Shown here one piece after another: positions 1 to 52,818 of a stretch of 52,818 bases of DNA. Each line of letters starts with the position of its first letter. The stretch's first letter is position 1. This DNA is from Nitrosopumilaceae archaeon. GTDB taxonomy: Archaea; Thermoproteota; Nitrososphaeria; Nitrososphaerales; Nitrosopumilaceae. The stretch lies in contig JAHELB010000005.1 in NCBI GenBank assembly GCA_024644385.1, positions 1 through 52,818 of the forward strand. Reading direction: 5' to 3'. Below the pieces are notes generated by a model. It was not told the DNA's origin. It saw nothing but the letters and a program-made list of their open reading frames with translations, and searched no databases. The translations under genes were made by a program, and so were the position numbers.

Positions 1-108
1 GCGGGTTTCGAACCCGCGACCTCCAGATTATGAGTATTGCCTTCTTTGGAAGACCTGTTAGATTTTACCAATCGAACTGGCACTCTAACCAGGCTGAGCT
101 ACCCCGGC
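1..108 (-). tRNA. tRNA-Met (CAU, elongator), partial, with intron
   Basis: On the minus strand the acceptor 5' arm (GCCGGGG, 108-102), D arm, anticodon loop CTCATAA and T arm of an archaeal elongator tRNA-Met are readable. The 3' acceptor strand lies outside the window. The anticodon arm is interrupted: CCAG (80-77) is separated from ACTCATAATCTGG (from 35) by about 41 nt (76-36). Removing that segment restores a 5-bp stem CCAGA/TCTGG around CTCATAA. The intron therefore sits between positions 30 and 31, upstream of the anticodon and not at the canonical 37/38. Non-canonical bulge-helix-bulge introns are known in thaumarchaeal tRNAs. The exact splice points are inferred. Confidence 0.85.
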
Positions 109-181
109 ATAGTTTATGCCTAATAATTTGGGAAATTAAATGATTCTGTCTCAAAAATTGAGAAAATTAGCAATATTATGG

Positions 182-1849
182 TTATTGTTGAGCTAATTTT
201 TCCCAATCAAGTTTTTCATTTTGAACCCATAAGAATTTTTTCTGCAACGCCGAAGTGTAAAGTTTCTCCCACTCAGCACCTACTTCATCAGTCCAAGCTT
301 TGACTACTCGAGGATCAATATAATTTCGAAGTGATGTTCCTAGGTTATAGTCACGTGTTTTTCCAGACAAATCAATTTGTAATTTTAATTTCTCTTGTCT
401 TTCTTTGTGCTTTAGTTTTTGTTTTTTAATCTGTTCATTTAATGTTTTAATTCTCTTTTGTTTTGTTTTTTCTTGAGCTTCGGTTTTTATTTTCTTTTCT
501 TCAGTCTTTTTCAGCGTTTCTTCAGTCTTTTTCCATGGTTGTTCTTTTTGAATTTTTTTTAGAGTATCTCGTTTCTTCTCCAGGGCTTGCTCAAAGGTTT
601 TAGGTATAGTTCTTTTATGATTACACATGATTGCCGCCTCCAAATTTGCTAGCTTTGCATGATAGAGTTTTTCATTAGGAGTTTTTCCTTTAAGATTATC
701 ATGTTCTTTGAGATAGTTTTTAACAACATTTGTGGCAAGATAAGTTCTGAAAACCTTTGCCGTCAAGCCTTTGACGATACTTGAATAATACGCATTAACA
801 TGTCGAGAAGTAATTCCATCAAAAATTTCGTCCTTTGGTTTTTTCTTTTGGATTATGTTTTTTAAGTTTTCATGAAATTGTTTGTCATGTCCCTCTGCTG
901 GAACAGTTTCCTGCCATCTTACACTGTCTTTACCTAAAAAGTCAAACTCTATCGTATTTGGAGTAATATTGATATGCTCTTTTCTAAGAGTGGTTGCACC
1001 CACGGTATCTGCCTCGTCTGGGTCTTTTTCGTCCCCTACCCTCATGGCAGTTCTATAAATCAAGTAACAGGCAGTGGCAATCTTGCTTATTCTTGGATCT
1101 TTACTTTTCATATCTTTTTCAATAGTGTCTTTAATCTTTTCAATCTCTTTTGAGAGATGGACAGCTTTTTCGTACTTTGCCTTGTCTCTGTCTTGTTTTA
1201 GACCAGCCGTATCTGCCAACCAAACATATTTTCTTTTTTGTGTAAGAAAATCAGTCCAACCTGCCAACCACATTGATTCTTTATCATGAACGATTTTACC
1301 CCAGTTTCCCTCTGGTACCTTGGCCTCTTTGCCAAGGTTTAGTGTAACATCTTTTGGTGTAACTGGTGGTTTCCATTTACCTCGAAGTGGATGCTCTCCT
1401 CTTCCGATGAAAATTCCGGGTGGTTCGGCCATATAGTTGCCGACTTCAACTTCTTTCCCATCCATTATGGCTTTTCCAAATTTTTCTTTGAGCTGCTCTC
1501 GTAGTTCCTTTCTTTTTGCAGCAATTGCCTTTTTTTCCTCCTTGCTCATCATCTCTTTGAGATCTTTTTCTTTATCGACTAACTTGTAAGCATCAGAAAA
1601 ATCAAGGTCCTCATATGAAATTTTTTTGAATTTAGAAGGTAGAGTTTTTGCAAAATCCTGAGTAAAGTTTTTCTGAAAAACCTTGTCTAGTGCATAGGGT
1701 GTATCCTTTTTCTTTGCCCACTGGTATACCATCTCCTCTTGGTTAATGTCTAGTGAGATTTTCTCCCCCTTGATCTTTATTTTAATGCCCTGCGATTCAT
1801 AGGGAGGGGGAAACAAGATTCCATTGTGTTGTAGAGTTTTCCATTTCAT
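182..1849 (-). CDS. DNA topoisomerase IB (eukaryote-type)
   Basis: This 555-residue enzyme relaxes supercoiled DNA through a 3'-phosphotyrosyl intermediate. All five catalytic residues of the eukaryotic family can be placed: Arg270 (TAMRVGDE), Lys307 (FLGKDS), Arg368 (AKVFRTY), His411 (CNHKRT) and the nucleophile Tyr510 (GTSLRNYIDPRV). Residues 130-230 match the conserved core that clamps DNA. A Lys/Glu-rich coiled-coil linker (about 420-490) precedes the C-terminal tyrosine domain, as in human TOP1, but the long charged N-terminal extension is absent. Among archaea this enzyme is a hallmark of Thaumarchaeota. It appears to be a single transcription unit reading towards the tRNA. Confidence 0.96.
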   Translation of the reverse strand: MKWKTLQHNGILFPPPYESQGIKIKIKGEKISLDINQEEMVYQWAKKKDTPYALDKVFQKNFTQDFAKTLPSKFKKISYEDLDFSDAYKLVDKEKDLKEMMSKEEKKAIAAKRKELREQLKEKFGKAIMDGKEVEVGNYMAEPPGIFIGRGEHPLRGKWKPPVTPKDVTLNLGKEAKVPEGNWGKIVHDKESMWLAGWTDFLTQKRKYVWLADTAGLKQDRDKAKYEKAVHLSKEIEKIKDTIEKDMKSKDPRISKIATACYLIYRTAMRVGDEKDPDEADTVGATTLRKEHINITPNTIEFDFLGKDSVRWQETVPAEGHDKQFHENLKNIIQKKKPKDEIFDGITSRHVNAYYSSIVKGLTAKVFRTYLATNVVKNYLKEHDNLKGKTPNEKLYHAKLANLEAAIMCNHKRTIPKTFEQALEKKRDTLKKIQKEQPWKKTEETLKKTEEKKIKTEAQEKTKQKRIKTLNEQIKKQKLKHKERQEKLKLQIDLSGKTRDYNLGTSLRNYIDPRVVKAWTDEVGAEWEKLYTSALQKKFLWVQNEKLDWEKLAQQ

Positions 1850-1925
1850 TTCTTATCATCATTAAAATTGCGGACTTTGACAAAAACTAGATTTTATGTG
1901 TATATCAATTTAACGTAGGCATGAA

Positions 1926-2756
1926 TCAGGCTGGAAATAGCTCTTTTGACATGTATTTCTCAAATTCAAGGTCAGATTTTGATCTTTTTGCCTCCATAAA
2001 CATTGCAGCATCAGTTCCCACTAGGTATCTTGGCAACATCTCCTTATCATGGAGGGCCTTGATTACAACCTCGGCTACCTGAGCTGGAGACGTACCCATC
2101 TCTACCATCATTTTCAATCCTGCAAGAATATTTTCAGTTATTTGTTTGTACTTTGGGTCCTTCTTTGATTCAGGAATTTTCATTGAATCAAAGAAATTGG
2201 TCTTTACCACACCTGGCTCTATCAAGGTAGTTCTTATCCCAAACATCCCAAGCTCATACCTCAAGCACTCACATAGTCCTTCTAGTGCAAATTTTGAACT
2301 GATATATGCAGGAGAACCAGGAAAGCCCATCCTTCCTGCAACTGAACTAATATTTACTATGGCTCCTGAACCTTGTTTTCTCATTATTGGTGAAACTTCT
2401 TGAATTATTTTTACTACGCTGAAAAAGTTTGTCTCAAATTGTTTTCTAAATTCATCTATCGTGACATCTTCAGTACATCCAAACTGACCGTATCCGGCAT
2501 TGTTTACCAGAACATCTAGTCTATTTTTATCTAACATTATTTTTTTTATTGCAGTAACTATGGAATCATCATTATCAACATCAAGCTCTAGGATACTTAT
2601 TGGAAGGTTCTCACTTTCTATGATTTTTTTTAATTCTCCTGCTTTACTTGTATCCCTCATACTTGCAAATGTTTGATAACCATCTTTTGCTAGCGCAAGA
2701 ACTGTTTCATATCCTATTCCTGAGGAACTCCCAGTAACAAGAGCTACTTTTTCCAT
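1926..2756 (-). CDS. Short-chain dehydrogenase/reductase
   Basis: This 276-residue classical SDR has the nucleotide-binding TGSSSGIG at 8-15, NNAG at 85-88, and the catalytic Ser138 and Tyr151-x3-Lys155 (YISSK). The segment around Asp59-Val60 fits adenine-ring contact. The ELG and IEPGVVKT stretches after the active site are typical of SDRs that act on lipid, sugar or quinone carbonyls. The substrate cannot be predicted. The gene lies just downstream of, and in the same direction as, the helicase gene (about 40 nt gap), so co-transcription is possible. The ATG start is directly before the glycine-rich loop, as expected for the family. Confidence 0.9.
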   Translation of the reverse strand: MEKVALVTGSSSGIGYETVLALAKDGYQTFASMRDTSKAGELKKIIESENLPISILELDVDNDDSIVTAIKKIMLDKNRLDVLVNNAGYGQFGCTEDVTIDEFRKQFETNFFSVVKIIQEVSPIMRKQGSGAIVNISSVAGRMGFPGSPAYISSKFALEGLCECLRYELGMFGIRTTLIEPGVVKTNFFDSMKIPESKKDPKYKQITENILAGLKMMVEMGTSPAQVAEVVIKALHDKEMLPRYLVGTDAAMFMEAKRSKSDLEFEKYMSKELFPA

Positions 2757-2796
2757 GTGGTATGTTTATACACGTTCTATTTATCCCATTTTGATT

Positions 2797-5307
2797 CTAT
2801 ACTAGGGGCCTATCTCCCTCGCTTGGATCTACGAGTTTTGTTTTCTCCCCAGAGTTAATTCTTGAAAGAATCTCCAGAGATGATTTCTTGTGTAAAAATT
2901 CATTATTATTTCCACATCTATATGAAAAGGTACATCGAGGACACCCAGATTCATTTTTACATGGACATTCTTTTATGATTCTCATACTTCTTTCTAAAGC
3001 CTTTTCAAATCTCTCATATAGTGCCCTGCTTGCACCATTCCCTCCAATTGCGCCATCATATATGAAAATCAAGCCCGAAGTTCCCAGAGAAATCCCTCCT
3101 AAATCCTGGGACACACCGCCTGTTATCATGTTACTTCCTTCGATAACCACATGCTCTGTTGCATGGTATCCACTTGCCTCAGTATAGCCTTCATCTTCTG
3201 CACTCTGAATCTCCTTTAGAGGCCTTGGTGCATGAAACACAATTCCCTTTGTGATAAAATCATACTCTAGGGGTTCCTCAAGCATTACCCTATCACCTTG
3301 GGTAACCTCTTGTCCTAACTCTATATTGGCATACCCATAAACTTGTTTTTTGATGTGTAGCTTGCAAAATGCAACCTCTACCTCAAAGGCTTTTCTTTTC
3401 TCGTAAACTGTCTCAATTGTTGGCCACTCTTCAGTTAATGCTTTGGTATAATAGGGATAGTCCTTTGGAATTCTTTCAATCTTTGCAAAGTTTTTTTTTG
3501 GGTAACTAAATTCTTTAACTCTATAACGTGTTCCAGCTAGAAAATAAATTGCATCTTTGTGCAGTTCTTCTAAAGCTATGGGCAAGACTCTGTCACCAAC
3601 CTTTCTTTCATTTAAAAAAATATCAACAGAGTTGCCAATTCCTCTAATGCTAAAATCATTTAACATTGCATTAATTTTATCCAAATTTGGAATGATCCTA
3701 TTATTGTACATCTTAAGATTTTCTTGCTCTAAATGATAATTAATTACGTCTTGATGTTCTTTTAATTCGTGCTTTGAGATTGGTTTGTCACATGCCATTG
3801 ATAGCACCTGAAATTCCTCAACAAACGGATTTTTAGGATCAATGTAAGTTCTCTCAATATCTTCAAAATAATCATCTGGGTGATTTTTGTAATATTGAGA
3901 TATAGGATCATTGCCAAGTGCCAAATACGCATAACCTCTTTGTCCTTTTCTTGCAGCTCTCCCTATTCGTTGAATTAATCTATTTACAGGTATGGTGGAG
4001 GATATGACGCCATCCACATTTCCTACATCAATTCCCAACTCTAAGGTGGGTGTGCAGGATATTGCTTGAATAGAGTCGTCTTTGAATTGCTTTTCAACTG
4101 ATTTGCGATAGTTTGCCATCAGTCCGGCCCTGTGAACTTTGATGTTTATTTTTTGTTTTTTTGCTTGCATTGCCAAAAGTTCAGAATTTAGATGAGAGTT
4201 GCTAAACACCATTGTTTTGTGATTTTTTTCAGTCAATCTTTTTGTCAAATCCACCATTAGGGCCCTCTGAGTTCTAAGTGATGGAAAAAGCATTACAAAA
4301 TCAGTTTGGCCCTTTTTTCCAGATCCATGGATTATCATCATCTTGACGTCAAATAGTTTTTCACAAAACTCTTTTGCATCATCTAGAGTAGCTGATGCTG
4401 CAATAAACTGAATCTCATTTGGGCAGACTCTTTTTAGCCTTTTGATTATATAGTGCACGTTAGAGCCAAAAATCCCAGAATACACGTGGGCCTCATCTAC
4501 TATCAAAACTCTTACAGATCTTAAAAGCGAGGAAAATTTAGTTTGATGCCACAAATGATAATGAATCACATCAAAATTTGTAACCAAGATATGAGGAGGA
4601 TTGTCTAAAATTTCTCTGCGTTCTGTTTGTGTTGTGTCTCCATCAAAAACTTTGACACTAATTCCAATTTTTTCTGCAAAATTTTGAATTTTGGGATATT
4701 GATCTCTTGCTAAGGCCTTTGTGGGGTAGATAAATACCGCAAAAACATTTCCATCTTCAGCAGTATTTTTTATTTTTTGAATAACTGGAATCAAAAAAGC
4801 CTCTGTCTTTCCTGAGGCAGTTGGAGCTTCAATTATTACATTTTCACCAAATGAAATTTCTCGAATTGCTTCTTCTTGAAATTTGTAAAAATGGGTTATG
4901 TGGATTTCTTTTAGGTGTTTTGCAATTTCTTCTTCAAGACCAATATCATCAACTTTACAACCCATTTTAGGCTCTGGATTTTTTAAAATCTTGTACTCTG
5001 AGATGTAGTCTTTTTTGGAATAAAGGATATTCTCAGTTATAATGTCGGGTTTGTTTTTGCCAATCAATTTTTTTATTTCATTTTCATCTCTTATGATTCC
5101 CTCATCTTTTAAATTCTCAGAGACTCCCTTCTCTGAGACTAGACCACTATCAAATCTTGACAAAAATTCTAAAAATACTTCGTCATAATTTTTTGAAAAC
5201 TCTAGTAAATCTTCTATTCCGCAATTGTTACAAGAAACGTGTATTTTTTTATTAAATGTTTTTTGAATTTCTATTTTTGATTTACATTTAGGACATGAAA
5301 ATTTCAT
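2797..5307 (-). CDS. DEAD/DEAH-box helicase with DUF1998-type cysteine C-terminus
   Basis: This is an 836-residue superfamily 2 helicase. An N-terminal zinc ribbon (Cys5, Cys8, Cys26, Cys29) comes first. The two RecA domains follow, with Walker A APTASGKT (161-168), a DEAH box near 271, SAT near 305, and a motif VI region ending QRIGRAARKGQRG. The C-terminal third resembles the DUF1998/MrfA module with Cys781, Cys783, Cys789, Cys792 and Cys798, likely a metal site. MrfA-type helicases act in nucleotide-excision-like DNA repair in bacteria, and the archaeal role is inferred. The fused N-terminal ribbon is a less common addition. It is divergently oriented from the methyltransferase gene across about 100 bp. 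Confidence 0.9.
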   Translation of the reverse strand: MKFSCPKCKSKIEIQKTFNKKIHVSCNNCGIEDLLEFSKNYDEVFLEFLSRFDSGLVSEKGVSENLKDEGIIRDENEIKKLIGKNKPDIITENILYSKKDYISEYKILKNPEPKMGCKVDDIGLEEEIAKHLKEIHITHFYKFQEEAIREISFGENVIIEAPTASGKTEAFLIPVIQKIKNTAEDGNVFAVFIYPTKALARDQYPKIQNFAEKIGISVKVFDGDTTQTERREILDNPPHILVTNFDVIHYHLWHQTKFSSLLRSVRVLIVDEAHVYSGIFGSNVHYIIKRLKRVCPNEIQFIAASATLDDAKEFCEKLFDVKMMIIHGSGKKGQTDFVMLFPSLRTQRALMVDLTKRLTEKNHKTMVFSNSHLNSELLAMQAKKQKINIKVHRAGLMANYRKSVEKQFKDDSIQAISCTPTLELGIDVGNVDGVISSTIPVNRLIQRIGRAARKGQRGYAYLALGNDPISQYYKNHPDDYFEDIERTYIDPKNPFVEEFQVLSMACDKPISKHELKEHQDVINYHLEQENLKMYNNRIIPNLDKINAMLNDFSIRGIGNSVDIFLNERKVGDRVLPIALEELHKDAIYFLAGTRYRVKEFSYPKKNFAKIERIPKDYPYYTKALTEEWPTIETVYEKRKAFEVEVAFCKLHIKKQVYGYANIELGQEVTQGDRVMLEEPLEYDFITKGIVFHAPRPLKEIQSAEDEGYTEASGYHATEHVVIEGSNMITGGVSQDLGGISLGTSGLIFIYDGAIGGNGASRALYERFEKALERSMRIIKECPCKNESGCPRCTFSYRCGNNNEFLHKKSSLEILSRINSGEKTKLVDPSEGDRPLV

Positions 5308-5413
5308 CTAATCTCAAATCTGATGAAATTTAATCAAGATTTATTGTTTGAGGATAATTCAATATCTGATTTCACGACATTATTAAGATGGGAAATTATC
5401 TTGAATTTTAAAT

Positions 5414-6190
5414 TTGAAAAAGATCGAGATCAACAAAATTTATAATAAAAATTGTATAGATGGTATGAAATTTATTCCCAAAAATAAAATTGATCTGGTG
5501 ATAACTGATCCTCCGTTTGCAATTAATTTTAAAGCAAAAAAGGCAAATTATAATCGAATCCCATCGAGGGTTATTTCTGGATATAATGAAATCAAGGCTG
5601 AAGATTATTATGATTTTACCTATTCATGGATGAAGGAAATCTATAGAGTTTTAAAAGATTCAGGGAGCATGTATGTTTTTTCAGGATGGAATAATCTTAA
5701 AGACATTCTTAGGGCATTAGATGATGTAGGATTTATTACAATTAATCACATAATTTGGAAATACCAATTTGGAGTAGTCACAAGAAAAAAGTATGTGACA
5801 TCTCACTATCACTGTCTTTATGTTTGTAAAGATGATAAGAAACGAAAATTTTTCCCCTTTACTAGATTCAAAAAAGAAGATAGAACCAAGGAAGGGCGAA
5901 GTTTACATTACAAGGATAAAGAGGATGTCTGGGAAATTAAAAGAGAATATTGGACCGGAGATGAGAAAACCCCTACCAAACTTCCCTATGAATTAATTGA
6001 AAAAATATTACAATATTCTAGTGAAAAAAAAGATATTGTTTTGGATCCCTTTCTGGGATCAGGACAGGTTGCAGTGGTTAGTAAATCAAAAGGAAGAAGA
6101 TTTTTGGGTTTTGAAATCGTTCCAGACTATTACAAATTTGCCAAAAAACGATTAGATAAAAATCTCTATAGATTAAAAAAACTAGATTAA
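5414..6190 (+). CDS. DNA methyltransferase, beta class (N6-adenine or N4-cytosine), apparently orphan
   Basis: This 258-residue SAM-dependent DNA methyltransferase carries catalytic motif IV as TDPPF (Asp32-Phe35) near the N-terminus. The SAM-binding motif I, DPFLGSGQV, comes at about 211-219 near the C-terminus. The order IV - target region - I is the beta class. DPPF is a variant of the usual DPPY/SPPY. No restriction endonuclease-like ORF is adjacent, so it is likely a solitary methyltransferase with a regulatory or protective role. Translation probably starts at TTG (5414). The target specificity cannot be read from the sequence. Confidence 0.9.
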   Translation: MKKIEINKIYNKNCIDGMKFIPKNKIDLVITDPPFAINFKAKKANYNRIPSRVISGYNEIKAEDYYDFTYSWMKEIYRVLKDSGSMYVFSGWNNLKDILRALDDVGFITINHIIWKYQFGVVTRKKYVTSHYHCLYVCKDDKKRKFFPFTRFKKEDRTKEGRSLHYKDKEDVWEIKREYWTGDEKTPTKLPYELIEKILQYSSEKKDIVLDPFLGSGQVAVVSKSKGRRFLGFEIVPDYYKFAKKRLDKNLYRLKKLD

Positions 6191-6191
6191 C

Positions 6192-6545
6192 CTAATCTTG
6201 TTTCTGATTTTCAGAATCATTAATCTTTTTTTGTCCCATTCTATCTTCTATCAATTTTTTTAACATCTCATCTGTCTTTCCTTCAGGTTTAATACCCAAA
6301 GACTTTGCAATGATTTCGTTTTTCTGCCTCTCATTTTCCACAGGGCCTGAAATGTTTACAGTTTCATTTGAGACTTCTTTTACTTGATTTTGAAAGTCTG
6401 TTTTTGCATTATTGTATTCACTAACTGCTCTTCCTAGTTTTCTTGCAGCTCCAGGAAGCTGACCAGAACCCAAAAATAGAATCAAGGCAACAAAAATAAT
6501 GATTATCCACTCGCTTCCCAAAATATTCAAAGAGTGCTCAATCAT
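6192..6545 (-). CDS. tatA: TatA/TatB-type twin-arginine translocase subunit
   Basis: This 117-residue protein has a short N-terminus, one membrane helix (about 13-29, WIIIIFVALILFLGSGQLP) and the FGxxxLP-like hinge GSGQLPGAARKLG. An amphipathic helix follows, then a charged, poorly conserved tail. That is the TatA/B architecture, which forms the pore for export of folded proteins at the cytoplasmic membrane. The C-terminal tail is longer than in minimal TatA and Lys-rich. TatC is not in this window. It converges with the methyltransferase gene, with a one-base gap. Confidence 0.85.
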   Translation of the reverse strand: MIEHSLNILGSEWIIIIFVALILFLGSGQLPGAARKLGRAVSEYNNAKTDFQNQVKEVSNETVNISGPVENERQKNEIIAKSLGIKPEGKTDEMLKKLIEDRMGQKKINDSENQKQD

Positions 6546-6620
6546 GTAATAAAATGGCTTTGTTTAAAATTAAACCTAATGTTTTTCAATAAATTTTCCT
6601 GACCTCGGAAATTAAAGAAC

Positions 6621-7778
6621 CTAAAATCTTTGGATTCGGCGAGGCTCTAGCTTTTTCCTTGAAACTATTGCAAGCATTGCAACCCCTATCCCAATAACGA
6701 AAAATACCAAGTACGGTGCCTGGTCTCCAAAGGACTGTGTTATTGGTCCGCCTAAGGTGGGACCTAGCGCCCACCCTATCCCAAAAACGGTTTCATATGC
6801 CCCAATTATCTTACCAGAGATTTCCTTTCTTGTTTTACTCAAAATAATCTCAAGTGTTAATGGAAAGAATATGCTAAACCCAAACCCCATAAGAACTAGT
6901 GCCACTCCAAATAAAATTATAGAATCTGATATTACTGATAATGCTAATCCTGCTGAAATGGCAAAAGTAGCTGCAATTAGAGTTTGACTAGTTCGCCTGG
7001 AGAACTTTCCTGCTAACGCAAGAGATACAACTCTTGATACTCCAAATGCAAAATACAAAAGCAAAATGTCAGTGTCTGACATTCCGTTGTCATTAAGAAA
7101 CGCCGGATAAATAGATAAGATTATTCCAAATGATGAGGTGCAGAAGATCAAAAGAATAAGGACTTCGGGAAATCTCTTCATCTCCTTTAAAGATGCAAAA
7201 GAGAATCTTTGATGATGATCCTTTCTTTTTCTTCGTGATACTAGTAATGCTGACACTATTGCAGTTGCCAAAATAAATGCAGTCACCTGAAAGAGAATTC
7301 TATATGTGATGTCTAGTTCTTCTAGAAATACAGTTCCAAGGAGAGGGCCTATCATAAACCCCAATACAAAAAACATTGTAAACCAGGAAATATTCCGTAC
7401 TCTGTCATTTTCATTACTCTCATTAGAAATAATGGATTCACAAGGAGGCCAAAAAAAAGCATGAGCCACACCCGTCATTATTCTGAACCCCATAATTTCT
7501 GGCACGGATTGCGCAATAGAGAGAAGATAGATTGATGCAGAATTAATCGATGCACCTATCGCAAGGAGATACCCGTTATTGAACTTGTCAAGAAGAATCC
7601 CTACAAAAACTGGGATGAACATGTAGGGGATAAAGTTTGCAAGGCCGATAAGTCCAAGCTCAGAGTAGGATGCTCCAATTACATTTTTGGCAAAGATTGG
7701 AAGGATAGGACCATGTAGACCATAGGAGATTCCAATAATTAGGCCGGTGATGTTTACAAGAATTAAAACTCTGTTCAT
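6621..7778 (-). CDS. Major facilitator superfamily transporter
   Basis: This 385-residue protein has about twelve hydrophobic helices. The MFS loop 2-3 signature appears as GILLDKFNNG near 62-71, and a second related loop, AGKFSRRTSQ, follows the central cytoplasmic loop near 255. The central loop is Arg/Lys-rich (SRRKRKDHH). Such 12-TM proteins are mostly drug/H+ antiporters or exporters of small molecules, and the substrate is unknown. Its start overlaps the end of the upstream methyltransferase gene by 4 nt, so the two are almost certainly one operon and could modify and export the same compound. That link is inference. Confidence 0.88.
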   Translation of the reverse strand: MNRVLILVNITGLIIGISYGLHGPILPIFAKNVIGASYSELGLIGLANFIPYMFIPVFVGILLDKFNNGYLLAIGASINSASIYLLSIAQSVPEIMGFRIMTGVAHAFFWPPCESIISNESNENDRVRNISWFTMFFVLGFMIGPLLGTVFLEELDITYRILFQVTAFILATAIVSALLVSRRKRKDHHQRFSFASLKEMKRFPEVLILLIFCTSSFGIILSIYPAFLNDNGMSDTDILLLYFAFGVSRVVSLALAGKFSRRTSQTLIAATFAISAGLALSVISDSIILFGVALVLMGFGFSIFFPLTLEIILSKTRKEISGKIIGAYETVFGIGWALGPTLGGPITQSFGDQAPYLVFFVIGIGVAMLAIVSRKKLEPRRIQRF

Positions 7779-8464
7779 TTGTATGCTGCAACCATAATTG
7801 CCCCGCCCATAAGATCTTTCTCAAATTCAACTCTGGAGAATTTTTCCAAAATAAGCTCTTCGAGTTTTTTATTTTGAGGCCATCTTTTGTAGGTACCATA
7901 AAGGGTTGCAAACTTTAACCCCAACTTACCTCCTGCGATTAATGCGAGGATTGGAAGTATAGCCCTGAGATAAAAAGAGACACCTAATCTGATAAATGCC
8001 TTGTCTGGTTTTCCCAAATCAACAATCACAAATCTTCCGTCTTTTTTCAAAACTCTATGAATCTCTGAAATTGCAATCCTTAGATTTATTGCGTCTCTTA
8101 GCGAGTAACCACAAAGGACTGCATCAAACTCCTTTTCTCTGAAGGGAATATGTTCAAACACACCGCTTACCAAGTCTGGGGTCTTCTCAAAGAATGTACC
8201 AGTATTCTTCAGCATTGGAACCAGTGGGTCATAAAGCGTAATCGAGATATCCTCCTTGCAGAGATTTGATGCTGTCTTTGACATGTTTCCAAAACCAGAA
8301 CCTGCATCCAGAATTTTATTTCCTGGTAGAACACGTCCCTCAATTCCTCTAATTCTATGCTCTACGTCTTTTCCAAGGGATATGTACGAATTTACCTTGT
8401 CGTAAACTGGTATTATTTGGCGAAGAACATCTATTACTTCTCCCCAATAACTTCCTAAACCCAA
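7775..8464 (-). CDS. Class I SAM-dependent methyltransferase, UbiE/MenG-like
   Basis: This 229-residue protein has the SAM-binding motif I as ILDAGSGFGNMSK (about 50-62). An acidic strand end follows (ITLYDPL), and then the post-I motif DAVLCGYSLRDAINL, which closely resembles the quinone methyltransferases UbiE/MenG (ALRNV/DL). Archaea of this group make menaquinones, so a quinone C-methylation role is plausible but unproven. The C-terminal third has a hydrophobic patch (FYLRAILPILALIAGG) that may touch the membrane. It is the first gene of a two-gene operon with the MFS transporter (4-nt overlap). Confidence 0.82.
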   Translation of the reverse strand: MGLGSYWGEVIDVLRQIIPVYDKVNSYISLGKDVEHRIRGIEGRVLPGNKILDAGSGFGNMSKTASNLCKEDISITLYDPLVPMLKNTGTFFEKTPDLVSGVFEHIPFREKEFDAVLCGYSLRDAINLRIAISEIHRVLKKDGRFVIVDLGKPDKAFIRLGVSFYLRAILPILALIAGGKLGLKFATLYGTYKRWPQNKKLEELILEKFSRVEFEKDLMGGAIMVAAYK

Positions 8465-8524
8465 TTGGTAATCAACTCTATAACAATATGTGAATGATTT
8501 TCAAATCTAAATAAATGGAGATTG

Positions 8525-9247
8525 CTACACGTTAAACTTTGAAACATTTTGAGAATATTTTTTTAAATCAGATTCAGAAATTTTTTCAAATTCTTTGCCT
8601 TTTGTAGTTACTTTTGCCATCTTTACATTTCGTACTTCATCTTTCTTCTCATCCTTTAAGTTAATTGCTGCAATAGCTAGTGCTGCTGCGTCTTCCAAAT
8701 TCATTTCTGAATTGTAGTTTTTCTCCAGAAAAGAATTTACTTCCTCAGAACCAGCACCAATTGCAATTGCTGCATATTGGACAAAAGTTCCACTTGGATC
8801 AGTTACATAGATGGATTCGCCTTTTTGGTCAACTCCTGCAATAATCAAAGCAACTCCATTGGGGCGTACTCCTGAATACTGGGTAAATTGATGTGATTGA
8901 TCTGCCAAGTGCTTTGCAACGGTTCCTACCTCTACTGACTCATCGTAGGTCATTTTGTTTCCCTGTGAGAATAGCCTTGCATTATCTACTTGGACTCTTG
9001 CATCTGGGATGTACCCTGCAGCTGCCACTCCGATATGGAAATCTACTTGAAATATTTTTTGGGTTACTTCTCTTGTTTGAAGGGCTCTGGGCTTTTCTTC
9101 GACTGCCATAATTACTCCTTCCTTAGTTGAAATTCCTAATGCTAAGGTTCCTCGTTTTACTGTCTCGATTGCATATTCTACTTGGTAAATCCTTCCATCC
9201 GGTGAATACATTGTTGGGGTCATATCGTAACCTCTAGATGCCATCAT
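8525..9247 (-). CDS. psmA: Proteasome subunit alpha
   Basis: This is the alpha subunit of the archaeal 20S proteasome. It forms the outer rings and the gated entry of the proteolytic core. The N-terminal signature RGYDMTPTMYSPDGRIYQVEYA is exact for the alpha family, and the fold runs to about 240 residues. The reading frame is open upstream to a TTG at 9268. I prefer the tandem ATG at 9247/9244 because a TATA-like TTAAATT (9272-9278) sits about 25 nt before it, which makes the TTG version lie at or before the transcription start. The C-terminus is Lys/Glu-rich. The catalytic beta subunit is not in the window. Confidence 0.95.
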   Translation of the reverse strand: MMASRGYDMTPTMYSPDGRIYQVEYAIETVKRGTLALGISTKEGVIMAVEEKPRALQTREVTQKIFQVDFHIGVAAAGYIPDARVQVDNARLFSQGNKMTYDESVEVGTVAKHLADQSHQFTQYSGVRPNGVALIIAGVDQKGESIYVTDPSGTFVQYAAIAIGAGSEEVNSFLEKNYNSEMNLEDAAALAIAAINLKDEKKDEVRNVKMAKVTTKGKEFEKISESDLKKYSQNVSKFNV

Positions 9248-9271
9248 GATATGTCGAGTTCCCACCAAGTC

Positions 9272-9278
9272 AATTTAA
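9272..9278 (-). promoter_or_regulatory. TATA box candidate for psmA
   Basis: On the minus strand TTAAATT lies about 25-28 nt before the ATG at 9247. This is the spacing expected if transcription begins at or within a few bases of the start codon. Confidence 0.45.
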
Positions 9279-9372
9279 GGGTAATTGTCTGGCATCAAGG
9301 CAAAAAGATGTGGAATAGATTTGGAAATAGCGTTTTAAGGAGAAATTTTGTATGTAATATCAGGTAAATAAT

Positions 9373-9759
9373 TTGAGCACAGAACAACTCCTAGAATTCA
9401 AGAAAATCATTGAGGAAAGATCTAAATCTGAAACAAGAAATGCAGATCGACAAACGCGCAAACTCTTGTTTTACCTATTTACGAGTACAAGGGGTGGTTT
9501 TACAAGACTTCGAATAATTATGCTCTTGCTTGAAAAGCCACTCAATACACACCAGATTTCCCAAGATCTTAAATTGGATTACAAAGCCGTACAACACCAC
9601 ATGAAGGTTCTGGAGAAAAACAACATGGTCTCAAAGCTTGGAGAAAAGTATGGAGCCATTTATCATATTTCCAACTTTTTAGAGATAAATATCAGATCAC
9701 TTGATGAAGCAATTGACAAACTAGATAGAAAAATGAATCACAAAAAGGTCTACATTTAA
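9373..9759 (+). CDS. ArsR-like winged helix-turn-helix regulator
   Basis: This 128-residue protein has a basic N-terminal helix (EERSKSETRNADRQTRK), then a winged helix. The pattern RLRIIMLLLEKPLNTHQIS - LKLDYKAVQHHMKVLEKNNMV - GAIYHIS is the ArsR/HTH_5-like core at about 45-108. The recognition helix is DYKAVQHHMKVL. A C-terminal helix (SLDEAIDKLDRKM) could dimerise. No metal-binding Cys pair is seen. It lies divergent from psmA and directly upstream of glutamate dehydrogenase, so either may be a target, but this is inference. Translation starts at TTG 9373. Confidence 0.85.
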   Translation: MSTEQLLEFKKIIEERSKSETRNADRQTRKLLFYLFTSTRGGFTRLRIIMLLLEKPLNTHQISQDLKLDYKAVQHHMKVLEKNNMVSKLGEKYGAIYHISNFLEINIRSLDEAIDKLDRKMNHKKVYI

Positions 9760-9802
9760 TTAAAGATTATTAAACGGCGATCAGTAGTTTTCAACCAAAA
9801 CT

Positions 9803-9809
9803 ATATAAT
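9803..9809 (+). promoter_or_regulatory. TATA box candidate for glutamate dehydrogenase
   Basis: TATATAA lies 16 nt before the ATG at 9825 and about 28 nt (centre) before an in-frame TTG at 9834. The spacing would suit a leaderless transcript starting at the TTG, or a short upstream start-site shift for the ATG. Confidence 0.4.
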
Positions 9810-9824
9810 TAAAGTTATTCAAAA

Positions 9825-11108
9825 ATGATCAACTTGGCCAGGGCAGATCCATTTGCTAATGCAACAAAACAAGTCAATGATGCATGTGATATAATTGGCA
9901 TCAAAGATAAAGAGTTGCGAAATTACCTTGCAATGCCAAATAAAGTTTTGAGAGTTAAAATCCCAGTTAAAATGGATAATGGAAAAATTAGAATTTTCAC
10001 AGGTTTTCGTAGTCAACATAACAATGATAGAGGTCCATACAAAGGAGGTATTCGTTACTTTGATCCTGAAGGCGGCGTAGAATACATGGAACGTGAAGTT
10101 ATGGCGCTATCTTCATGGATGACATGGAAGTGTGCAATAGTGGATATTCCAATGGGAGGTGGTAAAGGTGCAATCTATGTAAACCCAAAAACAGAGAAAC
10201 TCAGCGACGGTGAGATGGATAGACTCACACGTGGATTTGCTTACAAGATTTCTGAAATTATTGGACCTCAAAAAGATATTCCTGCTCCTGATGTTTACAC
10301 TACAGGAAGAGAGATGACCCAAATTATGGATACGTTTAGCAAACTAAACGACAACAAATATTCTCCAGGTGTAATTACTGGAAAACCTATTTCCATGGGT
10401 GGTTCACTTGCAAGAAATGTTGCAACTGGTTTGGGGGCAGCATATACTGTAAGGGAAGCTGCTAAAACACTAAAACTTTCACTAAAAGGTGCCAAAGTAG
10501 TTTTACAAGGATTTGGAAATGCATCGACTTTTGCAGGAATCTATCTTGAAAAAATGGGTGCAACTGTAATTGCAGTTAGTGACTCAAAAGGTGCAATTTC
10601 AATTCCCAAAGGTGCAAAGACTGAGAAAATTATGGCACACAAAGAAAAAACTGGCTCTGTAGTTGGATTTCCAGGAAGTAAAAAAATCTCAACTGAACAA
10701 TTACTTACCACCAAATGTGATGTCTTAGTACCGGGAGCCCTAGAAAATCAAATTAACGCCAACATTGCAAAAAAGTTACAGTGTAAAATTATCGCCGAAG
10801 CTGCAAACGGTCCAACACTACCTGAAGCGGATCCTATTATTTACCAAAAGAAAATTCTAGTAATTCCTGATATTTTGGCCAACTCTGGTGGTGTTTGTAT
10901 ATCTTACCTAGAGTGGGTTCAAAACAACATGGGTTATTATTGGTCATTTGAAGAGGTTGCACAAAAAATGGAAGGCAACATTACAAAAGGATTCCAAGAT
11001 GCTTATGCCCTTGCGCGAAAACACAAGATTGACATGAGAAAAGCCACAATGGTTTTGGCAGTAGAGCGAGTTTTAGAGGCATTTAATCAAAGAGGAATCT
11101 GGCCTTAA
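9825..11108 (+). CDS. gdhA: Glutamate dehydrogenase
   Basis: This 427-residue hexameric-type enzyme interconverts 2-oxoglutarate plus ammonium with glutamate, using NAD(P)H. The glutamate-binding segments are GPYKGGIRY (Lys73), the MTWKC Lys102 and the catalytic loop MGGGKG (Lys114). The dinucleotide fold starts at LQGFGNAST (about 223-231). Length and order match archaeal GDHs. In an ammonia oxidiser it links ammonium assimilation to the amino-acid cluster at the other end of the window. The start could be ATG 9825 or TTG 9834, since the N-terminus before ADPFANA is not conserved. Its 3' end overlaps the convergent Toprim gene by 4 nt. Confidence 0.95.
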   Translation: MINLARADPFANATKQVNDACDIIGIKDKELRNYLAMPNKVLRVKIPVKMDNGKIRIFTGFRSQHNNDRGPYKGGIRYFDPEGGVEYMEREVMALSSWMTWKCAIVDIPMGGGKGAIYVNPKTEKLSDGEMDRLTRGFAYKISEIIGPQKDIPAPDVYTTGREMTQIMDTFSKLNDNKYSPGVITGKPISMGGSLARNVATGLGAAYTVREAAKTLKLSLKGAKVVLQGFGNASTFAGIYLEKMGATVIAVSDSKGAISIPKGAKTEKIMAHKEKTGSVVGFPGSKKISTEQLLTTKCDVLVPGALENQINANIAKKLQCKIIAEAANGPTLPEADPIIYQKKILVIPDILANSGGVCISYLEWVQNNMGYYWSFEEVAQKMEGNITKGFQDAYALARKHKIDMRKATMVLAVERVLEAFNQRGIWP

Positions 11109-11482
11109 ACCAAAAAAGGTTCATAACTTACTAATTGCTCAATAAATCGAATTTTGCCTTTTGTGATTGATGTCAGTTTTTTTTTGAATGAAAGATCAAC
11201 ATTCGTTCTTCTCTGTAAGAGATGAATAGTTTTGGCTGCAAGGTATCTGCCTTTTCGATCTCCATCAAAAAGAATTATAAGATTTTCATACCTTGCAACT
11301 GAATCTGCAAAATTAATCATTCCGCCAAACCTGTGAAACTCTACGATTTTCCCTGAAAAACCAATTTTCCTAAGGGCACTAGAGTCACGCTTTCCTTCAA
11401 CCACCACGACACTTTGGGTTGAAGAGTTTAGATGACAAATAAAATTTTTCATTTCAAGAATTTCTTGATCTGTTACAAGCAC
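11105..11482 (-). CDS. Toprim domain protein (RNase M5/primase-like fragment)
   Basis: This 125-residue protein consists of little more than a Toprim fold. The catalytic Glu29 is in VVVVEGKRD and the DxD metal site Asp73/Asp75 is in ILFDGDRKG. Stand-alone archaeal Toprim proteins of this size are related to RNase M5 and DnaG, and the substrate is unknown. Its end overlaps the gdhA end by 4 nt (convergent genes), so antisense transcripts are possible. It is not a fragment of the full-length DnaG at 41 kb, because the sequences around the shared motifs differ. Confidence 0.8.
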   Translation of the reverse strand: MLVTDQEILEMKNFICHLNSSTQSVVVVEGKRDSSALRKIGFSGKIVEFHRFGGMINFADSVARYENLIILFDGDRKGRYLAAKTIHLLQRRTNVDLSFKKKLTSITKGKIRFIEQLVSYEPFLV

Positions 11483-11531
11483 ACTAGATTATCTGCCTTA
11501 ACATATTAAGCACTTTTGCAGAAATTAATTA

Positions 11532-12215
11532 TTGTCTAATGTTTTAATTGTTCAAAATAACCAATTGGAAGGCCCCGGATACCTAGGAGATCTTTTAAGA
11601 AAAGATGGTTTTGATATTTGTTTGGTCAATGCCAAACATGAGACCCTTCCGGAAATAGAACACTCACTTGTTATAGTCTTGGGAGCCCCTGAAAGTGCAA
11701 ATGACAATCTAAATTATTTACTCCAAGAACAAGTCCTGATAAAAAAAAGTGTAGAGAAAAATATCCCAGTTCTAGGAATCTGCTTGGGCTCTCAGCTAAT
11801 TGCAAAAACATTTGGAGGTAAAGTGTATGGTGGCCACAAAAAGGAAATTGGATTTTACCACGACTTGGTTTTAGAAGGAAGCCCTAAACTTTTTTCAAAT
11901 TTTAAAAATCCATTTACCGTTTTTCATTGGCATGGGGATACATTTGATTTACCAGAGGATTCCACCAGACTGGCAAGATCCCACGATTATCTGAATCAAG
12001 CGTTCCAATTTCAAAGTGCAATAGGGCTTCAATTTCACCTGGAGGTAAAAGAAGAAATGGTAAAACTATGGCTGGATAAAAATAAGAAAAAATTACACAA
12101 CATCAGCAATATCGATGCAGAAAAGATTAGAAAAGACATTGATGAAAATATTTTGATTGTCAAAAATAATATGGAAATTTTTTACAATAATTTAAAATCC
12201 TCTTTTAATCTCTGA
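11532..12215 (+). CDS. Class I glutamine amidotransferase-like protein
   Basis: This 227-residue protein has the triad of the GATase class I fold: Cys84 in LGICLGSQLIA, His169 and Glu171 in LQFHLEV. The oxyanion-strand GGKVYGG follows the nucleophile. It resembles the stand-alone GMP-synthase-like amidotransferase family and has no synthetase domain. The amination partner or alternative peptidase activity is unknown. The start is TTG 11532. The intergenic region after it is long, so it is probably monocistronic. Confidence 0.82.
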   Translation: MSNVLIVQNNQLEGPGYLGDLLRKDGFDICLVNAKHETLPEIEHSLVIVLGAPESANDNLNYLLQEQVLIKKSVEKNIPVLGICLGSQLIAKTFGGKVYGGHKKEIGFYHDLVLEGSPKLFSNFKNPFTVFHWHGDTFDLPEDSTRLARSHDYLNQAFQFQSAIGLQFHLEVKEEMVKLWLDKNKKKLHNISNIDAEKIRKDIDENILIVKNNMEIFYNNLKSSFNL

Positions 12216-12770
12216 TTAGCGCCTAGAGTCCAAAACCATGGGTATCTTTGTTAAATTCAAATTCGTAAATTATATGACACTGGAAACTCTATCTTGCTAC
12301 TCTGGTCAAGTATCTAGAGAAAAGAAAAAAGAAGTACTTAGAAATTATTTCCTTCTTGTAGTGGAATCAGGATTATTTTGTAAATAGTGGTACATACACA
12401 TTCCATTATTTCTGCAACAACAATGCATGATAAGCCAGAAAAAAATCTAGTATTAAACTTTAATGGAAAAACAAAGTGATCGTATTAGATCCATATTTTT
12501 TGATAAAATACTAAAAGGCTCTGTTAGTTTTTAAATTCCAATTTCAGGATATTTTCGTTTTGTTCCAAGCCTACAAAGTATCGATAGTCTATGAGATTGG
12601 TGGGTCTCCATCTGGCATTATCGGATTAGATTTAGGCTTCTTAGGGGGGAGAGGTTTTTTACAAAAAGAGTAATTTGCCACAAGGGAAAAAATCCCCTCA
12701 CAATTTACCTAGTTAGCAGGCCATTTTTGCAGACTAAATTAGTGATGTTTAAATTTACATCTTTTGAATC
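12216..12770. other. 555-nt intergenic region with one possible micro-ORF
   Basis: I see no clear gene here. A 37-codon ORF (12274-12387, plus strand) has an ATG 23 nt after TTAAATT (12251-12257), and a 23-codon ORF lies at 12463-12534. Neither resembles anything I know. A GGGGGG run sits near 12643. The region marks the border between the housekeeping half and the surface-gene region. Confidence 0.3.
12274..12387 (+). CDS. Possible 37-residue small protein
   Basis: ATG at 12274 opens a 37-codon frame beginning MTLETLSCYSGQV and ending with a hydrophobic stretch and SGLFCK. A TATA-like TTAAATT lies 23 nt upstream, consistent with a leaderless mRNA. There is no family resemblance and no second copy in the window, so this is a weak candidate. 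Confidence 0.2.
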   Translation: MTLETLSCYSGQVSREKKKEVLRNYFLLVVESGLFCK

Positions 12771-14651
12771 TTGCAAGTACATCCCTTGAAAATCTCGTTA
12801 GTCATAATTGCCGTAATGTTTTCAATTTCTTTAACATTTACAATTGTGGGATTGGTTACATTTGATCTTAGTGTGCAAGAAATAAAAAAATTATTGGGTT
12901 CTCGAAATGAAGGATTTGCATTTAATATGATTCAAGGATTGGACAAACATATTGAAAAAAGACTTCTTGATTTTAAAGATTTAACTAAATTAGAACTTAT
13001 CCAATTGGCATTAATAAATTCAAATGAAGAGTTTAAAAAAATTGAAGACGTAAAATCGTATTTGAATATTCGAGAACAAGACATTGCAAACACTGGCATA
13101 TTCCCATTTATTGGAACTGCGGTTGGAGAAGTTTTAATTCATGAACTTGAAGATACCGTTGAATTTTATAATGAGGAATATAACTATGATGTAATACAAG
13201 AGTTGTTTGTTACCAATGCGTATGGAGCTAATGTTGCACTAGCATATGGAACGTCTGACTATTCTCAAAGTGATGAAGAATGGTGGCAAGTTACAAAAGA
13301 AAATGGGAGCTATAAGGGAAGGGTTGATTTCAATGAGGACTATGAAACCTATTCAATTGATTTTGCTTATAGGATAGATGACATGGATGGAAATTTCATT
13401 GGTATTATGCGCGTTATGATTACACTCGATGACCTTCTAAGTGAATTTGTTGAAGAGTCTAACCTCCTTACTTCTTCTGGACGCAGTGTTTTGTTATTGG
13501 ATGAAACAGGAAATTCCATTTATTCCGATGAAATAATTACTTTATCTAGTTCTCCCGTACCATACTTTACAAAAATTACTAGAGGTGGCGAAAGTGGATA
13601 TTTCCAATTAAAAGGTGATTTTGATGATTTTAGCCTAATATCTTATGCCCAATCTACTGGTTACAAAACCTTTGAAGGATTTGAATGGATTGTTGTAATT
13701 GAGCAGGACAAATCATCTATCCTTGCTGAATTTGTCGAATTACGTAATTCTATTTTAATAGCCTCAATTGCAGGAATGATTGCCTCTGTTATTGGGGCTT
13801 TACTTATCTCTGGAACCGTCTCTTCCCCCCTAAAACAATTAACTAAAACTGCAAGATCAATTTCAAAGGGAAACTTTGATGTCAAAGTTAGAAAAAGTAG
13901 AATTGACGAGATTCAAACAATAAGCTCATCGATTGAAAAAATGGCAAATGATCTTGAGAAACTAGTTGAAACTGAAAAGCAACTAGCAGAAGCTCATGTG
14001 AAAATAAAAAATGAACGATTATCTGCAATTGGGGAACTTGCAGCTAGTATGGCTCATGACCTGAAAAATCCATTGGCAACAATTAAAAGTTCAGCAATAA
14101 TTTTGCAAAAAAATACAAAGGATGTTGAATTATACGAGGTGGTAGATAGAATGAACAGAGCTATTGAGAGAATGTCTCACCAAATCAACGATGTCCTAAA
14201 TTACGTACGTATCACACCACTCGAATTTGAGCAAATTAAAGTAACTGATTTGTTGTATATGGCAAAAAATTCTCTGACCATTCCAGATAACGTTTCAATT
14301 TCAATTCCTGAATCAGATATTCAAATAAAATGTGATATTGAAAAATTGGAAATTGTTTTTATCAACATCTTCTTAAATGCAATCCAAGCAATAGGAACAG
14401 ATGTTGGTAAAATAGAATGCTCAATAAAACAAAAGGATTCTACTGTTATAATTGATGTTAAAGATTCTGGACCTGGTATCCCTGATGAGATTTTCTCAAA
14501 GATTTTTGATCCTCTAGTTTCATCAAAACAAAAAGGAACTGGCTTGGGCTTGTCAACATGTAAAAATGTTTTAGAACAACACGGCGGATCAATTTCTGCC
14601 CACAATGATCCTACAATATTTACTGTGAATTTACCAATTTCACCCAAATAA
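12771..14651 (+). CDS. Membrane sensor histidine kinase (extracytoplasmic sensor, HAMP, HisKA, HATPase)
   Basis: This 626-residue kinase has TM1 (about 6-29), a roughly 295-residue external sensor with PDC/Cache-like pattern, TM2 (about 326-348), HAMP (about 349-400) and the dimerisation/phosphoacceptor helix AASMAHDLKNP with His429. The ATPase domain follows, with an N box near 530 (NIFLNAIQAI), DSGPGIP near 566 and GTGLGLS near 590. It probably senses a small molecule outside the cell and phosphorylates the CheY-like protein encoded next to it. The start is annotated at TTG 12771, but TTTAAATTT (12748-12756) would also suit the in-frame TTG at 12786. Confidence 0.92.
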   Translation: MQVHPLKISLVIIAVMFSISLTFTIVGLVTFDLSVQEIKKLLGSRNEGFAFNMIQGLDKHIEKRLLDFKDLTKLELIQLALINSNEEFKKIEDVKSYLNIREQDIANTGIFPFIGTAVGEVLIHELEDTVEFYNEEYNYDVIQELFVTNAYGANVALAYGTSDYSQSDEEWWQVTKENGSYKGRVDFNEDYETYSIDFAYRIDDMDGNFIGIMRVMITLDDLLSEFVEESNLLTSSGRSVLLLDETGNSIYSDEIITLSSSPVPYFTKITRGGESGYFQLKGDFDDFSLISYAQSTGYKTFEGFEWIVVIEQDKSSILAEFVELRNSILIASIAGMIASVIGALLISGTVSSPLKQLTKTARSISKGNFDVKVRKSRIDEIQTISSSIEKMANDLEKLVETEKQLAEAHVKIKNERLSAIGELAASMAHDLKNPLATIKSSAIILQKNTKDVELYEVVDRMNRAIERMSHQINDVLNYVRITPLEFEQIKVTDLLYMAKNSLTIPDNVSISIPESDIQIKCDIEKLEIVFINIFLNAIQAIGTDVGKIECSIKQKDSTVIIDVKDSGPGIPDEIFSKIFDPLVSSKQKGTGLGLSTCKNVLEQHGGSISAHNDPTIFTVNLPISPK

Positions 14652-14705
14652 CCTCTGTACAATTAATCCGAAAGTTTTATCATGCCAGTTGCTTGATTTG
14701 TTTAT

Positions 14706-15071
14706 GTGTCTGCAAAGAAAACTATTCTCCTAGTAGATGATGATATTGATCTTTTAGAAAATACAGCCTACATGATAAAAAGTATAGGGTATGATGTGGT
14801 TACTGCTGAGGACGGGCAAGAGGCAGTATTAAGGTACAAGGAGATAAGGCCAGATTTGACCCTTATGGACGTAAAGATGCCTAAAATGGATGGTTTTGAT
14901 GCCTTTTTTAAGATAAAACAGTTTGATCCAGATGCCAAAGTAGTTTTAATCACTGCATTTTCCATCGACCAAAAAAAACATCTCAAAGCAAAGAGCATGT
15001 CATTAATTTCTACAATAAACAAACCTTATGATTTTGAACAATTGGAAGAATTAATCAAATCAAATGCCTGA
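14706..15071 (+). CDS. Single-domain response regulator (CheY-like)
   Basis: This 121-residue receiver domain has the acidic pocket Asp11-Asp13, the phosphoacceptor Asp55 (LTLMDVKMPKMDG) and the conserved Lys in TINKPYDF near 107. There is no output domain. It must therefore act by protein-protein contact or as a phosphorelay intermediate. It follows the histidine kinase by 54 nt on the same strand, so the pair is a probable two-component system. The start codon is GTG 14706. Confidence 0.9.
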   Translation: MSAKKTILLVDDDIDLLENTAYMIKSIGYDVVTAEDGQEAVLRYKEIRPDLTLMDVKMPKMDGFDAFFKIKQFDPDAKVVLITAFSIDQKKHLKAKSMSLISTINKPYDFEQLEELIKSNA

Positions 15072-15072
15072 A

Positions 15073-15936
15073 TTACATATTTTCAAGTTTTTTTAATTTG
15101 CTGAATCTGGAATTGTAAAATTTTATTCCTTCATTTACAAAATCATAGTACCATTTTTTTAGTTGTTGATCTTGTTGAAAAATATTTTTCCAAGGTTTAA
15201 TTTCCAATGAAGACTTTTTACCTGAAGCTCTAAATTTGGTAGGTACAAGCAAGTTTGTATAAAACCAGAAGGATATTTGATTGGCTAGATCCTCTTCATT
15301 AATCTGCTCAAAATTATTTTGATATTTCACATTCAGATATGTCATTAATTCATAAACTGGGAAATTTGAAATCTTGGAAATCTGTATGTTATCCATGAAC
15401 AATCCCCCGGCTAAATTTTTTAGTCTATATACTTCGTTTCCTATATTGTCTTTAAGATATTTCCATTTTCCAAAAACTAGGGGTAAAACTTTTTCGTACT
15501 TTTCTGCCATGGTATCAATTTGCTTGTCGGAAAGATCCAAAACGTCCAAGCAATACAAAATCCCATGTAATGATAATCTATATTGGTCAGCAGGAGCTTT
15601 GGCATAACTTTTCCCATCTTTTACTATTATTCCTACTTCTAATAATCCGATGGTATGTTTTCCTCTTGCCATCCTTCCAAGTAAAAGGCGTCTGTATTCT
15701 TTTTCTTTAGTTCTAATTCCAGACGAATTATCCAGATGTGTTTTGGCCATTCCCCACGTAGTCAATGTTCCATTTAGTGCCAAAATTTCAAGCATTCTCT
15801 GTACATTTTCTTGATGTTTTGTGCCTGGTTTTTTCCTAAACGAGTAGCTTCCAAAAAGTCGCTGACAGGTGGGCCTAGTATACATCTTGTATGCATGAAG
15901 ATTACCATAAACTGTTCCTTGATTTTCTGATGGCAC
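15073..15936 (-). CDS. Uncharacterised protein with winged-helix-like N-terminal half
   Basis: This 287-residue protein has no motif I recognise with certainty. Residues 45-130 read like a winged helix: a helix with LEILALNGTLTTWGMAKTH, a basic recognition region (TKEKEYRRLLLGRMARG), then GLLEVGIIV and the wing strand before YRLSLHGILYCL. The C-terminal half is helical with Trp/Phe-rich segments and no catalytic pattern. It converges with the response regulator (one-base gap). A GTG start at 15936 is used. It could be a transcription regulator, but this is low certainty. Confidence 0.6.
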   Translation of the reverse strand: MPSENQGTVYGNLHAYKMYTRPTCQRLFGSYSFRKKPGTKHQENVQRMLEILALNGTLTTWGMAKTHLDNSSGIRTKEKEYRRLLLGRMARGKHTIGLLEVGIIVKDGKSYAKAPADQYRLSLHGILYCLDVLDLSDKQIDTMAEKYEKVLPLVFGKWKYLKDNIGNEVYRLKNLAGGLFMDNIQISKISNFPVYELMTYLNVKYQNNFEQINEEDLANQISFWFYTNLLVPTKFRASGKKSSLEIKPWKNIFQQDQQLKKWYYDFVNEGIKFYNSRFSKLKKLENM

Positions 15937-15985
15937 TCCACATTGTGTAGGGTATGGCCAAATAATAACTTCTCTAAATTAATCC

Positions 15986-16117
15986 ATGTTTACTATAGTG
16001 ACAAAAAAATATACAAATTTAGATTCATTTGTAACGTATGAGGTTGAATCTTTAGCTTATACATTCCCAACCAAATCCTGGTTGAATTGCAAACAATTCC
16101 AAATGTCAAGGTGGTGA
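15986..16117 (+). CDS. Possible 43-residue small protein
   Basis: An ATG at 15986 opens 43 codons ending at TGA 16117 with the residues QMSRW. It has one Cys and no recognisable family. It lies just upstream of the leader element at 16195 on the same strand. Support is limited to the open frame. Confidence 0.2.
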   Translation: MFTIVTKKYTNLDSFVTYEVESLAYTFPTKSWLNCKQFQMSRW

Positions 16118-16194
16118 GAACACGAAACTCAATTTAAAGAAAACCCGATATGGAAATTGGCCAATAATTGCTTTTCAATGAAATAAAAATCCAT

Positions 16195-16262
16195 AGCATG
16201 CCACAAACCCAAAAGTATCGTTAAATAAAGACCTCCGACCATTTTTTTGGAGGGCTTTATTT
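16195..16262 (+). promoter_or_regulatory. AGCATGCCACAAA element, mini-ORF MPQTQKYR and overlapping hairpin
   Basis: AGCATGCCACAAA (16195-16207) is one copy of the recurrent element. Its ATG (16198) opens an 8-codon ORF MPQTQKYR ending at TAA 16222-16224. The stop codon overlaps the left arm of an inverted repeat: arms 16223-16236 and 16249-16262 pair at 13 of 14 positions around a 12-nt T-rich loop. The hairpin lies about 50 nt before the secreted protein at 16315. This geometry resembles a leader-peptide attenuator, but nothing of the kind has been shown for this element in archaea. Confidence 0.55.
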
Positions 16263-16314
16263 GGTACTAACACAAAAAAAATCATTTACCGATGTAGAGT
16301 AAAAATTTGGGAAC

Positions 16315-16947
16315 ATGCCTCAAACTTCCAAACATGTTCCCATGTTCTCAAAGAAAAACTTCCTTTTTGAATTAAATTCTTTTACTACGGGTTTTTTTAG
16401 TAATTCTCAAAAATTTTCGATTTGCATTTTCATAATTTTTCTTTTTTCAGCTAGTTTTATTGGCATTGCTTTTGCTGAGGCAAATGTTTCAAATAATGTT
16501 GAAAAAATCTGTAAGCACCGTTATGAAAATTTCAAGAAAATGGGAGATGAAAATTTTCAAAAACGATATCCGGGCATACCAGAAATGAAAGCTTGTTTAT
16601 TTTTATTCAAGAGTTCTACTTGGGATTTTGAAGGAAAGAATCTAATTGATGAAAAATATTCATCTAAATCGGAAATACAAAAAAATTCAAAAATCATGTC
16701 AAAATACAAGATTGGACAAAGTAAGTATCTTGTAAAATTCGTTATGTGTAAAGAAAATAATTTAAAATCAAATTTTTTGCATGTTTCCACTGAAAAAGAA
16801 CAATTTTTAGGAACAATATCGCGCCCGGTCCAAGAATCATGTGGAAGTTTTTGGGTCATAATGAAAACAGAAAATCCCGATAAGGCTAAATTTTCATGGG
16901 ATTATTCTAGTCAACCCAACTTTCAGATTGCCAGAAAATTGTTCTGA
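16315..16947 (+). CDS. Secreted protein, divergent VCAG-type domain
   Basis: This 210-residue protein begins MPQTSKH, another version of the recurrent leader (ATGCCTCAAAC). The hydrophobic export signal comes later (about 40-58, ICIFIIFLFSASFIGIAFA, cleavage after AFA). The mature part has a helical segment, CKHRYENFKKMGDENF, ending at a second Cys. A beta-rich part follows with KFVMC and ESCGSFWV about 40 residues apart. The same order occurs in the protein at 24180-24899, so they are distant paralogues. A start at the internal Met10 would still keep the signal. Function is unknown. Confidence 0.7.
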   Translation: MPQTSKHVPMFSKKNFLFELNSFTTGFFSNSQKFSICIFIIFLFSASFIGIAFAEANVSNNVEKICKHRYENFKKMGDENFQKRYPGIPEMKACLFLFKSSTWDFEGKNLIDEKYSSKSEIQKNSKIMSKYKIGQSKYLVKFVMCKENNLKSNFLHVSTEKEQFLGTISRPVQESCGSFWVIMKTENPDKAKFSWDYSSQPNFQIARKLF

Positions 16948-16971
16948 GTTAATTTGAACAACCTCTAAGGA

Positions 16972-18378
16972 CTATTCATTTACCATATACTTTAAACTAA
17001 TGTACTCATGTTTTGCCTGAGTCAATTCATTTCTTTGCTTTATGATTTTTTCAGTCAACTGAGAAATCTTTTTTGCAAAGTTGTCTGGTTGGGAACTTTG
17101 TTTTGCCAAATCATCCAAAGATTTTTTGTCTAGGGAAATTTTCTCTTGCAATAATGCTATCTTGATTTCAAGTTCATTTAATAAATTTGAAACATCTTCA
17201 GTCGTAATTATGCTACCTTGAATGGAATTAGGGTCACTGGCATTTACTTTTGCAGAACTTGTTTGGCATGAATATGCCCTTAATGCTTCGCTTAATTTAA
17301 TTGATTTTATTTCAGAATCCGATCTTATCATGACCTCTGGAAACGGAATTTTATTCAAACCTGCACACACCTCAAAGACAAAATTATACGAGGAGATCAG
17401 CGGGTCTGATTCAAGTCGTCCTGCATCAGAATACTGTGGAACTGTCTTAATGGAGTTAACGTGGGGATAACTTTTGGCAGGAACCTCTGTAGGCAATATC
17501 TCTTTGTTTGTCAATTGAGGATTTACAATTACTGGGGATTTGCTGTTTACAATCAGGACATATTGATTTTTTTGCAAGTCTGATCTTGCCACATTTAGGT
17601 CATTTCTAAGACTAATTATTTTGTCAGTCTTTTCAGATATCTTTTGGTTATAGTCTGATGAGGGAGGGTTTTGTTTTATAATTTCAGAGAGTTCCTTTTT
17701 TTCTGAGGCAATTTTTTCTTGAAGATTTGTGACCTTTGATTCTAGTTCTCCCACAATTAATGAAAGATCAGCCTTTTTGACCAAACTTCCTTGGATTGAA
17801 CTGGTATTTGCTGCTTTAATTATTGTTGTACTAATTTGACAGGACATCGCAGGTATGTTGCTTGATAAAAGAACAGACCTTGATTCGCTATCTGATGTTA
17901 TCAAAACCTCAGGTGAACGAATAAGACTAGATTTTGCGCAGGCCTCAAAAACATAGTTGTATGTTGTAATAATCTCTGGCTTTGTTTCATGGATTCCAGT
18001 GTTAAAATAAAGTGGAACTATTCTTATGGTATTAACATCCCCAATGTTTGATATTTGTGGTTTATTTGTAAAATCCTCTATAGTTTTTGCCCAACCTACC
18101 TGCAGCATTTTGTCAAAAGAACTACTAGTGACACAAGCAGCAGAATTTGAGCCGGCACGAATAATCAACTTTAATCCTGTTTTACAAACCACATCGGTAG
18201 GTTTTACTCCGTCATCTATCTGTGCCCTTGGAGATGGAATGGTGGAGGCTGCACCATATGATAAACTAACAGTGCCTGATAACAGTATTGCAAGGACAGT
18301 TATTGAAAGTAGTTTGTAGTAGTTCAATTCGAATTTAAATTTCCTGGTTACTAGAGGGTTTTGGTGACTCAAAATCAA
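16972..18378 (-). CDS. Secreted protein with two VCAG-domain plus coiled-coil modules
   Basis: This 468-residue protein has an N-terminal signal/TM (about 23-43, ending SYGAA). Then comes a short region with CKTGLKLIIRAGS and ACV...GWAK, common in thaumarchaeal exported proteins. Two modules follow, each a beta domain with YxFVFExCA, PEVxIxSDSE and a second Cys about 35 residues on (about 140-210 and 310-385). Each domain is followed by a helical hairpin of 65-75 residues with heptad spacing and a central turn (about 210-275 and 385-460). Paralogues lie at 25106, 28520 and 33547. The start is TTG 18378. A structural cell-surface role is inferred. Confidence 0.75.
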   Translation of the reverse strand: MILSHQNPLVTRKFKFELNYYKLLSITVLAILLSGTVSLSYGAASTIPSPRAQIDDGVKPTDVVCKTGLKLIIRAGSNSAACVTSSSFDKMLQVGWAKTIEDFTNKPQISNIGDVNTIRIVPLYFNTGIHETKPEIITTYNYVFEACAKSSLIRSPEVLITSDSESRSVLLSSNIPAMSCQISTTIIKAANTSSIQGSLVKKADLSLIVGELESKVTNLQEKIASEKKELSEIIKQNPPSSDYNQKISEKTDKIISLRNDLNVARSDLQKNQYVLIVNSKSPVIVNPQLTNKEILPTEVPAKSYPHVNSIKTVPQYSDAGRLESDPLISSYNFVFEVCAGLNKIPFPEVMIRSDSEIKSIKLSEALRAYSCQTSSAKVNASDPNSIQGSIITTEDVSNLLNELEIKIALLQEKISLDKKSLDDLAKQSSQPDNFAKKISQLTEKIIKQRNELTQAKHEYISLKYMVNE

Positions 18379-18435
18379 ATTCCTTTTTGCTATTCTTTTT
18401 AAAACTTTTAGTTAAGGTTGTCCAAAATTTTGGAA

Positions 18436-18591
18436 TCAAATCTCATCATCTACGAATATCCAAGACAAACCTATTACGTCCATTGCACAGGTGTTTTGCC
18501 TTGACACCAATTCAAGATGAATTTTTTCCTTTTGTTGGAAAGTCTGATTTTCAGAGGTTGCTTTCCCTAATTCCAAATCTAATTGGTTCAT
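18436..18591 (-). CDS. 51-residue small protein, copy A of an unnamed family
   Basis: The protein begins MNQLDLELGKATSENQ and ends NTCAMDVIGLSWIFVDDEI. It is nearly identical to the protein at 26061-26222, sharing an ELVSRQNTCAMDVIGLSW core, which shows that both are real genes. One Cys, no membrane segment, acidic C-terminus. The frame is open upstream through the leader (MPQINKH at 18642), so a 68-residue version is also possible. It lies 57 nt upstream of, and on the same strand as, the secreted VCAG protein at 16972-18378. I recognise no known family. Confidence 0.7.
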   Translation of the reverse strand: MNQLDLELGKATSENQTFQQKEKIHLELVSRQNTCAMDVIGLSWIFVDDEI

Positions 18592-18645
18592 ATAAAAAAT
18601 AACTTTATCAGATATATGTTCATGCTTATTTATTTGTGGCATGCC
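18592..18645 (-). promoter_or_regulatory. GGCATGCCACAAA leader element upstream of small protein A
   Basis: The element occupies 18633-18645 on the minus strand. Its ATG (18642) begins MPQINKH and, unlike the copies at 26 and 35 kb, has no stop codon before the small-protein ATG exactly 51 nt downstream. The leader therefore reads in frame into the protein. Confidence 0.6.
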
Positions 18646-18731
18646 TTTACTAAAACAACACATTTTCTGGTTTACTTGATTTTGGCCTTAATTTCATAAA
18701 TTTTTTGTTGTTAAAATTTTGAATTTTTTAT

Positions 18732-19031
18732 TCAATATCTCAAATTAAAAGACTCTACCAAATCTCGAAACTTTCTATATTCTTGAATGAAATGAAATCC
18801 TTTCTCGGTAATTGTAAAGACATGATTTCGTTTCTCCAATTTTGATTCCACCAATCCTGCGGAAATTAATTTCCTGCAGTGTTCTAAAGTTGGGTGATGA
18901 GAGAGTTTTGCACGCCTTGACACAGATGAAACTAACACTCCTTCTCGACCGCCATCTATGATTACCTCCAAAACATCACCCAAAATACGCATGTGGGTTC
19001 GATTTTTATTTAATTTCTGATTCATTTCCAT
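18732..19031 (-). CDS. Winged-helix DNA-binding protein (HTH_45-like)
   Basis: This 99-residue protein has the archaeal winged-helix pattern: a first helix RILGDVLEVIIDGGREGVLVS, recognition region SHHPTLEHCRKLISAGLVE, then a wing VFTITEKGFHFIQEYRKF. This is the short HTH_45/PadR-like type, which usually binds DNA as a dimer. A degenerate leader element (19154-19166) points at it from upstream. It precedes small protein A and the secreted protein at 16972 on the same strand, so it may regulate that group. That is inference from position. Confidence 0.8.
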   Translation of the reverse strand: MEMNQKLNKNRTHMRILGDVLEVIIDGGREGVLVSSVSRRAKLSHHPTLEHCRKLISAGLVESKLEKRNHVFTITEKGFHFIQEYRKFRDLVESFNLRY

Positions 19032-19153
19032 TTAATTTTTTTAATATCCTCAATTCTCTACTTCCTTTTTTGTAATATCTTACTATCTCACTTGCTACTT
19101 TCCACATAAATCAAAAAAAGTCTTGGGTTTTATTATTTGATAATAACTTTAAT

Positions 19154-19166
19154 TCTGTGGTATGCC
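19154..19166 (-). repeat. Degenerate copy of the GGCATGCCACAAA element
   Basis: The minus strand reads GGCATACCACAGA. The central ATG is changed to ATA, so no MPQ leader can start normally. It is oriented towards the winged-helix gene at 18732-19031. Confidence 0.4.
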
Positions 19167-19243
19167 ATTAGGGGAAATTTGAAAAACCTTCTCCTAAATT
19201 ACTGTGCAACTTTATTGGAAACTCCAAATTTAACTCATTGTTA

Positions 19244-19256
19244 GGCATTCCACAAA
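19244..19256 (+). repeat. Degenerate copy of the GGCATGCCACAAA element
   Basis: The plus strand reads GGCATTCCACAAA. In the ATG-equivalent frame it would read (I)PQNKIYT-stop, similar to the MPQTQKYR mini-ORF but starting with ATT. It lies about 40 nt before the gene at 19296. Confidence 0.4.
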
Positions 19257-19295
19257 ATAAAATTTATACTTAGATAATGGGCTGGAGACAAAAAT

Positions 19296-19697
19296 TTGAC
19301 AAACATGGCTATCGTGACTTCAAACGAAATAATTTCCCTTGAGACAGCCTGTAAAAACCTTCTAGAAATGGATAAGGTAAGACATGTTGCTGTAATTAGC
19401 AAATTAGGAAAACTTGTAGTGGGCCAGTTTAAGCCAGGAGTAAGACCCTACTTGGAAAATGACCAGATCAAAATGGTTTACATGCAACTGATGCTGGACC
19501 TAAAAATGAGACAGGAACTAGATGAAATTCTGGGACCAATAGACTATATTACATCCAGACGAAAAAATATTTCCATTATCTGTGTTCCTACTGAACACTT
19601 TCTGGTAGTAATAAGTACGGAGAGAAATGTGAGTTCTAGTAAAGTTGTGACTAGGGCAGAAGAACTATTTGATATAATTAATTTAAATGGCATTTAG
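19296..19697 (+). CDS. Roadblock-like thaumarchaeal protein (DUF6659-type)
   Basis: This 133-residue alpha/beta protein has a core with RHVAVISKLGKLVVGQF followed by two strands, IDYITSRRKNISIICVPTEHFLVVISTE. This recalls the Roadblock/LC7 fold and a small family I know only from Thaumarchaeota. The function is unknown, and GTPase regulation or chemosensory signalling are possibilities. A TTG start at 19296 or ATG at 19305 is possible. TTTATAC (19263-19269) is a TATA candidate. A secreted-protein gene follows after 23 nt. Confidence 0.65.
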   Translation: MTNMAIVTSNEIISLETACKNLLEMDKVRHVAVISKLGKLVVGQFKPGVRPYLENDQIKMVYMQLMLDLKMRQELDEILGPIDYITSRRKNISIICVPTEHFLVVISTERNVSSSKVVTRAEELFDIINLNGI

Positions 19698-19720
19698 AAT
19701 TCCTAATTTACATCATTAAA

Positions 19721-20764
19721 TTGAAATTTTACAGCCAGAATTATGAGGGATTTACAAAGTGCTTTATCCCCGTTATTATTGGTGTTTTTTTCTTACCTGT
19801 TTTGTTCTCATCCACTGTACATGCCGAAACTATAACACTTGACAAACAAAATTATGTTTTTGGCGATGAAATAAAAATTTCTGGAAAAATGATTCATTCA
19901 GAGGGGAATTTTATTGGATTACAGATTATCGCTCCTCACAATTCAGACATTGTGGTTCTTGACCAGTTTTTCCCACAAAGAGATGGCTCATTTTCAAAGT
20001 CCTACAAAGCTCAAGGACCAAAATGGAGTGAAAATGGCATTTATTCTGTTAGGATAGTATACGATGAGCAAACCTTTGAAAAAACGCTAAGTTTTAAAAA
20101 AACAGATGATCTAAAAACAGATCCCAAAACACCTTTTCAAGACAAGGATGTCAATCAGACCAAGACTATACCTTCCTTTGAAATCACTCCACTCAACCCT
20201 AAACTGAGGGTTGAAGGATTTCCAGACCCGCTAAAGACCCCCAACTATTATTTAGCAAGATATTCTAACGAACCAGAATATCGTGATTGGTTTAACACTA
20301 CGTTTCGAGATTTTACCATAGATGAACTTGTAGGCTACAAGCGAACCCATATTGAGGGATTCCCAGATTACCAAAACTCCCCATGGTATTATGTAGAACG
20401 ATACAACAAGGAGGAGATTTATCGAGATTGGTTTGATTCCCAATTCCCATCCCAGTCTATTTATGATGTTTTGGGATATCCTGAAGAATTTTTTCTAAAA
20501 GTGCCCAGTTGGGTAAAAAATAATGCGGGGTGGTGGGCATCTGGGATGATTACTGATTCGGATTTTCTTAGCGGAATTTCGTATCTAATTAACGAAGGAA
20601 TTCTAACTGTTCCTGCTTTAATAGAATCTGAATCATTGGAAAATCAAAATGTTCCTCTTTGGGTTAAAAACACGGCAAAATGGTGGGCCGAGGGGAAAAT
20701 TGATGAAAACGAATTTCTCAAAGGAATTCAATTTCTAGTAGAAAATAAAATAATCAAAGTTTAA
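19721..20764 (+). CDS. Secreted Ig-like protein with duplicated EGFPD repeats and two WWxxG modules
   Basis: This 347-residue protein starts at TTG and has a signal peptide (about 14-35, ending VHAE). An Ig-like/MG2 domain (about 36-128, ITLDKQNYVFGDEIKISG) comes first. Two 45-residue repeats follow, beginning VEGFPDPLKTP and IEGFPDYQNSP and each ending YRDWF...GY. Last are two C-terminal modules of the type VPSWVKNNAGWWASGMITDS. The WWxxG module recurs in four other secreted proteins of this region. There is no membrane anchor at the C-terminus, so it may bind the S-layer. Function unknown. Confidence 0.75.
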   Translation: MKFYSQNYEGFTKCFIPVIIGVFFLPVLFSSTVHAETITLDKQNYVFGDEIKISGKMIHSEGNFIGLQIIAPHNSDIVVLDQFFPQRDGSFSKSYKAQGPKWSENGIYSVRIVYDEQTFEKTLSFKKTDDLKTDPKTPFQDKDVNQTKTIPSFEITPLNPKLRVEGFPDPLKTPNYYLARYSNEPEYRDWFNTTFRDFTIDELVGYKRTHIEGFPDYQNSPWYYVERYNKEEIYRDWFDSQFPSQSIYDVLGYPEEFFLKVPSWVKNNAGWWASGMITDSDFLSGISYLINEGILTVPALIESESLENQNVPLWVKNTAKWWAEGKIDENEFLKGIQFLVENKIIKV

Positions 20765-20854
20765 AATTCTATGATATTGCTATTTTAAAAATTACACTAT
20801 TGGGTCTTTCAGATATTAATTTAAAAATTAAAAATGCACGGTAGATTAATTTTT

Positions 20855-21028
20855 TTATTTTGTGCTTTCTTGAATAGATTTTTTCTGTTCCCATAACTGT
20901 TCATTTAAACCATGACACTTACAATCTTCTGATCTCCCCTTGCAGTTTTTTTGATGTAACGGTTTATCACATTTGTTACAGGTTGGGTCTCTCCAACTGG
21001 CCTGGTTTCCACAATTAACACATCGCAT
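20855..21028 (-). CDS. 57-residue zinc-ribbon protein
   Basis: The ORF starts MRCVNCGNQASWRD. It carries CxxC (3, 6), CxxC (17, 20), Cys29, and CKC (36, 38) followed by His39, enough ligands for two metal sites. The spacing of the first two pairs fits a rubredoxin-like zinc ribbon. It is the last and most downstream member of a run of four small zinc proteins on the minus strand. The frame is short but its Cys density and position support it as real. Confidence 0.6.
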   Translation of the reverse strand: MRCVNCGNQASWRDPTCNKCDKPLHQKNCKGRSEDCKCHGLNEQLWEQKKSIQESTK

Positions 21029-21059
21029 CTTGATTAGATCCTTTTTGGTTTTTTATTTT

Positions 21060-21425
21060 TCATATTTCTACACTCAAAGATTTATGAGAAACTATATTGA
21101 CATATGAAACTAAATTTTGGCATGTCTCATGTGTGGGTACATTTTTAATTGCATTACATTTGGCACATTTTCTCACAGTAGCCTTTTTACAACATGTGCA
21201 GGTTGAAACAGGTACTAGGGGGCCTTTACATAAACTGCATTCATAAAAAATATTTTTTGAGAGGCTAGCTTCATCATAGACATTTGTAAACCCTTTTTGA
21301 TGGTCTGGAGTTTTTTCAAATGTTGGCGCAATCAAGTGATTTTTGATGAAACTTATTCCTCTCATGGGACTCACATGAATAATATCATCAATAATTATTT
21401 GACATTTGCTGGATATTTGTGGCAT
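21060..21425 (-). CDS. Zinc-ribbon protein beginning with the MPQ leader sequence
   Basis: This 121-residue protein has a C-terminal half with CSLC, CTCC, CAKC and a further Cys, likely two zinc sites. The N-terminal half (residues 1-65) has no recognised domain. The start codon is the ATG of a GGCATGCCACAAA element (21416-21428), so the protein begins MPQIS. An internal Met21 start is possible. It sits 8 nt behind the next zinc-ribbon gene, suggesting an operon. Nucleic-acid or protein binding is a plausible but unproven role. Confidence 0.6.
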   Translation of the reverse strand: MPQISSKCQIIIDDIIHVSPMRGISFIKNHLIAPTFEKTPDHQKGFTNVYDEASLSKNIFYECSLCKGPLVPVSTCTCCKKATVRKCAKCNAIKNVPTHETCQNLVSYVNIVSHKSLSVEI

Positions 21426-21428
21426 GCC
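21416..21428 (-). repeat. GGCATGCCACAAA element at the start codon of a zinc-ribbon gene
   Basis: Perfect 13-nt copy on the minus strand. Its ATG (21425-21423) is the annotated start codon of the 121-residue zinc-ribbon protein. Confidence 0.6.
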
Positions 21429-21433
21429 TTATT

Positions 21434-21646
21434 CTAAAATGAAATTAGGGTTCCATGTTTTAGAGGAGTTCCTATTTTTCTGTTAATTCCACTCTCGTCT
21501 AACCTGAAACAAAAACCTTCATGAAATCGTTCAATTGTCTTTGTGGTGCATATTCTACAAATGAATTGTAAAGGGGCTTTACATTTTCCACAAAGTGAAT
21601 AATTTAACAATAAACCTCCGCAATTCCTGCAAGAATCATCAGGCAT
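21434..21646 (-). CDS. 70-residue zinc-ribbon protein
   Basis: It begins MPDDSCRNCGG and carries CxxC (6, 9), CGKC (19, 22), CRIC (30, 33) and a later Cys, so at least one complete zinc ribbon. The hydrophobic spacing between the pairs (LLLNYSLCG) is typical of stand-alone ribbon modules. It is flanked closely on both sides by similar small genes on the same strand (17-nt and 8-nt gaps). No enzymatic motif is seen. Confidence 0.6.
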   Translation of the reverse strand: MPDDSCRNCGGLLLNYSLCGKCKAPLQFICRICTTKTIERFHEGFCFRLDESGINRKIGTPLKHGTLISF

Positions 21647-21663
21647 TAAAATCCCTCGGGTTT

Positions 21664-21858
21664 TTAGTGAACCAACTGTACTAACTGGGAAGGATTGTTG
21701 CGGAATTGATTTGCCATGTACATTATTTTTTCTCCTTCAGGCATTGGATTGGCACATTTTCCACAAAGTGGCCTTATCACTAGTGCATCATAATCGATTT
21801 CACCAATAGGGGTCTTACAAGTAAAGCAGACGATTGGCTTTGTGTCATAGTCATTCAT
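21664..21858 (-). CDS. 64-residue zinc-ribbon protein
   Basis: It starts MNDYDTKPIVCFTCKTPIGE, with CxxC at 11/14 and CGKC at 32/35, forming one zinc ribbon of the RPB10-like spacing. It resembles the N-terminal part of RNA polymerase subunit N/Rpb10 (CFTC...G) but lacks the second half of that fold, so I do not call it rpoN. It is the first gene of the zinc-ribbon run and is preceded by a leader element with mini-ORF MPQINRH, 37 nt upstream. Confidence 0.62.
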   Translation of the reverse strand: MNDYDTKPIVCFTCKTPIGEIDYDALVIRPLCGKCANPMPEGEKIMYMANQFRNNPSQLVQLVH

Positions 21859-21894
21859 TTTTTCTCTGAGTTGTTTTGGAAATTTGATTATTAA

Positions 21895-21920
21895 TTAATG
21901 GCGATTAATTTGTGGCATGC
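21895..21920 (-). promoter_or_regulatory. GCATGCCACAAA element with mini-ORF MPQINRH
   Basis: The minus strand carries GCATGCCACAAA (21920-21909). The ATG at 21918 opens seven codons, MPQINRH, closed by TAA at 21895-21897. The next gene start is 36 nt further on (21858). The same heptapeptide pattern MPQxNxH-stop recurs at 26010 and 35071. Confidence 0.6.
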
Positions 21921-22002
21921 TTTTTTACAAATATGGCAGGCCACAATTGTATGAATGACCTTTAATTTTGATTTCTCAAATAAAAATGAGGAATTGATTC
22001 GT

Positions 22003-22089
22003 ATGCAAGACAAATCATGTCAGGACTGTAAACGAATGAAGTGCATAAATGGTTGTATTTGTGATTGTCACCCCAGATTTGCATGGTAA
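22003..22089 (+). CDS. 28-residue Cys-rich micro-protein
   Basis: An ATG at 22003 opens a 28-codon frame with six Cys and one His, beginning MQDKSCQDCKRMKC and ending CDCHPRFAW. The density and CxxC/CxC spacing indicate a metal-binding peptide. It lies 84 nt from the divergent zinc-ribbon operon's leader and directly before the Cse60-like ORF. It is too short to be sure of. Confidence 0.4.
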   Translation: MQDKSCQDCKRMKCINGCICDCHPRFAW

Positions 22090-22095
22090 AAAGAC

Positions 22096-22254
22096 ATGAG
22101 AGTAGAAATTGTTCAATCTGAAAACATTTCAGATCTTGATAAATTAATTAACGCATGTATTCAAGACCGTAAGGTGGTAGACATAAAGCTGTCTTCAGTT
22201 GTTCTTGAAAATGGAAAATCTCAACACATTGCTTTGATAATGTTAGGATTGTAG
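22096..22254 (+). CDS. 52-residue Cse60-like protein
   Basis: The ORF reads MRVEIVQSENISDLDKLINA and continues KVVDIKLSSVVLENG, then HIALIMLGL. The order 'helix with acidic/Leu pattern - VxDIKxSS - strand ending ALIxL' matches the small Cse60 family first named from Bacillus sporulation. Archaeal members are of unknown function. It starts 6 nt after the stop of the Cys-rich micro-ORF, so the two may be translated together. Confidence 0.55.
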   Translation: MRVEIVQSENISDLDKLINACIQDRKVVDIKLSSVVLENGKSQHIALIMLGL

Positions 22255-22357
22255 GTCTTGTAATTACTCCATTTGGAATTCAATCTAATTGGGAACTGGA
22301 TGTATCGATTCATTATGTTAAGAATATGTAGTTTTTGAACTGCTGATCCCTACCAGT

Positions 22358-24106
22358 TTATTCCTCGTCTTCCTTTTCTTTACCTAAATCCCCTATGCCG
22401 TATTCGTTGACAATCTTTTTTCTTTCCTCTAGAAATATCTCCTCCTTTTTCATTTCGCCTTCCTCATCCCCTTGGTATATGGTCCTACTTGGATAGGGAA
22501 TTTTAATTCCTTGTTTTTTAAATTCTTTGAAGATCATTATCCTCATCATAGATTTAACTTTAAACTGAGATGCATAATCTCTTACAAACACCCACAATTC
22601 GAATTGTAACGACGAGTCTTCATATTTTGTAAATCTTACGGTAGGTTGTTCTATATCTACCAAAACCTCCTTGTCGCAGCCGCAACTCCCCAAATTCTCA
22701 TCAAGGTAAGGACATCTTTCTTGAACTACAACATGTCGGTCTCTCCCATCTTTTGCCTCAATCATTATCTGCTTCCCAATTTTTACTAAAATTGCAGCTA
22801 CTTGCTCAGGATCATGAATGTATGATACACCAATTTCCAATTTTGCAGGAACAAACTTGAATTCTTTAGTAAAATTAATGATTTTTGAGGCAACAAGCTG
22901 ATGTGTTGGGAAAATAGCTAATGATTCATGCAGGCCATGTCTGATATAGGTTACCCTGGGAGTAATTTTATAGACGTACCCGTTGTAGCCTTCAATTTCT
23001 ATACGGTCTCCTTCATAAATAATTCCATCTTTTCGTATGTGCAGATATGCAAAATAGTTCTCCATCGTTTCTTTTAAGGCAAAGCCAACACCTATTGACA
23101 ACCCACCGCTGGCAGTAGCTAAAAGTACAATATCTACATTCCACCAATAACTCACCGCGATTACAACACTGGCAAATATTCCAATTGATATTGCCTGTTT
23201 AAATGAATTTGGTGTTACTTGCAACTTTCCTTTCATAAACCCAGAAGGTTTTCCACCTGGAACAACTGGATCATAATTGTCTAATCTTCTAACATCTCTC
23301 CATGTTTCAATGGTGTAAACCTCTTCAGGCATAACTCCTAGTCGGAGTTTCCTGCCCGCATGATTGTTACCGCTTTGGCAATCTGCTAGATATTTTTCAT
23401 ACTTTACTCTCTCTGCTTTTTTCCACTCAGTAAAAGGATCTTTAACCAATGGCTCATAACTGCCAACTGGGAGACCGTTAGGTGTACGATATTTTTCGAG
23501 TTTTTGTTTACCCTCCTCTGTTTTAAGATAATTCTGAAATTCATTTTTCTTCATTCCCTGTGGCAAAATTGTGGGAGGATTCCATTTGAATAAACGGTAA
23601 AAAAGGTTGTTTTCATCGTCCTCAAAACCCCTCATTTCTCTCCACAATTTAAAATCTTGACGTTCAAGAATTGATTTTTCTCTCTTGGTAATTACAACAA
23701 TAATAATTTTTGAAATTACATAGGTTCCGACTAGTATGAGAATAGTTTGCAGAATTTTTGCAAAAATCTCTCTCGGAGTAAGTTCCTCACTAGCATCGGC
23801 AAGCTGTATGTATATTTCTTGGTTAAACAATTCGTAATATTGAATATATGCCGTACCTGCCAAAAGTATTATTATTGCTAAAAGTGGAAAAAATGTCCTT
23901 TTGATAATACGTGTAAGGTGAGTATTTGTATAGTAAATTCTTCTAGAGCTAATCCATTTAGAAAATCTGTAATGCAAGATAGTTATGGCGACCATTGTGG
24001 CAACCAATAGCACAATTACAAACTGGAAAAGGACATCCGTAGATAAGACTTCCAATAATGGATGAAATTGACTTCCCGTTGCGTTTACTACGGATTCTTC
24101 AGCCAT
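22358..24106 (-). CDS. MscS-family mechanosensitive channel with large cytoplasmic insertion
   Basis: This 582-residue protein has three N-terminal helices (about 20-45, 72-90, 112-137). A charged insert of about 160 residues (140-300) comes before the pore region. The pore helix and beta domain are typical of MscS: SGGLSIGVGFALKETMENYFAY and GDRIEIEGYNGYVYKITPRVTYI. The C-terminal cage contains a cluster of three Cys (465, 475, 477: RCPYLDENLGSCGC) not usual for MscS. MscS channels release solutes under hypo-osmotic stress. The insert and Cys cluster suggest extra regulation, by redox or metal. Confidence 0.9.
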   Translation of the reverse strand: MAEESVVNATGSQFHPLLEVLSTDVLFQFVIVLLVATMVAITILHYRFSKWISSRRIYYTNTHLTRIIKRTFFPLLAIIILLAGTAYIQYYELFNQEIYIQLADASEELTPREIFAKILQTILILVGTYVISKIIIVVITKREKSILERQDFKLWREMRGFEDDENNLFYRLFKWNPPTILPQGMKKNEFQNYLKTEEGKQKLEKYRTPNGLPVGSYEPLVKDPFTEWKKAERVKYEKYLADCQSGNNHAGRKLRLGVMPEEVYTIETWRDVRRLDNYDPVVPGGKPSGFMKGKLQVTPNSFKQAISIGIFASVVIAVSYWWNVDIVLLATASGGLSIGVGFALKETMENYFAYLHIRKDGIIYEGDRIEIEGYNGYVYKITPRVTYIRHGLHESLAIFPTHQLVASKIINFTKEFKFVPAKLEIGVSYIHDPEQVAAILVKIGKQIMIEAKDGRDRHVVVQERCPYLDENLGSCGCDKEVLVDIEQPTVRFTKYEDSSLQFELWVFVRDYASQFKVKSMMRIMIFKEFKKQGIKIPYPSRTIYQGDEEGEMKKEEIFLEERKKIVNEYGIGDLGKEKEDEE

Positions 24107-24179
24107 TACTTATCTGAAACTATGACCTTTTTTAAACTGATTTTTCACATTCAAAATTGACAGTTTTATTAATGCAAGT

Positions 24180-24899
24180 TTACTCTAGTACCTGCTCTAA
24201 AATAACGATAAATATGTTATCAGGATTTTTTGCGTTAATTTGAGTAACATATGTCCTGCAGGAATTTTCTGGAATGTCCTTATTGGTTCCGTATTCAACA
24301 CTTTCAATCTGAGATTTTATTAGGACTTTGGCCTTGTCTATTTTTTTGTCTCCGGCACAAACATTGAACTTTACGTCAAACTTTTCGTTTCCTATATTGG
24401 TTTTTGATAAGATATTTACTGTTGGTTCAAAGGATAATTTCTTTTGTTCTGGTTTTGATTGTTGAATTTCAGACAATCTTTGATATAATTTATCATGTCT
24501 ATCCTCTCCCAAATATTTCCATATTGGATCTTTGTATAGTGTAATACAATCTTTCAAATAGTTGACGTAAGAGTATTTACTTTTGAATTTAGTTTCTCCT
24601 ATATTTTTATAAGCCTGGAATAAAATTTCGCACTGTTTGATTCTTGGTTTGGTGACACTGATTTGCTCGCTTTGCAACGTTGGGTCCTCAACTGACTCTT
24701 CAATTATGATAATCTTATTTTGAACAAGAAACCTTATTGCATCAAGAAATTCTCGCTCAGAGACAAGCCCTTCTGAATACCATTTAGCGGTTTGTTTTAT
24801 CCATTCTGGAACCATATGAGTTTGTTGAGCAAACGAAAATGGAGTTATGCCGACAAGTAAAAGAAATACAAGGAATATTGCATAAATTTGTGGGCTCAA
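24180..24899 (-). CDS. Secreted protein: WWxxG-type module plus VCAG domain
   Basis: This 239-residue protein has a signal peptide (about 5-24, ending SFAQ). Then comes a WxKxxAxWYxxG module (residues 31-65, VPEWIKQTAKWYSEG), a helical segment with two Cys (CEILFQAYKN...KDC), and a C-terminal VCAG domain (VKFNVCAGDKK, ESVEYG, ENSCRTYV). It has the same order of parts as 16315-16947 plus the WWxxG module. The start codon is TTG 24899. The start region, GAGCCCACAAAT, weakly resembles the recurrent element. No enzyme motif is present. Confidence 0.7.
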   Translation of the reverse strand: MSPQIYAIFLVFLLLVGITPFSFAQQTHMVPEWIKQTAKWYSEGLVSEREFLDAIRFLVQNKIIIIEESVEDPTLQSEQISVTKPRIKQCEILFQAYKNIGETKFKSKYSYVNYLKDCITLYKDPIWKYLGEDRHDKLYQRLSEIQQSKPEQKKLSFEPTVNILSKTNIGNEKFDVKFNVCAGDKKIDKAKVLIKSQIESVEYGTNKDIPENSCRTYVTQINAKNPDNIFIVILEQVLE

Positions 24900-25105
24900 A
24901 TCGATTTCATTTGTTAATTATTGAGCGAAGTATTTGAATGATCTAAAAGGGATAAATTAAAGAATATTTCAAAACTATGTCAAAAGTCAATTAAACGACA
25001 GGAAAATTAATCAAAATTGACTTTATTTTTATAACATTAGTGCCATATTCACTATTACTACCTTAAAATTAAAAAAAGAATTTAAAAAAAAATTTGTGGT
25101 GAGTA

Positions 25106-25675
25106 CTAACTTCCTTTAAGGACGTAGAGTAATCTATAGTACTCTGACCTAGCATCTCTTAACTCCTTTCTTAAATCTACAAGATTTGACCCAATTTCAT
25201 TTAATTTTGAAATTTCAACTACCTTTGTTGGAGTGTTTCCAGGAATTGTATTGAGTAGTTCCTGTAAATTATTATTTTGCAAGGCAATGTTTGACTTTAT
25301 CTTGATTAACTTCTTTTCAGCGTTATCAATCATTGTATTGAGTTTTGCTTTGTTTATTACTTTGATTTTGATGTTTGCTGGATCAAAGGCTTGAATTTGA
25401 GTTGCTGTTGTAGTACAGGTTCCCATTGAAATTACTTTGCTTAAATGAACGGTTTTTACTTCAGCAAAAGAGGTTACGATAACTTCTGGAGCCCTCATAT
25501 TTACTGCATCACCTGCACATACCTGAAATAGCACAGTGTGAATATTTTCGACGCTTGTTGGTGCGATAGTTAAAACCTTGGTTGTTGGTTTTTCAGCAGC
25601 AAATGCTTGATTTGTTCCGGCAAAAATTAGAGCTGTTGCCAAAATTGTAATTATTACGGTTAATTTTTTATTCAA
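25106..25675 (-). CDS. Secreted protein with one VCAG domain and helical hairpin
   Basis: This 189-residue protein has a signal peptide (about 5-26, ending NQAFAA). One beta domain (about 45-118) carries VLFQVCAGD, APEVIVTS and a second Cys in MGTCTTTA. A helical hairpin (about 120-186) follows, with heptad Leu/Ile and a PGNTP turn. It is the minimal form of the module that is doubled in the proteins at 16972 and 33547. Its closest relative in the window is at 28520 (VCAGD...RAPEV). The start is TTG 25675. A degenerate leader element (25890-25902) points towards it. Confidence 0.75.
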   Translation of the reverse strand: MNKKLTVIITILATALIFAGTNQAFAAEKPTTKVLTIAPTSVENIHTVLFQVCAGDAVNMRAPEVIVTSFAEVKTVHLSKVISMGTCTTTATQIQAFDPANIKIKVINKAKLNTMIDNAEKKLIKIKSNIALQNNNLQELLNTIPGNTPTKVVEISKLNEIGSNLVDLRKELRDARSEYYRLLYVLKGS

Positions 25676-26004
25676 TTTTTTTCACCCCCACTTAGTCTTC
25701 TAAGTTAAATTTCCTGAGCTGTAAAATTGCTCACAACCCCTTCATACCTTCTAATGGTTTTGTTTGAAGTGTACCATCCTACTATATCTAAGGTACAGAA
25801 AGATTTTCGATTAGTGGATTCCTTATAGAACAAATTTCCAGCTTTCATAAAATATCATTTGCAAACCATTATTAGATAATACCCTGCCTATTGTGGTATG
25901 CCTCTTGGTTACTCTGGTTCTTGATTTTTTAAACCATCAAGGGTAAAGTTTGTAGTTTTCTCATAGTTGATTTGTGAAGCTAGTCTATGATAATATTTTT
26001 GGAC
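25676..26004. other. AT-rich intergenic region
   Basis: About 330 nt without a convincing gene. It contains one degenerate GGCATACCACAAT element (25890-25902, minus strand) and a short plus-strand frame at 25898 (MPLGYSGS) that I regard as chance. It probably holds divergent promoters for the secreted protein at 25106 and the small-protein cassette at 26005. Confidence 0.4.
25890..25902 (-). repeat. Degenerate copy of the GGCATGCCACAAA element
   Basis: The minus strand reads GGCATACCACAAT, with ATA in place of ATG followed by CCA CAA TAG. It faces the secreted protein gene at 25106-25675, 215 nt away. Confidence 0.4.
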
Positions 26005-26060
26005 AAGGCATGCCACAAACTAATGGGCATTAACAAATATTTCCCTGCCATTGTACTTGC
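26005..26060 (+). promoter_or_regulatory. AAGGCATGCCACAAA leader cassette with mini-ORF MPQTNGH
   Basis: The element is 26005-26019. ATG 26010 opens MPQTNGH and TAA 26031-26033 closes it. The small-protein ATG follows 51 nt after the leader ATG. The first 50 nt match the copy at 35026-35075 (opposite strand) at all but four positions. Three of the four changes (Thr codon ACT/ACC, Gly codon GGG/GGA, and one past the stop) leave the peptide unchanged, and none alters it. Confidence 0.65.
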
Positions 26061-26222
26061 ATGAACCAATTAAATTTGGAATTAGGGAAAGCAGTCTCTG
26101 AAAATCAAATTGCTTTTCCACAAAAGGAAAAAATTAATCTTGAATTGGTGTCAAGACAAAACACCTGTGCAATGGACGTAATAGGTTTGTCTTGGATGTT
26201 CGTAGAGGATGATGAAATTTGA
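26061..26222 (+). CDS. 53-residue small protein, copy B of an unnamed family
   Basis: It begins MNQLNLELGKAVSENQ and ends CAMDVIGLSWMFVEDDEI. It is near-identical to copy A (18436-18591), differing by a two-residue insertion and a few conservative changes concentrated in the middle. The conservation at protein level over two distant loci supports translation. Single Cys, acidic tail, no signal. It lies 82 nt upstream of the fibronectin-III protein at 26305 on the same strand. No known family is recognised. Confidence 0.7.
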   Translation: MNQLNLELGKAVSENQIAFPQKEKINLELVSRQNTCAMDVIGLSWMFVEDDEI

Positions 26223-26304
26223 TTTTCCAATCGCTCTATAGAAAATTCAAACCAAAAGGAGAAAAAAATTTTCATTTTAATGAAGAGATTTTGGAATCCT
26301 TCAA

Positions 26305-28368
26305 GTGACTAAAAACAAAGTGAACAAAAGTATGATTTCTATTCAATCTTTAAGTAGTAATATTATTAGGAAAAGTACCATGAGACTACATTTTTTAGCT
26401 GTATTTTTTGTTTTATCTGCAGTTTTGCTGGTTACAGGAGCTCATGTATCATTTGCCCAAACAGCAACACCAACTGCACCTGAACCGATAATAGATTTAG
26501 CTCCAATCCCAGGAAACGAAGAGGTTAGACTTGATTGGAGTGCACCTTTCGACAATGGGGCGCCTATAACTAGCTACAAAGTAATAATGTGGCAAACAGG
26601 TTCAGATGTTACAACTACATATCCAAATCTTAGCACCTCGACATCAACGACAATTACTGGCTTAAAAAATGGAGTATCATATAGTTTCAAAGTTTTTGCA
26701 ATAAATTCTGCTGGAACCAGTGCTGATTCTAATATTGTCTTGACAACCCCATCAAAATCCATAATACCACCTGAGCCAATCACCGATTTAGTTTCAATCC
26801 CAGGAAACGAGGAGGTTAGACTTGTTTGGAGTGCACCTTTCGACAATGGGGTGCCTATAACTAACTACAAAGTAATAATGTGGCAAACCGGTTCAGATGT
26901 TACAACTACATATCCAAATCTTAGCACCTCGACATCAGCGATATTAACTGGCTTAAAAAATGGAGTATCATATAGTTTCAAAGTTTTTGCAATAAATTCT
27001 GCTGGAACCAGTGCTGATTCTAATATTGTATCATCCAAACCAGTAGCAGACGCGCCCTTGGTTGGAGTCCCATCTAAAATAAACACTCTTGTAGCCACCA
27101 GAGATGACGGTAAGGCAAATCTTTCTTGGACCAAACCCAATTCCAATGGTTCATCTATTACCTCCTTTGTGATTACATACTGGCAAGTCGGTACAAATGA
27201 TTTTTTCAAAAAAACTGTCACAGCTGATGCCACCAAAGCTCAGGTAACGGGGTTAACAAATGGTGTATCTTATGCCTTTAAAATAAACGCCAAAAATGGA
27301 GTAGGATTTGGTCCTGATTCTAATATAGACTCTGCAACCCCCTCAAAATCAACCACAGCCTCAGTTCCAAACCAAGTTAGAAAGGTAATTGCCACACCAA
27401 GTGATGGCCAGGTTTTTTTATCGTGGATTGAACCTTCTGATAACGGCGCATCTATTAGCAGTTACACGATAACTGTTTCCAAGAGAGGATCAAACGTTTA
27501 CACCACTTATCCTAACCTACCTGCAACAACACAAGCAACAATATCTGATTTGACAAATGGGCAAACCTATGAATTTACGGTTAGTGCTGTAAATTCAAAG
27601 GGAACAGGAAAAGCATCTGCTCCAACCTTTGCTATCCCAAATAATAAAAACCCAATATCCATCTCTAATCTCAAAGTAACACCTGCAAATGAAAAGGTAA
27701 AATTATCTTGGTCAATATCAACATCAGATCTTGAAAAGATATCAGGTTATAGGATTAGAGTCTATGAAAGCGGCTCAAGCTCCTTTGAAACTCATTCTCT
27801 TTTAGGAAAAACTACAAACTTTACCCTTGATGGTTTGAAAAATGGAAAACCATACGGTTTCCAGGTATTCACGGTAAGTTCTGAGGGTTTGGGGCCAGGA
27901 TCTAGAATTGTATCTGCAACTCCATTTGTCCCAATATTGGTTTCTCCAGATGCCCCAGGACAAATCAAGGATCTCAAAGCAGTTCCAGGAGATTCAAAGG
28001 TAACTCTTTCATGGACTGCTCCTTCAGATAAGGGATCGTCAATTACTCAATATAGGATTACCCAGGTAAAGGCAAACTCTGATTCCTTTAAAACAATTGA
28101 ATATTCTGGAACTACAAAGTCTGCTGTTATTACAGGACTACAAAATGAGGTTACATATAATTTCAAAATTCAAGGAAAAAATGCAGTTGGATTGGGTCCA
28201 GAGTCAAATACTGTTTCAGTGATACCAAAATCTTCACTACCCCAACCCACAATTCCTGCTTGGATTAAAACAACTGCTCAATGGTGGGCAGAAGGCAAGA
28301 TCTCAAATCTTGAATACTCCAAAGCAATAGAATGGCTAATCAATGAAGGAATTATTAGGATAAAATAA
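26305..28368 (+). CDS. Secreted multi-fibronectin type III protein with C-terminal WWxxG module
   Basis: This 687-residue protein has a signal peptide (Met28 onward, HFLAVFFVLSAVLLVTGAHVSFAQ) and about six Fn3 domains. Each shows the pattern P-x-(6)-L-x-W-x-P-(x)-N/D-G-x-x-I-x-x-Y and L-x-N-G-V-x-Y-x-F-x-V. A C-terminal module IPAWIKTTAQWWAEGKIS follows at about 650-687. Domains 1 and 2 are a recent tandem duplication of a 291-bp unit. The annotated GTG start at 26305 precedes Met28 by an unusually long N-region, so the true start may be internal. Likely a cell-surface adhesin or S-layer partner. Paralogue: 30164-31849. Confidence 0.85.
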   Translation: MTKNKVNKSMISIQSLSSNIIRKSTMRLHFLAVFFVLSAVLLVTGAHVSFAQTATPTAPEPIIDLAPIPGNEEVRLDWSAPFDNGAPITSYKVIMWQTGSDVTTTYPNLSTSTSTTITGLKNGVSYSFKVFAINSAGTSADSNIVLTTPSKSIIPPEPITDLVSIPGNEEVRLVWSAPFDNGVPITNYKVIMWQTGSDVTTTYPNLSTSTSAILTGLKNGVSYSFKVFAINSAGTSADSNIVSSKPVADAPLVGVPSKINTLVATRDDGKANLSWTKPNSNGSSITSFVITYWQVGTNDFFKKTVTADATKAQVTGLTNGVSYAFKINAKNGVGFGPDSNIDSATPSKSTTASVPNQVRKVIATPSDGQVFLSWIEPSDNGASISSYTITVSKRGSNVYTTYPNLPATTQATISDLTNGQTYEFTVSAVNSKGTGKASAPTFAIPNNKNPISISNLKVTPANEKVKLSWSISTSDLEKISGYRIRVYESGSSSFETHSLLGKTTNFTLDGLKNGKPYGFQVFTVSSEGLGPGSRIVSATPFVPILVSPDAPGQIKDLKAVPGDSKVTLSWTAPSDKGSSITQYRITQVKANSDSFKTIEYSGTTKSAVITGLQNEVTYNFKIQGKNAVGLGPESNTVSVIPKSSLPQPTIPAWIKTTAQWWAEGKISNLEYSKAIEWLINEGIIRIK
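26505..27035 (+). repeat. Tandem 291-bp repeat within the Fn3 gene
   Basis: The segments 26505-26744 and 26796-27035 are in register at 291 bp (97 codons) and differ at only about ten positions over 240 nt. The low divergence compared with the other Fn3 domains of the same gene indicates a recent in-frame duplication of one domain. Confidence 0.85.
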
Positions 28369-28519
28369 AAACTAATTTTTTCTAAATAATTTTAGTTTGG
28401 TCTAATTAGAACATGATTTTGAAAAATTGGCCTTTTGCTTTGAGGTTTTTATTTTTCACAAACAAGTGATTTATGCCAATTTTCACCCTTAAAATTCTGG
28501 AAAAAGAGGTTTAAAATCT

Positions 28520-29086
28520 GTGGTACAAAAAAATGGCATGATCTTAATGACGGCATTTTTGTTTGGCGCAGTCATTTTATTAGTAACTATTAGCCTCTCT
28601 CCAGTTCAATTACAGACTACTTCAATAATGGCAATAGTTCCTTCGACAGAAAATACTCACAGTGTAATCTTTCAAGTTTGTGCAGGAGATACAATTATGA
28701 GGGCTCCAGAGGTAAGAATATCCTCCGATACTGAGGTAAAAACTGTTAAACTAAGTAAGGAAATACTTCCAGAGTCATGTAGGCAGACATCGGCCATCAT
28801 TAAAGCAACAGATTCAAAAACAATCAAAATGGAGAAGGTGGATAAGAAAAATATTAACATTATGATTACTGAAGTTGATGAGAAGATCCTAAACATTCAA
28901 TCTGAAATTACCAAGAAAAATGCTGAACTTGAAGAATTGATTGCAAGAATTCCAGAAGACAAGTCCCCAAGTCATAGCGTTAATGCAAAAATAAATAATA
29001 TTGCTGTGGAGATATCCAAGCTAAGAAATCAGCTTCACGATGTAAAAATGGAGCGTGAAAAGCTGTTGGTTTTTCTAAAGGGCTAG
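28520..29086 (+). CDS. Secreted protein with one VCAG domain and helical hairpin
   Basis: This 188-residue paralogue of 25106-25675 has a hydrophobic N-terminus (MILMTAFLFGAVILLVTIS) and a beta domain with VIFQVCAGD, APEVRISSDTE and ESCRQTS (about 50-115). A long helical hairpin follows (118-186, EKILNIQSEITKKNAELEEL with a turn at EDKSPSHS). Translation is annotated from GTG 28520. A TATA-like TTTAAAAT (28510-28517) would instead suit the in-frame ATG 28538 for a leaderless mRNA. The exported domain is followed by no anchor, so it may be cleaved and released or bound to the surface. Confidence 0.75.
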   Translation: MVQKNGMILMTAFLFGAVILLVTISLSPVQLQTTSIMAIVPSTENTHSVIFQVCAGDTIMRAPEVRISSDTEVKTVKLSKEILPESCRQTSAIIKATDSKTIKMEKVDKKNINIMITEVDEKILNIQSEITKKNAELEELIARIPEDKSPSHSVNAKINNIAVEISKLRNQLHDVKMEREKLLVFLKG

Positions 29087-29130
29087 CCATCTTATAGCTT
29101 TATTTATTTCAAAAAAACCAAAAATCTTTT

Positions 29131-29979
29131 TTACAATCTTGGAATTATGCCAAGCCTTGATTTTGTAGAAACTACAATTATAGAAATTATTGCTACAGCC
29201 AGAATTAATACTGCAATAGCTCCGAATTCTGGAATTACAAAGGTTCCAATTATCTCAATCTCCTCTGCACCAGATGGAAATTGAATTATTAGAGTTCTAT
29301 CTGCAGCTGTTTTTGTTTCATCAAAAGACACCTCTTCTCCATCCACAAGAACAAAAAACACATCGTCTGCTGTTCCAATTTTTGCATCTATGGTTTTTCT
29401 AGGTAATGTTACAGTAATTTGGCCACTATCAGTTGTGTCCAATTCCATAATTAGGGAATTTGAATCGGTGTCTGCATAGATGTTTGTTACTTTACTACCT
29501 ACGATATCGTGTTTTAACGTAATCTTTACCTTTTCATTCATTTCCATGCCAATTGGTGGGGTTTCTACCGGCATTGATTTAGGATCTTTGGCCATTGTAT
29601 CTCCTACTAGCACAAGTCCCTCCATCCAAGGATGAACCATGCAAAAGTAAGCAAATTCCCCGTTTGATTCAAACGTGTGTGAGAAGGTGGTTCCTGCCAT
29701 AAACAAACTGCTGTCAAAGAAACCAGATGGTCCATCTTTTGCAGTTCCAGCCGTCACTGTATGAGCTGCAGAGTCATCATTTGACCATGTTACCGTATCT
29801 CCTTTTGTAATTAGCACTTGGGGAGGTAGGAAACATTCGTTTGTAGTTTCACATCCGGGGACAGCAGTCCCCTGAGGGACACTGACAGATACATTTTCTG
29901 CAAAAGCTGGAGGAATGGAGAACAATATTGTAGCAACAAAAAGGGTTAATATTGGAAAACTTATTTCGCCCTTTATCAT
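29131..29979 (-). CDS. Membrane-anchored cupredoxin (plastocyanin-like) with PEFG C-terminus
   Basis: This 282-residue protein has a signal peptide (about 7-27). A blue-copper domain (about 30-127) has likely ligands His73 (SAAHTV), Cys113, His116 and Met119 (YFCMVHPWM). A beta-rich spacer domain follows. The C-terminal tail PEFGAIAVLILAVAIIS plus Lys/Arg is the thaumarchaeal PEFG sorting/anchoring signal (Pro250 onward). Small copper proteins are thought to carry electrons in ammonia-oxidising archaea. The long spacer could hold the domain off the membrane. Confidence 0.88.
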   Translation of the reverse strand: MIKGEISFPILTLFVATILFSIPPAFAENVSVSVPQGTAVPGCETTNECFLPPQVLITKGDTVTWSNDDSAAHTVTAGTAKDGPSGFFDSSLFMAGTTFSHTFESNGEFAYFCMVHPWMEGLVLVGDTMAKDPKSMPVETPPIGMEMNEKVKITLKHDIVGSKVTNIYADTDSNSLIMELDTTDSGQITVTLPRKTIDAKIGTADDVFFVLVDGEEVSFDETKTAADRTLIIQFPSGAEEIEIIGTFVIPEFGAIAVLILAVAIISIIVVSTKSRLGIIPRL

Positions 29980-30163
29980 TATGCAAGATCAATTTGTTGA
30001 CTAAGATAAAAAACTTGCCCCATATTCGAATAATAGCCTAGAATCACCTTGCTTTAAAATTTGGACAATTAAACTCTAAATTTATTAAATATGTTTTAGT
30101 TTTAGAAAAATTTTCATGAAATTAAATTCTGATGAAATATAATTTTTTGATAATAATTGTATG

Positions 30164-31849
30164 TTATTTTAATTTGATAATTCCTTGATTTATCAAATAT
30201 TCTATTGCACTAACATACTCTGAATCAGAAATAATTCCGTCTGACCACCATTTGGCGTTATTTTTAATCCATGACGGAATAATGATTTTAGATTCTGTTG
30301 ACCCCGGAGTAACTGAAACCATATTGGATACCGGACCTTGCCCAATTGAATTTATTGGGATAACTTTAAAATCATATGTTATCCCATTTGTTAAGCCCTG
30401 AATCACTGCATTGGGGGTACTGCCAAATTTGGGAATGGTGACAAAAACACTCTCTCCTCTTTTAAATTGTTGAATATGATATTCAGTAATTTTATTCCCA
30501 TTATCATTTGGCATAGACCAAGAAAGACTGGCTTGATTATTGCCAGACACAACCCTGAGATCAGAAATAGATCCAGGTGCCCCTGGTTCCACTTGAGTTA
30601 TTTTGGGAATTACACTTACAATGTTGGATATTGGCCCCAAACCTGCATCAGTTACAGGGAGTATACTAAATCCATAAGATACTCCATTTGAAAGCCCCCA
30701 AATTGTAGTTTTGGTGGTTTTTCCTATGATATCATGAACTACAAATGTATTTGAGTTACTTTGGTATTCTCTAACTCTGTAACCAGTTATTTGTTGCAGT
30801 TTATCGTCAGCAACGGACCAGCTAAGATCTGCCTTACCATTTCCTGCAACAGCTCGGAGATTTGAAATCTCTATTGAAATCTTTTTTTCAGGAGTTGCAA
30901 AGGCAGATCCAGATGCCTGCCCTTCTCCAATTGAATTAATCGCTACAACTTTGAATCCATATTTTATCCCATTTTTTAACCCAGTAATTGTCATTTGGGT
31001 ATCATTACCTTTACCAGGATATGTGGTAAAAACCGAAGATCCAGATTCCGAGACTATTATTTTATAATTTTTTATCGGTGATCCATTTGCAGATGGAGAT
31101 ATCCAAGTTACCAAAACTTGTCCATCGCTTCCAATTGCTGTGACTCCTCTTACTTGATTGGGAACCTTTGCTATTGAAGAGGATGATGGGGTTGCAGAAA
31201 CAACGTTAGAATCAGGACCATGTCCCATGGAATTTATTGCAACTATTTTAAATCTATATGGCACCTCATTTACTAAATCTGTTATTTGAGCGCCGTCTGC
31301 CTTTCCTGTTAAAGTCTTTGTTTTAATTTCTCCAGATCCAATTTCCCAAAAATAAATTTTGTAACCTGTAACCTGTGTGCCTCCATTAAATGGTGGACTC
31401 CAGCTGAGCAAAACTTTACCATCTCCTCTGGTTGCTTTTAGATCTGTGATTTTATCAGGTACAAACATTGAAGCCGAGATTGAAGGTTTGGCAGAAACAA
31501 TATTTGAATCAGGACTTTCACCTCTAGAATTTTTTGCAATTACCTTGAAATTATAAGATACATCATTTGTTAGTCCATTAGCCACTGCTCTAGTGGTGGT
31601 ACTAATGTTTGGGAAGGTTGTAAAGATGTCAGAACCTGTTTTCCACATTACTATCTTATAGTTTTGGATTGGGACCTGGTTGTCATAGGGAGCGGTCCAT
31701 ATTAGATGAATTTCACCATTTCCCGGGACTGCGATTAAATCTGTAACAGGTTCTGGTGGTCCATCCGCAAAAGCAGAACCAAAACTTGTTACAAAAATTA
31801 TTGAAAAAAGCATAAAAGAAAATAAAAGCAAAGGCCTCACGTTTGGCAT
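30164..31849 (-). CDS. Secreted fibronectin type III protein with C-terminal WWxxG module
   Basis: This 561-residue protein has a signal peptide (about 6-28, ending SAFADG). Five Fn3 domains follow, each with the LxWxPPxxxG...I-x-x-Y and GLTNGVxYxFKVIAxNxxG patterns, then IPSWIKNNAKWWSDGIISDS and YLINQGIIKLK at the end. It is the second Fn3 paralogue, shorter by one domain than the protein at 26305 and without the recent tandem duplication. It probably sits on the cell surface. The start ATG is the first Met of a normal signal sequence. It is divergently oriented from the KAP NTPase. Confidence 0.85.
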   Translation of the reverse strand: MPNVRPLLLFSFMLFSIIFVTSFGSAFADGPPEPVTDLIAVPGNGEIHLIWTAPYDNQVPIQNYKIVMWKTGSDIFTTFPNISTTTRAVANGLTNDVSYNFKVIAKNSRGESPDSNIVSAKPSISASMFVPDKITDLKATRGDGKVLLSWSPPFNGGTQVTGYKIYFWEIGSGEIKTKTLTGKADGAQITDLVNEVPYRFKIVAINSMGHGPDSNVVSATPSSSSIAKVPNQVRGVTAIGSDGQVLVTWISPSANGSPIKNYKIIVSESGSSVFTTYPGKGNDTQMTITGLKNGIKYGFKVVAINSIGEGQASGSAFATPEKKISIEISNLRAVAGNGKADLSWSVADDKLQQITGYRVREYQSNSNTFVVHDIIGKTTKTTIWGLSNGVSYGFSILPVTDAGLGPISNIVSVIPKITQVEPGAPGSISDLRVVSGNNQASLSWSMPNDNGNKITEYHIQQFKRGESVFVTIPKFGSTPNAVIQGLTNGITYDFKVIPINSIGQGPVSNMVSVTPGSTESKIIIPSWIKNNAKWWSDGIISDSEYVSAIEYLINQGIIKLK

Positions 31850-31978
31850 TGAAATTTATTCTATTTAAATGGAATTATCTCTTTTTACCACTATCTTCTT
31901 TTCACAATAATTAAAAAATTTATTTTCTTGAAATTTTAAAAATACACTTTAATAATGTAAACTGTTACAAGATTTGTT

Positions 31979-33373
31979 TTGAAAGTTGGTTATAATAATT
32001 CAAAAATTATTGTACTGACTGATGAAGAAGAAACGGATCCCACTCAAGAATTTAATGCGTTAGGCAACACCATAGCTTCAATAATAAAAGATTCTCCTCC
32101 AAGATTTACTCTCGGGATCTATGGTGAATGGGGAACTGGAAAATCAACTTTAATGAAACTAATCGAAAATAAATTAAAAACTAATGACAACTCACGAGAC
32201 CAGAAAATTCTTCATATTTGGTTTAATGCTTGGAAATTTGAACGAGAAGAACAATTTGCAGCTATCGCCTTGTTGAAAACCATTGCATACAAAATGACTG
32301 GGCAGGATAAACTTGACTCTTTATCAAAAACAATACGGAAAAGCCTAAAAATTCTTGGAAAAGATCTACTTCAGAAAATTGCAACGGGAGCTTTGTTAAA
32401 CGAAAAAGGAGTTGAAGCGGCAGAAAATTCCTTAAACCGAAACATGGAGTTTTTAGAGAAAATTGATGGATTGGATAAGGATACCATCTATTTTGATGGG
32501 CTTGAATCCATTCGTATAAAAATTGAGGAAATTAGAAGGGCGAATCCAGAATTCAGATTAGTTGTATATATTGATGATTTAGATAGATGCTCACCTAAAA
32601 TGGCCCTTGAAGTTCTTGAATCAATCAAGGTTTTCTTAGATATGGAAGGATTTGTTTACGTTATAGGAGTTAGTCATACCACTGTTTCCAAATTGATAAG
32701 CCAGGCGTACAAGGATACTGGAATCGATGGAGTGGAGTACATAAAAAAAATTATTCAAATTCCAATTAAACTCCCAGAGTGGTCCCAGGAAGACGCAAAA
32801 ATTATTTTAAATCAAAAAATTATTCCAAAGCTTTCTTCTAAATATCAGAAAATTTTTTCTGAGGGTAATGCTCAAACATTAATTTCTGAATTGGAACAAA
32901 ATCCCAGAAGAATTAAGAGACTTGTCAATAATCTAATGATTGCCCATGAAACATTTTCGTTGGAAAAAGATAATGAATTAGATCTTACTGCCCTATTTCT
33001 CTTTTCAATTCTTAAGAAAAGATGGCCTCTGGTTTTTCAGTACTATGTGAAATCCTCAGATAATTTTAAAAATTTGGTTATTGATTGTGATGATATTTGT
33101 AGAGCAGATCACTTCAAGGAGTATGAAGATGCTTTAAAGTTCAATCCTTCGGAACAAGCAGATCAAATAAAGACAAGGTGGGAAGTGGCTTTAAAGCAAT
33201 ATGATTTAAGGAGTAACTTGGCGCATATTTTAGAATTAGATCGAGAAGGAGTTCATTTTATAGATAGTTATGGAGAAAAATTAAATGAAATAAAGGATTG
33301 GAATTTGTATGGGCTGGCAATAGATATCATTGAAGAGGTTGATTCACAACATATTCCTAAAATCCCATTGTAA
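31979..33373 (+). CDS. KAP-type P-loop NTPase
   Basis: This 464-residue STAND/KAP NTPase has a Walker A GEWGTGKST (49-57) after a short lead, then W-x-N-A-W-K-F-E-R-E. Walker B is VVYIDDLDRCSP (Asp199, Asp200, Asp202), followed by KVFLDMEGFVYVIGVS and an arginine-finger-like region NPRRIKRLVNN. KAP proteins without transmembrane helices exist in archaea, and I see none here. Some bacterial relatives belong to defence or signalling systems. Flanked by secreted-protein genes but without defence neighbours, its role here is unclear. The start is TTG 31979. An AT-rich stretch precedes it. Confidence 0.87.
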   Translation: MKVGYNNSKIIVLTDEEETDPTQEFNALGNTIASIIKDSPPRFTLGIYGEWGTGKSTLMKLIENKLKTNDNSRDQKILHIWFNAWKFEREEQFAAIALLKTIAYKMTGQDKLDSLSKTIRKSLKILGKDLLQKIATGALLNEKGVEAAENSLNRNMEFLEKIDGLDKDTIYFDGLESIRIKIEEIRRANPEFRLVVYIDDLDRCSPKMALEVLESIKVFLDMEGFVYVIGVSHTTVSKLISQAYKDTGIDGVEYIKKIIQIPIKLPEWSQEDAKIILNQKIIPKLSSKYQKIFSEGNAQTLISELEQNPRRIKRLVNNLMIAHETFSLEKDNELDLTALFLFSILKKRWPLVFQYYVKSSDNFKNLVIDCDDICRADHFKEYEDALKFNPSEQADQIKTRWEVALKQYDLRSNLAHILELDREGVHFIDSYGEKLNEIKDWNLYGLAIDIIEEVDSQHIPKIPL

Positions 33374-33546
33374 AATTATGAATCCAACATTTAACTTGAT
33401 AAAAAATTTCTAAAAAAAATATTTTTTAAAATAGTAATCAATTATAGAAATAAATAATTCAATGATTTAGAACTGTGATTTTTATAGAAAAAACCAGTAC
33501 TACATTTTTTTAAATTGAAACTAGGATTCAAAGGATTGAATATCTA

Positions 33547-34836
33547 TTATCGATATATTTGAAGTAGTAATCTACTTAGTTCGCCCTTGGCAGAAATTAT
33601 ATCACTTCTCAATTTGGATATGCTTTCTACCTTCATGGTTAGTTGTTCATTGAAGTCTTCTGCCCTGTTTGGATCATGAACCAAGGTCTTCATACTTTCT
33701 TTTTCAGATACGAGTTGTTTTGTGAGGTCGTCGATCTTTTTCTCTAGTTGTGTTATCTTGTTAGATGAATCAGCGTTTCCAGCAACGTTTACTGTAATAC
33801 TTTCAGAGTCTGTTGCCCCAATTTTTGCTGAAGTAAATTGGCATGTTTTAGGTGCTATTTTATCTCCAAGTTTAACATTAACGCTTTCTTTATCTGAGGA
33901 AATCATTATTACTGGAACTCTGACTTGTTCCTCTCCTGCACATGCCTCAAACACTACATCAAAAGTATTTGGTGATGCCACTGAGGGGAGTACAGAAATT
34001 TTGTTGGCCAAATACCCTGTAATTGGGGTCCCAGAAAATGTCAGTTTATCTAATTGAAGATTTGATTTTGTAGGTGTGTATAAAACAAAGTACATTCGTT
34101 GCAAATCTGCTCTTGCATCATTTAGTTGCTTTCTCAAATCTATAATTTTATTTCCCAATTGCTTATTTGCCTCTGTGGCTTCTTTACCAAAGGTTTTTTT
34201 CACTTCATTTAGTTCCATTCTAAGAGAATCTACTTTTGCTGCTGCTGCCTGGATCTTTTGAGAAATATCTCCTTTGCTAACTAAAGTAGCTGAGATTGAA
34301 TCGGGGCTAGCAGCTTTGATTATAGTAGCACTTGTTACACACGAATTTTGGGCAACTGTTTCAACTAACTCATATCGTTTTGTCTCGCTATCTGAGGTGA
34401 TTAATACCTCTGGGGATACCAAAGATTGAGTCACTGCACATACCTCGAATACATAATCATAACTTCCGACGGATACTTTGGGTGATAATTTGCCAAGGTC
34501 ACTTTTAATTGGAGTTACAATTACCTTGTTAATTTTTCCAGCAGGTGATGAAAGTTTTGTAATGAAATCTTTTAGTTTTGCCTCGTCAATGGGTTTTGCC
34601 CAGCCGTTTTCGACTAATTTTTTAACACTGTCTGGCTTTACACAAGCTGGAGAATTTTTCCCTTCCCTGATCACTTTGAATAATCCTGTATCACAAATGA
34701 CTTTATCAGATGAAATTCCAATCTTTACTTGTTTTTTAGGGGCAAGAACATCTGCATAGGCTGGAGCTGTTAGTGACATTACAAGAATTACTGAAAGAAT
34801 TGAAGCAAATAATATTGCGTGATTAATTTTCAACAT
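33547..34836 (-). CDS. Secreted protein with two VCAG-domain plus coiled-coil modules
   Basis: This 429-residue protein has a signal peptide (about 6-29, ending PAYADV). A region with ICDTGLFKVIREGKNSPACVKP...GWAK follows, then a first VCAG domain (YDYVFEVCAV, PEVLITSDSE, NSCVTS; about 125-195). The first helical hairpin is about 195-255. The second VCAG domain is FDVVFEACAGEEQ, VIMISSDKES, KTCQFTS. A C-terminal hairpin with heptad Leu/Ile closes the protein (ITQLEKKIDDLTKQLVSEK). Overall arrangement equals that of 16972-18378. ATG start, 52 nt after the small protein at 34889. A filamentous or scaffold-like surface role is inferred. Confidence 0.77.
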   Translation of the reverse strand: MLKINHAILFASILSVILVMSLTAPAYADVLAPKKQVKIGISSDKVICDTGLFKVIREGKNSPACVKPDSVKKLVENGWAKPIDEAKLKDFITKLSSPAGKINKVIVTPIKSDLGKLSPKVSVGSYDYVFEVCAVTQSLVSPEVLITSDSETKRYELVETVAQNSCVTSATIIKAASPDSISATLVSKGDISQKIQAAAAKVDSLRMELNEVKKTFGKEATEANKQLGNKIIDLRKQLNDARADLQRMYFVLYTPTKSNLQLDKLTFSGTPITGYLANKISVLPSVASPNTFDVVFEACAGEEQVRVPVIMISSDKESVNVKLGDKIAPKTCQFTSAKIGATDSESITVNVAGNADSSNKITQLEKKIDDLTKQLVSEKESMKTLVHDPNRAEDFNEQLTMKVESISKLRSDIISAKGELSRLLLQIYR

Positions 34837-34888
34837 TTTTTTTCATAAACCGTTCAATATAAAGTATTTTTAGGATTTTGAGGGTAAT

Positions 34889-35020
34889 CTAAAAAATTCC
34901 CCTTAGGTCTTCCCAGGTAATTTGACTTTGACAAATCTTAACCCCTTCTAGATTTGATTCTCTTTTTACCTGAGGAATTGATGGTTCAAATTTCCTTGCT
35001 TCCAAAATTATTTGGCTCAT
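34889..35020 (-). CDS. 43-residue small protein, divergent copy C of the small-protein family
   Basis: It begins MSQIILEARKFEPSIPQVKRESNLEG and ends CQSQITWEDLRGIF. The first 20 residues line up with copies A and B (MxQxxLExxK ... PQ), with the C-terminal half divergent. The start-codon context (ATGAGCCAAATAA) matches copy B at most positions, and the ATG is 51 nt after the leader ATG exactly as in A and B. It is directly upstream of the secreted protein at 33547-34836 on the same strand. Confidence 0.55.
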   Translation of the reverse strand: MSQIILEARKFEPSIPQVKRESNLEGVKICQSQITWEDLRGIF

Positions 35021-35075
35021 GTAAAAACAATGGCAGGCAGATATTTGTTAATGTCCATTGGTTTGTGGCATGCCT
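35021..35075 (-). promoter_or_regulatory. AAGGCATGCCACAAA leader cassette with mini-ORF MPQTNGH
   Basis: The element is 35061-35075 on the minus strand. The ATG at 35071 opens MPQTNGH and TAA 35048-35050 ends it. A TATA-like TTTAAAT (35092-35098) lies about 24 nt before the ATG, so the mini-ORF could start at the 5' end of the transcript. The leader is nearly identical to that at 26005. Confidence 0.65.
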
Positions 35076-35091
35076 TAATCCGCCTTTATCA

Positions 35092-35098
35092 TTTAAAT
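35092..35098 (-). promoter_or_regulatory. TATA box candidate upstream of the leader at 35071
   Basis: TTTAAAT on the minus strand is centred about 24 nt before the leader ATG. A start at or near the ATG would make the mini-ORF leaderless. Confidence 0.45.
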
Positions 35099-35262
35099 TT
35101 TATAAACATGGGTTCGAAATGTTAATTTAAAATTTTTTTTTATCCTATATTTCAAAAAATAAACAATGACCATTCATCTTTTTTATGCCTATTTAATTTA
35201 GAGGACAAATGAGTATTTGCATCTTTAATGAAAATTTATGATTGTTTGATAAATTTGAAAGG

Positions 35263-36069
35263 TTATTTTACAATTACAAATTTAGGTTTCCAGCTAAGAG
35301 GGTCTTTTGATAGTTTATGGGCTTTAATGAATAACTCATATGCTTCATCTAGTTTTTTCAGGTCTTGTAAGGCATTTGCCTTGTTCACCAAAGCGCCAAT
35401 TCTATCAGGCTCTATTTCTAAAGCTTGGTCAAAGTATCCAATAGAGCCTTCGGGGTCCCCCTGCCCAAGTATGGTTACACCTTTGTTAACTAGAACGGCA
35501 ACCAATGTTTCTTGCCGAACAATTTCTTTATTTTCCAAAACTCTGTCAAAATAGACATGCGCTTGTACAGGATCTCCGTAAATTGACATTACAATACCTG
35601 CATTTGCCACTATTCTATAATCAATTTGTCCTTTTTGTTCAGAGAGTTCAATGGCTTTATCAAAGAGCGTTTTGGCGTCTTTGTAATTTCCCTGTCTGGC
35701 TAACACTATTCCCTTATCAGCTAACGCCTTCACATTTGTTGGGTCTTTAGCAAGGGCTTGATTGAAAAATTCCAAAGCAGATAAATTATTTTTTAAATCC
35801 AACTGCTCTATTCCTCCTTCGATTAGCTCCTGGGTGGATAAATTAGATTTAACAATAATTTTTGAAGGAGATTCCAAATTAATAATTCCATTATTAACCA
35901 AATACTTTATAGCGTTTAGAAACTCCGTTTCTGAAACCACCCCCTCACCATACCACTTTGCAGTATTTTTTACCCAGGGTGGGACTTGATCAGCATAGAC
36001 AGCACTCACGCTTCCCAAGCTCACTATAACCAACAACGTTAACCCAACAAGAAAATGCCCCATCATCAT
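35263..36069 (-). CDS. Secreted TPR protein with N-terminal WxK/WY module
   Basis: This 268-residue protein has a signal peptide (about 5-26, ending AVYADQ). Residues 29-64 are a PPWVKNTAKWYGEGVVSE module of the recurrent type. Four or five TPR-like repeats fill about 90-260, for example LEFFNQALAKDPTNVKALADKG and IGYFDQALEIEPDRIGALVNKA. TPR repeats form protein-binding superhelices, so this may be an extracytoplasmic scaffold for other surface proteins. A leader mini-ORF and a hairpin lie between its start and 36245 on the same strand. Confidence 0.85.
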   Translation of the reverse strand: MMMGHFLVGLTLLVIVSLGSVSAVYADQVPPWVKNTAKWYGEGVVSETEFLNAIKYLVNNGIINLESPSKIIVKSNLSTQELIEGGIEQLDLKNNLSALEFFNQALAKDPTNVKALADKGIVLARQGNYKDAKTLFDKAIELSEQKGQIDYRIVANAGIVMSIYGDPVQAHVYFDRVLENKEIVRQETLVAVLVNKGVTILGQGDPEGSIGYFDQALEIEPDRIGALVNKANALQDLKKLDEAYELFIKAHKLSKDPLSWKPKFVIVK

Positions 36070-36121
36070 ATTGATAATCTATCTTTTTTTAAAAATGTAC
36101 TGTAAGGAGACATGTGAAAAA

Positions 36122-36248
36122 GTGAGAGAAAAAGAACATTCAATACATATTTTTTCCTTCTCTCACACTTTTCTAAATTGTATTTCTACCTCCAGAGAAG
36201 GTTTTCATATTATTTGATTAAAGAGTATTTTTCAGTTTTTGGCATGCC
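36122..36248 (-). promoter_or_regulatory. GGCATGCC element with mini-ORF MPKTEKYSLIK and hairpin, upstream of the TPR gene
   Basis: The element (36236-36248, minus strand) reads GGCATGCCAAAAA. ATG 36245 opens MPKTEKYSLIK with TAA at 36210-36212, similar to MPQTQKYR at 16198. Farther downstream on the transcript GTGAGAGAA (36122-36130) and TTCTCTCAC (36158-36166) form a 9-bp hairpin extended by A/T pairs across a two-base bulge. The TPR gene starts 53 nt later. Same order as at 16195-16262: leader peptide, hairpin, secreted-protein gene. Confidence 0.5.
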
Positions 36249-36385
36249 TTGTAATTTCAAAAATTTTGGCTTTTTCTTGATTTATAAAATTCAATTTATT
36301 GCGATCCACCTGTTTTTACATTTTTTACACTTTTTGTTGATACAATTGAAAAAAATTGGAAAAAAACTTTGTCAATAACTTTACA

Positions 36386-36393
36386 TTAATATA
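36386..36393 (+). promoter_or_regulatory. TATA box candidate for 3-hydroxypropionyl-CoA synthetase
   Basis: TTAATATA ends 28 nt before the ATG at 36421. This suits a transcript beginning a few bases before the start codon. Confidence 0.45.
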
Positions 36394-36420
36394 CTGAGTT
36401 TTTGTGTTATCGATTGGCTC

Positions 36421-38538
36421 ATGAATTCTGTTCAAAAAATTTTTGATGAAACAATTAAAACCAAACATAAAGTTATCACAGAAGAACTATCAAAATCAAT
36501 TCTAAAAAGTTATGGTGTAAAGGTTCCACCCTTTGCACTTGTAACATCAGCTGAAGATGCAGCAAAGCAAGCAAAAAAGATTGGCTTTCCACTTGTAATG
36601 AAAGTAGTTTCACCACAAATCTTACACAAGACAGATGTTGGCGGAGTCAAAGTTGGCCTAGAAAATGTCGATGATGTAAAAAAGACATTCAAAGACATGT
36701 TTGGTAGACTATCTAAAAAGAAAGGAGTTGATGTTAAAGGGATTCTCCTTGAAAAGATGGTTCCCAAAGGTGTCGAACTAATTGTAGGTATCCAAAACGA
36801 TTCACAATTTGGACCAGTTATCATGGTTGGTTTAGGTGGAATCATGACAGAGGTTATGAAGGACGTTGCATTTAGAATGCTTCCAATCTCAACTTCAGAT
36901 GCAAAATCTATGGTAAATGAGCTAAAGGGTTCAGCACTTCTCAAAGGATTCAGAGGAAGTGAAAAAATCGATCTCAATATGGTTGCAAAAATGTTAGTTG
37001 ATATTGGAAAATTAGGCGTAGAAAATGCAAATTACATTAACAGTATTGACTTTAACCCAGTAATTGTATATCCAAAATCCCACTATGTAGTTGATGCAAA
37101 AATAATTCTCAATCCAGAATTAAAGAAAAATTCAATCTCTAAAGTAAAACCAAACAAAGAAAACATGGAAACCTTCTTTACTCCAAAATCTGTTGCACTG
37201 GTTGGTGCCTCAACAAGTAAAGGAAAGATTGGAAACTCTATTTTAGACAGTCTGGTAAATTATGATTTCAAAGGAACGGTTTACCCAATTAATCCAAAAG
37301 CCGATAAGATCTTTGGACAAAAATGTTATCCATCAGTTTCAGCAATTCCAGGTAAAGTTGATCTTGTTGTGGTTTCAGTAGACCTTTCTATGACTCCCCC
37401 AGTTTTAGAGGATTGCGCAAAGAAAGGAGTCCACAGTGTAGTAATTGTTTCAGGTGGAGGAAAAGAGCTTGGTGGAGAACGGGCAGCATATGAAGCTGAG
37501 GTAGCAAGATTATCTAAAAAATACAAAATTAGGATAATAGGTCCAAATTGTATTGGAATGTTTAATGCTGCTAATCGTCTTGACTGTGCATTCCAAGGAC
37601 AAGAAAGAATGGTGCGTTCGAAATTAGGTCCTGTCTGCTTTTTCTCACAGAGTGGTACAATGGGAATTAGTATGTTAGAGAGTGCTGATGTCTTTGGGTT
37701 ATCAAAAATGATTAGTTTTGGTAATCGTTCTGATGTTGATGAAGCTGATATGATATGGTATGCAGCAAATGATCCGCAAACAAAGGTAATAGGATTGTAC
37801 GTAGAAGGATTTGGAGATGGACGAAAATTTATCAATACTGCCAAACGTGTAATGAAAGAAACCAAGAAACCAATCGTAATTTGGAAAAGTGGAAGAACGG
37901 CAATGGGTGCAAAACAAGCTGCCTCACATACAGGCTCACTTGGAGGCTCAAACGCAATTATTATGGGCGCATTTAAACAAGCCGGAATAATATCAGTTGA
38001 TAGTTACCAAGAACTTGTTGGAGTACTAAAGGCATTAGCTTGGCAACCCGCTGCAAAGGGAAATAATGTTGCAATGACTAGTAATGGTGCTGGTCCAATG
38101 ATCGGTGGAATGGATCAATTAGAAAGATTTGGTCTTAAAATAGGAAAGTTATCCTCAGAACGTATCAAAAAAATGAAATCTAATTTTCCACCAGCTGTTC
38201 CTATCCATAGTGGTAATCCGGCAGATGTAGGTGGGGGTGCAACTGCAGACGATTATAGATTTGTTATTCAACAATTCATGGATGAAAAAAATATTGATAT
38301 TGCAATGCCATGGTTTGTTTTCCAAGATGATCCTCTTGAAGAAAAAATCGTTGATTATCTAGCTGATTTCCAAAAGAAAAGAAAGAAACCATTACTGGTT
38401 GGATGTAATGGGGGTCCATATACTAAAAAAATGGTTAAATTAGTTGAGAAACATCAAGTCCCTGTTTATCAAGACCTTCGAACTTGGGTTGAAGCTGCAG
38501 GTGCCTTAGTTAAATTGGGCAAAATACAAGGAAAATAG
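36421..38538 (+). CDS. ADP-forming acyl-CoA synthetase, probably 3-hydroxypropionyl-CoA synthetase
   Basis: This 705-residue fusion of beta and alpha halves starts with an ATP-grasp domain (about 1-235, with [14 protein letters not shown] holding a conserved phosphohistidine region). It continues with a CoA-binding Rossmann domain (from about 248, [10 protein letters not shown]) and the ligase domain with SHTGSLGGS (catalytic His503). It converts a hydroxyacid plus ATP and CoA to acyl-CoA plus ADP and phosphate. In Nitrosopumilus the ADP-forming 3HP-CoA synthetase gene is next to the crotonase, as here, and this makes the cycle energy-efficient. 4-hydroxybutyryl-CoA synthetase is the close alternative. 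Confidence 0.9.
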
Positions 38539-39336
<798 letters not shown>

Positions 39337-39349
39337 ACTATACCTAAAC

Positions 39350-39362
39350 ATATTCTTTTTTT
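39350..39362 (+). terminator. Poly-T terminator candidate after the crotonase gene
   Basis: A T-rich run (ATTCTTTTTTTGAG) begins about 15 nt after the crotonase stop codon. U-tracts of this kind are the usual intrinsic archaeal termination signal. Confidence 0.35.
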
Positions 39363-39412
39363 GAGAACACCTAAAAAAATGATTAATAACTAACAAGACA
39401 ATTTTTACATAC

Positions 39413-39994
39413 ATGGTCTCTTCAAGAAATCAACAACAGAAAAAAGAAACTACTCGCAGTATTACCTATAGACTGCCAGAGAGATTAATAGAAGATCTAG
39501 ATGGAGAGGCAAATCAAAAAAAAATTTCACAAAATGTCTTGGTCAAACAGATTCTTGAAAAATACATTAACTGGGATAGATTAGCCGATAAAATTGGAAT
39601 GATTCCAGTCCCTAAAGAAATCATTAAAACCTTGGGAGAGGACCTTGATGGACGAGAGATTGATGGAATAATCAATGTAATGTTCCCAATGATAAAGAAC
39701 CACGTTATGTTCATCAAAGGCGGCTATGATTTGCCACGATGCCTTGAAACATTAGAGGAATACATGAGAGCATCTGGAATGAATTCAGATCACCGAAGAG
39801 ACGGTGAATTACATTCTTTTATCATCCAACATAACCTGGGAATGAAGTGGTCTGTATTTGCTGAGCAATTGCTAACACAGATTTTTAGGAACTTTGCATC
39901 CGATAAGGATCTTAAATTTCAAACAACTGATTCTACAGTAATTTTAAAAGTTGCCCTTGGCTCAGATTTTAATGAACACCATTATCAAAGCTGA
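39413..39994 (+). CDS. Ribbon-helix-helix-type regulator with C-terminal sensor-like domain
   Basis: This 193-residue protein begins with a basic tail and ITYRLPERLIEDLDGEANQKKISQNVLVKQILEKY, matching the RHH (CopG/MetJ-like) DNA-binding fold: one strand, two helices. Residues 60-190 are an alpha/beta domain with MFPMIKNHVMFIKGGYDLPRCLETLEEYMRAS, repeated in thaumarchaeal proteins but without a known ligand. It sits directly after the carbon-fixation pair and before the CBS protein, and may regulate nearby genes. The ATG is 75 nt after the crotonase stop. Confidence 0.7.
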   Translation: MVSSRNQQQKKETTRSITYRLPERLIEDLDGEANQKKISQNVLVKQILEKYINWDRLADKIGMIPVPKEIIKTLGEDLDGREIDGIINVMFPMIKNHVMFIKGGYDLPRCLETLEEYMRASGMNSDHRRDGELHSFIIQHNLGMKWSVFAEQLLTQIFRNFASDKDLKFQTTDSTVILKVALGSDFNEHHYQS

Positions 39995-40038
39995 GATTCA
40001 ATTTAGTCATTGAAATATTCCAGACCCCAATATTATCT

Positions 40039-40434
40039 ATGAATGTAAATCCAACGTTACAATTATGGATAAAGGAACAGATGAACCAAAATGTGCTTTC
40101 TGTCAACTCTCACGTTTCTGCGTTTGAGGCCGCCAGATTAATGGAAAATTCAGTGACTGGGGCCATTGTTGTTTTGGAAAATCAAATCCCAGTAGGTATT
40201 GTGACAAACAAAGATCTAACCATAAAAATAATTGCACATTCTTATCCAGCCGATACTCCAATTAGAAGAATAATGTCTTTCCCTTTGATTTCTATAACTC
40301 CTGAAACTGAGATCCATACAGCAGCTAAACTAATGTCATCCAACAAAATTCGAAAACTTCCAATCATAGACGGAAATGAGGTAATTGGAATAGTTACTGC
40401 ATCTGATATTTCCTTACCCGTTCAAAATCAGTAA
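40039..40434 (+). CDS. CBS-domain pair protein
   Basis: This 131-residue protein consists of two CBS motifs (about 18-70 and 78-131): QNVLSVNSHVSAFEAARLM with GIVTNKDL, and ISITPETEIHTAAKLM with GIVTASDI. CBS pairs bind adenosyl nucleotides and act as energy or nucleotide sensors, usually on a partner protein. No partner domain is fused. It follows the RHH regulator by 44 nt, so both may be in one unit. ATG start. Confidence 0.9.
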   Translation: MNVNPTLQLWIKEQMNQNVLSVNSHVSAFEAARLMENSVTGAIVVLENQIPVGIVTNKDLTIKIIAHSYPADTPIRRIMSFPLISITPETEIHTAAKLMSSNKIRKLPIIDGNEVIGIVTASDISLPVQNQ

Positions 40435-40551
40435 TAAATCGTTTATTACAAATTTTGTAAAATTTTTGGGTTTAGACTTGCATTATCCTGAAATACTAGT
40501 ATGTATAGGGGGAAAAGCTTATTATAATTTAAAGCGACTTTTTGAGTTATT

Positions 40552-40902
40552 ATGGCATCTGAACAAACTCAGAAATTGATAACTGTAACTCCTAAAGCAG
40601 CAGAAAAGATTGCCGAGTTTATGAAAGAAGAGACTGACAATCCTGAATACCTTCGTGTATATGTTCAAGGTGGAGGCTGCTCAGGTTTATCTTACGGAAT
40701 GGGCTTTGAGAAAGCACCAGAGGAGGATGACTTGGTACTAGAAGAAAACGGTGTAAAACTAATTGTAGACAGCTACAGTGTAGATCATCTAAAAGGTGCA
40801 AACGTAGACTATATTGAAAGCCTAATGGGATCTGGATTCAAAATTAACAATCCAAATGTCACCAAATCCTGTTCATGCGGTCATTCCTTTAACACCGAAT
40901 AA
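40552..40902 (+). CDS. HesB/IscA-type iron-sulfur assembly protein
   Basis: This 116-residue A-type carrier has the three cysteines Cys43 (GGGCSGLSYG), Cys107 and Cys109 (SCSCGHSF). It lies at the right distance from the usual ITVTPKAAEKI N-terminus. It would deliver Fe-S clusters to apo-proteins. A good AT-rich box (TATAATTTAAAG, 40523-40534) precedes the ATG by about 20 nt, consistent with a short-leader transcript. A T-rich run (40911-40934) follows and may terminate it. Confidence 0.93.
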   Translation: MASEQTQKLITVTPKAAEKIAEFMKEETDNPEYLRVYVQGGGCSGLSYGMGFEKAPEEDDLVLEENGVKLIVDSYSVDHLKGANVDYIESLMGSGFKINNPNVTKSCSCGHSFNTE

Positions 40903-40910
40903 GCCTGAAA

Positions 40911-40934
40911 TTTATTTTTCATTTTTTTTATCTT
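40911..40934 (+). terminator. Poly-T terminator candidate after the HesB/IscA gene
   Basis: Runs of T (TTTATTTTTC, then ATTTTTTTTATCTT) begin about 9 nt after the stop codon, the usual form of archaeal intrinsic termination. Confidence 0.4.
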
Positions 40935-41053
40935 AATGTGTATTGAATTGATTTTCAAATTTATAGAAAATTTTTGAAAGATTCTCTTTTTTTCTTGCGA
41001 TACCCTCATATATCCAGAACCGAAAATAGAACCATGATAATTAAGGAGATGAA

Positions 41054-42205
41054 ATGTTTATGCCTCAATCAGGAATTGTCAAATATCACGTTAAACTTTC
41101 CTATGAAGTTGATGGGCTCGTTGAAAGGGCAGACATAATCGGTGCAATTTTTGGCCAAACAGAAGGACTGTTAGGCCCAGAGATGAACCTGAATGAACTG
41201 CAACGAGTTTCAAAAGTAGGACGCATTGAAGTAGATTCAAAATCGACGGCAAACACTACCACTGGGGGAGCTGTTATTCCAATGAGTACTGATATTGATA
41301 CCTGTGCTTTAATTGCCGCTGGAATAGAAAGCATCGATAAAGTTGGTCCATTTGATTGCACTTTCAAATTAGAATCAATTGATGATGTAAGGGCAGCAAA
41401 GAAAGATGATATTGTAAGACGCGCAAAAGAAATCAAACAGCGTTGGGCCACTAAAACAGTAAGCGAAGGAGAAACCATGCTAAAAAATGTGCATGAAGGA
41501 GATTTGGGAAAGTTAACTACCTATGGTCCATCAAAACTTACCTGTAGTTCTGGTGTTTTTGATACTCAATGGATAATTTTAGTAGAAGGACGAGCAGATG
41601 TGATTAATCTACTTAGAGCAGGTTATGACAATGTAATTGCAATCGAAGGTGCAAAAATCGATGAATCCATTAAAGAACTATGCAAAACAAAAGATAAAGT
41701 AGTAGCCTTTATTGACGGCGATAGAGCTGGCGGATTTATCCTCAAGGAGTTAAAATCTGTAGTAGATCTTGATTATTCTTTACAGGCAGATAGTGGTGTT
41801 GAAGTTGAAGAATTGACTCCACAAAGATTGGATGAAATTCTAAAACCAGTTAAAGACGAGATTGAAGGAGGGGGTCCAGCAGCACCAACACTCAAAAATG
41901 AAGAAGATAAACCCATAGCTGAATTAGCATCAAAAGTATTTTCAGATCTTAATGAAACCCTTGAAGCAGTAGCTTTGGATGAATCCCAAAAAGAAATCTT
42001 CAAAGTTCCAATTAGCGAAGTAGTCAGCAAACTTTCAACACAAACTGGAATCAAATATCTCTTATTAGATGGGATAATTACTCAGAGGCTCTTAGAAGGC
42101 GCAAGAAATGCTGGCATAGAAGTTGTAATAGGTCATAGAGTTGCTAAATTATCAAACTCTGATGGCTTAACTCTAAAAACTTTTGGTGAACTAGGCGTAG
42201 CATAG
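41054..42205 (+). CDS. dnaG: Archaeal DnaG-like primase
   Basis: This 383-residue protein has the archaeal DnaG N-terminus (SGIVKYHVKLSYEVDGLVERADIIGAIFGQTEGLLG). The Toprim core follows, with the catalytic Glu in WIILVEGRADV (about 175) and DxD in AFIDGDRAGG (about 222). A helical tail completes it. Archaeal DnaG also associates with the exosome, so a role in RNA degradation besides priming is established for the family. A Shine-Dalgarno-like AAGGAG (41043-41048) suits ATG 41054. An ATG at 41060 (MPQSG) is an alternative. It is not an instance of the repeated leader element. Confidence 0.94.
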   Translation: MFMPQSGIVKYHVKLSYEVDGLVERADIIGAIFGQTEGLLGPEMNLNELQRVSKVGRIEVDSKSTANTTTGGAVIPMSTDIDTCALIAAGIESIDKVGPFDCTFKLESIDDVRAAKKDDIVRRAKEIKQRWATKTVSEGETMLKNVHEGDLGKLTTYGPSKLTCSSGVFDTQWIILVEGRADVINLLRAGYDNVIAIEGAKIDESIKELCKTKDKVVAFIDGDRAGGFILKELKSVVDLDYSLQADSGVEVEELTPQRLDEILKPVKDEIEGGGPAAPTLKNEEDKPIAELASKVFSDLNETLEAVALDESQKEIFKVPISEVVSKLSTQTGIKYLLLDGIITQRLLEGARNAGIEVVIGHRVAKLSNSDGLTLKTFGELGVA

Positions 42206-42214
42206 GGTTTTTAG

Positions 42215-42901
42215 ATGACTGAACTAAAGATTCAGCATATCCTAACCCTTACACATCTTTTATCCAAAGGAGCAAAACACAATTTTGTATCAATTACAAC
42301 AACCTCGTTGGGAAAAGAAATAAAAAAATCTCAACAAGCTGCATCCAAGCATTTACTTGAGCTAGAAAATAGCGATTTCATCGATAGAATAATTAGTGGA
42401 AGAAAAATGTCTGTAAAAATTACTCCAAGAGGATACTCTGAGATGGTAAAACTTTCAAATGCCCTAAACAAAAGTCTCACCTCCTCGCCGTCAAAAGTTT
42501 TGTTAAAAGGGATTCTAGTTTCTGGAATGGGAGAAGGAGCATACTATATGTCCCTTAAAGGATACACCAAACAGTTTAAATCAAAAATTGGTTACATTCC
42601 TTTCCCTGGCACGTTCAACGTAAAATTAGACAAAAAGGAATACACTGAGGCGATTAGACAATTTGGGGGTTTGGAAGGGATTCATATTGATGGTTTTTCT
42701 GATGGGAAAAGAACCTATGGCTGGGTAAAATGTTTCAAAGCAACATTAAATTCCTCATTTGATTGTGAGCTAATTCGACTAGAGCGGACCCATCATGATA
42801 CTTCGATCATTGAGCTAATCTCCCAAAAAAATTTGAGGAAAGTAGCAAAACTCTCCGATGGTTCTAAATTAACAATCACAATTCCAATAAATGGAAAATA
42901 A
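42215..42901 (+). CDS. ribK: CTP-dependent riboflavin kinase with N-terminal winged helix
   Basis: This 228-residue protein has an N-terminal winged helix (about 1-90, SLGKEIKKSQQAASKHLLELENSDFI and VKITPRGYSEM). Then follows the archaeal RibK beta-barrel (about 98-228) with KGILVSGMGEGAYYMSLKGY, GYIPFPGTFNVKLD and DCELIRLERTHH. It phosphorylates riboflavin to FMN using CTP. The fused HTH is common in archaeal RibK and can regulate riboflavin genes. It begins 9 nt after dnaG on the same strand and converges with the FAD synthase gene, one base apart. Confidence 0.92.
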   Translation: MTELKIQHILTLTHLLSKGAKHNFVSITTTSLGKEIKKSQQAASKHLLELENSDFIDRIISGRKMSVKITPRGYSEMVKLSNALNKSLTSSPSKVLLKGILVSGMGEGAYYMSLKGYTKQFKSKIGYIPFPGTFNVKLDKKEYTEAIRQFGGLEGIHIDGFSDGKRTYGWVKCFKATLNSSFDCELIRLERTHHDTSIIELISQKNLRKVAKLSDGSKLTITIPINGK

Positions 42902-42902
42902 T

Positions 42903-43520
42903 TTAGATATCGTGAATGTTTTTGCCATATTTTTTTTCTATCACAGAACTTGAAACTTCAGGAATTGGTGATTGAAGCCTTGCAACTGTTACATCTAGAT
43001 TTATTTTTTTACAACCTTCAATGATGAACTTTTCTTGGTGAATCTGATCATATCCTAGAGCAATAATTTGAGGACGAATAAAGTCAACTGTTTTGAATAT
43101 ATCCCCTTCATGGCCTACAACGCTCAAATCAACTACTGAAAGCGCATCGACTAGCATCTTTCTTTGTTCCTGATTATGAAGAGGGAGACGCTTTTTCATC
43201 TTCTCGGCAGTCTTGTCAGTCGCAATTACTACAATCAAAATATCCCCAAGATCTTTTGCTGCATTTAAGGTGTGGATATGTCCGGGATGAATAATATCAA
43301 AAACTCCTCCTGCCAAGACAACCTTAAGCGAAGTTCTCCCAATTTCGGTCAATTTTTTTCGGTTTTCACTAACCAGTTGATTTGCAATACATTCATCAAT
43401 TTTTGACTCAATAATTTCATCAGCAATTCCACCTTTTTCCTTGATTATTTCTTCAGGCGTCTTGTTGCTAATCGAGGCAACATACAATGCTGATAAAATT
43501 AATTTCTGTATTTTTTTCAA
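42903..43520 (-). CDS. ribL: FAD synthase (RibL-type adenylyltransferase)
   Basis: This 205-residue protein has a helical N-terminal segment (1-65, partly helix-turn-helix-like). The nucleotidyltransferase fold follows: GGVFDIIHPGHIHTLNAAK with the HPGH motif near 78-81, then KKRLPLHNQEQRKMLVDAL, and PEVSSSVIEKKYG as the late S-rich motif. It transfers AMP to FMN to make FAD. It is the partner of RibK in flavin-cofactor synthesis and the two lie tail to tail. The archaeal RibL is usually shorter, about 145 residues, so the N-terminal extension may be a regulatory module. Confidence 0.85.
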   Translation of the reverse strand: MKKIQKLILSALYVASISNKTPEEIIKEKGGIADEIIESKIDECIANQLVSENRKKLTEIGRTSLKVVLAGGVFDIIHPGHIHTLNAAKDLGDILIVVIATDKTAEKMKKRLPLHNQEQRKMLVDALSVVDLSVVGHEGDIFKTVDFIRPQIIALGYDQIHQEKFIIEGCKKINLDVTVARLQSPIPEVSSSVIEKKYGKNIHDI

Positions 43521-43563
43521 CTTTATTTTCTAAATAATTACTCTCTCTTTAATTCATCGATGA

Positions 43564-44601
43564 TTACATTTTAGGTTCAAGGCCTTTTGCTAATCTCAAT
43601 GCATCAACTAAACCATCTGCATACCCAATACTGAGAATTGCAACTTCATCTTGCCCATCTTCTAAAAATTTTTCCGCATCTTGGATGTACAGCTCTGCAT
43701 TCTCCAAAATGACTTTGTATTCTTTTTGGCCTTTGTAAAATGGTTCGACTTCCTCTAATGCTTCTCTTACCATTGGTACATACTTTTCCATCATTTGTAT
43801 TGGAATTTTTTTTGTTTTCTCGGAATTATCATATGGTTCATCAAGGCATTTGACAAGTATTTTAAGGGCATCTGATTCAGTGAAATGAAACCGCCCCGTT
43901 ATTATTATTGCATGAGGAGGTTTTCCAAAATCTTGTTTTAATAAACTAGATATTTTTCCTGAAATAATTGATTGATCTTTGAATCCAATTCTTGATGGAA
44001 CAATTGCATAGGTAGATGGGGTTATGACTTTTCTTTTCTGACCTTTTTCGGTGTTAATTAATGCCAACAACGCATCTTTTGGATCCAAGAAAAAATCCTC
44101 ATCCTGATTAAATTCTAATAATAAAACAGTGTGATTTCCTTCAATGACATTTTTATAAATTACAAAATAGGGTGTAGTCAGCGATTTCATCTCACTCATT
44201 ATAGTTGTCACTCTTCCAATTTTGTAAAAATGAAGGCCACATTCGCCTATCATGGAAGTAAGAGATGACGAGGAATGAATTGAGTGCGTTTTTATTTTTT
44301 CTTGTATTGCGCGAGTTCGTAATTCAATATGAGTAGTAGCAATGTATGGGTCCCCATAAGATAATAAAACTACATTTTTGCTTTTAGCATTTTTTAAAAT
44401 CTCTTTTCCATCCTCGACTAACCATCTTTTCACAGGTCTAAATTCTCCTTTGGTTAATTTTTTTATTTTTTCTAAATCTGTTTTACCAATTGGGCTGGTA
44501 AATTGTTCCAGGTAAACAATGTCTGCAATAGATAAAATCTCTTGTGCCTCTATTGATATGGATTTTACACCAGATATACCCAACCCAACAAACCAAAGCA
44601 T
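43564..44601 (-). CDS. dphB: Diphthine synthase
   Basis: This 345-residue SAM-dependent methyltransferase methylates the EF2 histidine derivative in diphthamide synthesis. The N-terminus MLWFVGLGISGVKSIS, the loop VVLLSYGDPYIATTHIEL with the GDP signature, and SSSSLTSMIGECGLHFYKIGR identify the family. Beyond the usual 250-260 residues it carries about 80 residues more at the C-terminus (EEVEPFYKGQKEYKVILENAE), which look helical and may bind a partner. The lysK gene starts two bases upstream of it (44604), so it is the last gene of the long minus-strand cluster. Confidence 0.93.
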   Translation of the reverse strand: MLWFVGLGISGVKSISIEAQEILSIADIVYLEQFTSPIGKTDLEKIKKLTKGEFRPVKRWLVEDGKEILKNAKSKNVVLLSYGDPYIATTHIELRTRAIQEKIKTHSIHSSSSLTSMIGECGLHFYKIGRVTTIMSEMKSLTTPYFVIYKNVIEGNHTVLLLEFNQDEDFFLDPKDALLALINTEKGQKRKVITPSTYAIVPSRIGFKDQSIISGKISSLLKQDFGKPPHAIIITGRFHFTESDALKILVKCLDEPYDNSEKTKKIPIQMMEKYVPMVREALEEVEPFYKGQKEYKVILENAELYIQDAEKFLEDGQDEVAILSIGYADGLVDALRLAKGLEPKM

Positions 44602-44603
44602 TA

Positions 44604-45734
44604 CTACATCTTCATTTTTTTATCATGAAGTCGTTTTAAATGACGAAGAGTCTTTTTCAAAATTTCAATTCCCTTGAGATACTCCTCAATTGATACCTTT
44701 TCATCTATGGTATGGGCCTCGTGAGGGTCACCAGGACCATATGTTACAACTGGAATTTTCCACTGATTTCCAATAACATTCATGTCTCCGGTTCCAGTTT
44801 TTCTAATCAAAGTTGGTTTAGCATTCTCAGCTTCCATTATGCCAAGAGTAAATGCCCTTACTATGGGAGAATTATGTGGAGCCTCAAAGGGTTCTGTTTC
44901 ATCAATTATTGAGTAAAACGCTTCAACTTGTCTTCGCTCAGAAATTTCTTTTACCAATGTTGCAATTTTCTGCTCTATTGATTTACAATTCATGTCGACT
45001 GGAATTCTAATGTCCATAGTTGTCATACATTCTTTTGGTGTGACATTGTGACTTGTTCCTCCACTAATCTCCGTAATGGTTAGAGAGAGGAGCATTCCTT
45101 TAGTTTTACCCTCTTGTCCTTGCTCAAGACCTTTTTTGAGTTCGTTTGTAAATATCATAGACTCTTCAATTGCATTTTTGGATAACCACGGAGCACTAGC
45201 ATGTGCACTGTCTTCAACTGTTACTTTAAGATTAATTGCTAGTCTTCCTTTGTATGCAATTGTTACTTTCTTTATGCCGCTTGGTTCTCCAAACACAGCA
45301 TAATCAATACCCATATCTTTTTTGGCCAGGTTTTTTATTCCCGTTGCGTTACCCTCCTCATCAACAGCACCCACAAAAATTATTGTGCCATTATTGTTTT
45401 CAACCGAAGCTGCTGCAAACAACATTGCCATAAGAGGTGCTTTTGCATCAGAAGCGCCTCTACCATAAAGTGAATCTCCTTCTTTTCTTACCTTGATCTT
45501 TCCTGGAACTACATCCATGTGTCCACAAAGAAGAATTTTTGGAGAGCCAGAGCCTTTTTTTGCAATAATATTTCCAACTTCGTCAATTTGGATATCTTCA
45601 AACCCAAGGTCATCACACTTGTCTGCCAAAAATTCAGCCATCGCCCCTTCGTTCCGTGATGGGGTGTACAATCGAAGTGCTTTCTCAAGCATCTTGACTG
45701 CAAATCTTGGTGTTATTGTAAATGAAGTGTCCAA
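44604..45734 (-). CDS. lysK: LysW-gamma-L-lysine/ornithine hydrolase (LysK, M20 peptidase family)
   Basis: This 376-residue zinc-dependent hydrolase has His in LCGHMDVVPG, the Asp of SDAKAPLMAM, the catalytic Glu-Glu in GAVDEEGNATG and a final ligand in GDPHEAHTIDE. It releases the amino acid (lysine or ornithine) from the LysW carrier. It is the last step of the carrier-borne pathway. It is downstream of lysX with only 3 nt between the stops and starts, within the operon homocitrate synthase-lysW-lysX-lysK. Confidence 0.9.
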   Translation of the reverse strand: MDTSFTITPRFAVKMLEKALRLYTPSRNEGAMAEFLADKCDDLGFEDIQIDEVGNIIAKKGSGSPKILLCGHMDVVPGKIKVRKEGDSLYGRGASDAKAPLMAMLFAAASVENNNGTIIFVGAVDEEGNATGIKNLAKKDMGIDYAVFGEPSGIKKVTIAYKGRLAINLKVTVEDSAHASAPWLSKNAIEESMIFTNELKKGLEQGQEGKTKGMLLSLTITEISGGTSHNVTPKECMTTMDIRIPVDMNCKSIEQKIATLVKEISERRQVEAFYSIIDETEPFEAPHNSPIVRAFTLGIMEAENAKPTLIRKTGTGDMNVIGNQWKIPVVTYGPGDPHEAHTIDEKVSIEEYLKGIEILKKTLRHLKRLHDKKMKM

Positions 45735-45737
45735 TTC

Positions 45738-46586
45738 TTACTTGCCAGATTGCATTGCATAATCAAGCATTAATGAAGGTATGTCGACATTACACACTCT
45801 AACAGTATTCTTGTATTCTGTTGTGTTGTTAACTTCATGCACTACCAACCCTTTTTCATCACTTTCCATCAAATCTACGCCGACTATCTGACCTTGTACT
45901 GCATTTTTTGCCTTTATACACATCTCTTCCATCTCGTGGGTTACTTTGCATGGCGTTGCCGTTCCACCAAGTGCCATGTTTGTTTTCCAGCTACCATTAC
46001 CAGATGTTCTGTAAATTGCTGCCACTATTTTGTCTCCTACCATAATTGCCCTAATGTCCCTTGGTGGCCTTTTTACAAATTCTTCTAAATAATGAACCTG
46101 GTAAATTGGGTACATTTTCTCCCGACTCTCTAGAATTCCTTCTGCAGAGTCTTTATCATTTAATTTAGAGATTAATCTTCCCCAACTTCCAACTGTTGGC
46201 TTGATTACTTTGGGATATCCTTGCTCTGCGAGGGTTTCCAAAGCTGCCTCTTTAGAAAACGCTACGGTTGCATCAGGAGTGGGTACACCATATTTTTTTA
46301 GCAACATATGGGTGAATAATTTATTACCGGCAAATACTCCAGTGTTCAGACAGTTTATCACCCTTACTCCCAGACCTTCAAGTGCAGCAGTAGAATGCAG
46401 ATTTCGATAATAGCTGACACACCTTTGAATTACCACCCCGTAATTTTCTGGTTGTTTCTCCAAATTTAGGGCAAGTTTCTTACAATCTACCATCTGAATA
46501 TTGATGTTCTTTTTTTTACCAGCTTCTAGTAAGGCTTTTTCTTCCCATCGGATGGTGTCGTAAAGAATCGATACGTCAGGATTCAC
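45738..46586 (-). CDS. lysX: LysX-type ATP-grasp ligase (alpha-aminoadipate-LysW)
   Basis: This is a roughly 282-residue ATP-grasp enzyme that attaches alpha-aminoadipate to the LysW side chain. It carries KPTVGSWGRLISKLNDKDSA, LEEFVKRPPRDIRAIMVGD and the late metal/ATP motif GVDLMESDEKGLVVHEVNNT. I prefer the GTG at 46586, which gives VNPDVSILYDTIRWEE and overlaps the lysW stop as GTGA. A TTG at 46595 is the alternative. The preceding lysW encodes a carrier ending in Gln. It starts the second ligase branch, with the argX gene at 51518 the paralogue. Confidence 0.9.
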   Translation of the reverse strand: MNPDVSILYDTIRWEEKALLEAGKKKNINIQMVDCKKLALNLEKQPENYGVVIQRCVSYYRNLHSTAALEGLGVRVINCLNTGVFAGNKLFTHMLLKKYGVPTPDATVAFSKEAALETLAEQGYPKVIKPTVGSWGRLISKLNDKDSAEGILESREKMYPIYQVHYLEEFVKRPPRDIRAIMVGDKIVAAIYRTSGNGSWKTNMALGGTATPCKVTHEMEEMCIKAKNAVQGQIVGVDLMESDEKGLVVHEVNNTTEYKNTVRVCNVDIPSLMLDYAMQSGK

Positions 46587-46750
46587 TGTCCCCAATCCTC
46601 GCCAACCGTCTGGGCCGGCTTTAGATCAAAACCATCTGAACCTTTTTCTAACTCAAAACTTGCACCACATTCAGGACATGTTACAATCTCTCCTTCTAAA
46701 GCATCGCTTGGAATAGAGATATTTGCATCACATTCATCACATTTTGCCAT
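46583..46750 (-). CDS. lysW: LysW carrier protein (lysine branch), C-terminal Gln
   Basis: This 55-residue acidic protein begins MAKCDECDANISIP and has Cys4-x2-Cys7 and Cys25-x2-Cys28, a zinc ribbon, then an acidic tail. It is the carrier that holds the growing lysine precursor. The family ends EDWGE, where the terminal Glu gamma-carboxyl is the attachment point. Here the sequence ends EDWGQ (GAG GAT TGG GGA CAG TGA at 46598-46583), so the acceptor carboxylate is missing unless it is deamidated. Its stop overlaps the lysX start and its ATG is 3 nt from the homocitrate synthase-like gene. Confidence 0.9.
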   Translation of the reverse strand: MAKCDECDANISIPSDALEGEIVTCPECGASFELEKGSDGFDLKPAQTVGEDWGQ

Positions 46751-46752
46751 TA

Positions 46753-47940
<1,188 letters not shown>

Positions 47941-47966
47941 TACAAAAATCGCTGACCTAAATTGAG

Positions 47967-47974
47967 CATATAAA
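47967..47974 (-). promoter_or_regulatory. TATA box candidate for the homocitrate synthase-lysWXK operon
   Basis: TTTATATG on the minus strand lies about 27-34 nt before the ATG at 47940, the archaeal box A spacing for a transcript with almost no leader. The 116-nt gap to the lrp gene (48057) is the only sizeable intergenic break in the cluster. Confidence 0.6.
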
Positions 47975-48056
47975 CATATTCGTACTACTTCCGGTGAAAT
48001 TTAACAAAACTAATCCTTTTTTAGCAAGATTTCAAAAATTTTTATCGAATATCGTT

Positions 48057-48476
48057 TCATGTAATTTTTCTTAAAATAATTACCGTATTCGTGTCTATTA
48101 CTCCTGGAATTTTTCGTAGAGCATCAATACTGTTGTTAATTTCTGCAATGTTTGATGCGCTAATAATGGTTGTAATGTCATACTGACCAGTAATCTCATA
48201 AACCGTCTTTACCCCGTCTAGCTTTGCGAGCTTTAAAGAAACCTTTGATGTGTCCGTAGCAGAATCTACAGATACTAGAACTAATGCACTAGTTACATTT
48301 TCTTCTCCTAATTCCAAAGTAAATCTCTTGATGGTGCCACCGTCTACGAGATTTTTTACCCTTCGTCTTACTGCTGATTCAGAAAGTTTAAGCTTTTTCC
48401 CAATGTCTACAAAAGACTCTCTAGAATTTTCCCGTAAAAACTCAATAATTTTTTCATCTATTTTATCCTTAAACAT
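48057..48476 (-). CDS. Lrp/AsnC-family regulator
   Basis: This 139-residue protein has an N-terminal HTH (DEKIIEFLRENSRESFVDIGKKLKLSESAVRRRVKNLVDGGTI) and a C-terminal RAM-type beta-alpha domain (VLVSVDSATDTSKVSLKLAKLDGVKTVYEITGQYD). Such proteins sense amino acids, and archaeal LysM-type relatives control lysine synthesis. Its start overlaps the lysJ gene end by 8 nt, so it is expressed with the amino acid genes and may autoregulate them. This is inference from position. Confidence 0.9.
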   Translation of the reverse strand: MFKDKIDEKIIEFLRENSRESFVDIGKKLKLSESAVRRRVKNLVDGGTIKRFTLELGEENVTSALVLVSVDSATDTSKVSLKLAKLDGVKTVYEITGQYDITTIISASNIAEINNSIDALRKIPGVIDTNTVIILRKIT

Positions 48477-49644
48477 TTCTTTTTTTCTCCTCTTCGGTAA
48501 GTACTGAATCCAAGCTTTGTAAAACTTTTGTTATGTCTTCTTCAGATATTACTAATGGTGGGAGAATTCTTAAAATGTTTCTTCCAGAATAGAGCATCAA
48601 AATACCCTTTTTGATTAAATTCATCAAAATATCTCTAACCTCAAACTTCATCTCTACCCCAATCATTAGTCCTTTTCCTCTAATCTCTCTTATCATGGGA
48701 TGCTGTTCCTTTAATTTTTCTAATCCTTCTCTGAAAATTTTTCCCATTTTTTCAGAATTTTCAACTAATCCATCTTCAGTAAGTGCTTTTAGAGCTGCAA
48801 TTCCTGCAGCACAAGACAGTGGATTTCCTCCAAAAGTTGATGAATGCTCTCCTTTACTAATTGCTGCTAAAATGTCTGGGCGTACCAATGTTGCTCCCAT
48901 TGGAACACCTCCTGCTATTCCTTTTGCAAGGCACATTATATCAGGAGAGGTATTCCAGTGATCACAAGCCCATAATCGCCCTGTTCTTCCTAATCCTGAT
49001 TGTATTTCGTCAAAGATTAGAAGAATCCCTTTCTCATCACAGAGCTGCCGAACATCTTTCAAAAATCCTTCTGGGGGAACAATTATCCCACTTTCTCCTT
49101 GAATTGGTTCTAAAATTACAAAGGCAGTATCATTGTCTATTACCTCCCGCAGTGATTCTATGTCACCGTAAGATGCAAAAGAAACTTTTTCGACTAGGGG
49201 TAAAAATGCTTTTTTGTATTTAGGATTAAAAGTAAGAGATAAAGCTCCCAAGGACTTTCCATGGTATGATCCTTTCATTGCAACCATTCCTTTTTTCCCA
49301 GTGAATTTCCTTGCAAATTTTATTGCTGCCTCTACTGCTTCGGCGCCACTGTTGTTTAGATGAACTTGTGTTAAATTTTTTGGTGCAAGCCCAATTAGTG
49401 TTTGCAGGAACTCTTCCCTAGTTTTATTATAAAGTGAGCTGTGAACAGTGATAATTTTATCTGCCTGTTCCTTGATTGCTTTTACAACTCGTTCATTTTG
49501 ATGCCCTACAAGAGCAACACCGTAACCGCCCATACAGTCGATGTATTCTTTTCCGTTAATATCCCATACATGTGATCCTTTTCCTTTCTCTATTGTTACT
49601 GGAAATCTCTGATACAAACCTCCCATAAATTGATCTTCACTCAA
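48469..49644 (-). CDS. lysJ: LysW-aminoadipate semialdehyde/acetylornithine-type aminotransferase
   Basis: This 391-residue class III PLP enzyme has a GYGVALVGHQNERV N-terminal segment, NSGAEAVEAAIKFAR (PLP phosphate contact), FDEIQSGLGRTGRLWA and the PLP lysine in CLAKGIAGGVPMGA. It transaminates LysW-bound aminoadipate semialdehyde and, in this arrangement, also LysW-bound glutamate semialdehyde, giving lysine and ornithine. It overlaps both neighbours: lysZ by 8 nt upstream and lrp by 8 nt downstream. It seems to be the only such transaminase in the cluster, thus shared by the two pathways. Confidence 0.92.
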   Translation of the reverse strand: MSEDQFMGGLYQRFPVTIEKGKGSHVWDINGKEYIDCMGGYGVALVGHQNERVVKAIKEQADKIITVHSSLYNKTREEFLQTLIGLAPKNLTQVHLNNSGAEAVEAAIKFARKFTGKKGMVAMKGSYHGKSLGALSLTFNPKYKKAFLPLVEKVSFASYGDIESLREVIDNDTAFVILEPIQGESGIIVPPEGFLKDVRQLCDEKGILLIFDEIQSGLGRTGRLWACDHWNTSPDIMCLAKGIAGGVPMGATLVRPDILAAISKGEHSSTFGGNPLSCAAGIAALKALTEDGLVENSEKMGKIFREGLEKLKEQHPMIREIRGKGLMIGVEMKFEVRDILMNLIKKGILMLYSGRNILRILPPLVISEEDITKVLQSLDSVLTEEEKKRNV

Positions 49645-50440
49645 GTTGAATCACCGTACAGTTATCATGTGCTATTGCAGAGGATATAGGATTTTCTTTC
49701 TGACCGTTTGCAATTAATGCCTCTTTTACTCCCATATCTAATGCTTCAGTGGAAGCAAGAATTTTTTTCTCCATCCCTGGTCCTATTTTTGGTCTAATCT
49801 CTTTAGCCTCTGCAAGGGTCAGTTTTTTTACTAGTTTATCATCCATCAGGAGCCCATCAACATTTGTAATGAATAGAACTTTGTCTGTTCCAACCCTTCC
49901 AGCAATATATGCTGCTGCTCTGTCTCCATCAACATTAAGGACTTCTGATTCTTCGCTAATTGCTATTGGGGATATTACGGGAGTTAAACCTTGATCTAGT
50001 AGCGAATTGATTAAATTCGAATTAATCTCTTTAATTTTACCCGTATATCCCCCATCAATAGCCTGTTTTCGGCCTTTTTCATTTACAATAAGTAATTTTT
50101 TCTTTCTTTCTGCTTGGATTATTTTTCCATCCACTCCAGAAAGGCCAACCGCATTTATTCCATTTTTTTGGAGCATTTGAACTATCGTTTTGTTTATTCG
50201 TCCTGCCATAACCATTGTAAATATTTCTGCAGTCTCCTTGTCAGTGTACCTGCTTTTAATCCCACTCGGAGATGTTACAAATCTTGGTTCTTTTCCAAGC
50301 TGTTTACACACTTTTGTAACTTCTTTGCCTCCTCCGTGAACTAAGATTACTCCTTCTGATGTTGCAATTTTTTTGATATCTAATATGGTTGATGGATGTA
50401 AATTATCTACAACACTTCCACCGATTTTAATTGTGATCAT
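49637..50440 (-). CDS. lysZ: LysW-aminoadipate/glutamate kinase (acetylglutamate kinase family)
   Basis: This 267-residue amino acid kinase has IKIGGSVVDN at the start, LVHGGGKEV (about 35), the substrate region with VGLSGVDGKII, and FITNVDGLL with GPGMEKKI near the end. It phosphorylates the bound acidic amino acid on LysW. ArgB-type numbering gives typical length. It sits between the lysY gene (2-nt gap) and lysJ (8-nt overlap) in the same operon. A bifunctional role for lysine and arginine is inferred. Confidence 0.92.
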   Translation of the reverse strand: MITIKIGGSVVDNLHPSTILDIKKIATSEGVILVHGGGKEVTKVCKQLGKEPRFVTSPSGIKSRYTDKETAEIFTMVMAGRINKTIVQMLQKNGINAVGLSGVDGKIIQAERKKKLLIVNEKGRKQAIDGGYTGKIKEINSNLINSLLDQGLTPVISPIAISEESEVLNVDGDRAAAYIAGRVGTDKVLFITNVDGLLMDDKLVKKLTLAEAKEIRPKIGPGMEKKILASTEALDMGVKEALIANGQKENPISSAIAHDNCTVIQLE

Positions 50441-50442
50441 TT

Positions 50443-51489
50443 CTAAACTGGAGTTAACGGTGTATATCGAAGGCCATCCATCTCATCAAATCCACACATT
50501 ACATTCATGTTTTGAATAGCAGATCCAGCAGCCCCCTTCATCAGGTTATCTGAAGCTGACAAAGCAATCAAGCGATGATTGTCTTCATCTAGATCAAATC
50601 CAATGTCACAAAAGTTAGACCCTACCAAAAACTTTGGATCAGGAAATTTATACAAGCCTTTTTTGTCACGAATTAATCGAATAAATTTTTCTTCACCATA
50701 AGCTTGACGATAAAGTTTCCATAGTTCTTTTTCTTCAATATCTTTTTTCATGAATGTGTGATTTGTACACAAAATTCCTCGAACTACATCAACTGCATGA
50801 GGACTCATCGATACATGTATTTTTCTTCCCGCAATTTCACTTAACTCCTGTTCAATCTCTCCAGTATGTCTATGCTTGGCCGGTTTGTAGGGTCTGATTA
50901 CTCCTGCCCTCATCGCATGCGCAGTTCCCGAACCAGAACCAGCTCCAGATGAACCAATTTTAGAATCCACTACAATGTGTTCAGTATCAATTAGATCATT
51001 TCGAATCAATGGTGCAAGTGCTAACATTGAGGTTACTGCCATGCATCCCGGGCAGGAAACCAACTGTGCTTTTTTGATTTGCTCTCGATGTAATTCAGGA
51101 ACACCAAAAACAGAATTTTTTAAATAATCTGGATGTGGATGCTCCCAACCGTACCATTTATTGTAATCTTCTGGTGCATGTAACCTATAATCTGCACTCA
51201 AATCTATAATCTTGATTCCTCTATCATAAAGTGCCTTTACAATTTCTGTTGCTGTTCCATGTGGGACCGCTGTAAAGATAACATCGCATTTATCTGAAAT
51301 TTTATCATAATCTAATTCCGAAAAAGTTAGGTCAGTAAATCCCTTTAAACTTGGTTGAATTCGATGTAAATATTCTCCTACATGTTGTCGCGATGTTACC
51401 ATGGCGATCTCCACCTTTGGATGATTAACTAGTAAACGAAGAGTTTCTCCTCCAACATATCCTGATGCTCCCACTACTCCTACTTTCAT
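50443..51489 (-). CDS. lysY: LysW-aminoadipyl/glutamyl-phosphate reductase (ArgC family)
   Basis: This 348-residue NADPH-dependent reductase has the Rossmann start VGVVGASGYVGGETLRLL, the nucleophile Cys in VSCPGCMAVTSM (near 148), and HTGEIEQELSEIAGRK with the general-base His. It reduces LysW-bound acyl phosphate to the semialdehyde. Length and motifs are those of ArgC/LysY. It starts 28 nt after the argX gene and its stop is 2 nt from lysZ. Confidence 0.93.
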   Translation of the reverse strand: MKVGVVGASGYVGGETLRLLVNHPKVEIAMVTSRQHVGEYLHRIQPSLKGFTDLTFSELDYDKISDKCDVIFTAVPHGTATEIVKALYDRGIKIIDLSADYRLHAPEDYNKWYGWEHPHPDYLKNSVFGVPELHREQIKKAQLVSCPGCMAVTSMLALAPLIRNDLIDTEHIVVDSKIGSSGAGSGSGTAHAMRAGVIRPYKPAKHRHTGEIEQELSEIAGRKIHVSMSPHAVDVVRGILCTNHTFMKKDIEEKELWKLYRQAYGEEKFIRLIRDKKGLYKFPDPKFLVGSNFCDIGFDLDEDNHRLIALSASDNLMKGAAGSAIQNMNVMCGFDEMDGLRYTPLTPV

Positions 51490-51517
51490 GATACAACTGC
51501 TCGTAAGGGAGTATAAT

Positions 51518-52375
51518 TTATTTCCTAATGCAAGTTAATGCATATTCTATCATTGCTTTTGGGATATTTTTTTTTGCAACTCTGGCCAATCCTTTAAACT
51601 CTACTGTATTGTTAACCTCGTGCACTACCAACCCTTTCTTTTCATCCTCCATCATATCGATTCCTAAAATCCCACCACCCATAGCTTTGGAAGCCTTTCT
51701 GGCAATTTCTTCTATCTCTTTTGTGATCTCACAAATTTCAGGATCTGCTCCCAAAGCAATGTTTGTTTTAAAACCCTCTGAAGAATTTCTGTACATGGCA
51801 GCTATCGGTTCATCACCCACAGTTATTACTCGAATATCACGTGGGGGTCTTTGGATTAATTCTTGAAGGTAGTAAATTCTATCATGTGGACCATCATTAA
51901 TGTCTCTAATTTCCATAATAGCATCTGCAGTATCTTTATCATTTAATGGCATAACTCCTCTTCCCCAACTTCCGATAATTGGTTTAATTACAAGAGGATA
52001 TCCTACTTTTTCTAAATTTTGAAAAGCACTTTCACTTGAGAATGAAAAGTAAGTTTTTGGAGTTGGTATGTTTTGTTTTTTTAGCTGCAAAGTCATAATC
52101 ATCTTGTTTCCACAAATACTTGCAACATCATATGTATTGATTGTAGGCACATCCATAAACTCAAGACTTGCAGTGAAGTGAATACCTCTAAAATAACTTA
52201 CACATCTTTCAAGTACAACGTCTCCAAGATCAAAATCCTCTCTTTTACTATCTGTATTAATTTGCGAGATTTTGGCATCAAGCATTGATGTACTACATCC
52301 AAGATCTAATGCTTCTTTTTGAAGCATTTTTTCTTCAGATCTCAGGCGATCAAAAACAATACATACTTTTGACAT
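51518..52375 (-). CDS. argX: ArgX-type glutamate-LysW ligase (LysX paralogue)
   Basis: This 285-residue ATP-grasp ligase is paralogous to lysX in this window. It has the same KPIIGSWGRGVMPLNDKDTA, LQELIQRPPRDIRVITVGD and IDMMEDEKKGLVVHEVNNT motifs, but the following segment is VEFKG in place of TEYKN. Position in the argG operon suggests that it ligates glutamate to LysW for ornithine/arginine. The start ATG overlaps the lysW stop by one base (TAATG). Specificity from sequence alone is not certain. Confidence 0.85.
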   Translation of the reverse strand: MSKVCIVFDRLRSEEKMLQKEALDLGCSTSMLDAKISQINTDSKREDFDLGDVVLERCVSYFRGIHFTASLEFMDVPTINTYDVASICGNKMIMTLQLKKQNIPTPKTYFSFSSESAFQNLEKVGYPLVIKPIIGSWGRGVMPLNDKDTADAIMEIRDINDGPHDRIYYLQELIQRPPRDIRVITVGDEPIAAMYRNSSEGFKTNIALGADPEICEITKEIEEIARKASKAMGGGILGIDMMEDEKKGLVVHEVNNTVEFKGLARVAKKNIPKAMIEYALTCIRK

Positions 52376-52542
52376 TACTCTCCCCAGTCTTCGCCTACAC
52401 TCTCTGCTTGTTTTAGCACAACATTTGATCCGTCTATACTTGCGATTTCAAAGTCTGCTCCACAATCAGGGCAGGAGACAATCTCTCCTACTGAGGCGTC
52501 ATCTGGGATGTTTAGAGTTGCATCACATTCGGGGCAGTTCAT
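52375..52542 (-). CDS. lysW: LysW carrier protein (arginine branch)
   Basis: This 55-residue carrier begins MNCPECDATLNIP, with Cys3-x2-Cys6 and Cys24-x2-Cys27 forming the zinc ribbon, and ends GEDWGE with the normal C-terminal Glu. It is a second carrier, about 45-50% identical by eye to the one at 46583 but with its own ligase gene next to it. The gene starts inside the end of argG (ATGA overlap) and ends at the argX start (TAATG). It would carry the glutamate-derived chain towards arginine. Confidence 0.92.
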   Translation of the reverse strand: MNCPECDATLNIPDDASVGEIVSCPDCGADFEIASIDGSNVVLKQAESVGEDWGE

Positions 52543-52818
52543 GTTTTTGTTGACCTTTTCTTTTGTAATTTATTAGCTTCTGTTGACTGCATTCCCCACA
52601 ATTCTACAAATCCTTTGGCAAGTCTTTGGTCAAAAGTTGAATCTGTTCCATATGTGGCGATCTCTTTCTTGTATAGAGAATTTACAGATTTTCTTCCTAC
52701 TACTCGAATACTTCCTTTGAAAAGCTTTAGTTTTACTGTTCCTGAGACCTGTTTTTGAGAGGCCTCAATAAAGCCATCAAGATCTTCTTTTAGTGGATCT
52801 TGCCAAAGCCCAGAATAA
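52539..52818 (-). CDS. argG: Argininosuccinate synthase, C-terminal part
   Basis: Only the last 92 or so residues are in the window. They begin SGLWQDPLKEDLDGFIEASQ and include VSGTVKLKLFKGSIRVVGRKS, YKKEIATYGTDSTFDQRLAKGF and a Lys-rich end. These are the C-terminal dimerisation strand and tail of ArgG, which condenses citrulline and aspartate. It is the upstream gene of the lysW-argX-lysY-lysZ-lysJ operon, tying this set to arginine. The stop overlaps the lysW start by four bases. Confidence 0.9.
   Translation of the reverse strand, partial: YSGLWQDPLKEDLDGFIEASQKQVSGTVKLKLFKGSIRVVGRKSVNSLYKKEIATYGTDSTFDQRLAKGFVELWGMQSTEANKLQKKRSTKT

Follow-up and report, generated by a model that had tools for sequence, protein, structure and literature searches.

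A lineage-specific modular family of predicted mini-proteins behind a shared candidate promoter in Nitrosopumilaceae archaea

Nitrosopumilaceae are among the most abundant marine archaea and are drivers of ammonia oxidation, and to our knowledge their gene regulation is barely known. In a 52,818-nt stretch of contig JAHELB010000005.1 (hereafter 'the window'), from a genome of 1.56 Mb belonging to this family, a very short open frame recurs beside genes for exported proteins, raising the question of what these frames encode and whether they serve their neighbours. A sequence-only reading of the window had listed three copies of an unnamed small-protein family, placed them between a leader and a surface gene, and proposed that they act as regulators, chaperones or antitoxin-like partners of the adjacent exported protein. 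We find that the frame at position 18,436 (ORF1 of copy A) encodes a predicted cytosolic mini-protein of about 50 residues, mostly disordered, which is part of a lineage-specific modular family.

The copies and their surroundings are collected in Table 1. As first described, copies A and B, on opposite strands, are both open and have in common the start MNQL(D/N)LELGKA, the core ELVSRQNTCAMDVIGLSW and a terminal acidic tail. At the DNA level their coding regions show 93-95% identity (42/45 in the first 45 nt of ORF1, 63/66 in the core) versus about 30% in the flanks, a contrast that on these alignments is far from chance. The longest open frame of copy A runs to 18663; this N-terminal extension was rejected because the promoter box described below would fall inside it, and the -54 geometry sets the start at 18591.

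Copy C is equally real, and here the initial description needs revision. Rather than keeping the N-terminal pattern only, it represents another subfamily, QITWEDLRG-, with the core WEDLRGLSW (compare QTTWEDLRGLSW in locus L167), and its frame meets a stop codon just at the GLSW motif. All three listed copies are thus present, and the list was incomplete: it missed copy D, which reads away from copy B, two further copies elsewhere in the genome (C31, MSTILQFKNDQ...; C8, MSQMIVHTRQ...), and a second, overlapping mini-gene (ORF2) in copies A and B. Copies C and D are degenerate. Copy B is a mosaic whose promoter resembles that of copy C (50/60) and whose ORF resembles that of copy A, with the switch at the ATG.

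Table 1. Mini-gene copies, promoter elements and neighbouring genes in the window
Feature	Position	Strand	Remarks
Copy A, ORF1	18436..18591	-	GLSW mini-protein, 51 aa; open frame
Copy A, ORF2	18335..18439	-	34 aa; TTG start overlapping TGA; divergent C-end
Copy A, promoter box	18633..18645	-	GGCATGCCACAAA; -54 from ATG
Copy A, TATA-like element	18611..18617	-	about -26 to -20
Exported repeat/coiled-coil protein	16972..18378	-	downstream of A
DUF6659 (Roadblock-like) gene	19296..19697	+	738 bp from A (profile match to match); box variant at 19244
Copy B, ORF1	26061..26222	+	53 aa; open frame
Copy B, ORF2	26219..26308	+	29 aa; TTG start overlapping TGA (TTGA)
Copy B, promoter box	26007..26019	+	
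Copy B, TATA-like element	26035..26041	+	
Exported fibronectin-III protein	26305..28368	+	downstream of B; probable signal-peptide start near 26380
Copy C, ORF1	34889..35020	-	43 aa; truncated at GLSW motif; without ORF2
Copy C, promoter box	35062..35074	-	promoter 50/60 like that of B
Exported coiled-coil protein	33547..34836	-	downstream of C
Copy D, ORF1	25705..25848	-	47 aa; divergent; core FCTLDIVGW
Copy D, promoter box	25890..25902	-	GGCATACCACAAT; -54 from ATG
Exported protein	25106..25675	-	downstream of D

Two observations concern the surface genes themselves. A 45-nt stretch of the fibronectin-III gene (27808-27852) is repeated in inverted orientation, at 91% identity, in the intergenic DNA upstream of copy D (25915-25959), which we read as a sign of recombination in this surface-gene island. 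Within the same gene, the domain repeats at 26477-26738 and 26768-27029 are 94% identical as DNA, a similarity that indicates recent duplication within the surface protein.

ORF1 evolves as a protein. Among 14 sequences of one subfamily (group 1), the overall pN/pS of 0.47 falls to 0.21 in the C-terminal core, and pN is lower than pS in 91 of 91 pairs; in the MKQQ subfamily the ratio is 0.36. Codon substitution like that of non-coding DNA, which the sequence-only reading had named as grounds for giving up the family, is therefore not what the core displays, and the cross-species ratios rule out a chance or non-coding frame. Between GLSW and the stop codon lie 4 to about 17 residues. Separately, the N-terminal half of group-1 ORF1 has a pN/pS of 0.81 and a low pS (0.37 versus 0.65 in the core): synonymous sites have diverged about half as much as in the core, though amino acids vary freely; recombination or gene conversion, or a constraint at the nucleotide level, may account for this.

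To delimit the family, we searched genomes with a profile built from 20 members. Of 250 Nitrosopumilaceae genomes, 56 contain relatives (43 of the 131 high-quality ones), spread over 7 of 22 genera, with a best E of about 1e-28 and up to six copies per genome; the relatives that bear names are MAGs of Nitrosopumilus and Nitrosarchaeum. Among 330 genomes sampled across the class, the 51 with matches all belong to the same family and none lies outside it. About 77% of the sampled family genomes carry no detectable copy, so the role is dispensable. No member with the GLSW motif scored above a family cut-off in Pfam, NCBIfam or PADLOC, and a sequence-profile search of the PDB gave no match, in keeping with the original view that no named domain fits. 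A scan of PHROGs with the set of shared N-terminal modules (see below) returned isolated weak single-member matches, the best with E 0.0015 in 1 of 14 members; a viral origin was rejected, as no relative was confirmed in viral contigs. The literature searched yielded no publication on the promoter box, on DUF6659 or on such mini-proteins. By these searches, ORF1 defines an undescribed family of roughly 50-residue proteins confined to some marine-type ammonia-oxidizing archaea.

The proteins are built from two parts. A shared N-terminal module (RQPEPxxxLVxxxPVKEGxKL or variants) is followed by one of several C-terminal modules, either D[LVM]xGL[ST]W or, in the paralogues L180-L185 and L187-L189, a zinc ribbon; L186 carries a helical segment instead. 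The N-terminal module is common to GLSW and zinc-ribbon members by BLAST (61% over 31 aa) as well as by profile search. GLSW members lack the two CxxC knuckles, which do occur in paralogues that share their N-module and promoter. An alignment hint that the GLSW motif and the zinc-ribbon CxxCGxKSW have a common ancestor was not borne out (hhalign probability 0.3%). AlphaFold predicts a disordered N-terminal part, short low-confidence helices in the GLSW half (mean pLDDT of the GLSW structure 62) and a confident zinc-ribbon module.

All four copies in the window begin at a fixed distance from the same upstream element: each ATG lies exactly 54 nt downstream of a GGCATRCCACAAA box, with a TATA-like element in between. 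More widely, 45 of 82 unique upstream regions contain a GGCATGCCACAAA-like box (up to three mismatches) between -58 and -53 relative to the ATG, in most cases at exactly -54, compared with none in displaced windows and a mean of 0.015 after shuffling. A profile of 40 copies reads AAGGCATRCCACAAA from -56 to -42, YAT at about -33, ATATAAT at about -26 to -20, and then the ATG. By general archaeal promoter rules, we infer an operator, a BRE/TATA and a leaderless start, the box being a candidate transcription-factor site. Its half-sites (ATRCC-N11-GGYAT) show no clear base-pair-like covariation and are read as a candidate protein-binding dyad; in the MKQQ subfamily the box takes a palindromic form, ATACC-N7-GGTAT. 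The 'leader' that had been placed before the mini-gene is thus a promoter of fixed geometry rather than a coding leader, and an ATG inside the box (MPQTNGH in copies B and C) was rejected as the start of a leader peptide, the box being kept as DNA whatever the reading frame. Taken together, the sequence evidence makes it almost certain that this is a real coding family, modular and linked to the promoter.

Additional near-consensus boxes occur in the window at 21416-21428 (-), 21909-21921 (-), 19244-19256 (+), 16195-16207 (+) and 36236-36248 (-), some of them preceding genes for small zinc-knuckle proteins (21060-21425, 21664-21858) and the DUF6659 gene; this suggests that the genes behind them belong to the same regulon. 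At loci L208, L209 and L220, short ORFs ending in STKRRCI stand at +54/55 of a box, a possible further class of box-driven mini-genes.

The genes that follow the mini-genes are more varied than their arrangement in the window implies. The next gene encodes a same-strand exported protein in 36 of 82 copies, a lower bound set by a crude hydrophobicity criterion; another same-strand gene, including that of the MSKIENTS protein and DUF6659, follows in 27 of 82, and in about 10 of 82 a real opposite-strand gene comes next, leaving no same-strand partner. The proposed fixed position before a surface gene therefore holds for about half of the copies, the others being followed by MSKIENTS, DUF6659, unrelated genes or none, and so variable a neighbour gives no support to a chaperone or antitoxin dedicated to the exported protein next door, leaving regulator or adaptor as possible roles. 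DUF6659 starts at the ORF1 stop in L148, L171, L172, L179 and L199, and across 15 genomes 13 of 54 copies lie less than 1 kb from a DUF6659 gene versus 0.79 expected, an enrichment that is partly non-independent because it takes in orthologous loci of related species and, in the g11 genomes, counts two neighbouring mini-genes for one DUF6659 gene. There are 7-17 DUF6659 copies per genome, and their similarity to Roadblock sequences is weak (best E 0.015).

This neighbourhood bears directly on whether ORF1 could act in cis as a leader peptide, its translation controlling that of the next gene, or its transcription, through a ribosome paused on the GLSW motif and acidic tail. The promoter geometry places ORF1 first in the transcript, conservation is strongest in its C-terminal part, and genes for exported proteins are frequent downstream, all of which fits. 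Against this, the roughly ten standalone copies have no same-strand gene downstream and make a purely cis role unlikely, the downstream genes of different copies are mutually unrelated, the spacing between GLSW and the stop is variable, and in relatives a zinc ribbon replaces the C-module under the same promoter. We consider this reading improbable.

Directly 3' of ORF1, and overlapping its stop codon (usually as TTGA), many copies carry ORF2, a second coding mini-gene of 30-45 aa. In group 1 it lies in the -1 frame relative to ORF1, comprises 30 residues with the C-end FD.E(I/L)LE.FK, and starts with a TTG overlapping the stop (T-TGA) in 14/14 copies; in L100 and L104 ORF2 is broken although T-TGA is kept, and in copy A it is possibly decaying. 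Its pN/pS is 0.47, with pN below pS in 66/66 pairs, and in the ungapped subset the in-frame ratio is 0.37, while the two alternative frames give 0.85 and 1.18. Both frames are thus under protein selection while the second start overlaps the first stop, as in overlapping gene pairs of the ATGA/TTGA type. Nearly all matches to an ORF2 profile with E<1e-3 adjoin an ORF1, and the sole match in the window's genome is ORF2 of copy B (26222-26305, E 4e-8). The same overlapping slot holds ORF2 in many copies and DUF6659 in several.

Selection on both frames also weighs on a passenger origin, in which the mini-genes would be selfish elements spread by recombination through variable surface-gene islands, with no cellular role. 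Their patchy distribution, the mosaic copy B and the degenerate copies C and D are what such elements would leave behind, but long-term purifying selection at the protein level on ORF1 and ORF2 across genera, together with the conserved promoter geometry, makes this explanation unlikely as well.

The overlap at the ORF1 stop could alternatively serve a programmed -1 frameshift that joins ORF1 and ORF2 into one protein of about 85 aa. The invariance of TTGA in group 1 is compatible with slippage, as is the ending E(E/D)LL(D/E)xFK of some single-ORF copies, which resembles the end of ORF2. The junction has no conserved slippery heptamer, however; the codon before TGA varies (TCT, TAT, AGT, TTT, ATT) and only its T is constant. 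Furthermore, ORF2 starts with ATG in several loci (ATGA in L130, TGATG in L131, TAATG in L121 and L127) and lies in a different relative frame in L124 (junction ATGATTGA), and because its starts vary in this way, re-initiation is favoured over frameshifting, which we disfavour as very unlikely. A toxin-antitoxin-like pair, in which a disordered, acidic ORF1 product neutralises the small basic ORF2 product or an adjacent protein, is likewise disfavoured and the least probable of the readings considered: two overlapping tiny genes, acidic then basic, in several copies per genome with a patchy distribution, recall such a system, but PADLOC has no match, ORF1 lacks a DNA-binding domain, it persists where ORF2 is absent or broken, its end is fused to an ORF2-like tail in other copies, and the slot may hold DUF6659 or other genes instead.

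We hypothesize instead that the ORF1 products are small disordered adaptors of a regulon of surface and signalling genes, acting through the C-module, ORF2 or DUF6659, a reading to which we assign a probability of roughly 40%. More specifically, a transcription factor would bind the box beside the BRE/TATA and drive leaderless transcription; the ribosome would translate ORF1 and re-initiate on the second gene, ORF2 or DUF6659, keeping synthesis of the two products matched. The N-module would dock on one partner common to the whole family, and the C-module, a Trp-containing GLSW segment or a zinc ribbon, would bind a variable effector such as ORF2 or the Roadblock-like DUF6659. In this way the mini-protein would be a small adaptor within a regulon whose members include surface-protein operons. 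A doubtful extension of the adaptor hypothesis, offered tentatively, is a lineage-specific plug-in set: a single promoter and a single N-terminal docking module would have been joined, by recombination at the ATG and just after the N-module, to varied C-terminal effector modules and varied coupled partners (ORF2, DUF6659), giving the cell many adaptors for one hub protein with which to set its surface and signalling state.

The outcome is a defined candidate operator-promoter, a list of the genes placed behind it, and small proteins that can be tested and that routine annotation will probably overlook or break up. Concrete partner predictions follow from the overlapping ORF2 and from the presumed coupling to DUF6659.

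Among known systems, regulatory leader peptides such as SecM, MifM and TnaC resemble the mini-genes in having a short first ORF, a conserved C-terminal motif and genes for exported proteins behind, and the mini-genes differ from them by their standalone copies, interchangeable C-modules and variable stop distance. With zinc-ribbon microproteins, some family members share a confidently predicted C-module, whereas GLSW members are without the cysteines and profile comparison detects no homology between the two C-modules. DUF6659 (PF20364, Roadblock-like, Nitrososphaerota) is a neighbour and sometimes a predicted translationally coupled partner of the mini-gene, and the one in the window has a box variant of its own; it is not homologous to ORF1 or ORF2. 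For the promoter, a parallel is offered by archaeal activator promoters whose operator lies just upstream of BRE/TATA, such as that of TFB-RF1 of Pyrococcus (PMC5937170). The mini-gene box differs from those promoters in sequence and lineage; by analogy, it occupies the fixed position directly upstream of the putative BRE/TATA that a TFB-recruiting activator would need.

Follow-up and report, generated by a model that had tools for sequence, protein, structure and literature searches.

The window, by which we mean the whole 52,818-nt stretch of contig JAHELB010000005.1 from a Nitrosopumilaceae archaeon, contains three loci, near 18, 26 and 35 kb, where a conserved 41-bp element precedes a small open reading frame and a gene for a large secreted protein. 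The element comprises box A (AAGGCATGCCACAAA), a variable spacer and a BRE/TATA-like box B. An initial annotation of this DNA had placed a "leader ATG" 51 nt before the ATG of the small protein at each locus, and we confirmed this distance (26010/26061 on the forward strand, 18642/18591 and 35071/35020 on the reverse strand). However, the "leader ATG" is the centre of a palindrome, GGCATGCC, within box A. The features of the three loci are as follows.

26005-26019, forward strand: box A (AAGGCATGCCACAAA), 26-kb copy, 0 mismatches, including the "leader ATG" at 26010; matched by element model R1 (E 2.7e-9)
26025-26042, forward strand: box B (BRE/TATA-like), 26-kb copy, from the ungapped alignment of 25 sites
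26061-26222, forward strand: small protein P0001, 53 aa, with a probable leaderless start 51 nt past the box A ATG
26305-28368, forward strand: secreted fibronectin-III repeat protein, second gene (Pfam fn3, E 2e-82); GTG start uncertain, ATG at 26332
18633-18647, reverse strand: box A, 18-kb copy, 0 mismatches
18610-18627, reverse strand: box B, 18-kb copy, from the same alignment
18436-18591, reverse strand: small protein, 51 aa, sharing 82% identity with the 26-kb protein; start at +51, probably leaderless
16972-18378, reverse strand: secreted coiled-coil surface protein with a WING-49 domain, second gene (NCBIfam NF058652, E 3e-17); TTG start uncertain
35062-35076, reverse strand: box A, 35-kb copy, 0 mismatches; the locus of the initial annotation
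35039-35056, reverse strand: box B, 35-kb copy, from the same alignment
34889-35020, reverse strand: small protein P0003, 43 aa; probable leaderless start at +51
33547-34836, reverse strand: secreted coiled-coil surface protein with a WING-49 domain, second gene (NCBIfam NF058652, E 2e-19)

The distances from the stop of the small ORF to the start of the surface gene are 82, 57 and 52 nt, as had been reported, with the GTG and TTG starts of two of the three genes uncertain. The WING-49 domain is N-terminal in both coiled-coil proteins, and the gene order of the fibronectin-III unit is the same in another species (L019/L146). A separate TATA box may precede the 35-kb surface gene (TTTATAT at -27 relative to 34836). 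Also among the surface genes, 31979-33373 encodes a 464-aa protein that by eye resembles a KAP-type P-loop NTPase.

When 25 sites were aligned without gaps, two conserved islands emerged, box A and box B, the latter with an A(A/T)ATAAT-like core, and the spacer between them was variable. A 41-nt model, built from sequence only and excluding the start codon, was searched in 61 genomes of the family. The present genome has approximately 16 copies of the element, ten of them in the window. Allowing at most one mismatch, AAGGCATGCCACAAA has 11 matches in the 1.56-Mb genome, six of them in the window, and the reversed control has none; thus, the repeated core is not due to chance. Further copies in the window are listed below.

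25890-25902, reverse strand: box A (GGCATACCACAAT), oriented divergently to the 26-kb copy; a 47-aa ORF starts at 25848 (+51) and is followed by a secreted protein (25106-25675)
21416-21430, reverse strand: box A; the GTG at 21374 (+51) is the start of a 104-aa zinc-ribbon protein (21060-21374)
21909-21923, reverse strand: box A (AAAGCATGCCACAAA); a 64-aa zinc-ribbon ORF starts at 21858 (+60)
19154-19168, reverse strand: box A, followed by a short ORF and the gene of a winged-helix HTH_45 protein (18732-19031)
19242-19256, forward strand: box A; a Roadblock/LC7-like protein (19305-19697), of a family present in 6 genomes, is encoded downstream
15932-15944, forward strand: box A (GGCACTCCACATT) at the regulator locus, overlapping the regulator start codon on the opposite strand; a 43-aa ORF lies at +51 (15986)
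16195-16207, forward strand: box A (AGCATGCCACAAA) upstream of a secreted protein of ~200 aa (16315-16947)

At 21909-21947 two box A copies stand back to back in opposite orientation, ~12 bp apart (21921 on the reverse and 21935 on the forward strand), and close divergent pairs also occur at three other loci (L012, L007, L181). Site-specific inversion sites were considered for divergent copies and set aside, the orientation of the copies relative to gene starts fitting promoters. The reverse strand of 20855-21858 carries a run of four small zinc-ribbon/CxxC proteins (57, 121/104, 70 and 64 aa), three of which have homologues that recur in regulon clusters of other genomes.

The 51-nt offset recurs within the window (25902/25848 and, with a GTG start, 21428/21374 on the reverse strand; 15932/15986 on the forward strand), on other contigs of the same genome (C8, C31, C59) and in other species. 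We evaluated it on hold-out clusters, taken from genomes left out of model construction, counting as a start any ATG or GTG that opens at least 35 aa. Such a start lies at offset 51 or 52 in 33 of 54 hold-out sites, where every other offset has at most three; the background is 0.73% per random position, and the spacing is therefore not a chance finding. Over all loci examined, an ATG or GTG start was found at 51/52 in 58/94 sites. The genes starting there include small GLSW proteins, 90-117-aa zinc-ribbon proteins, secreted proteins, a Roadblock/LC7-like protein and others; in one genome (G069, L196), a surface protein of the same family as those of the window starts directly at +51 of the element. 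A spacing shared by so many unrelated genes points to promoter geometry and by itself does not prove duplication of a cassette.

Other features of these sites agree with a promoter. As expected for an archaeal TATA box, an A(A/T)ATAA-type stretch is conserved ~20-26 nt upstream of the start codon; a counterpoint is that TATAA begins ~25 nt before it, 3 nt nearer than the mode of the genome (28). A pyrimidine (C or T) stands at -1 in 54/58 loci, compared with 46% among ATG-start genes of this genome that have free upstream space, and this provides the pyrimidine-purine initiator of a leaderless start. Taken together, the TATA-like box just upstream and the pyrimidine at -1 fit initiation of transcription at the start codon. 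Transcription would thus begin at or beside the start codon, yielding leaderless or nearly leaderless mRNAs, and this would place the start codon 51-52 nt past the ATG of the palindrome. We consider it well supported by sequence comparison that the "leader" is a promoter element with near-fixed geometry and that it defines a regulon.

The small proteins are not restricted to this genome, their family being found in other Nitrosopumilus and Nitrosarchaeum genomes. They have ~43-63 residues, often with AMDxxGLSWIF near the C-terminus, and related forms end in a zinc ribbon. When ~85,000 genomes were searched with the small-protein alignment, seven loci were recovered, all in Nitrosopumilus or Nitrosarchaeum MAGs. 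At six of the seven, two of which are copies in G007, the element is present and the ATG of the matched protein lies precisely at +51. Locus L145, the seventh, overlaps another (L143) on one contig, with its match on the opposite strand, and has a further element with the start at +52. No match was found in Pfam for the small proteins or in NCBIfam for the one searched there, and a sequence search of the PDB gave nothing useful. A viral origin was rejected, since viral contigs contained no relative of the small protein.

The proposed link of the small ORFs to surface genes is supported statistically. The next gene was readable at 22 of 26 small-ORF loci, and in 17 of these its product has a strongly hydrophobic N-terminus (signal-peptide- or membrane-like, a crude proxy), as opposed to 21% of ORFs genome-wide (binomial p 3e-8, which is overstated because the loci are related). 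The simplest ideas are that the small ORF might encode a cytoplasmic adaptor, or that as a first cistron it might couple translation of the surface gene. At one locus (L051/L008, contig C31), the gene 14 nt beyond a small GLSW protein encodes a 140-aa phasin-like protein in place of a surface protein.

Could the conserved sequence instead be translated, or act as RNA? In the former case, an ORF of the MPQTNGH type would be translated and would control the small protein and the surface gene by attenuation or coupling. Both the 26- and the 35-kb leaders do read MPQTNGH followed by a stop, with differences in third positions only, and at 14/94 sites an ATG or GTG in the leader position starts a frame of 35 aa or more. 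However, the "leader ATG" is replaced by ATA, AGG, ACT or ACG at 29/58 loci, which argues against a leader peptide, and the frame is open or closed and the leader length varies without pattern: at 18642 it runs on into the small ORF, as the initial annotation had noticed, and the corresponding fibronectin-III locus of another species reads only MP before a stop. Furthermore, leader and gene are separated by a conserved TATA-like box. Given the loss of both ATG and frame, we rejected the leader peptide, which we regard as very improbable. A structured, riboswitch-like RNA leader transcribed upstream of the small ORF is more doubtful still. Box A is highly conserved, and an AATGG/CCATT stem can be drawn by eye in the 26- and 35-kb copies. 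The spacer is variable, however, no consensus RNA structure was found in the 25 aligned sites, and no Rfam family matched the element. In the same alignment nothing conserved precedes box A that might act as its promoter. The RNA reading was rejected for lack of a fold and of an Rfam family, the mir-type matches in the window being below gathering scores. These matches fall at 36109-36179 on the reverse strand, in a hairpin whose resemblance to miRNA precursor models is weak (E 0.03); it is probably a terminator-like inverted repeat, and an imperfect box A lies beside it at 36248.

The initial annotation had interpreted the three loci as one duplicated cassette of leader, small protein and surface gene, and in a stronger form this reading makes it a mobile or recently duplicated unit copied as a whole, from which the spacing was inherited. 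The similarity it relied on is real. Box A of the 26- and 35-kb copies is identical in 13/13 positions and the following 41 bases in 34/41, within a match of 86 nt at 85% that extends into the small ORF, and the 26- and 18-kb copies are 83% identical along ~230 nt that begin shortly ahead of box A and end beyond the small ORF; a secreted-type protein follows most small ORFs (17/22, above). On the other hand, the stretches upstream of box A resemble each other little (17-23 of 60), on which ground we rejected a mobile cassette, and the 51/52 spacing is found in many species before unrelated genes with unrelated sequence between the boxes. The view of the three loci as related units, each with an element, a small protein and usually a surface gene, thus holds, but by itself the spacing does not establish their duplication. 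Duplication can account for some of the copies but not for the spacing itself, and as a full explanation we consider it quite unlikely.

The copy of box A at 15932-15944 overlaps the start codon of a neighbouring gene, a position expected for autoregulation. This gene belongs to a 3.2-kb block that recurs in the clusters and consists of genes for a membrane histidine kinase, a receiver-only regulator and a protein of ~285 aa.

12771-14651, forward strand: membrane sensor histidine kinase, 626 aa, with dCache-like, HAMP, HisKA and HATPase domains; homologues adjoin the regulator in 11 other genomes
14706-15071, forward strand: receiver-only (CheY-like) response regulator, 121 aa (Response_reg, E 2e-23)
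15073-15936, reverse strand: candidate transcription factor P0004, 287 aa, winged-helix-like; proposed from co-occurrence, an AF2 model (pLDDT 87) and a start codon inside box A

The first two genes have the hallmarks of a two-component system: the Pfam domains HisKA, HATPase_c and Response_reg and, by reading, an H-box (MAHDLKNPL) and a phosphoacceptor-type Asp in LMDVKMP. The genes for the candidate factor and the receiver are convergent and do not form one operon; they are adjacent in 12 genomes, in 11 of which the kinase family is also present at the clustering threshold used. The start codon of the factor gene lies within a reversed box A in 11/11 genomes checked.

Searches of Pfam and NCBIfam assigned no family to the 287-aa protein. 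Its AF2 model, built from 26 sequences (a model from 11 sequences was poor, pLDDT 48, and was replaced), has a pLDDT of 87 and a helix-helix-helix-strand-strand order at residues 40-121. Foldseek found no significant match to this model in the PDB (best E 0.035), although many MarR-type winged-helix regulators are among the weak matches. Judging from the model, the protein looks like a winged-helix regulator; having neither a recognised family nor a significant fold match, it is not filed as a member of the ArsR/MarR-type family. Paralogues of this regulator (L220-L226, L212-L218) are ~40-55% identical, number up to four per genome, and also occur in genomes without the element. In several of them TTGCGGT immediately precedes the ATG and a TATA-like box is located ~30 nt upstream, a layout suggesting parallel regulons.

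Within Nitrosopumilaceae the element has a patchy distribution: it was detected in 25/61 genomes of the family, with at least three copies in 15, and is absent from many near relatives. A close homologue of the candidate factor (E<1e-100) is present in 15/15 genomes with at least three elements and in 1/46 others (Fisher p=2e-13, which overstates independence because the genomes are related). The genomes are mostly MAGs and interrelated, so that all p-values are only indicative. Element and factor gene thus co-occur across genomes. A search of 121 genomes of the order found the factor only in Nitrosopumilaceae. Similar results were obtained with a second set, genus g12, in which the element has 7, 7 and 13 copies in three new genomes carrying a close orthologue, is absent from four genomes with only a paralogue, and in seven genomes without the factor is absent except for one 18-nt fragment match. 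As a counterexample, G023 has two good sites and the factor was not detected there. In three genomes of one genus (G055, G066, G074), all 16 scored sites read CCGCA rather than CCACA and the factors are divergent, which is what coordinated change of site and protein would produce.

The kinase, the receiver and a zinc-ribbon protein also largely co-occur with the element, and co-occurrence alone therefore does not single out the factor. The same promoter could be bound by another protein of the island, for example the ~100-aa zinc-ribbon protein or the HTH_45 protein (18732-19031), leaving the 287-aa protein some other role. The zinc-ribbon family of the 21060-21374 protein is present in regulon clusters of 12 genomes, and HTH_45 is a DNA-binding fold. 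However, the HTH_45 group occurs in only 5 of the genomes, too few for a master regulator, and this candidate was rejected as such; moreover, it is the 287-aa family that is winged-helix-like and whose start codon overlaps box A in every genome checked. A different binder thus appears unlikely, and sequence comparison strongly suggests the 287-aa protein as the factor. In sum, the locus very probably encodes a three-gene signalling regulon with a composite promoter, in which box A would be bound by a factor, most likely the 287-aa protein, and the mRNAs would be leaderless or nearly so.

For the operation of such a regulon we infer a phosphorelay responding to an outside signal, activation of the targets, autorepression and leaderless transcripts, along with the direction of control. 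The kinase would sense an extracellular ligand via its dCache-like domain and phosphorylate the receiver, which would alter binding of the factor to box A. In this scheme box A is the sequence that a specific transcription factor would recognise, and box B, a few bases on, would serve as the BRE/TATA region. The factor may control ~16 promoters in the genome in addition to its own gene, its predicted targets being small GLSW-type proteins followed by secreted or surface proteins, zinc-ribbon proteins and a Roadblock/LC7-like protein. At the targets box A would act from upstream of the TATA box, a position typical of activation, and at the factor's own gene from over the start codon, a position typical of repression. 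More generally, we favour, with some reserve, the view that an undescribed, Nitrosopumilaceae-specific group of winged-helix-like regulators forms a three-gene unit with a kinase and a stand-alone receiver, and that this unit drives a patchy surface and secreted regulon through one rigid promoter with leaderless first cistrons of 45-60 aa; the paralogues may run parallel regulons.

Little is known of gene regulation in ammonia-oxidizing archaea; for this system, sequence comparison yields a joint proposal for the sensor kinase, the receiver, the candidate DNA-binding protein and the site and genes on which it would act. The targets being largely surface and secreted proteins, the system may govern remodelling of the cell surface in response to an outside signal. 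The element also brings to light a family of very small proteins, which annotation can easily overlook or give a wrong start. An open-access literature search revealed no paper on the box A motif or the 287-aa regulator.

Archaeal promoters can have activator sites upstream of BRE/TATA and a pyrimidine-purine start, with the start codon at or near the transcription start. What differs here from activator promoters in general is that a single site-TATA-start geometry, with a near-fixed 51/52 nt, is repeated over many genes and species. The nearest published statement located comes from a census of archaeal two-component systems, which reported that some thaumarchaeal receiver-only genes adjoin oppositely oriented genes for predicted ArsR-type DNA-binding proteins (arCOG03067, for example Nmar_0452-Nmar_0453), and that most receiver-only regulators lie outside conserved neighbourhoods, so that their functions could not be inferred (PMC5847659). 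The unit described here is similar in combining a kinase, a stand-alone receiver and a separate candidate DNA-binding protein, and differs in that the latter has no Pfam or NCBIfam family, the kinase lies within the unit and a set of target promoters has been identified. It also resembles the methanogen systems FilI/FilR1/FilR2 and LtrK/LtrR, where a sensor kinase acts on a winged-helix or HTH regulator and FilR2 is a stand-alone receiver (PMC5847659); in FilR1 and LtrR, however, the DNA-binding domain is fused to the receiver, whereas here receiver and candidate DNA-binding protein are encoded by separate genes on opposite strands.
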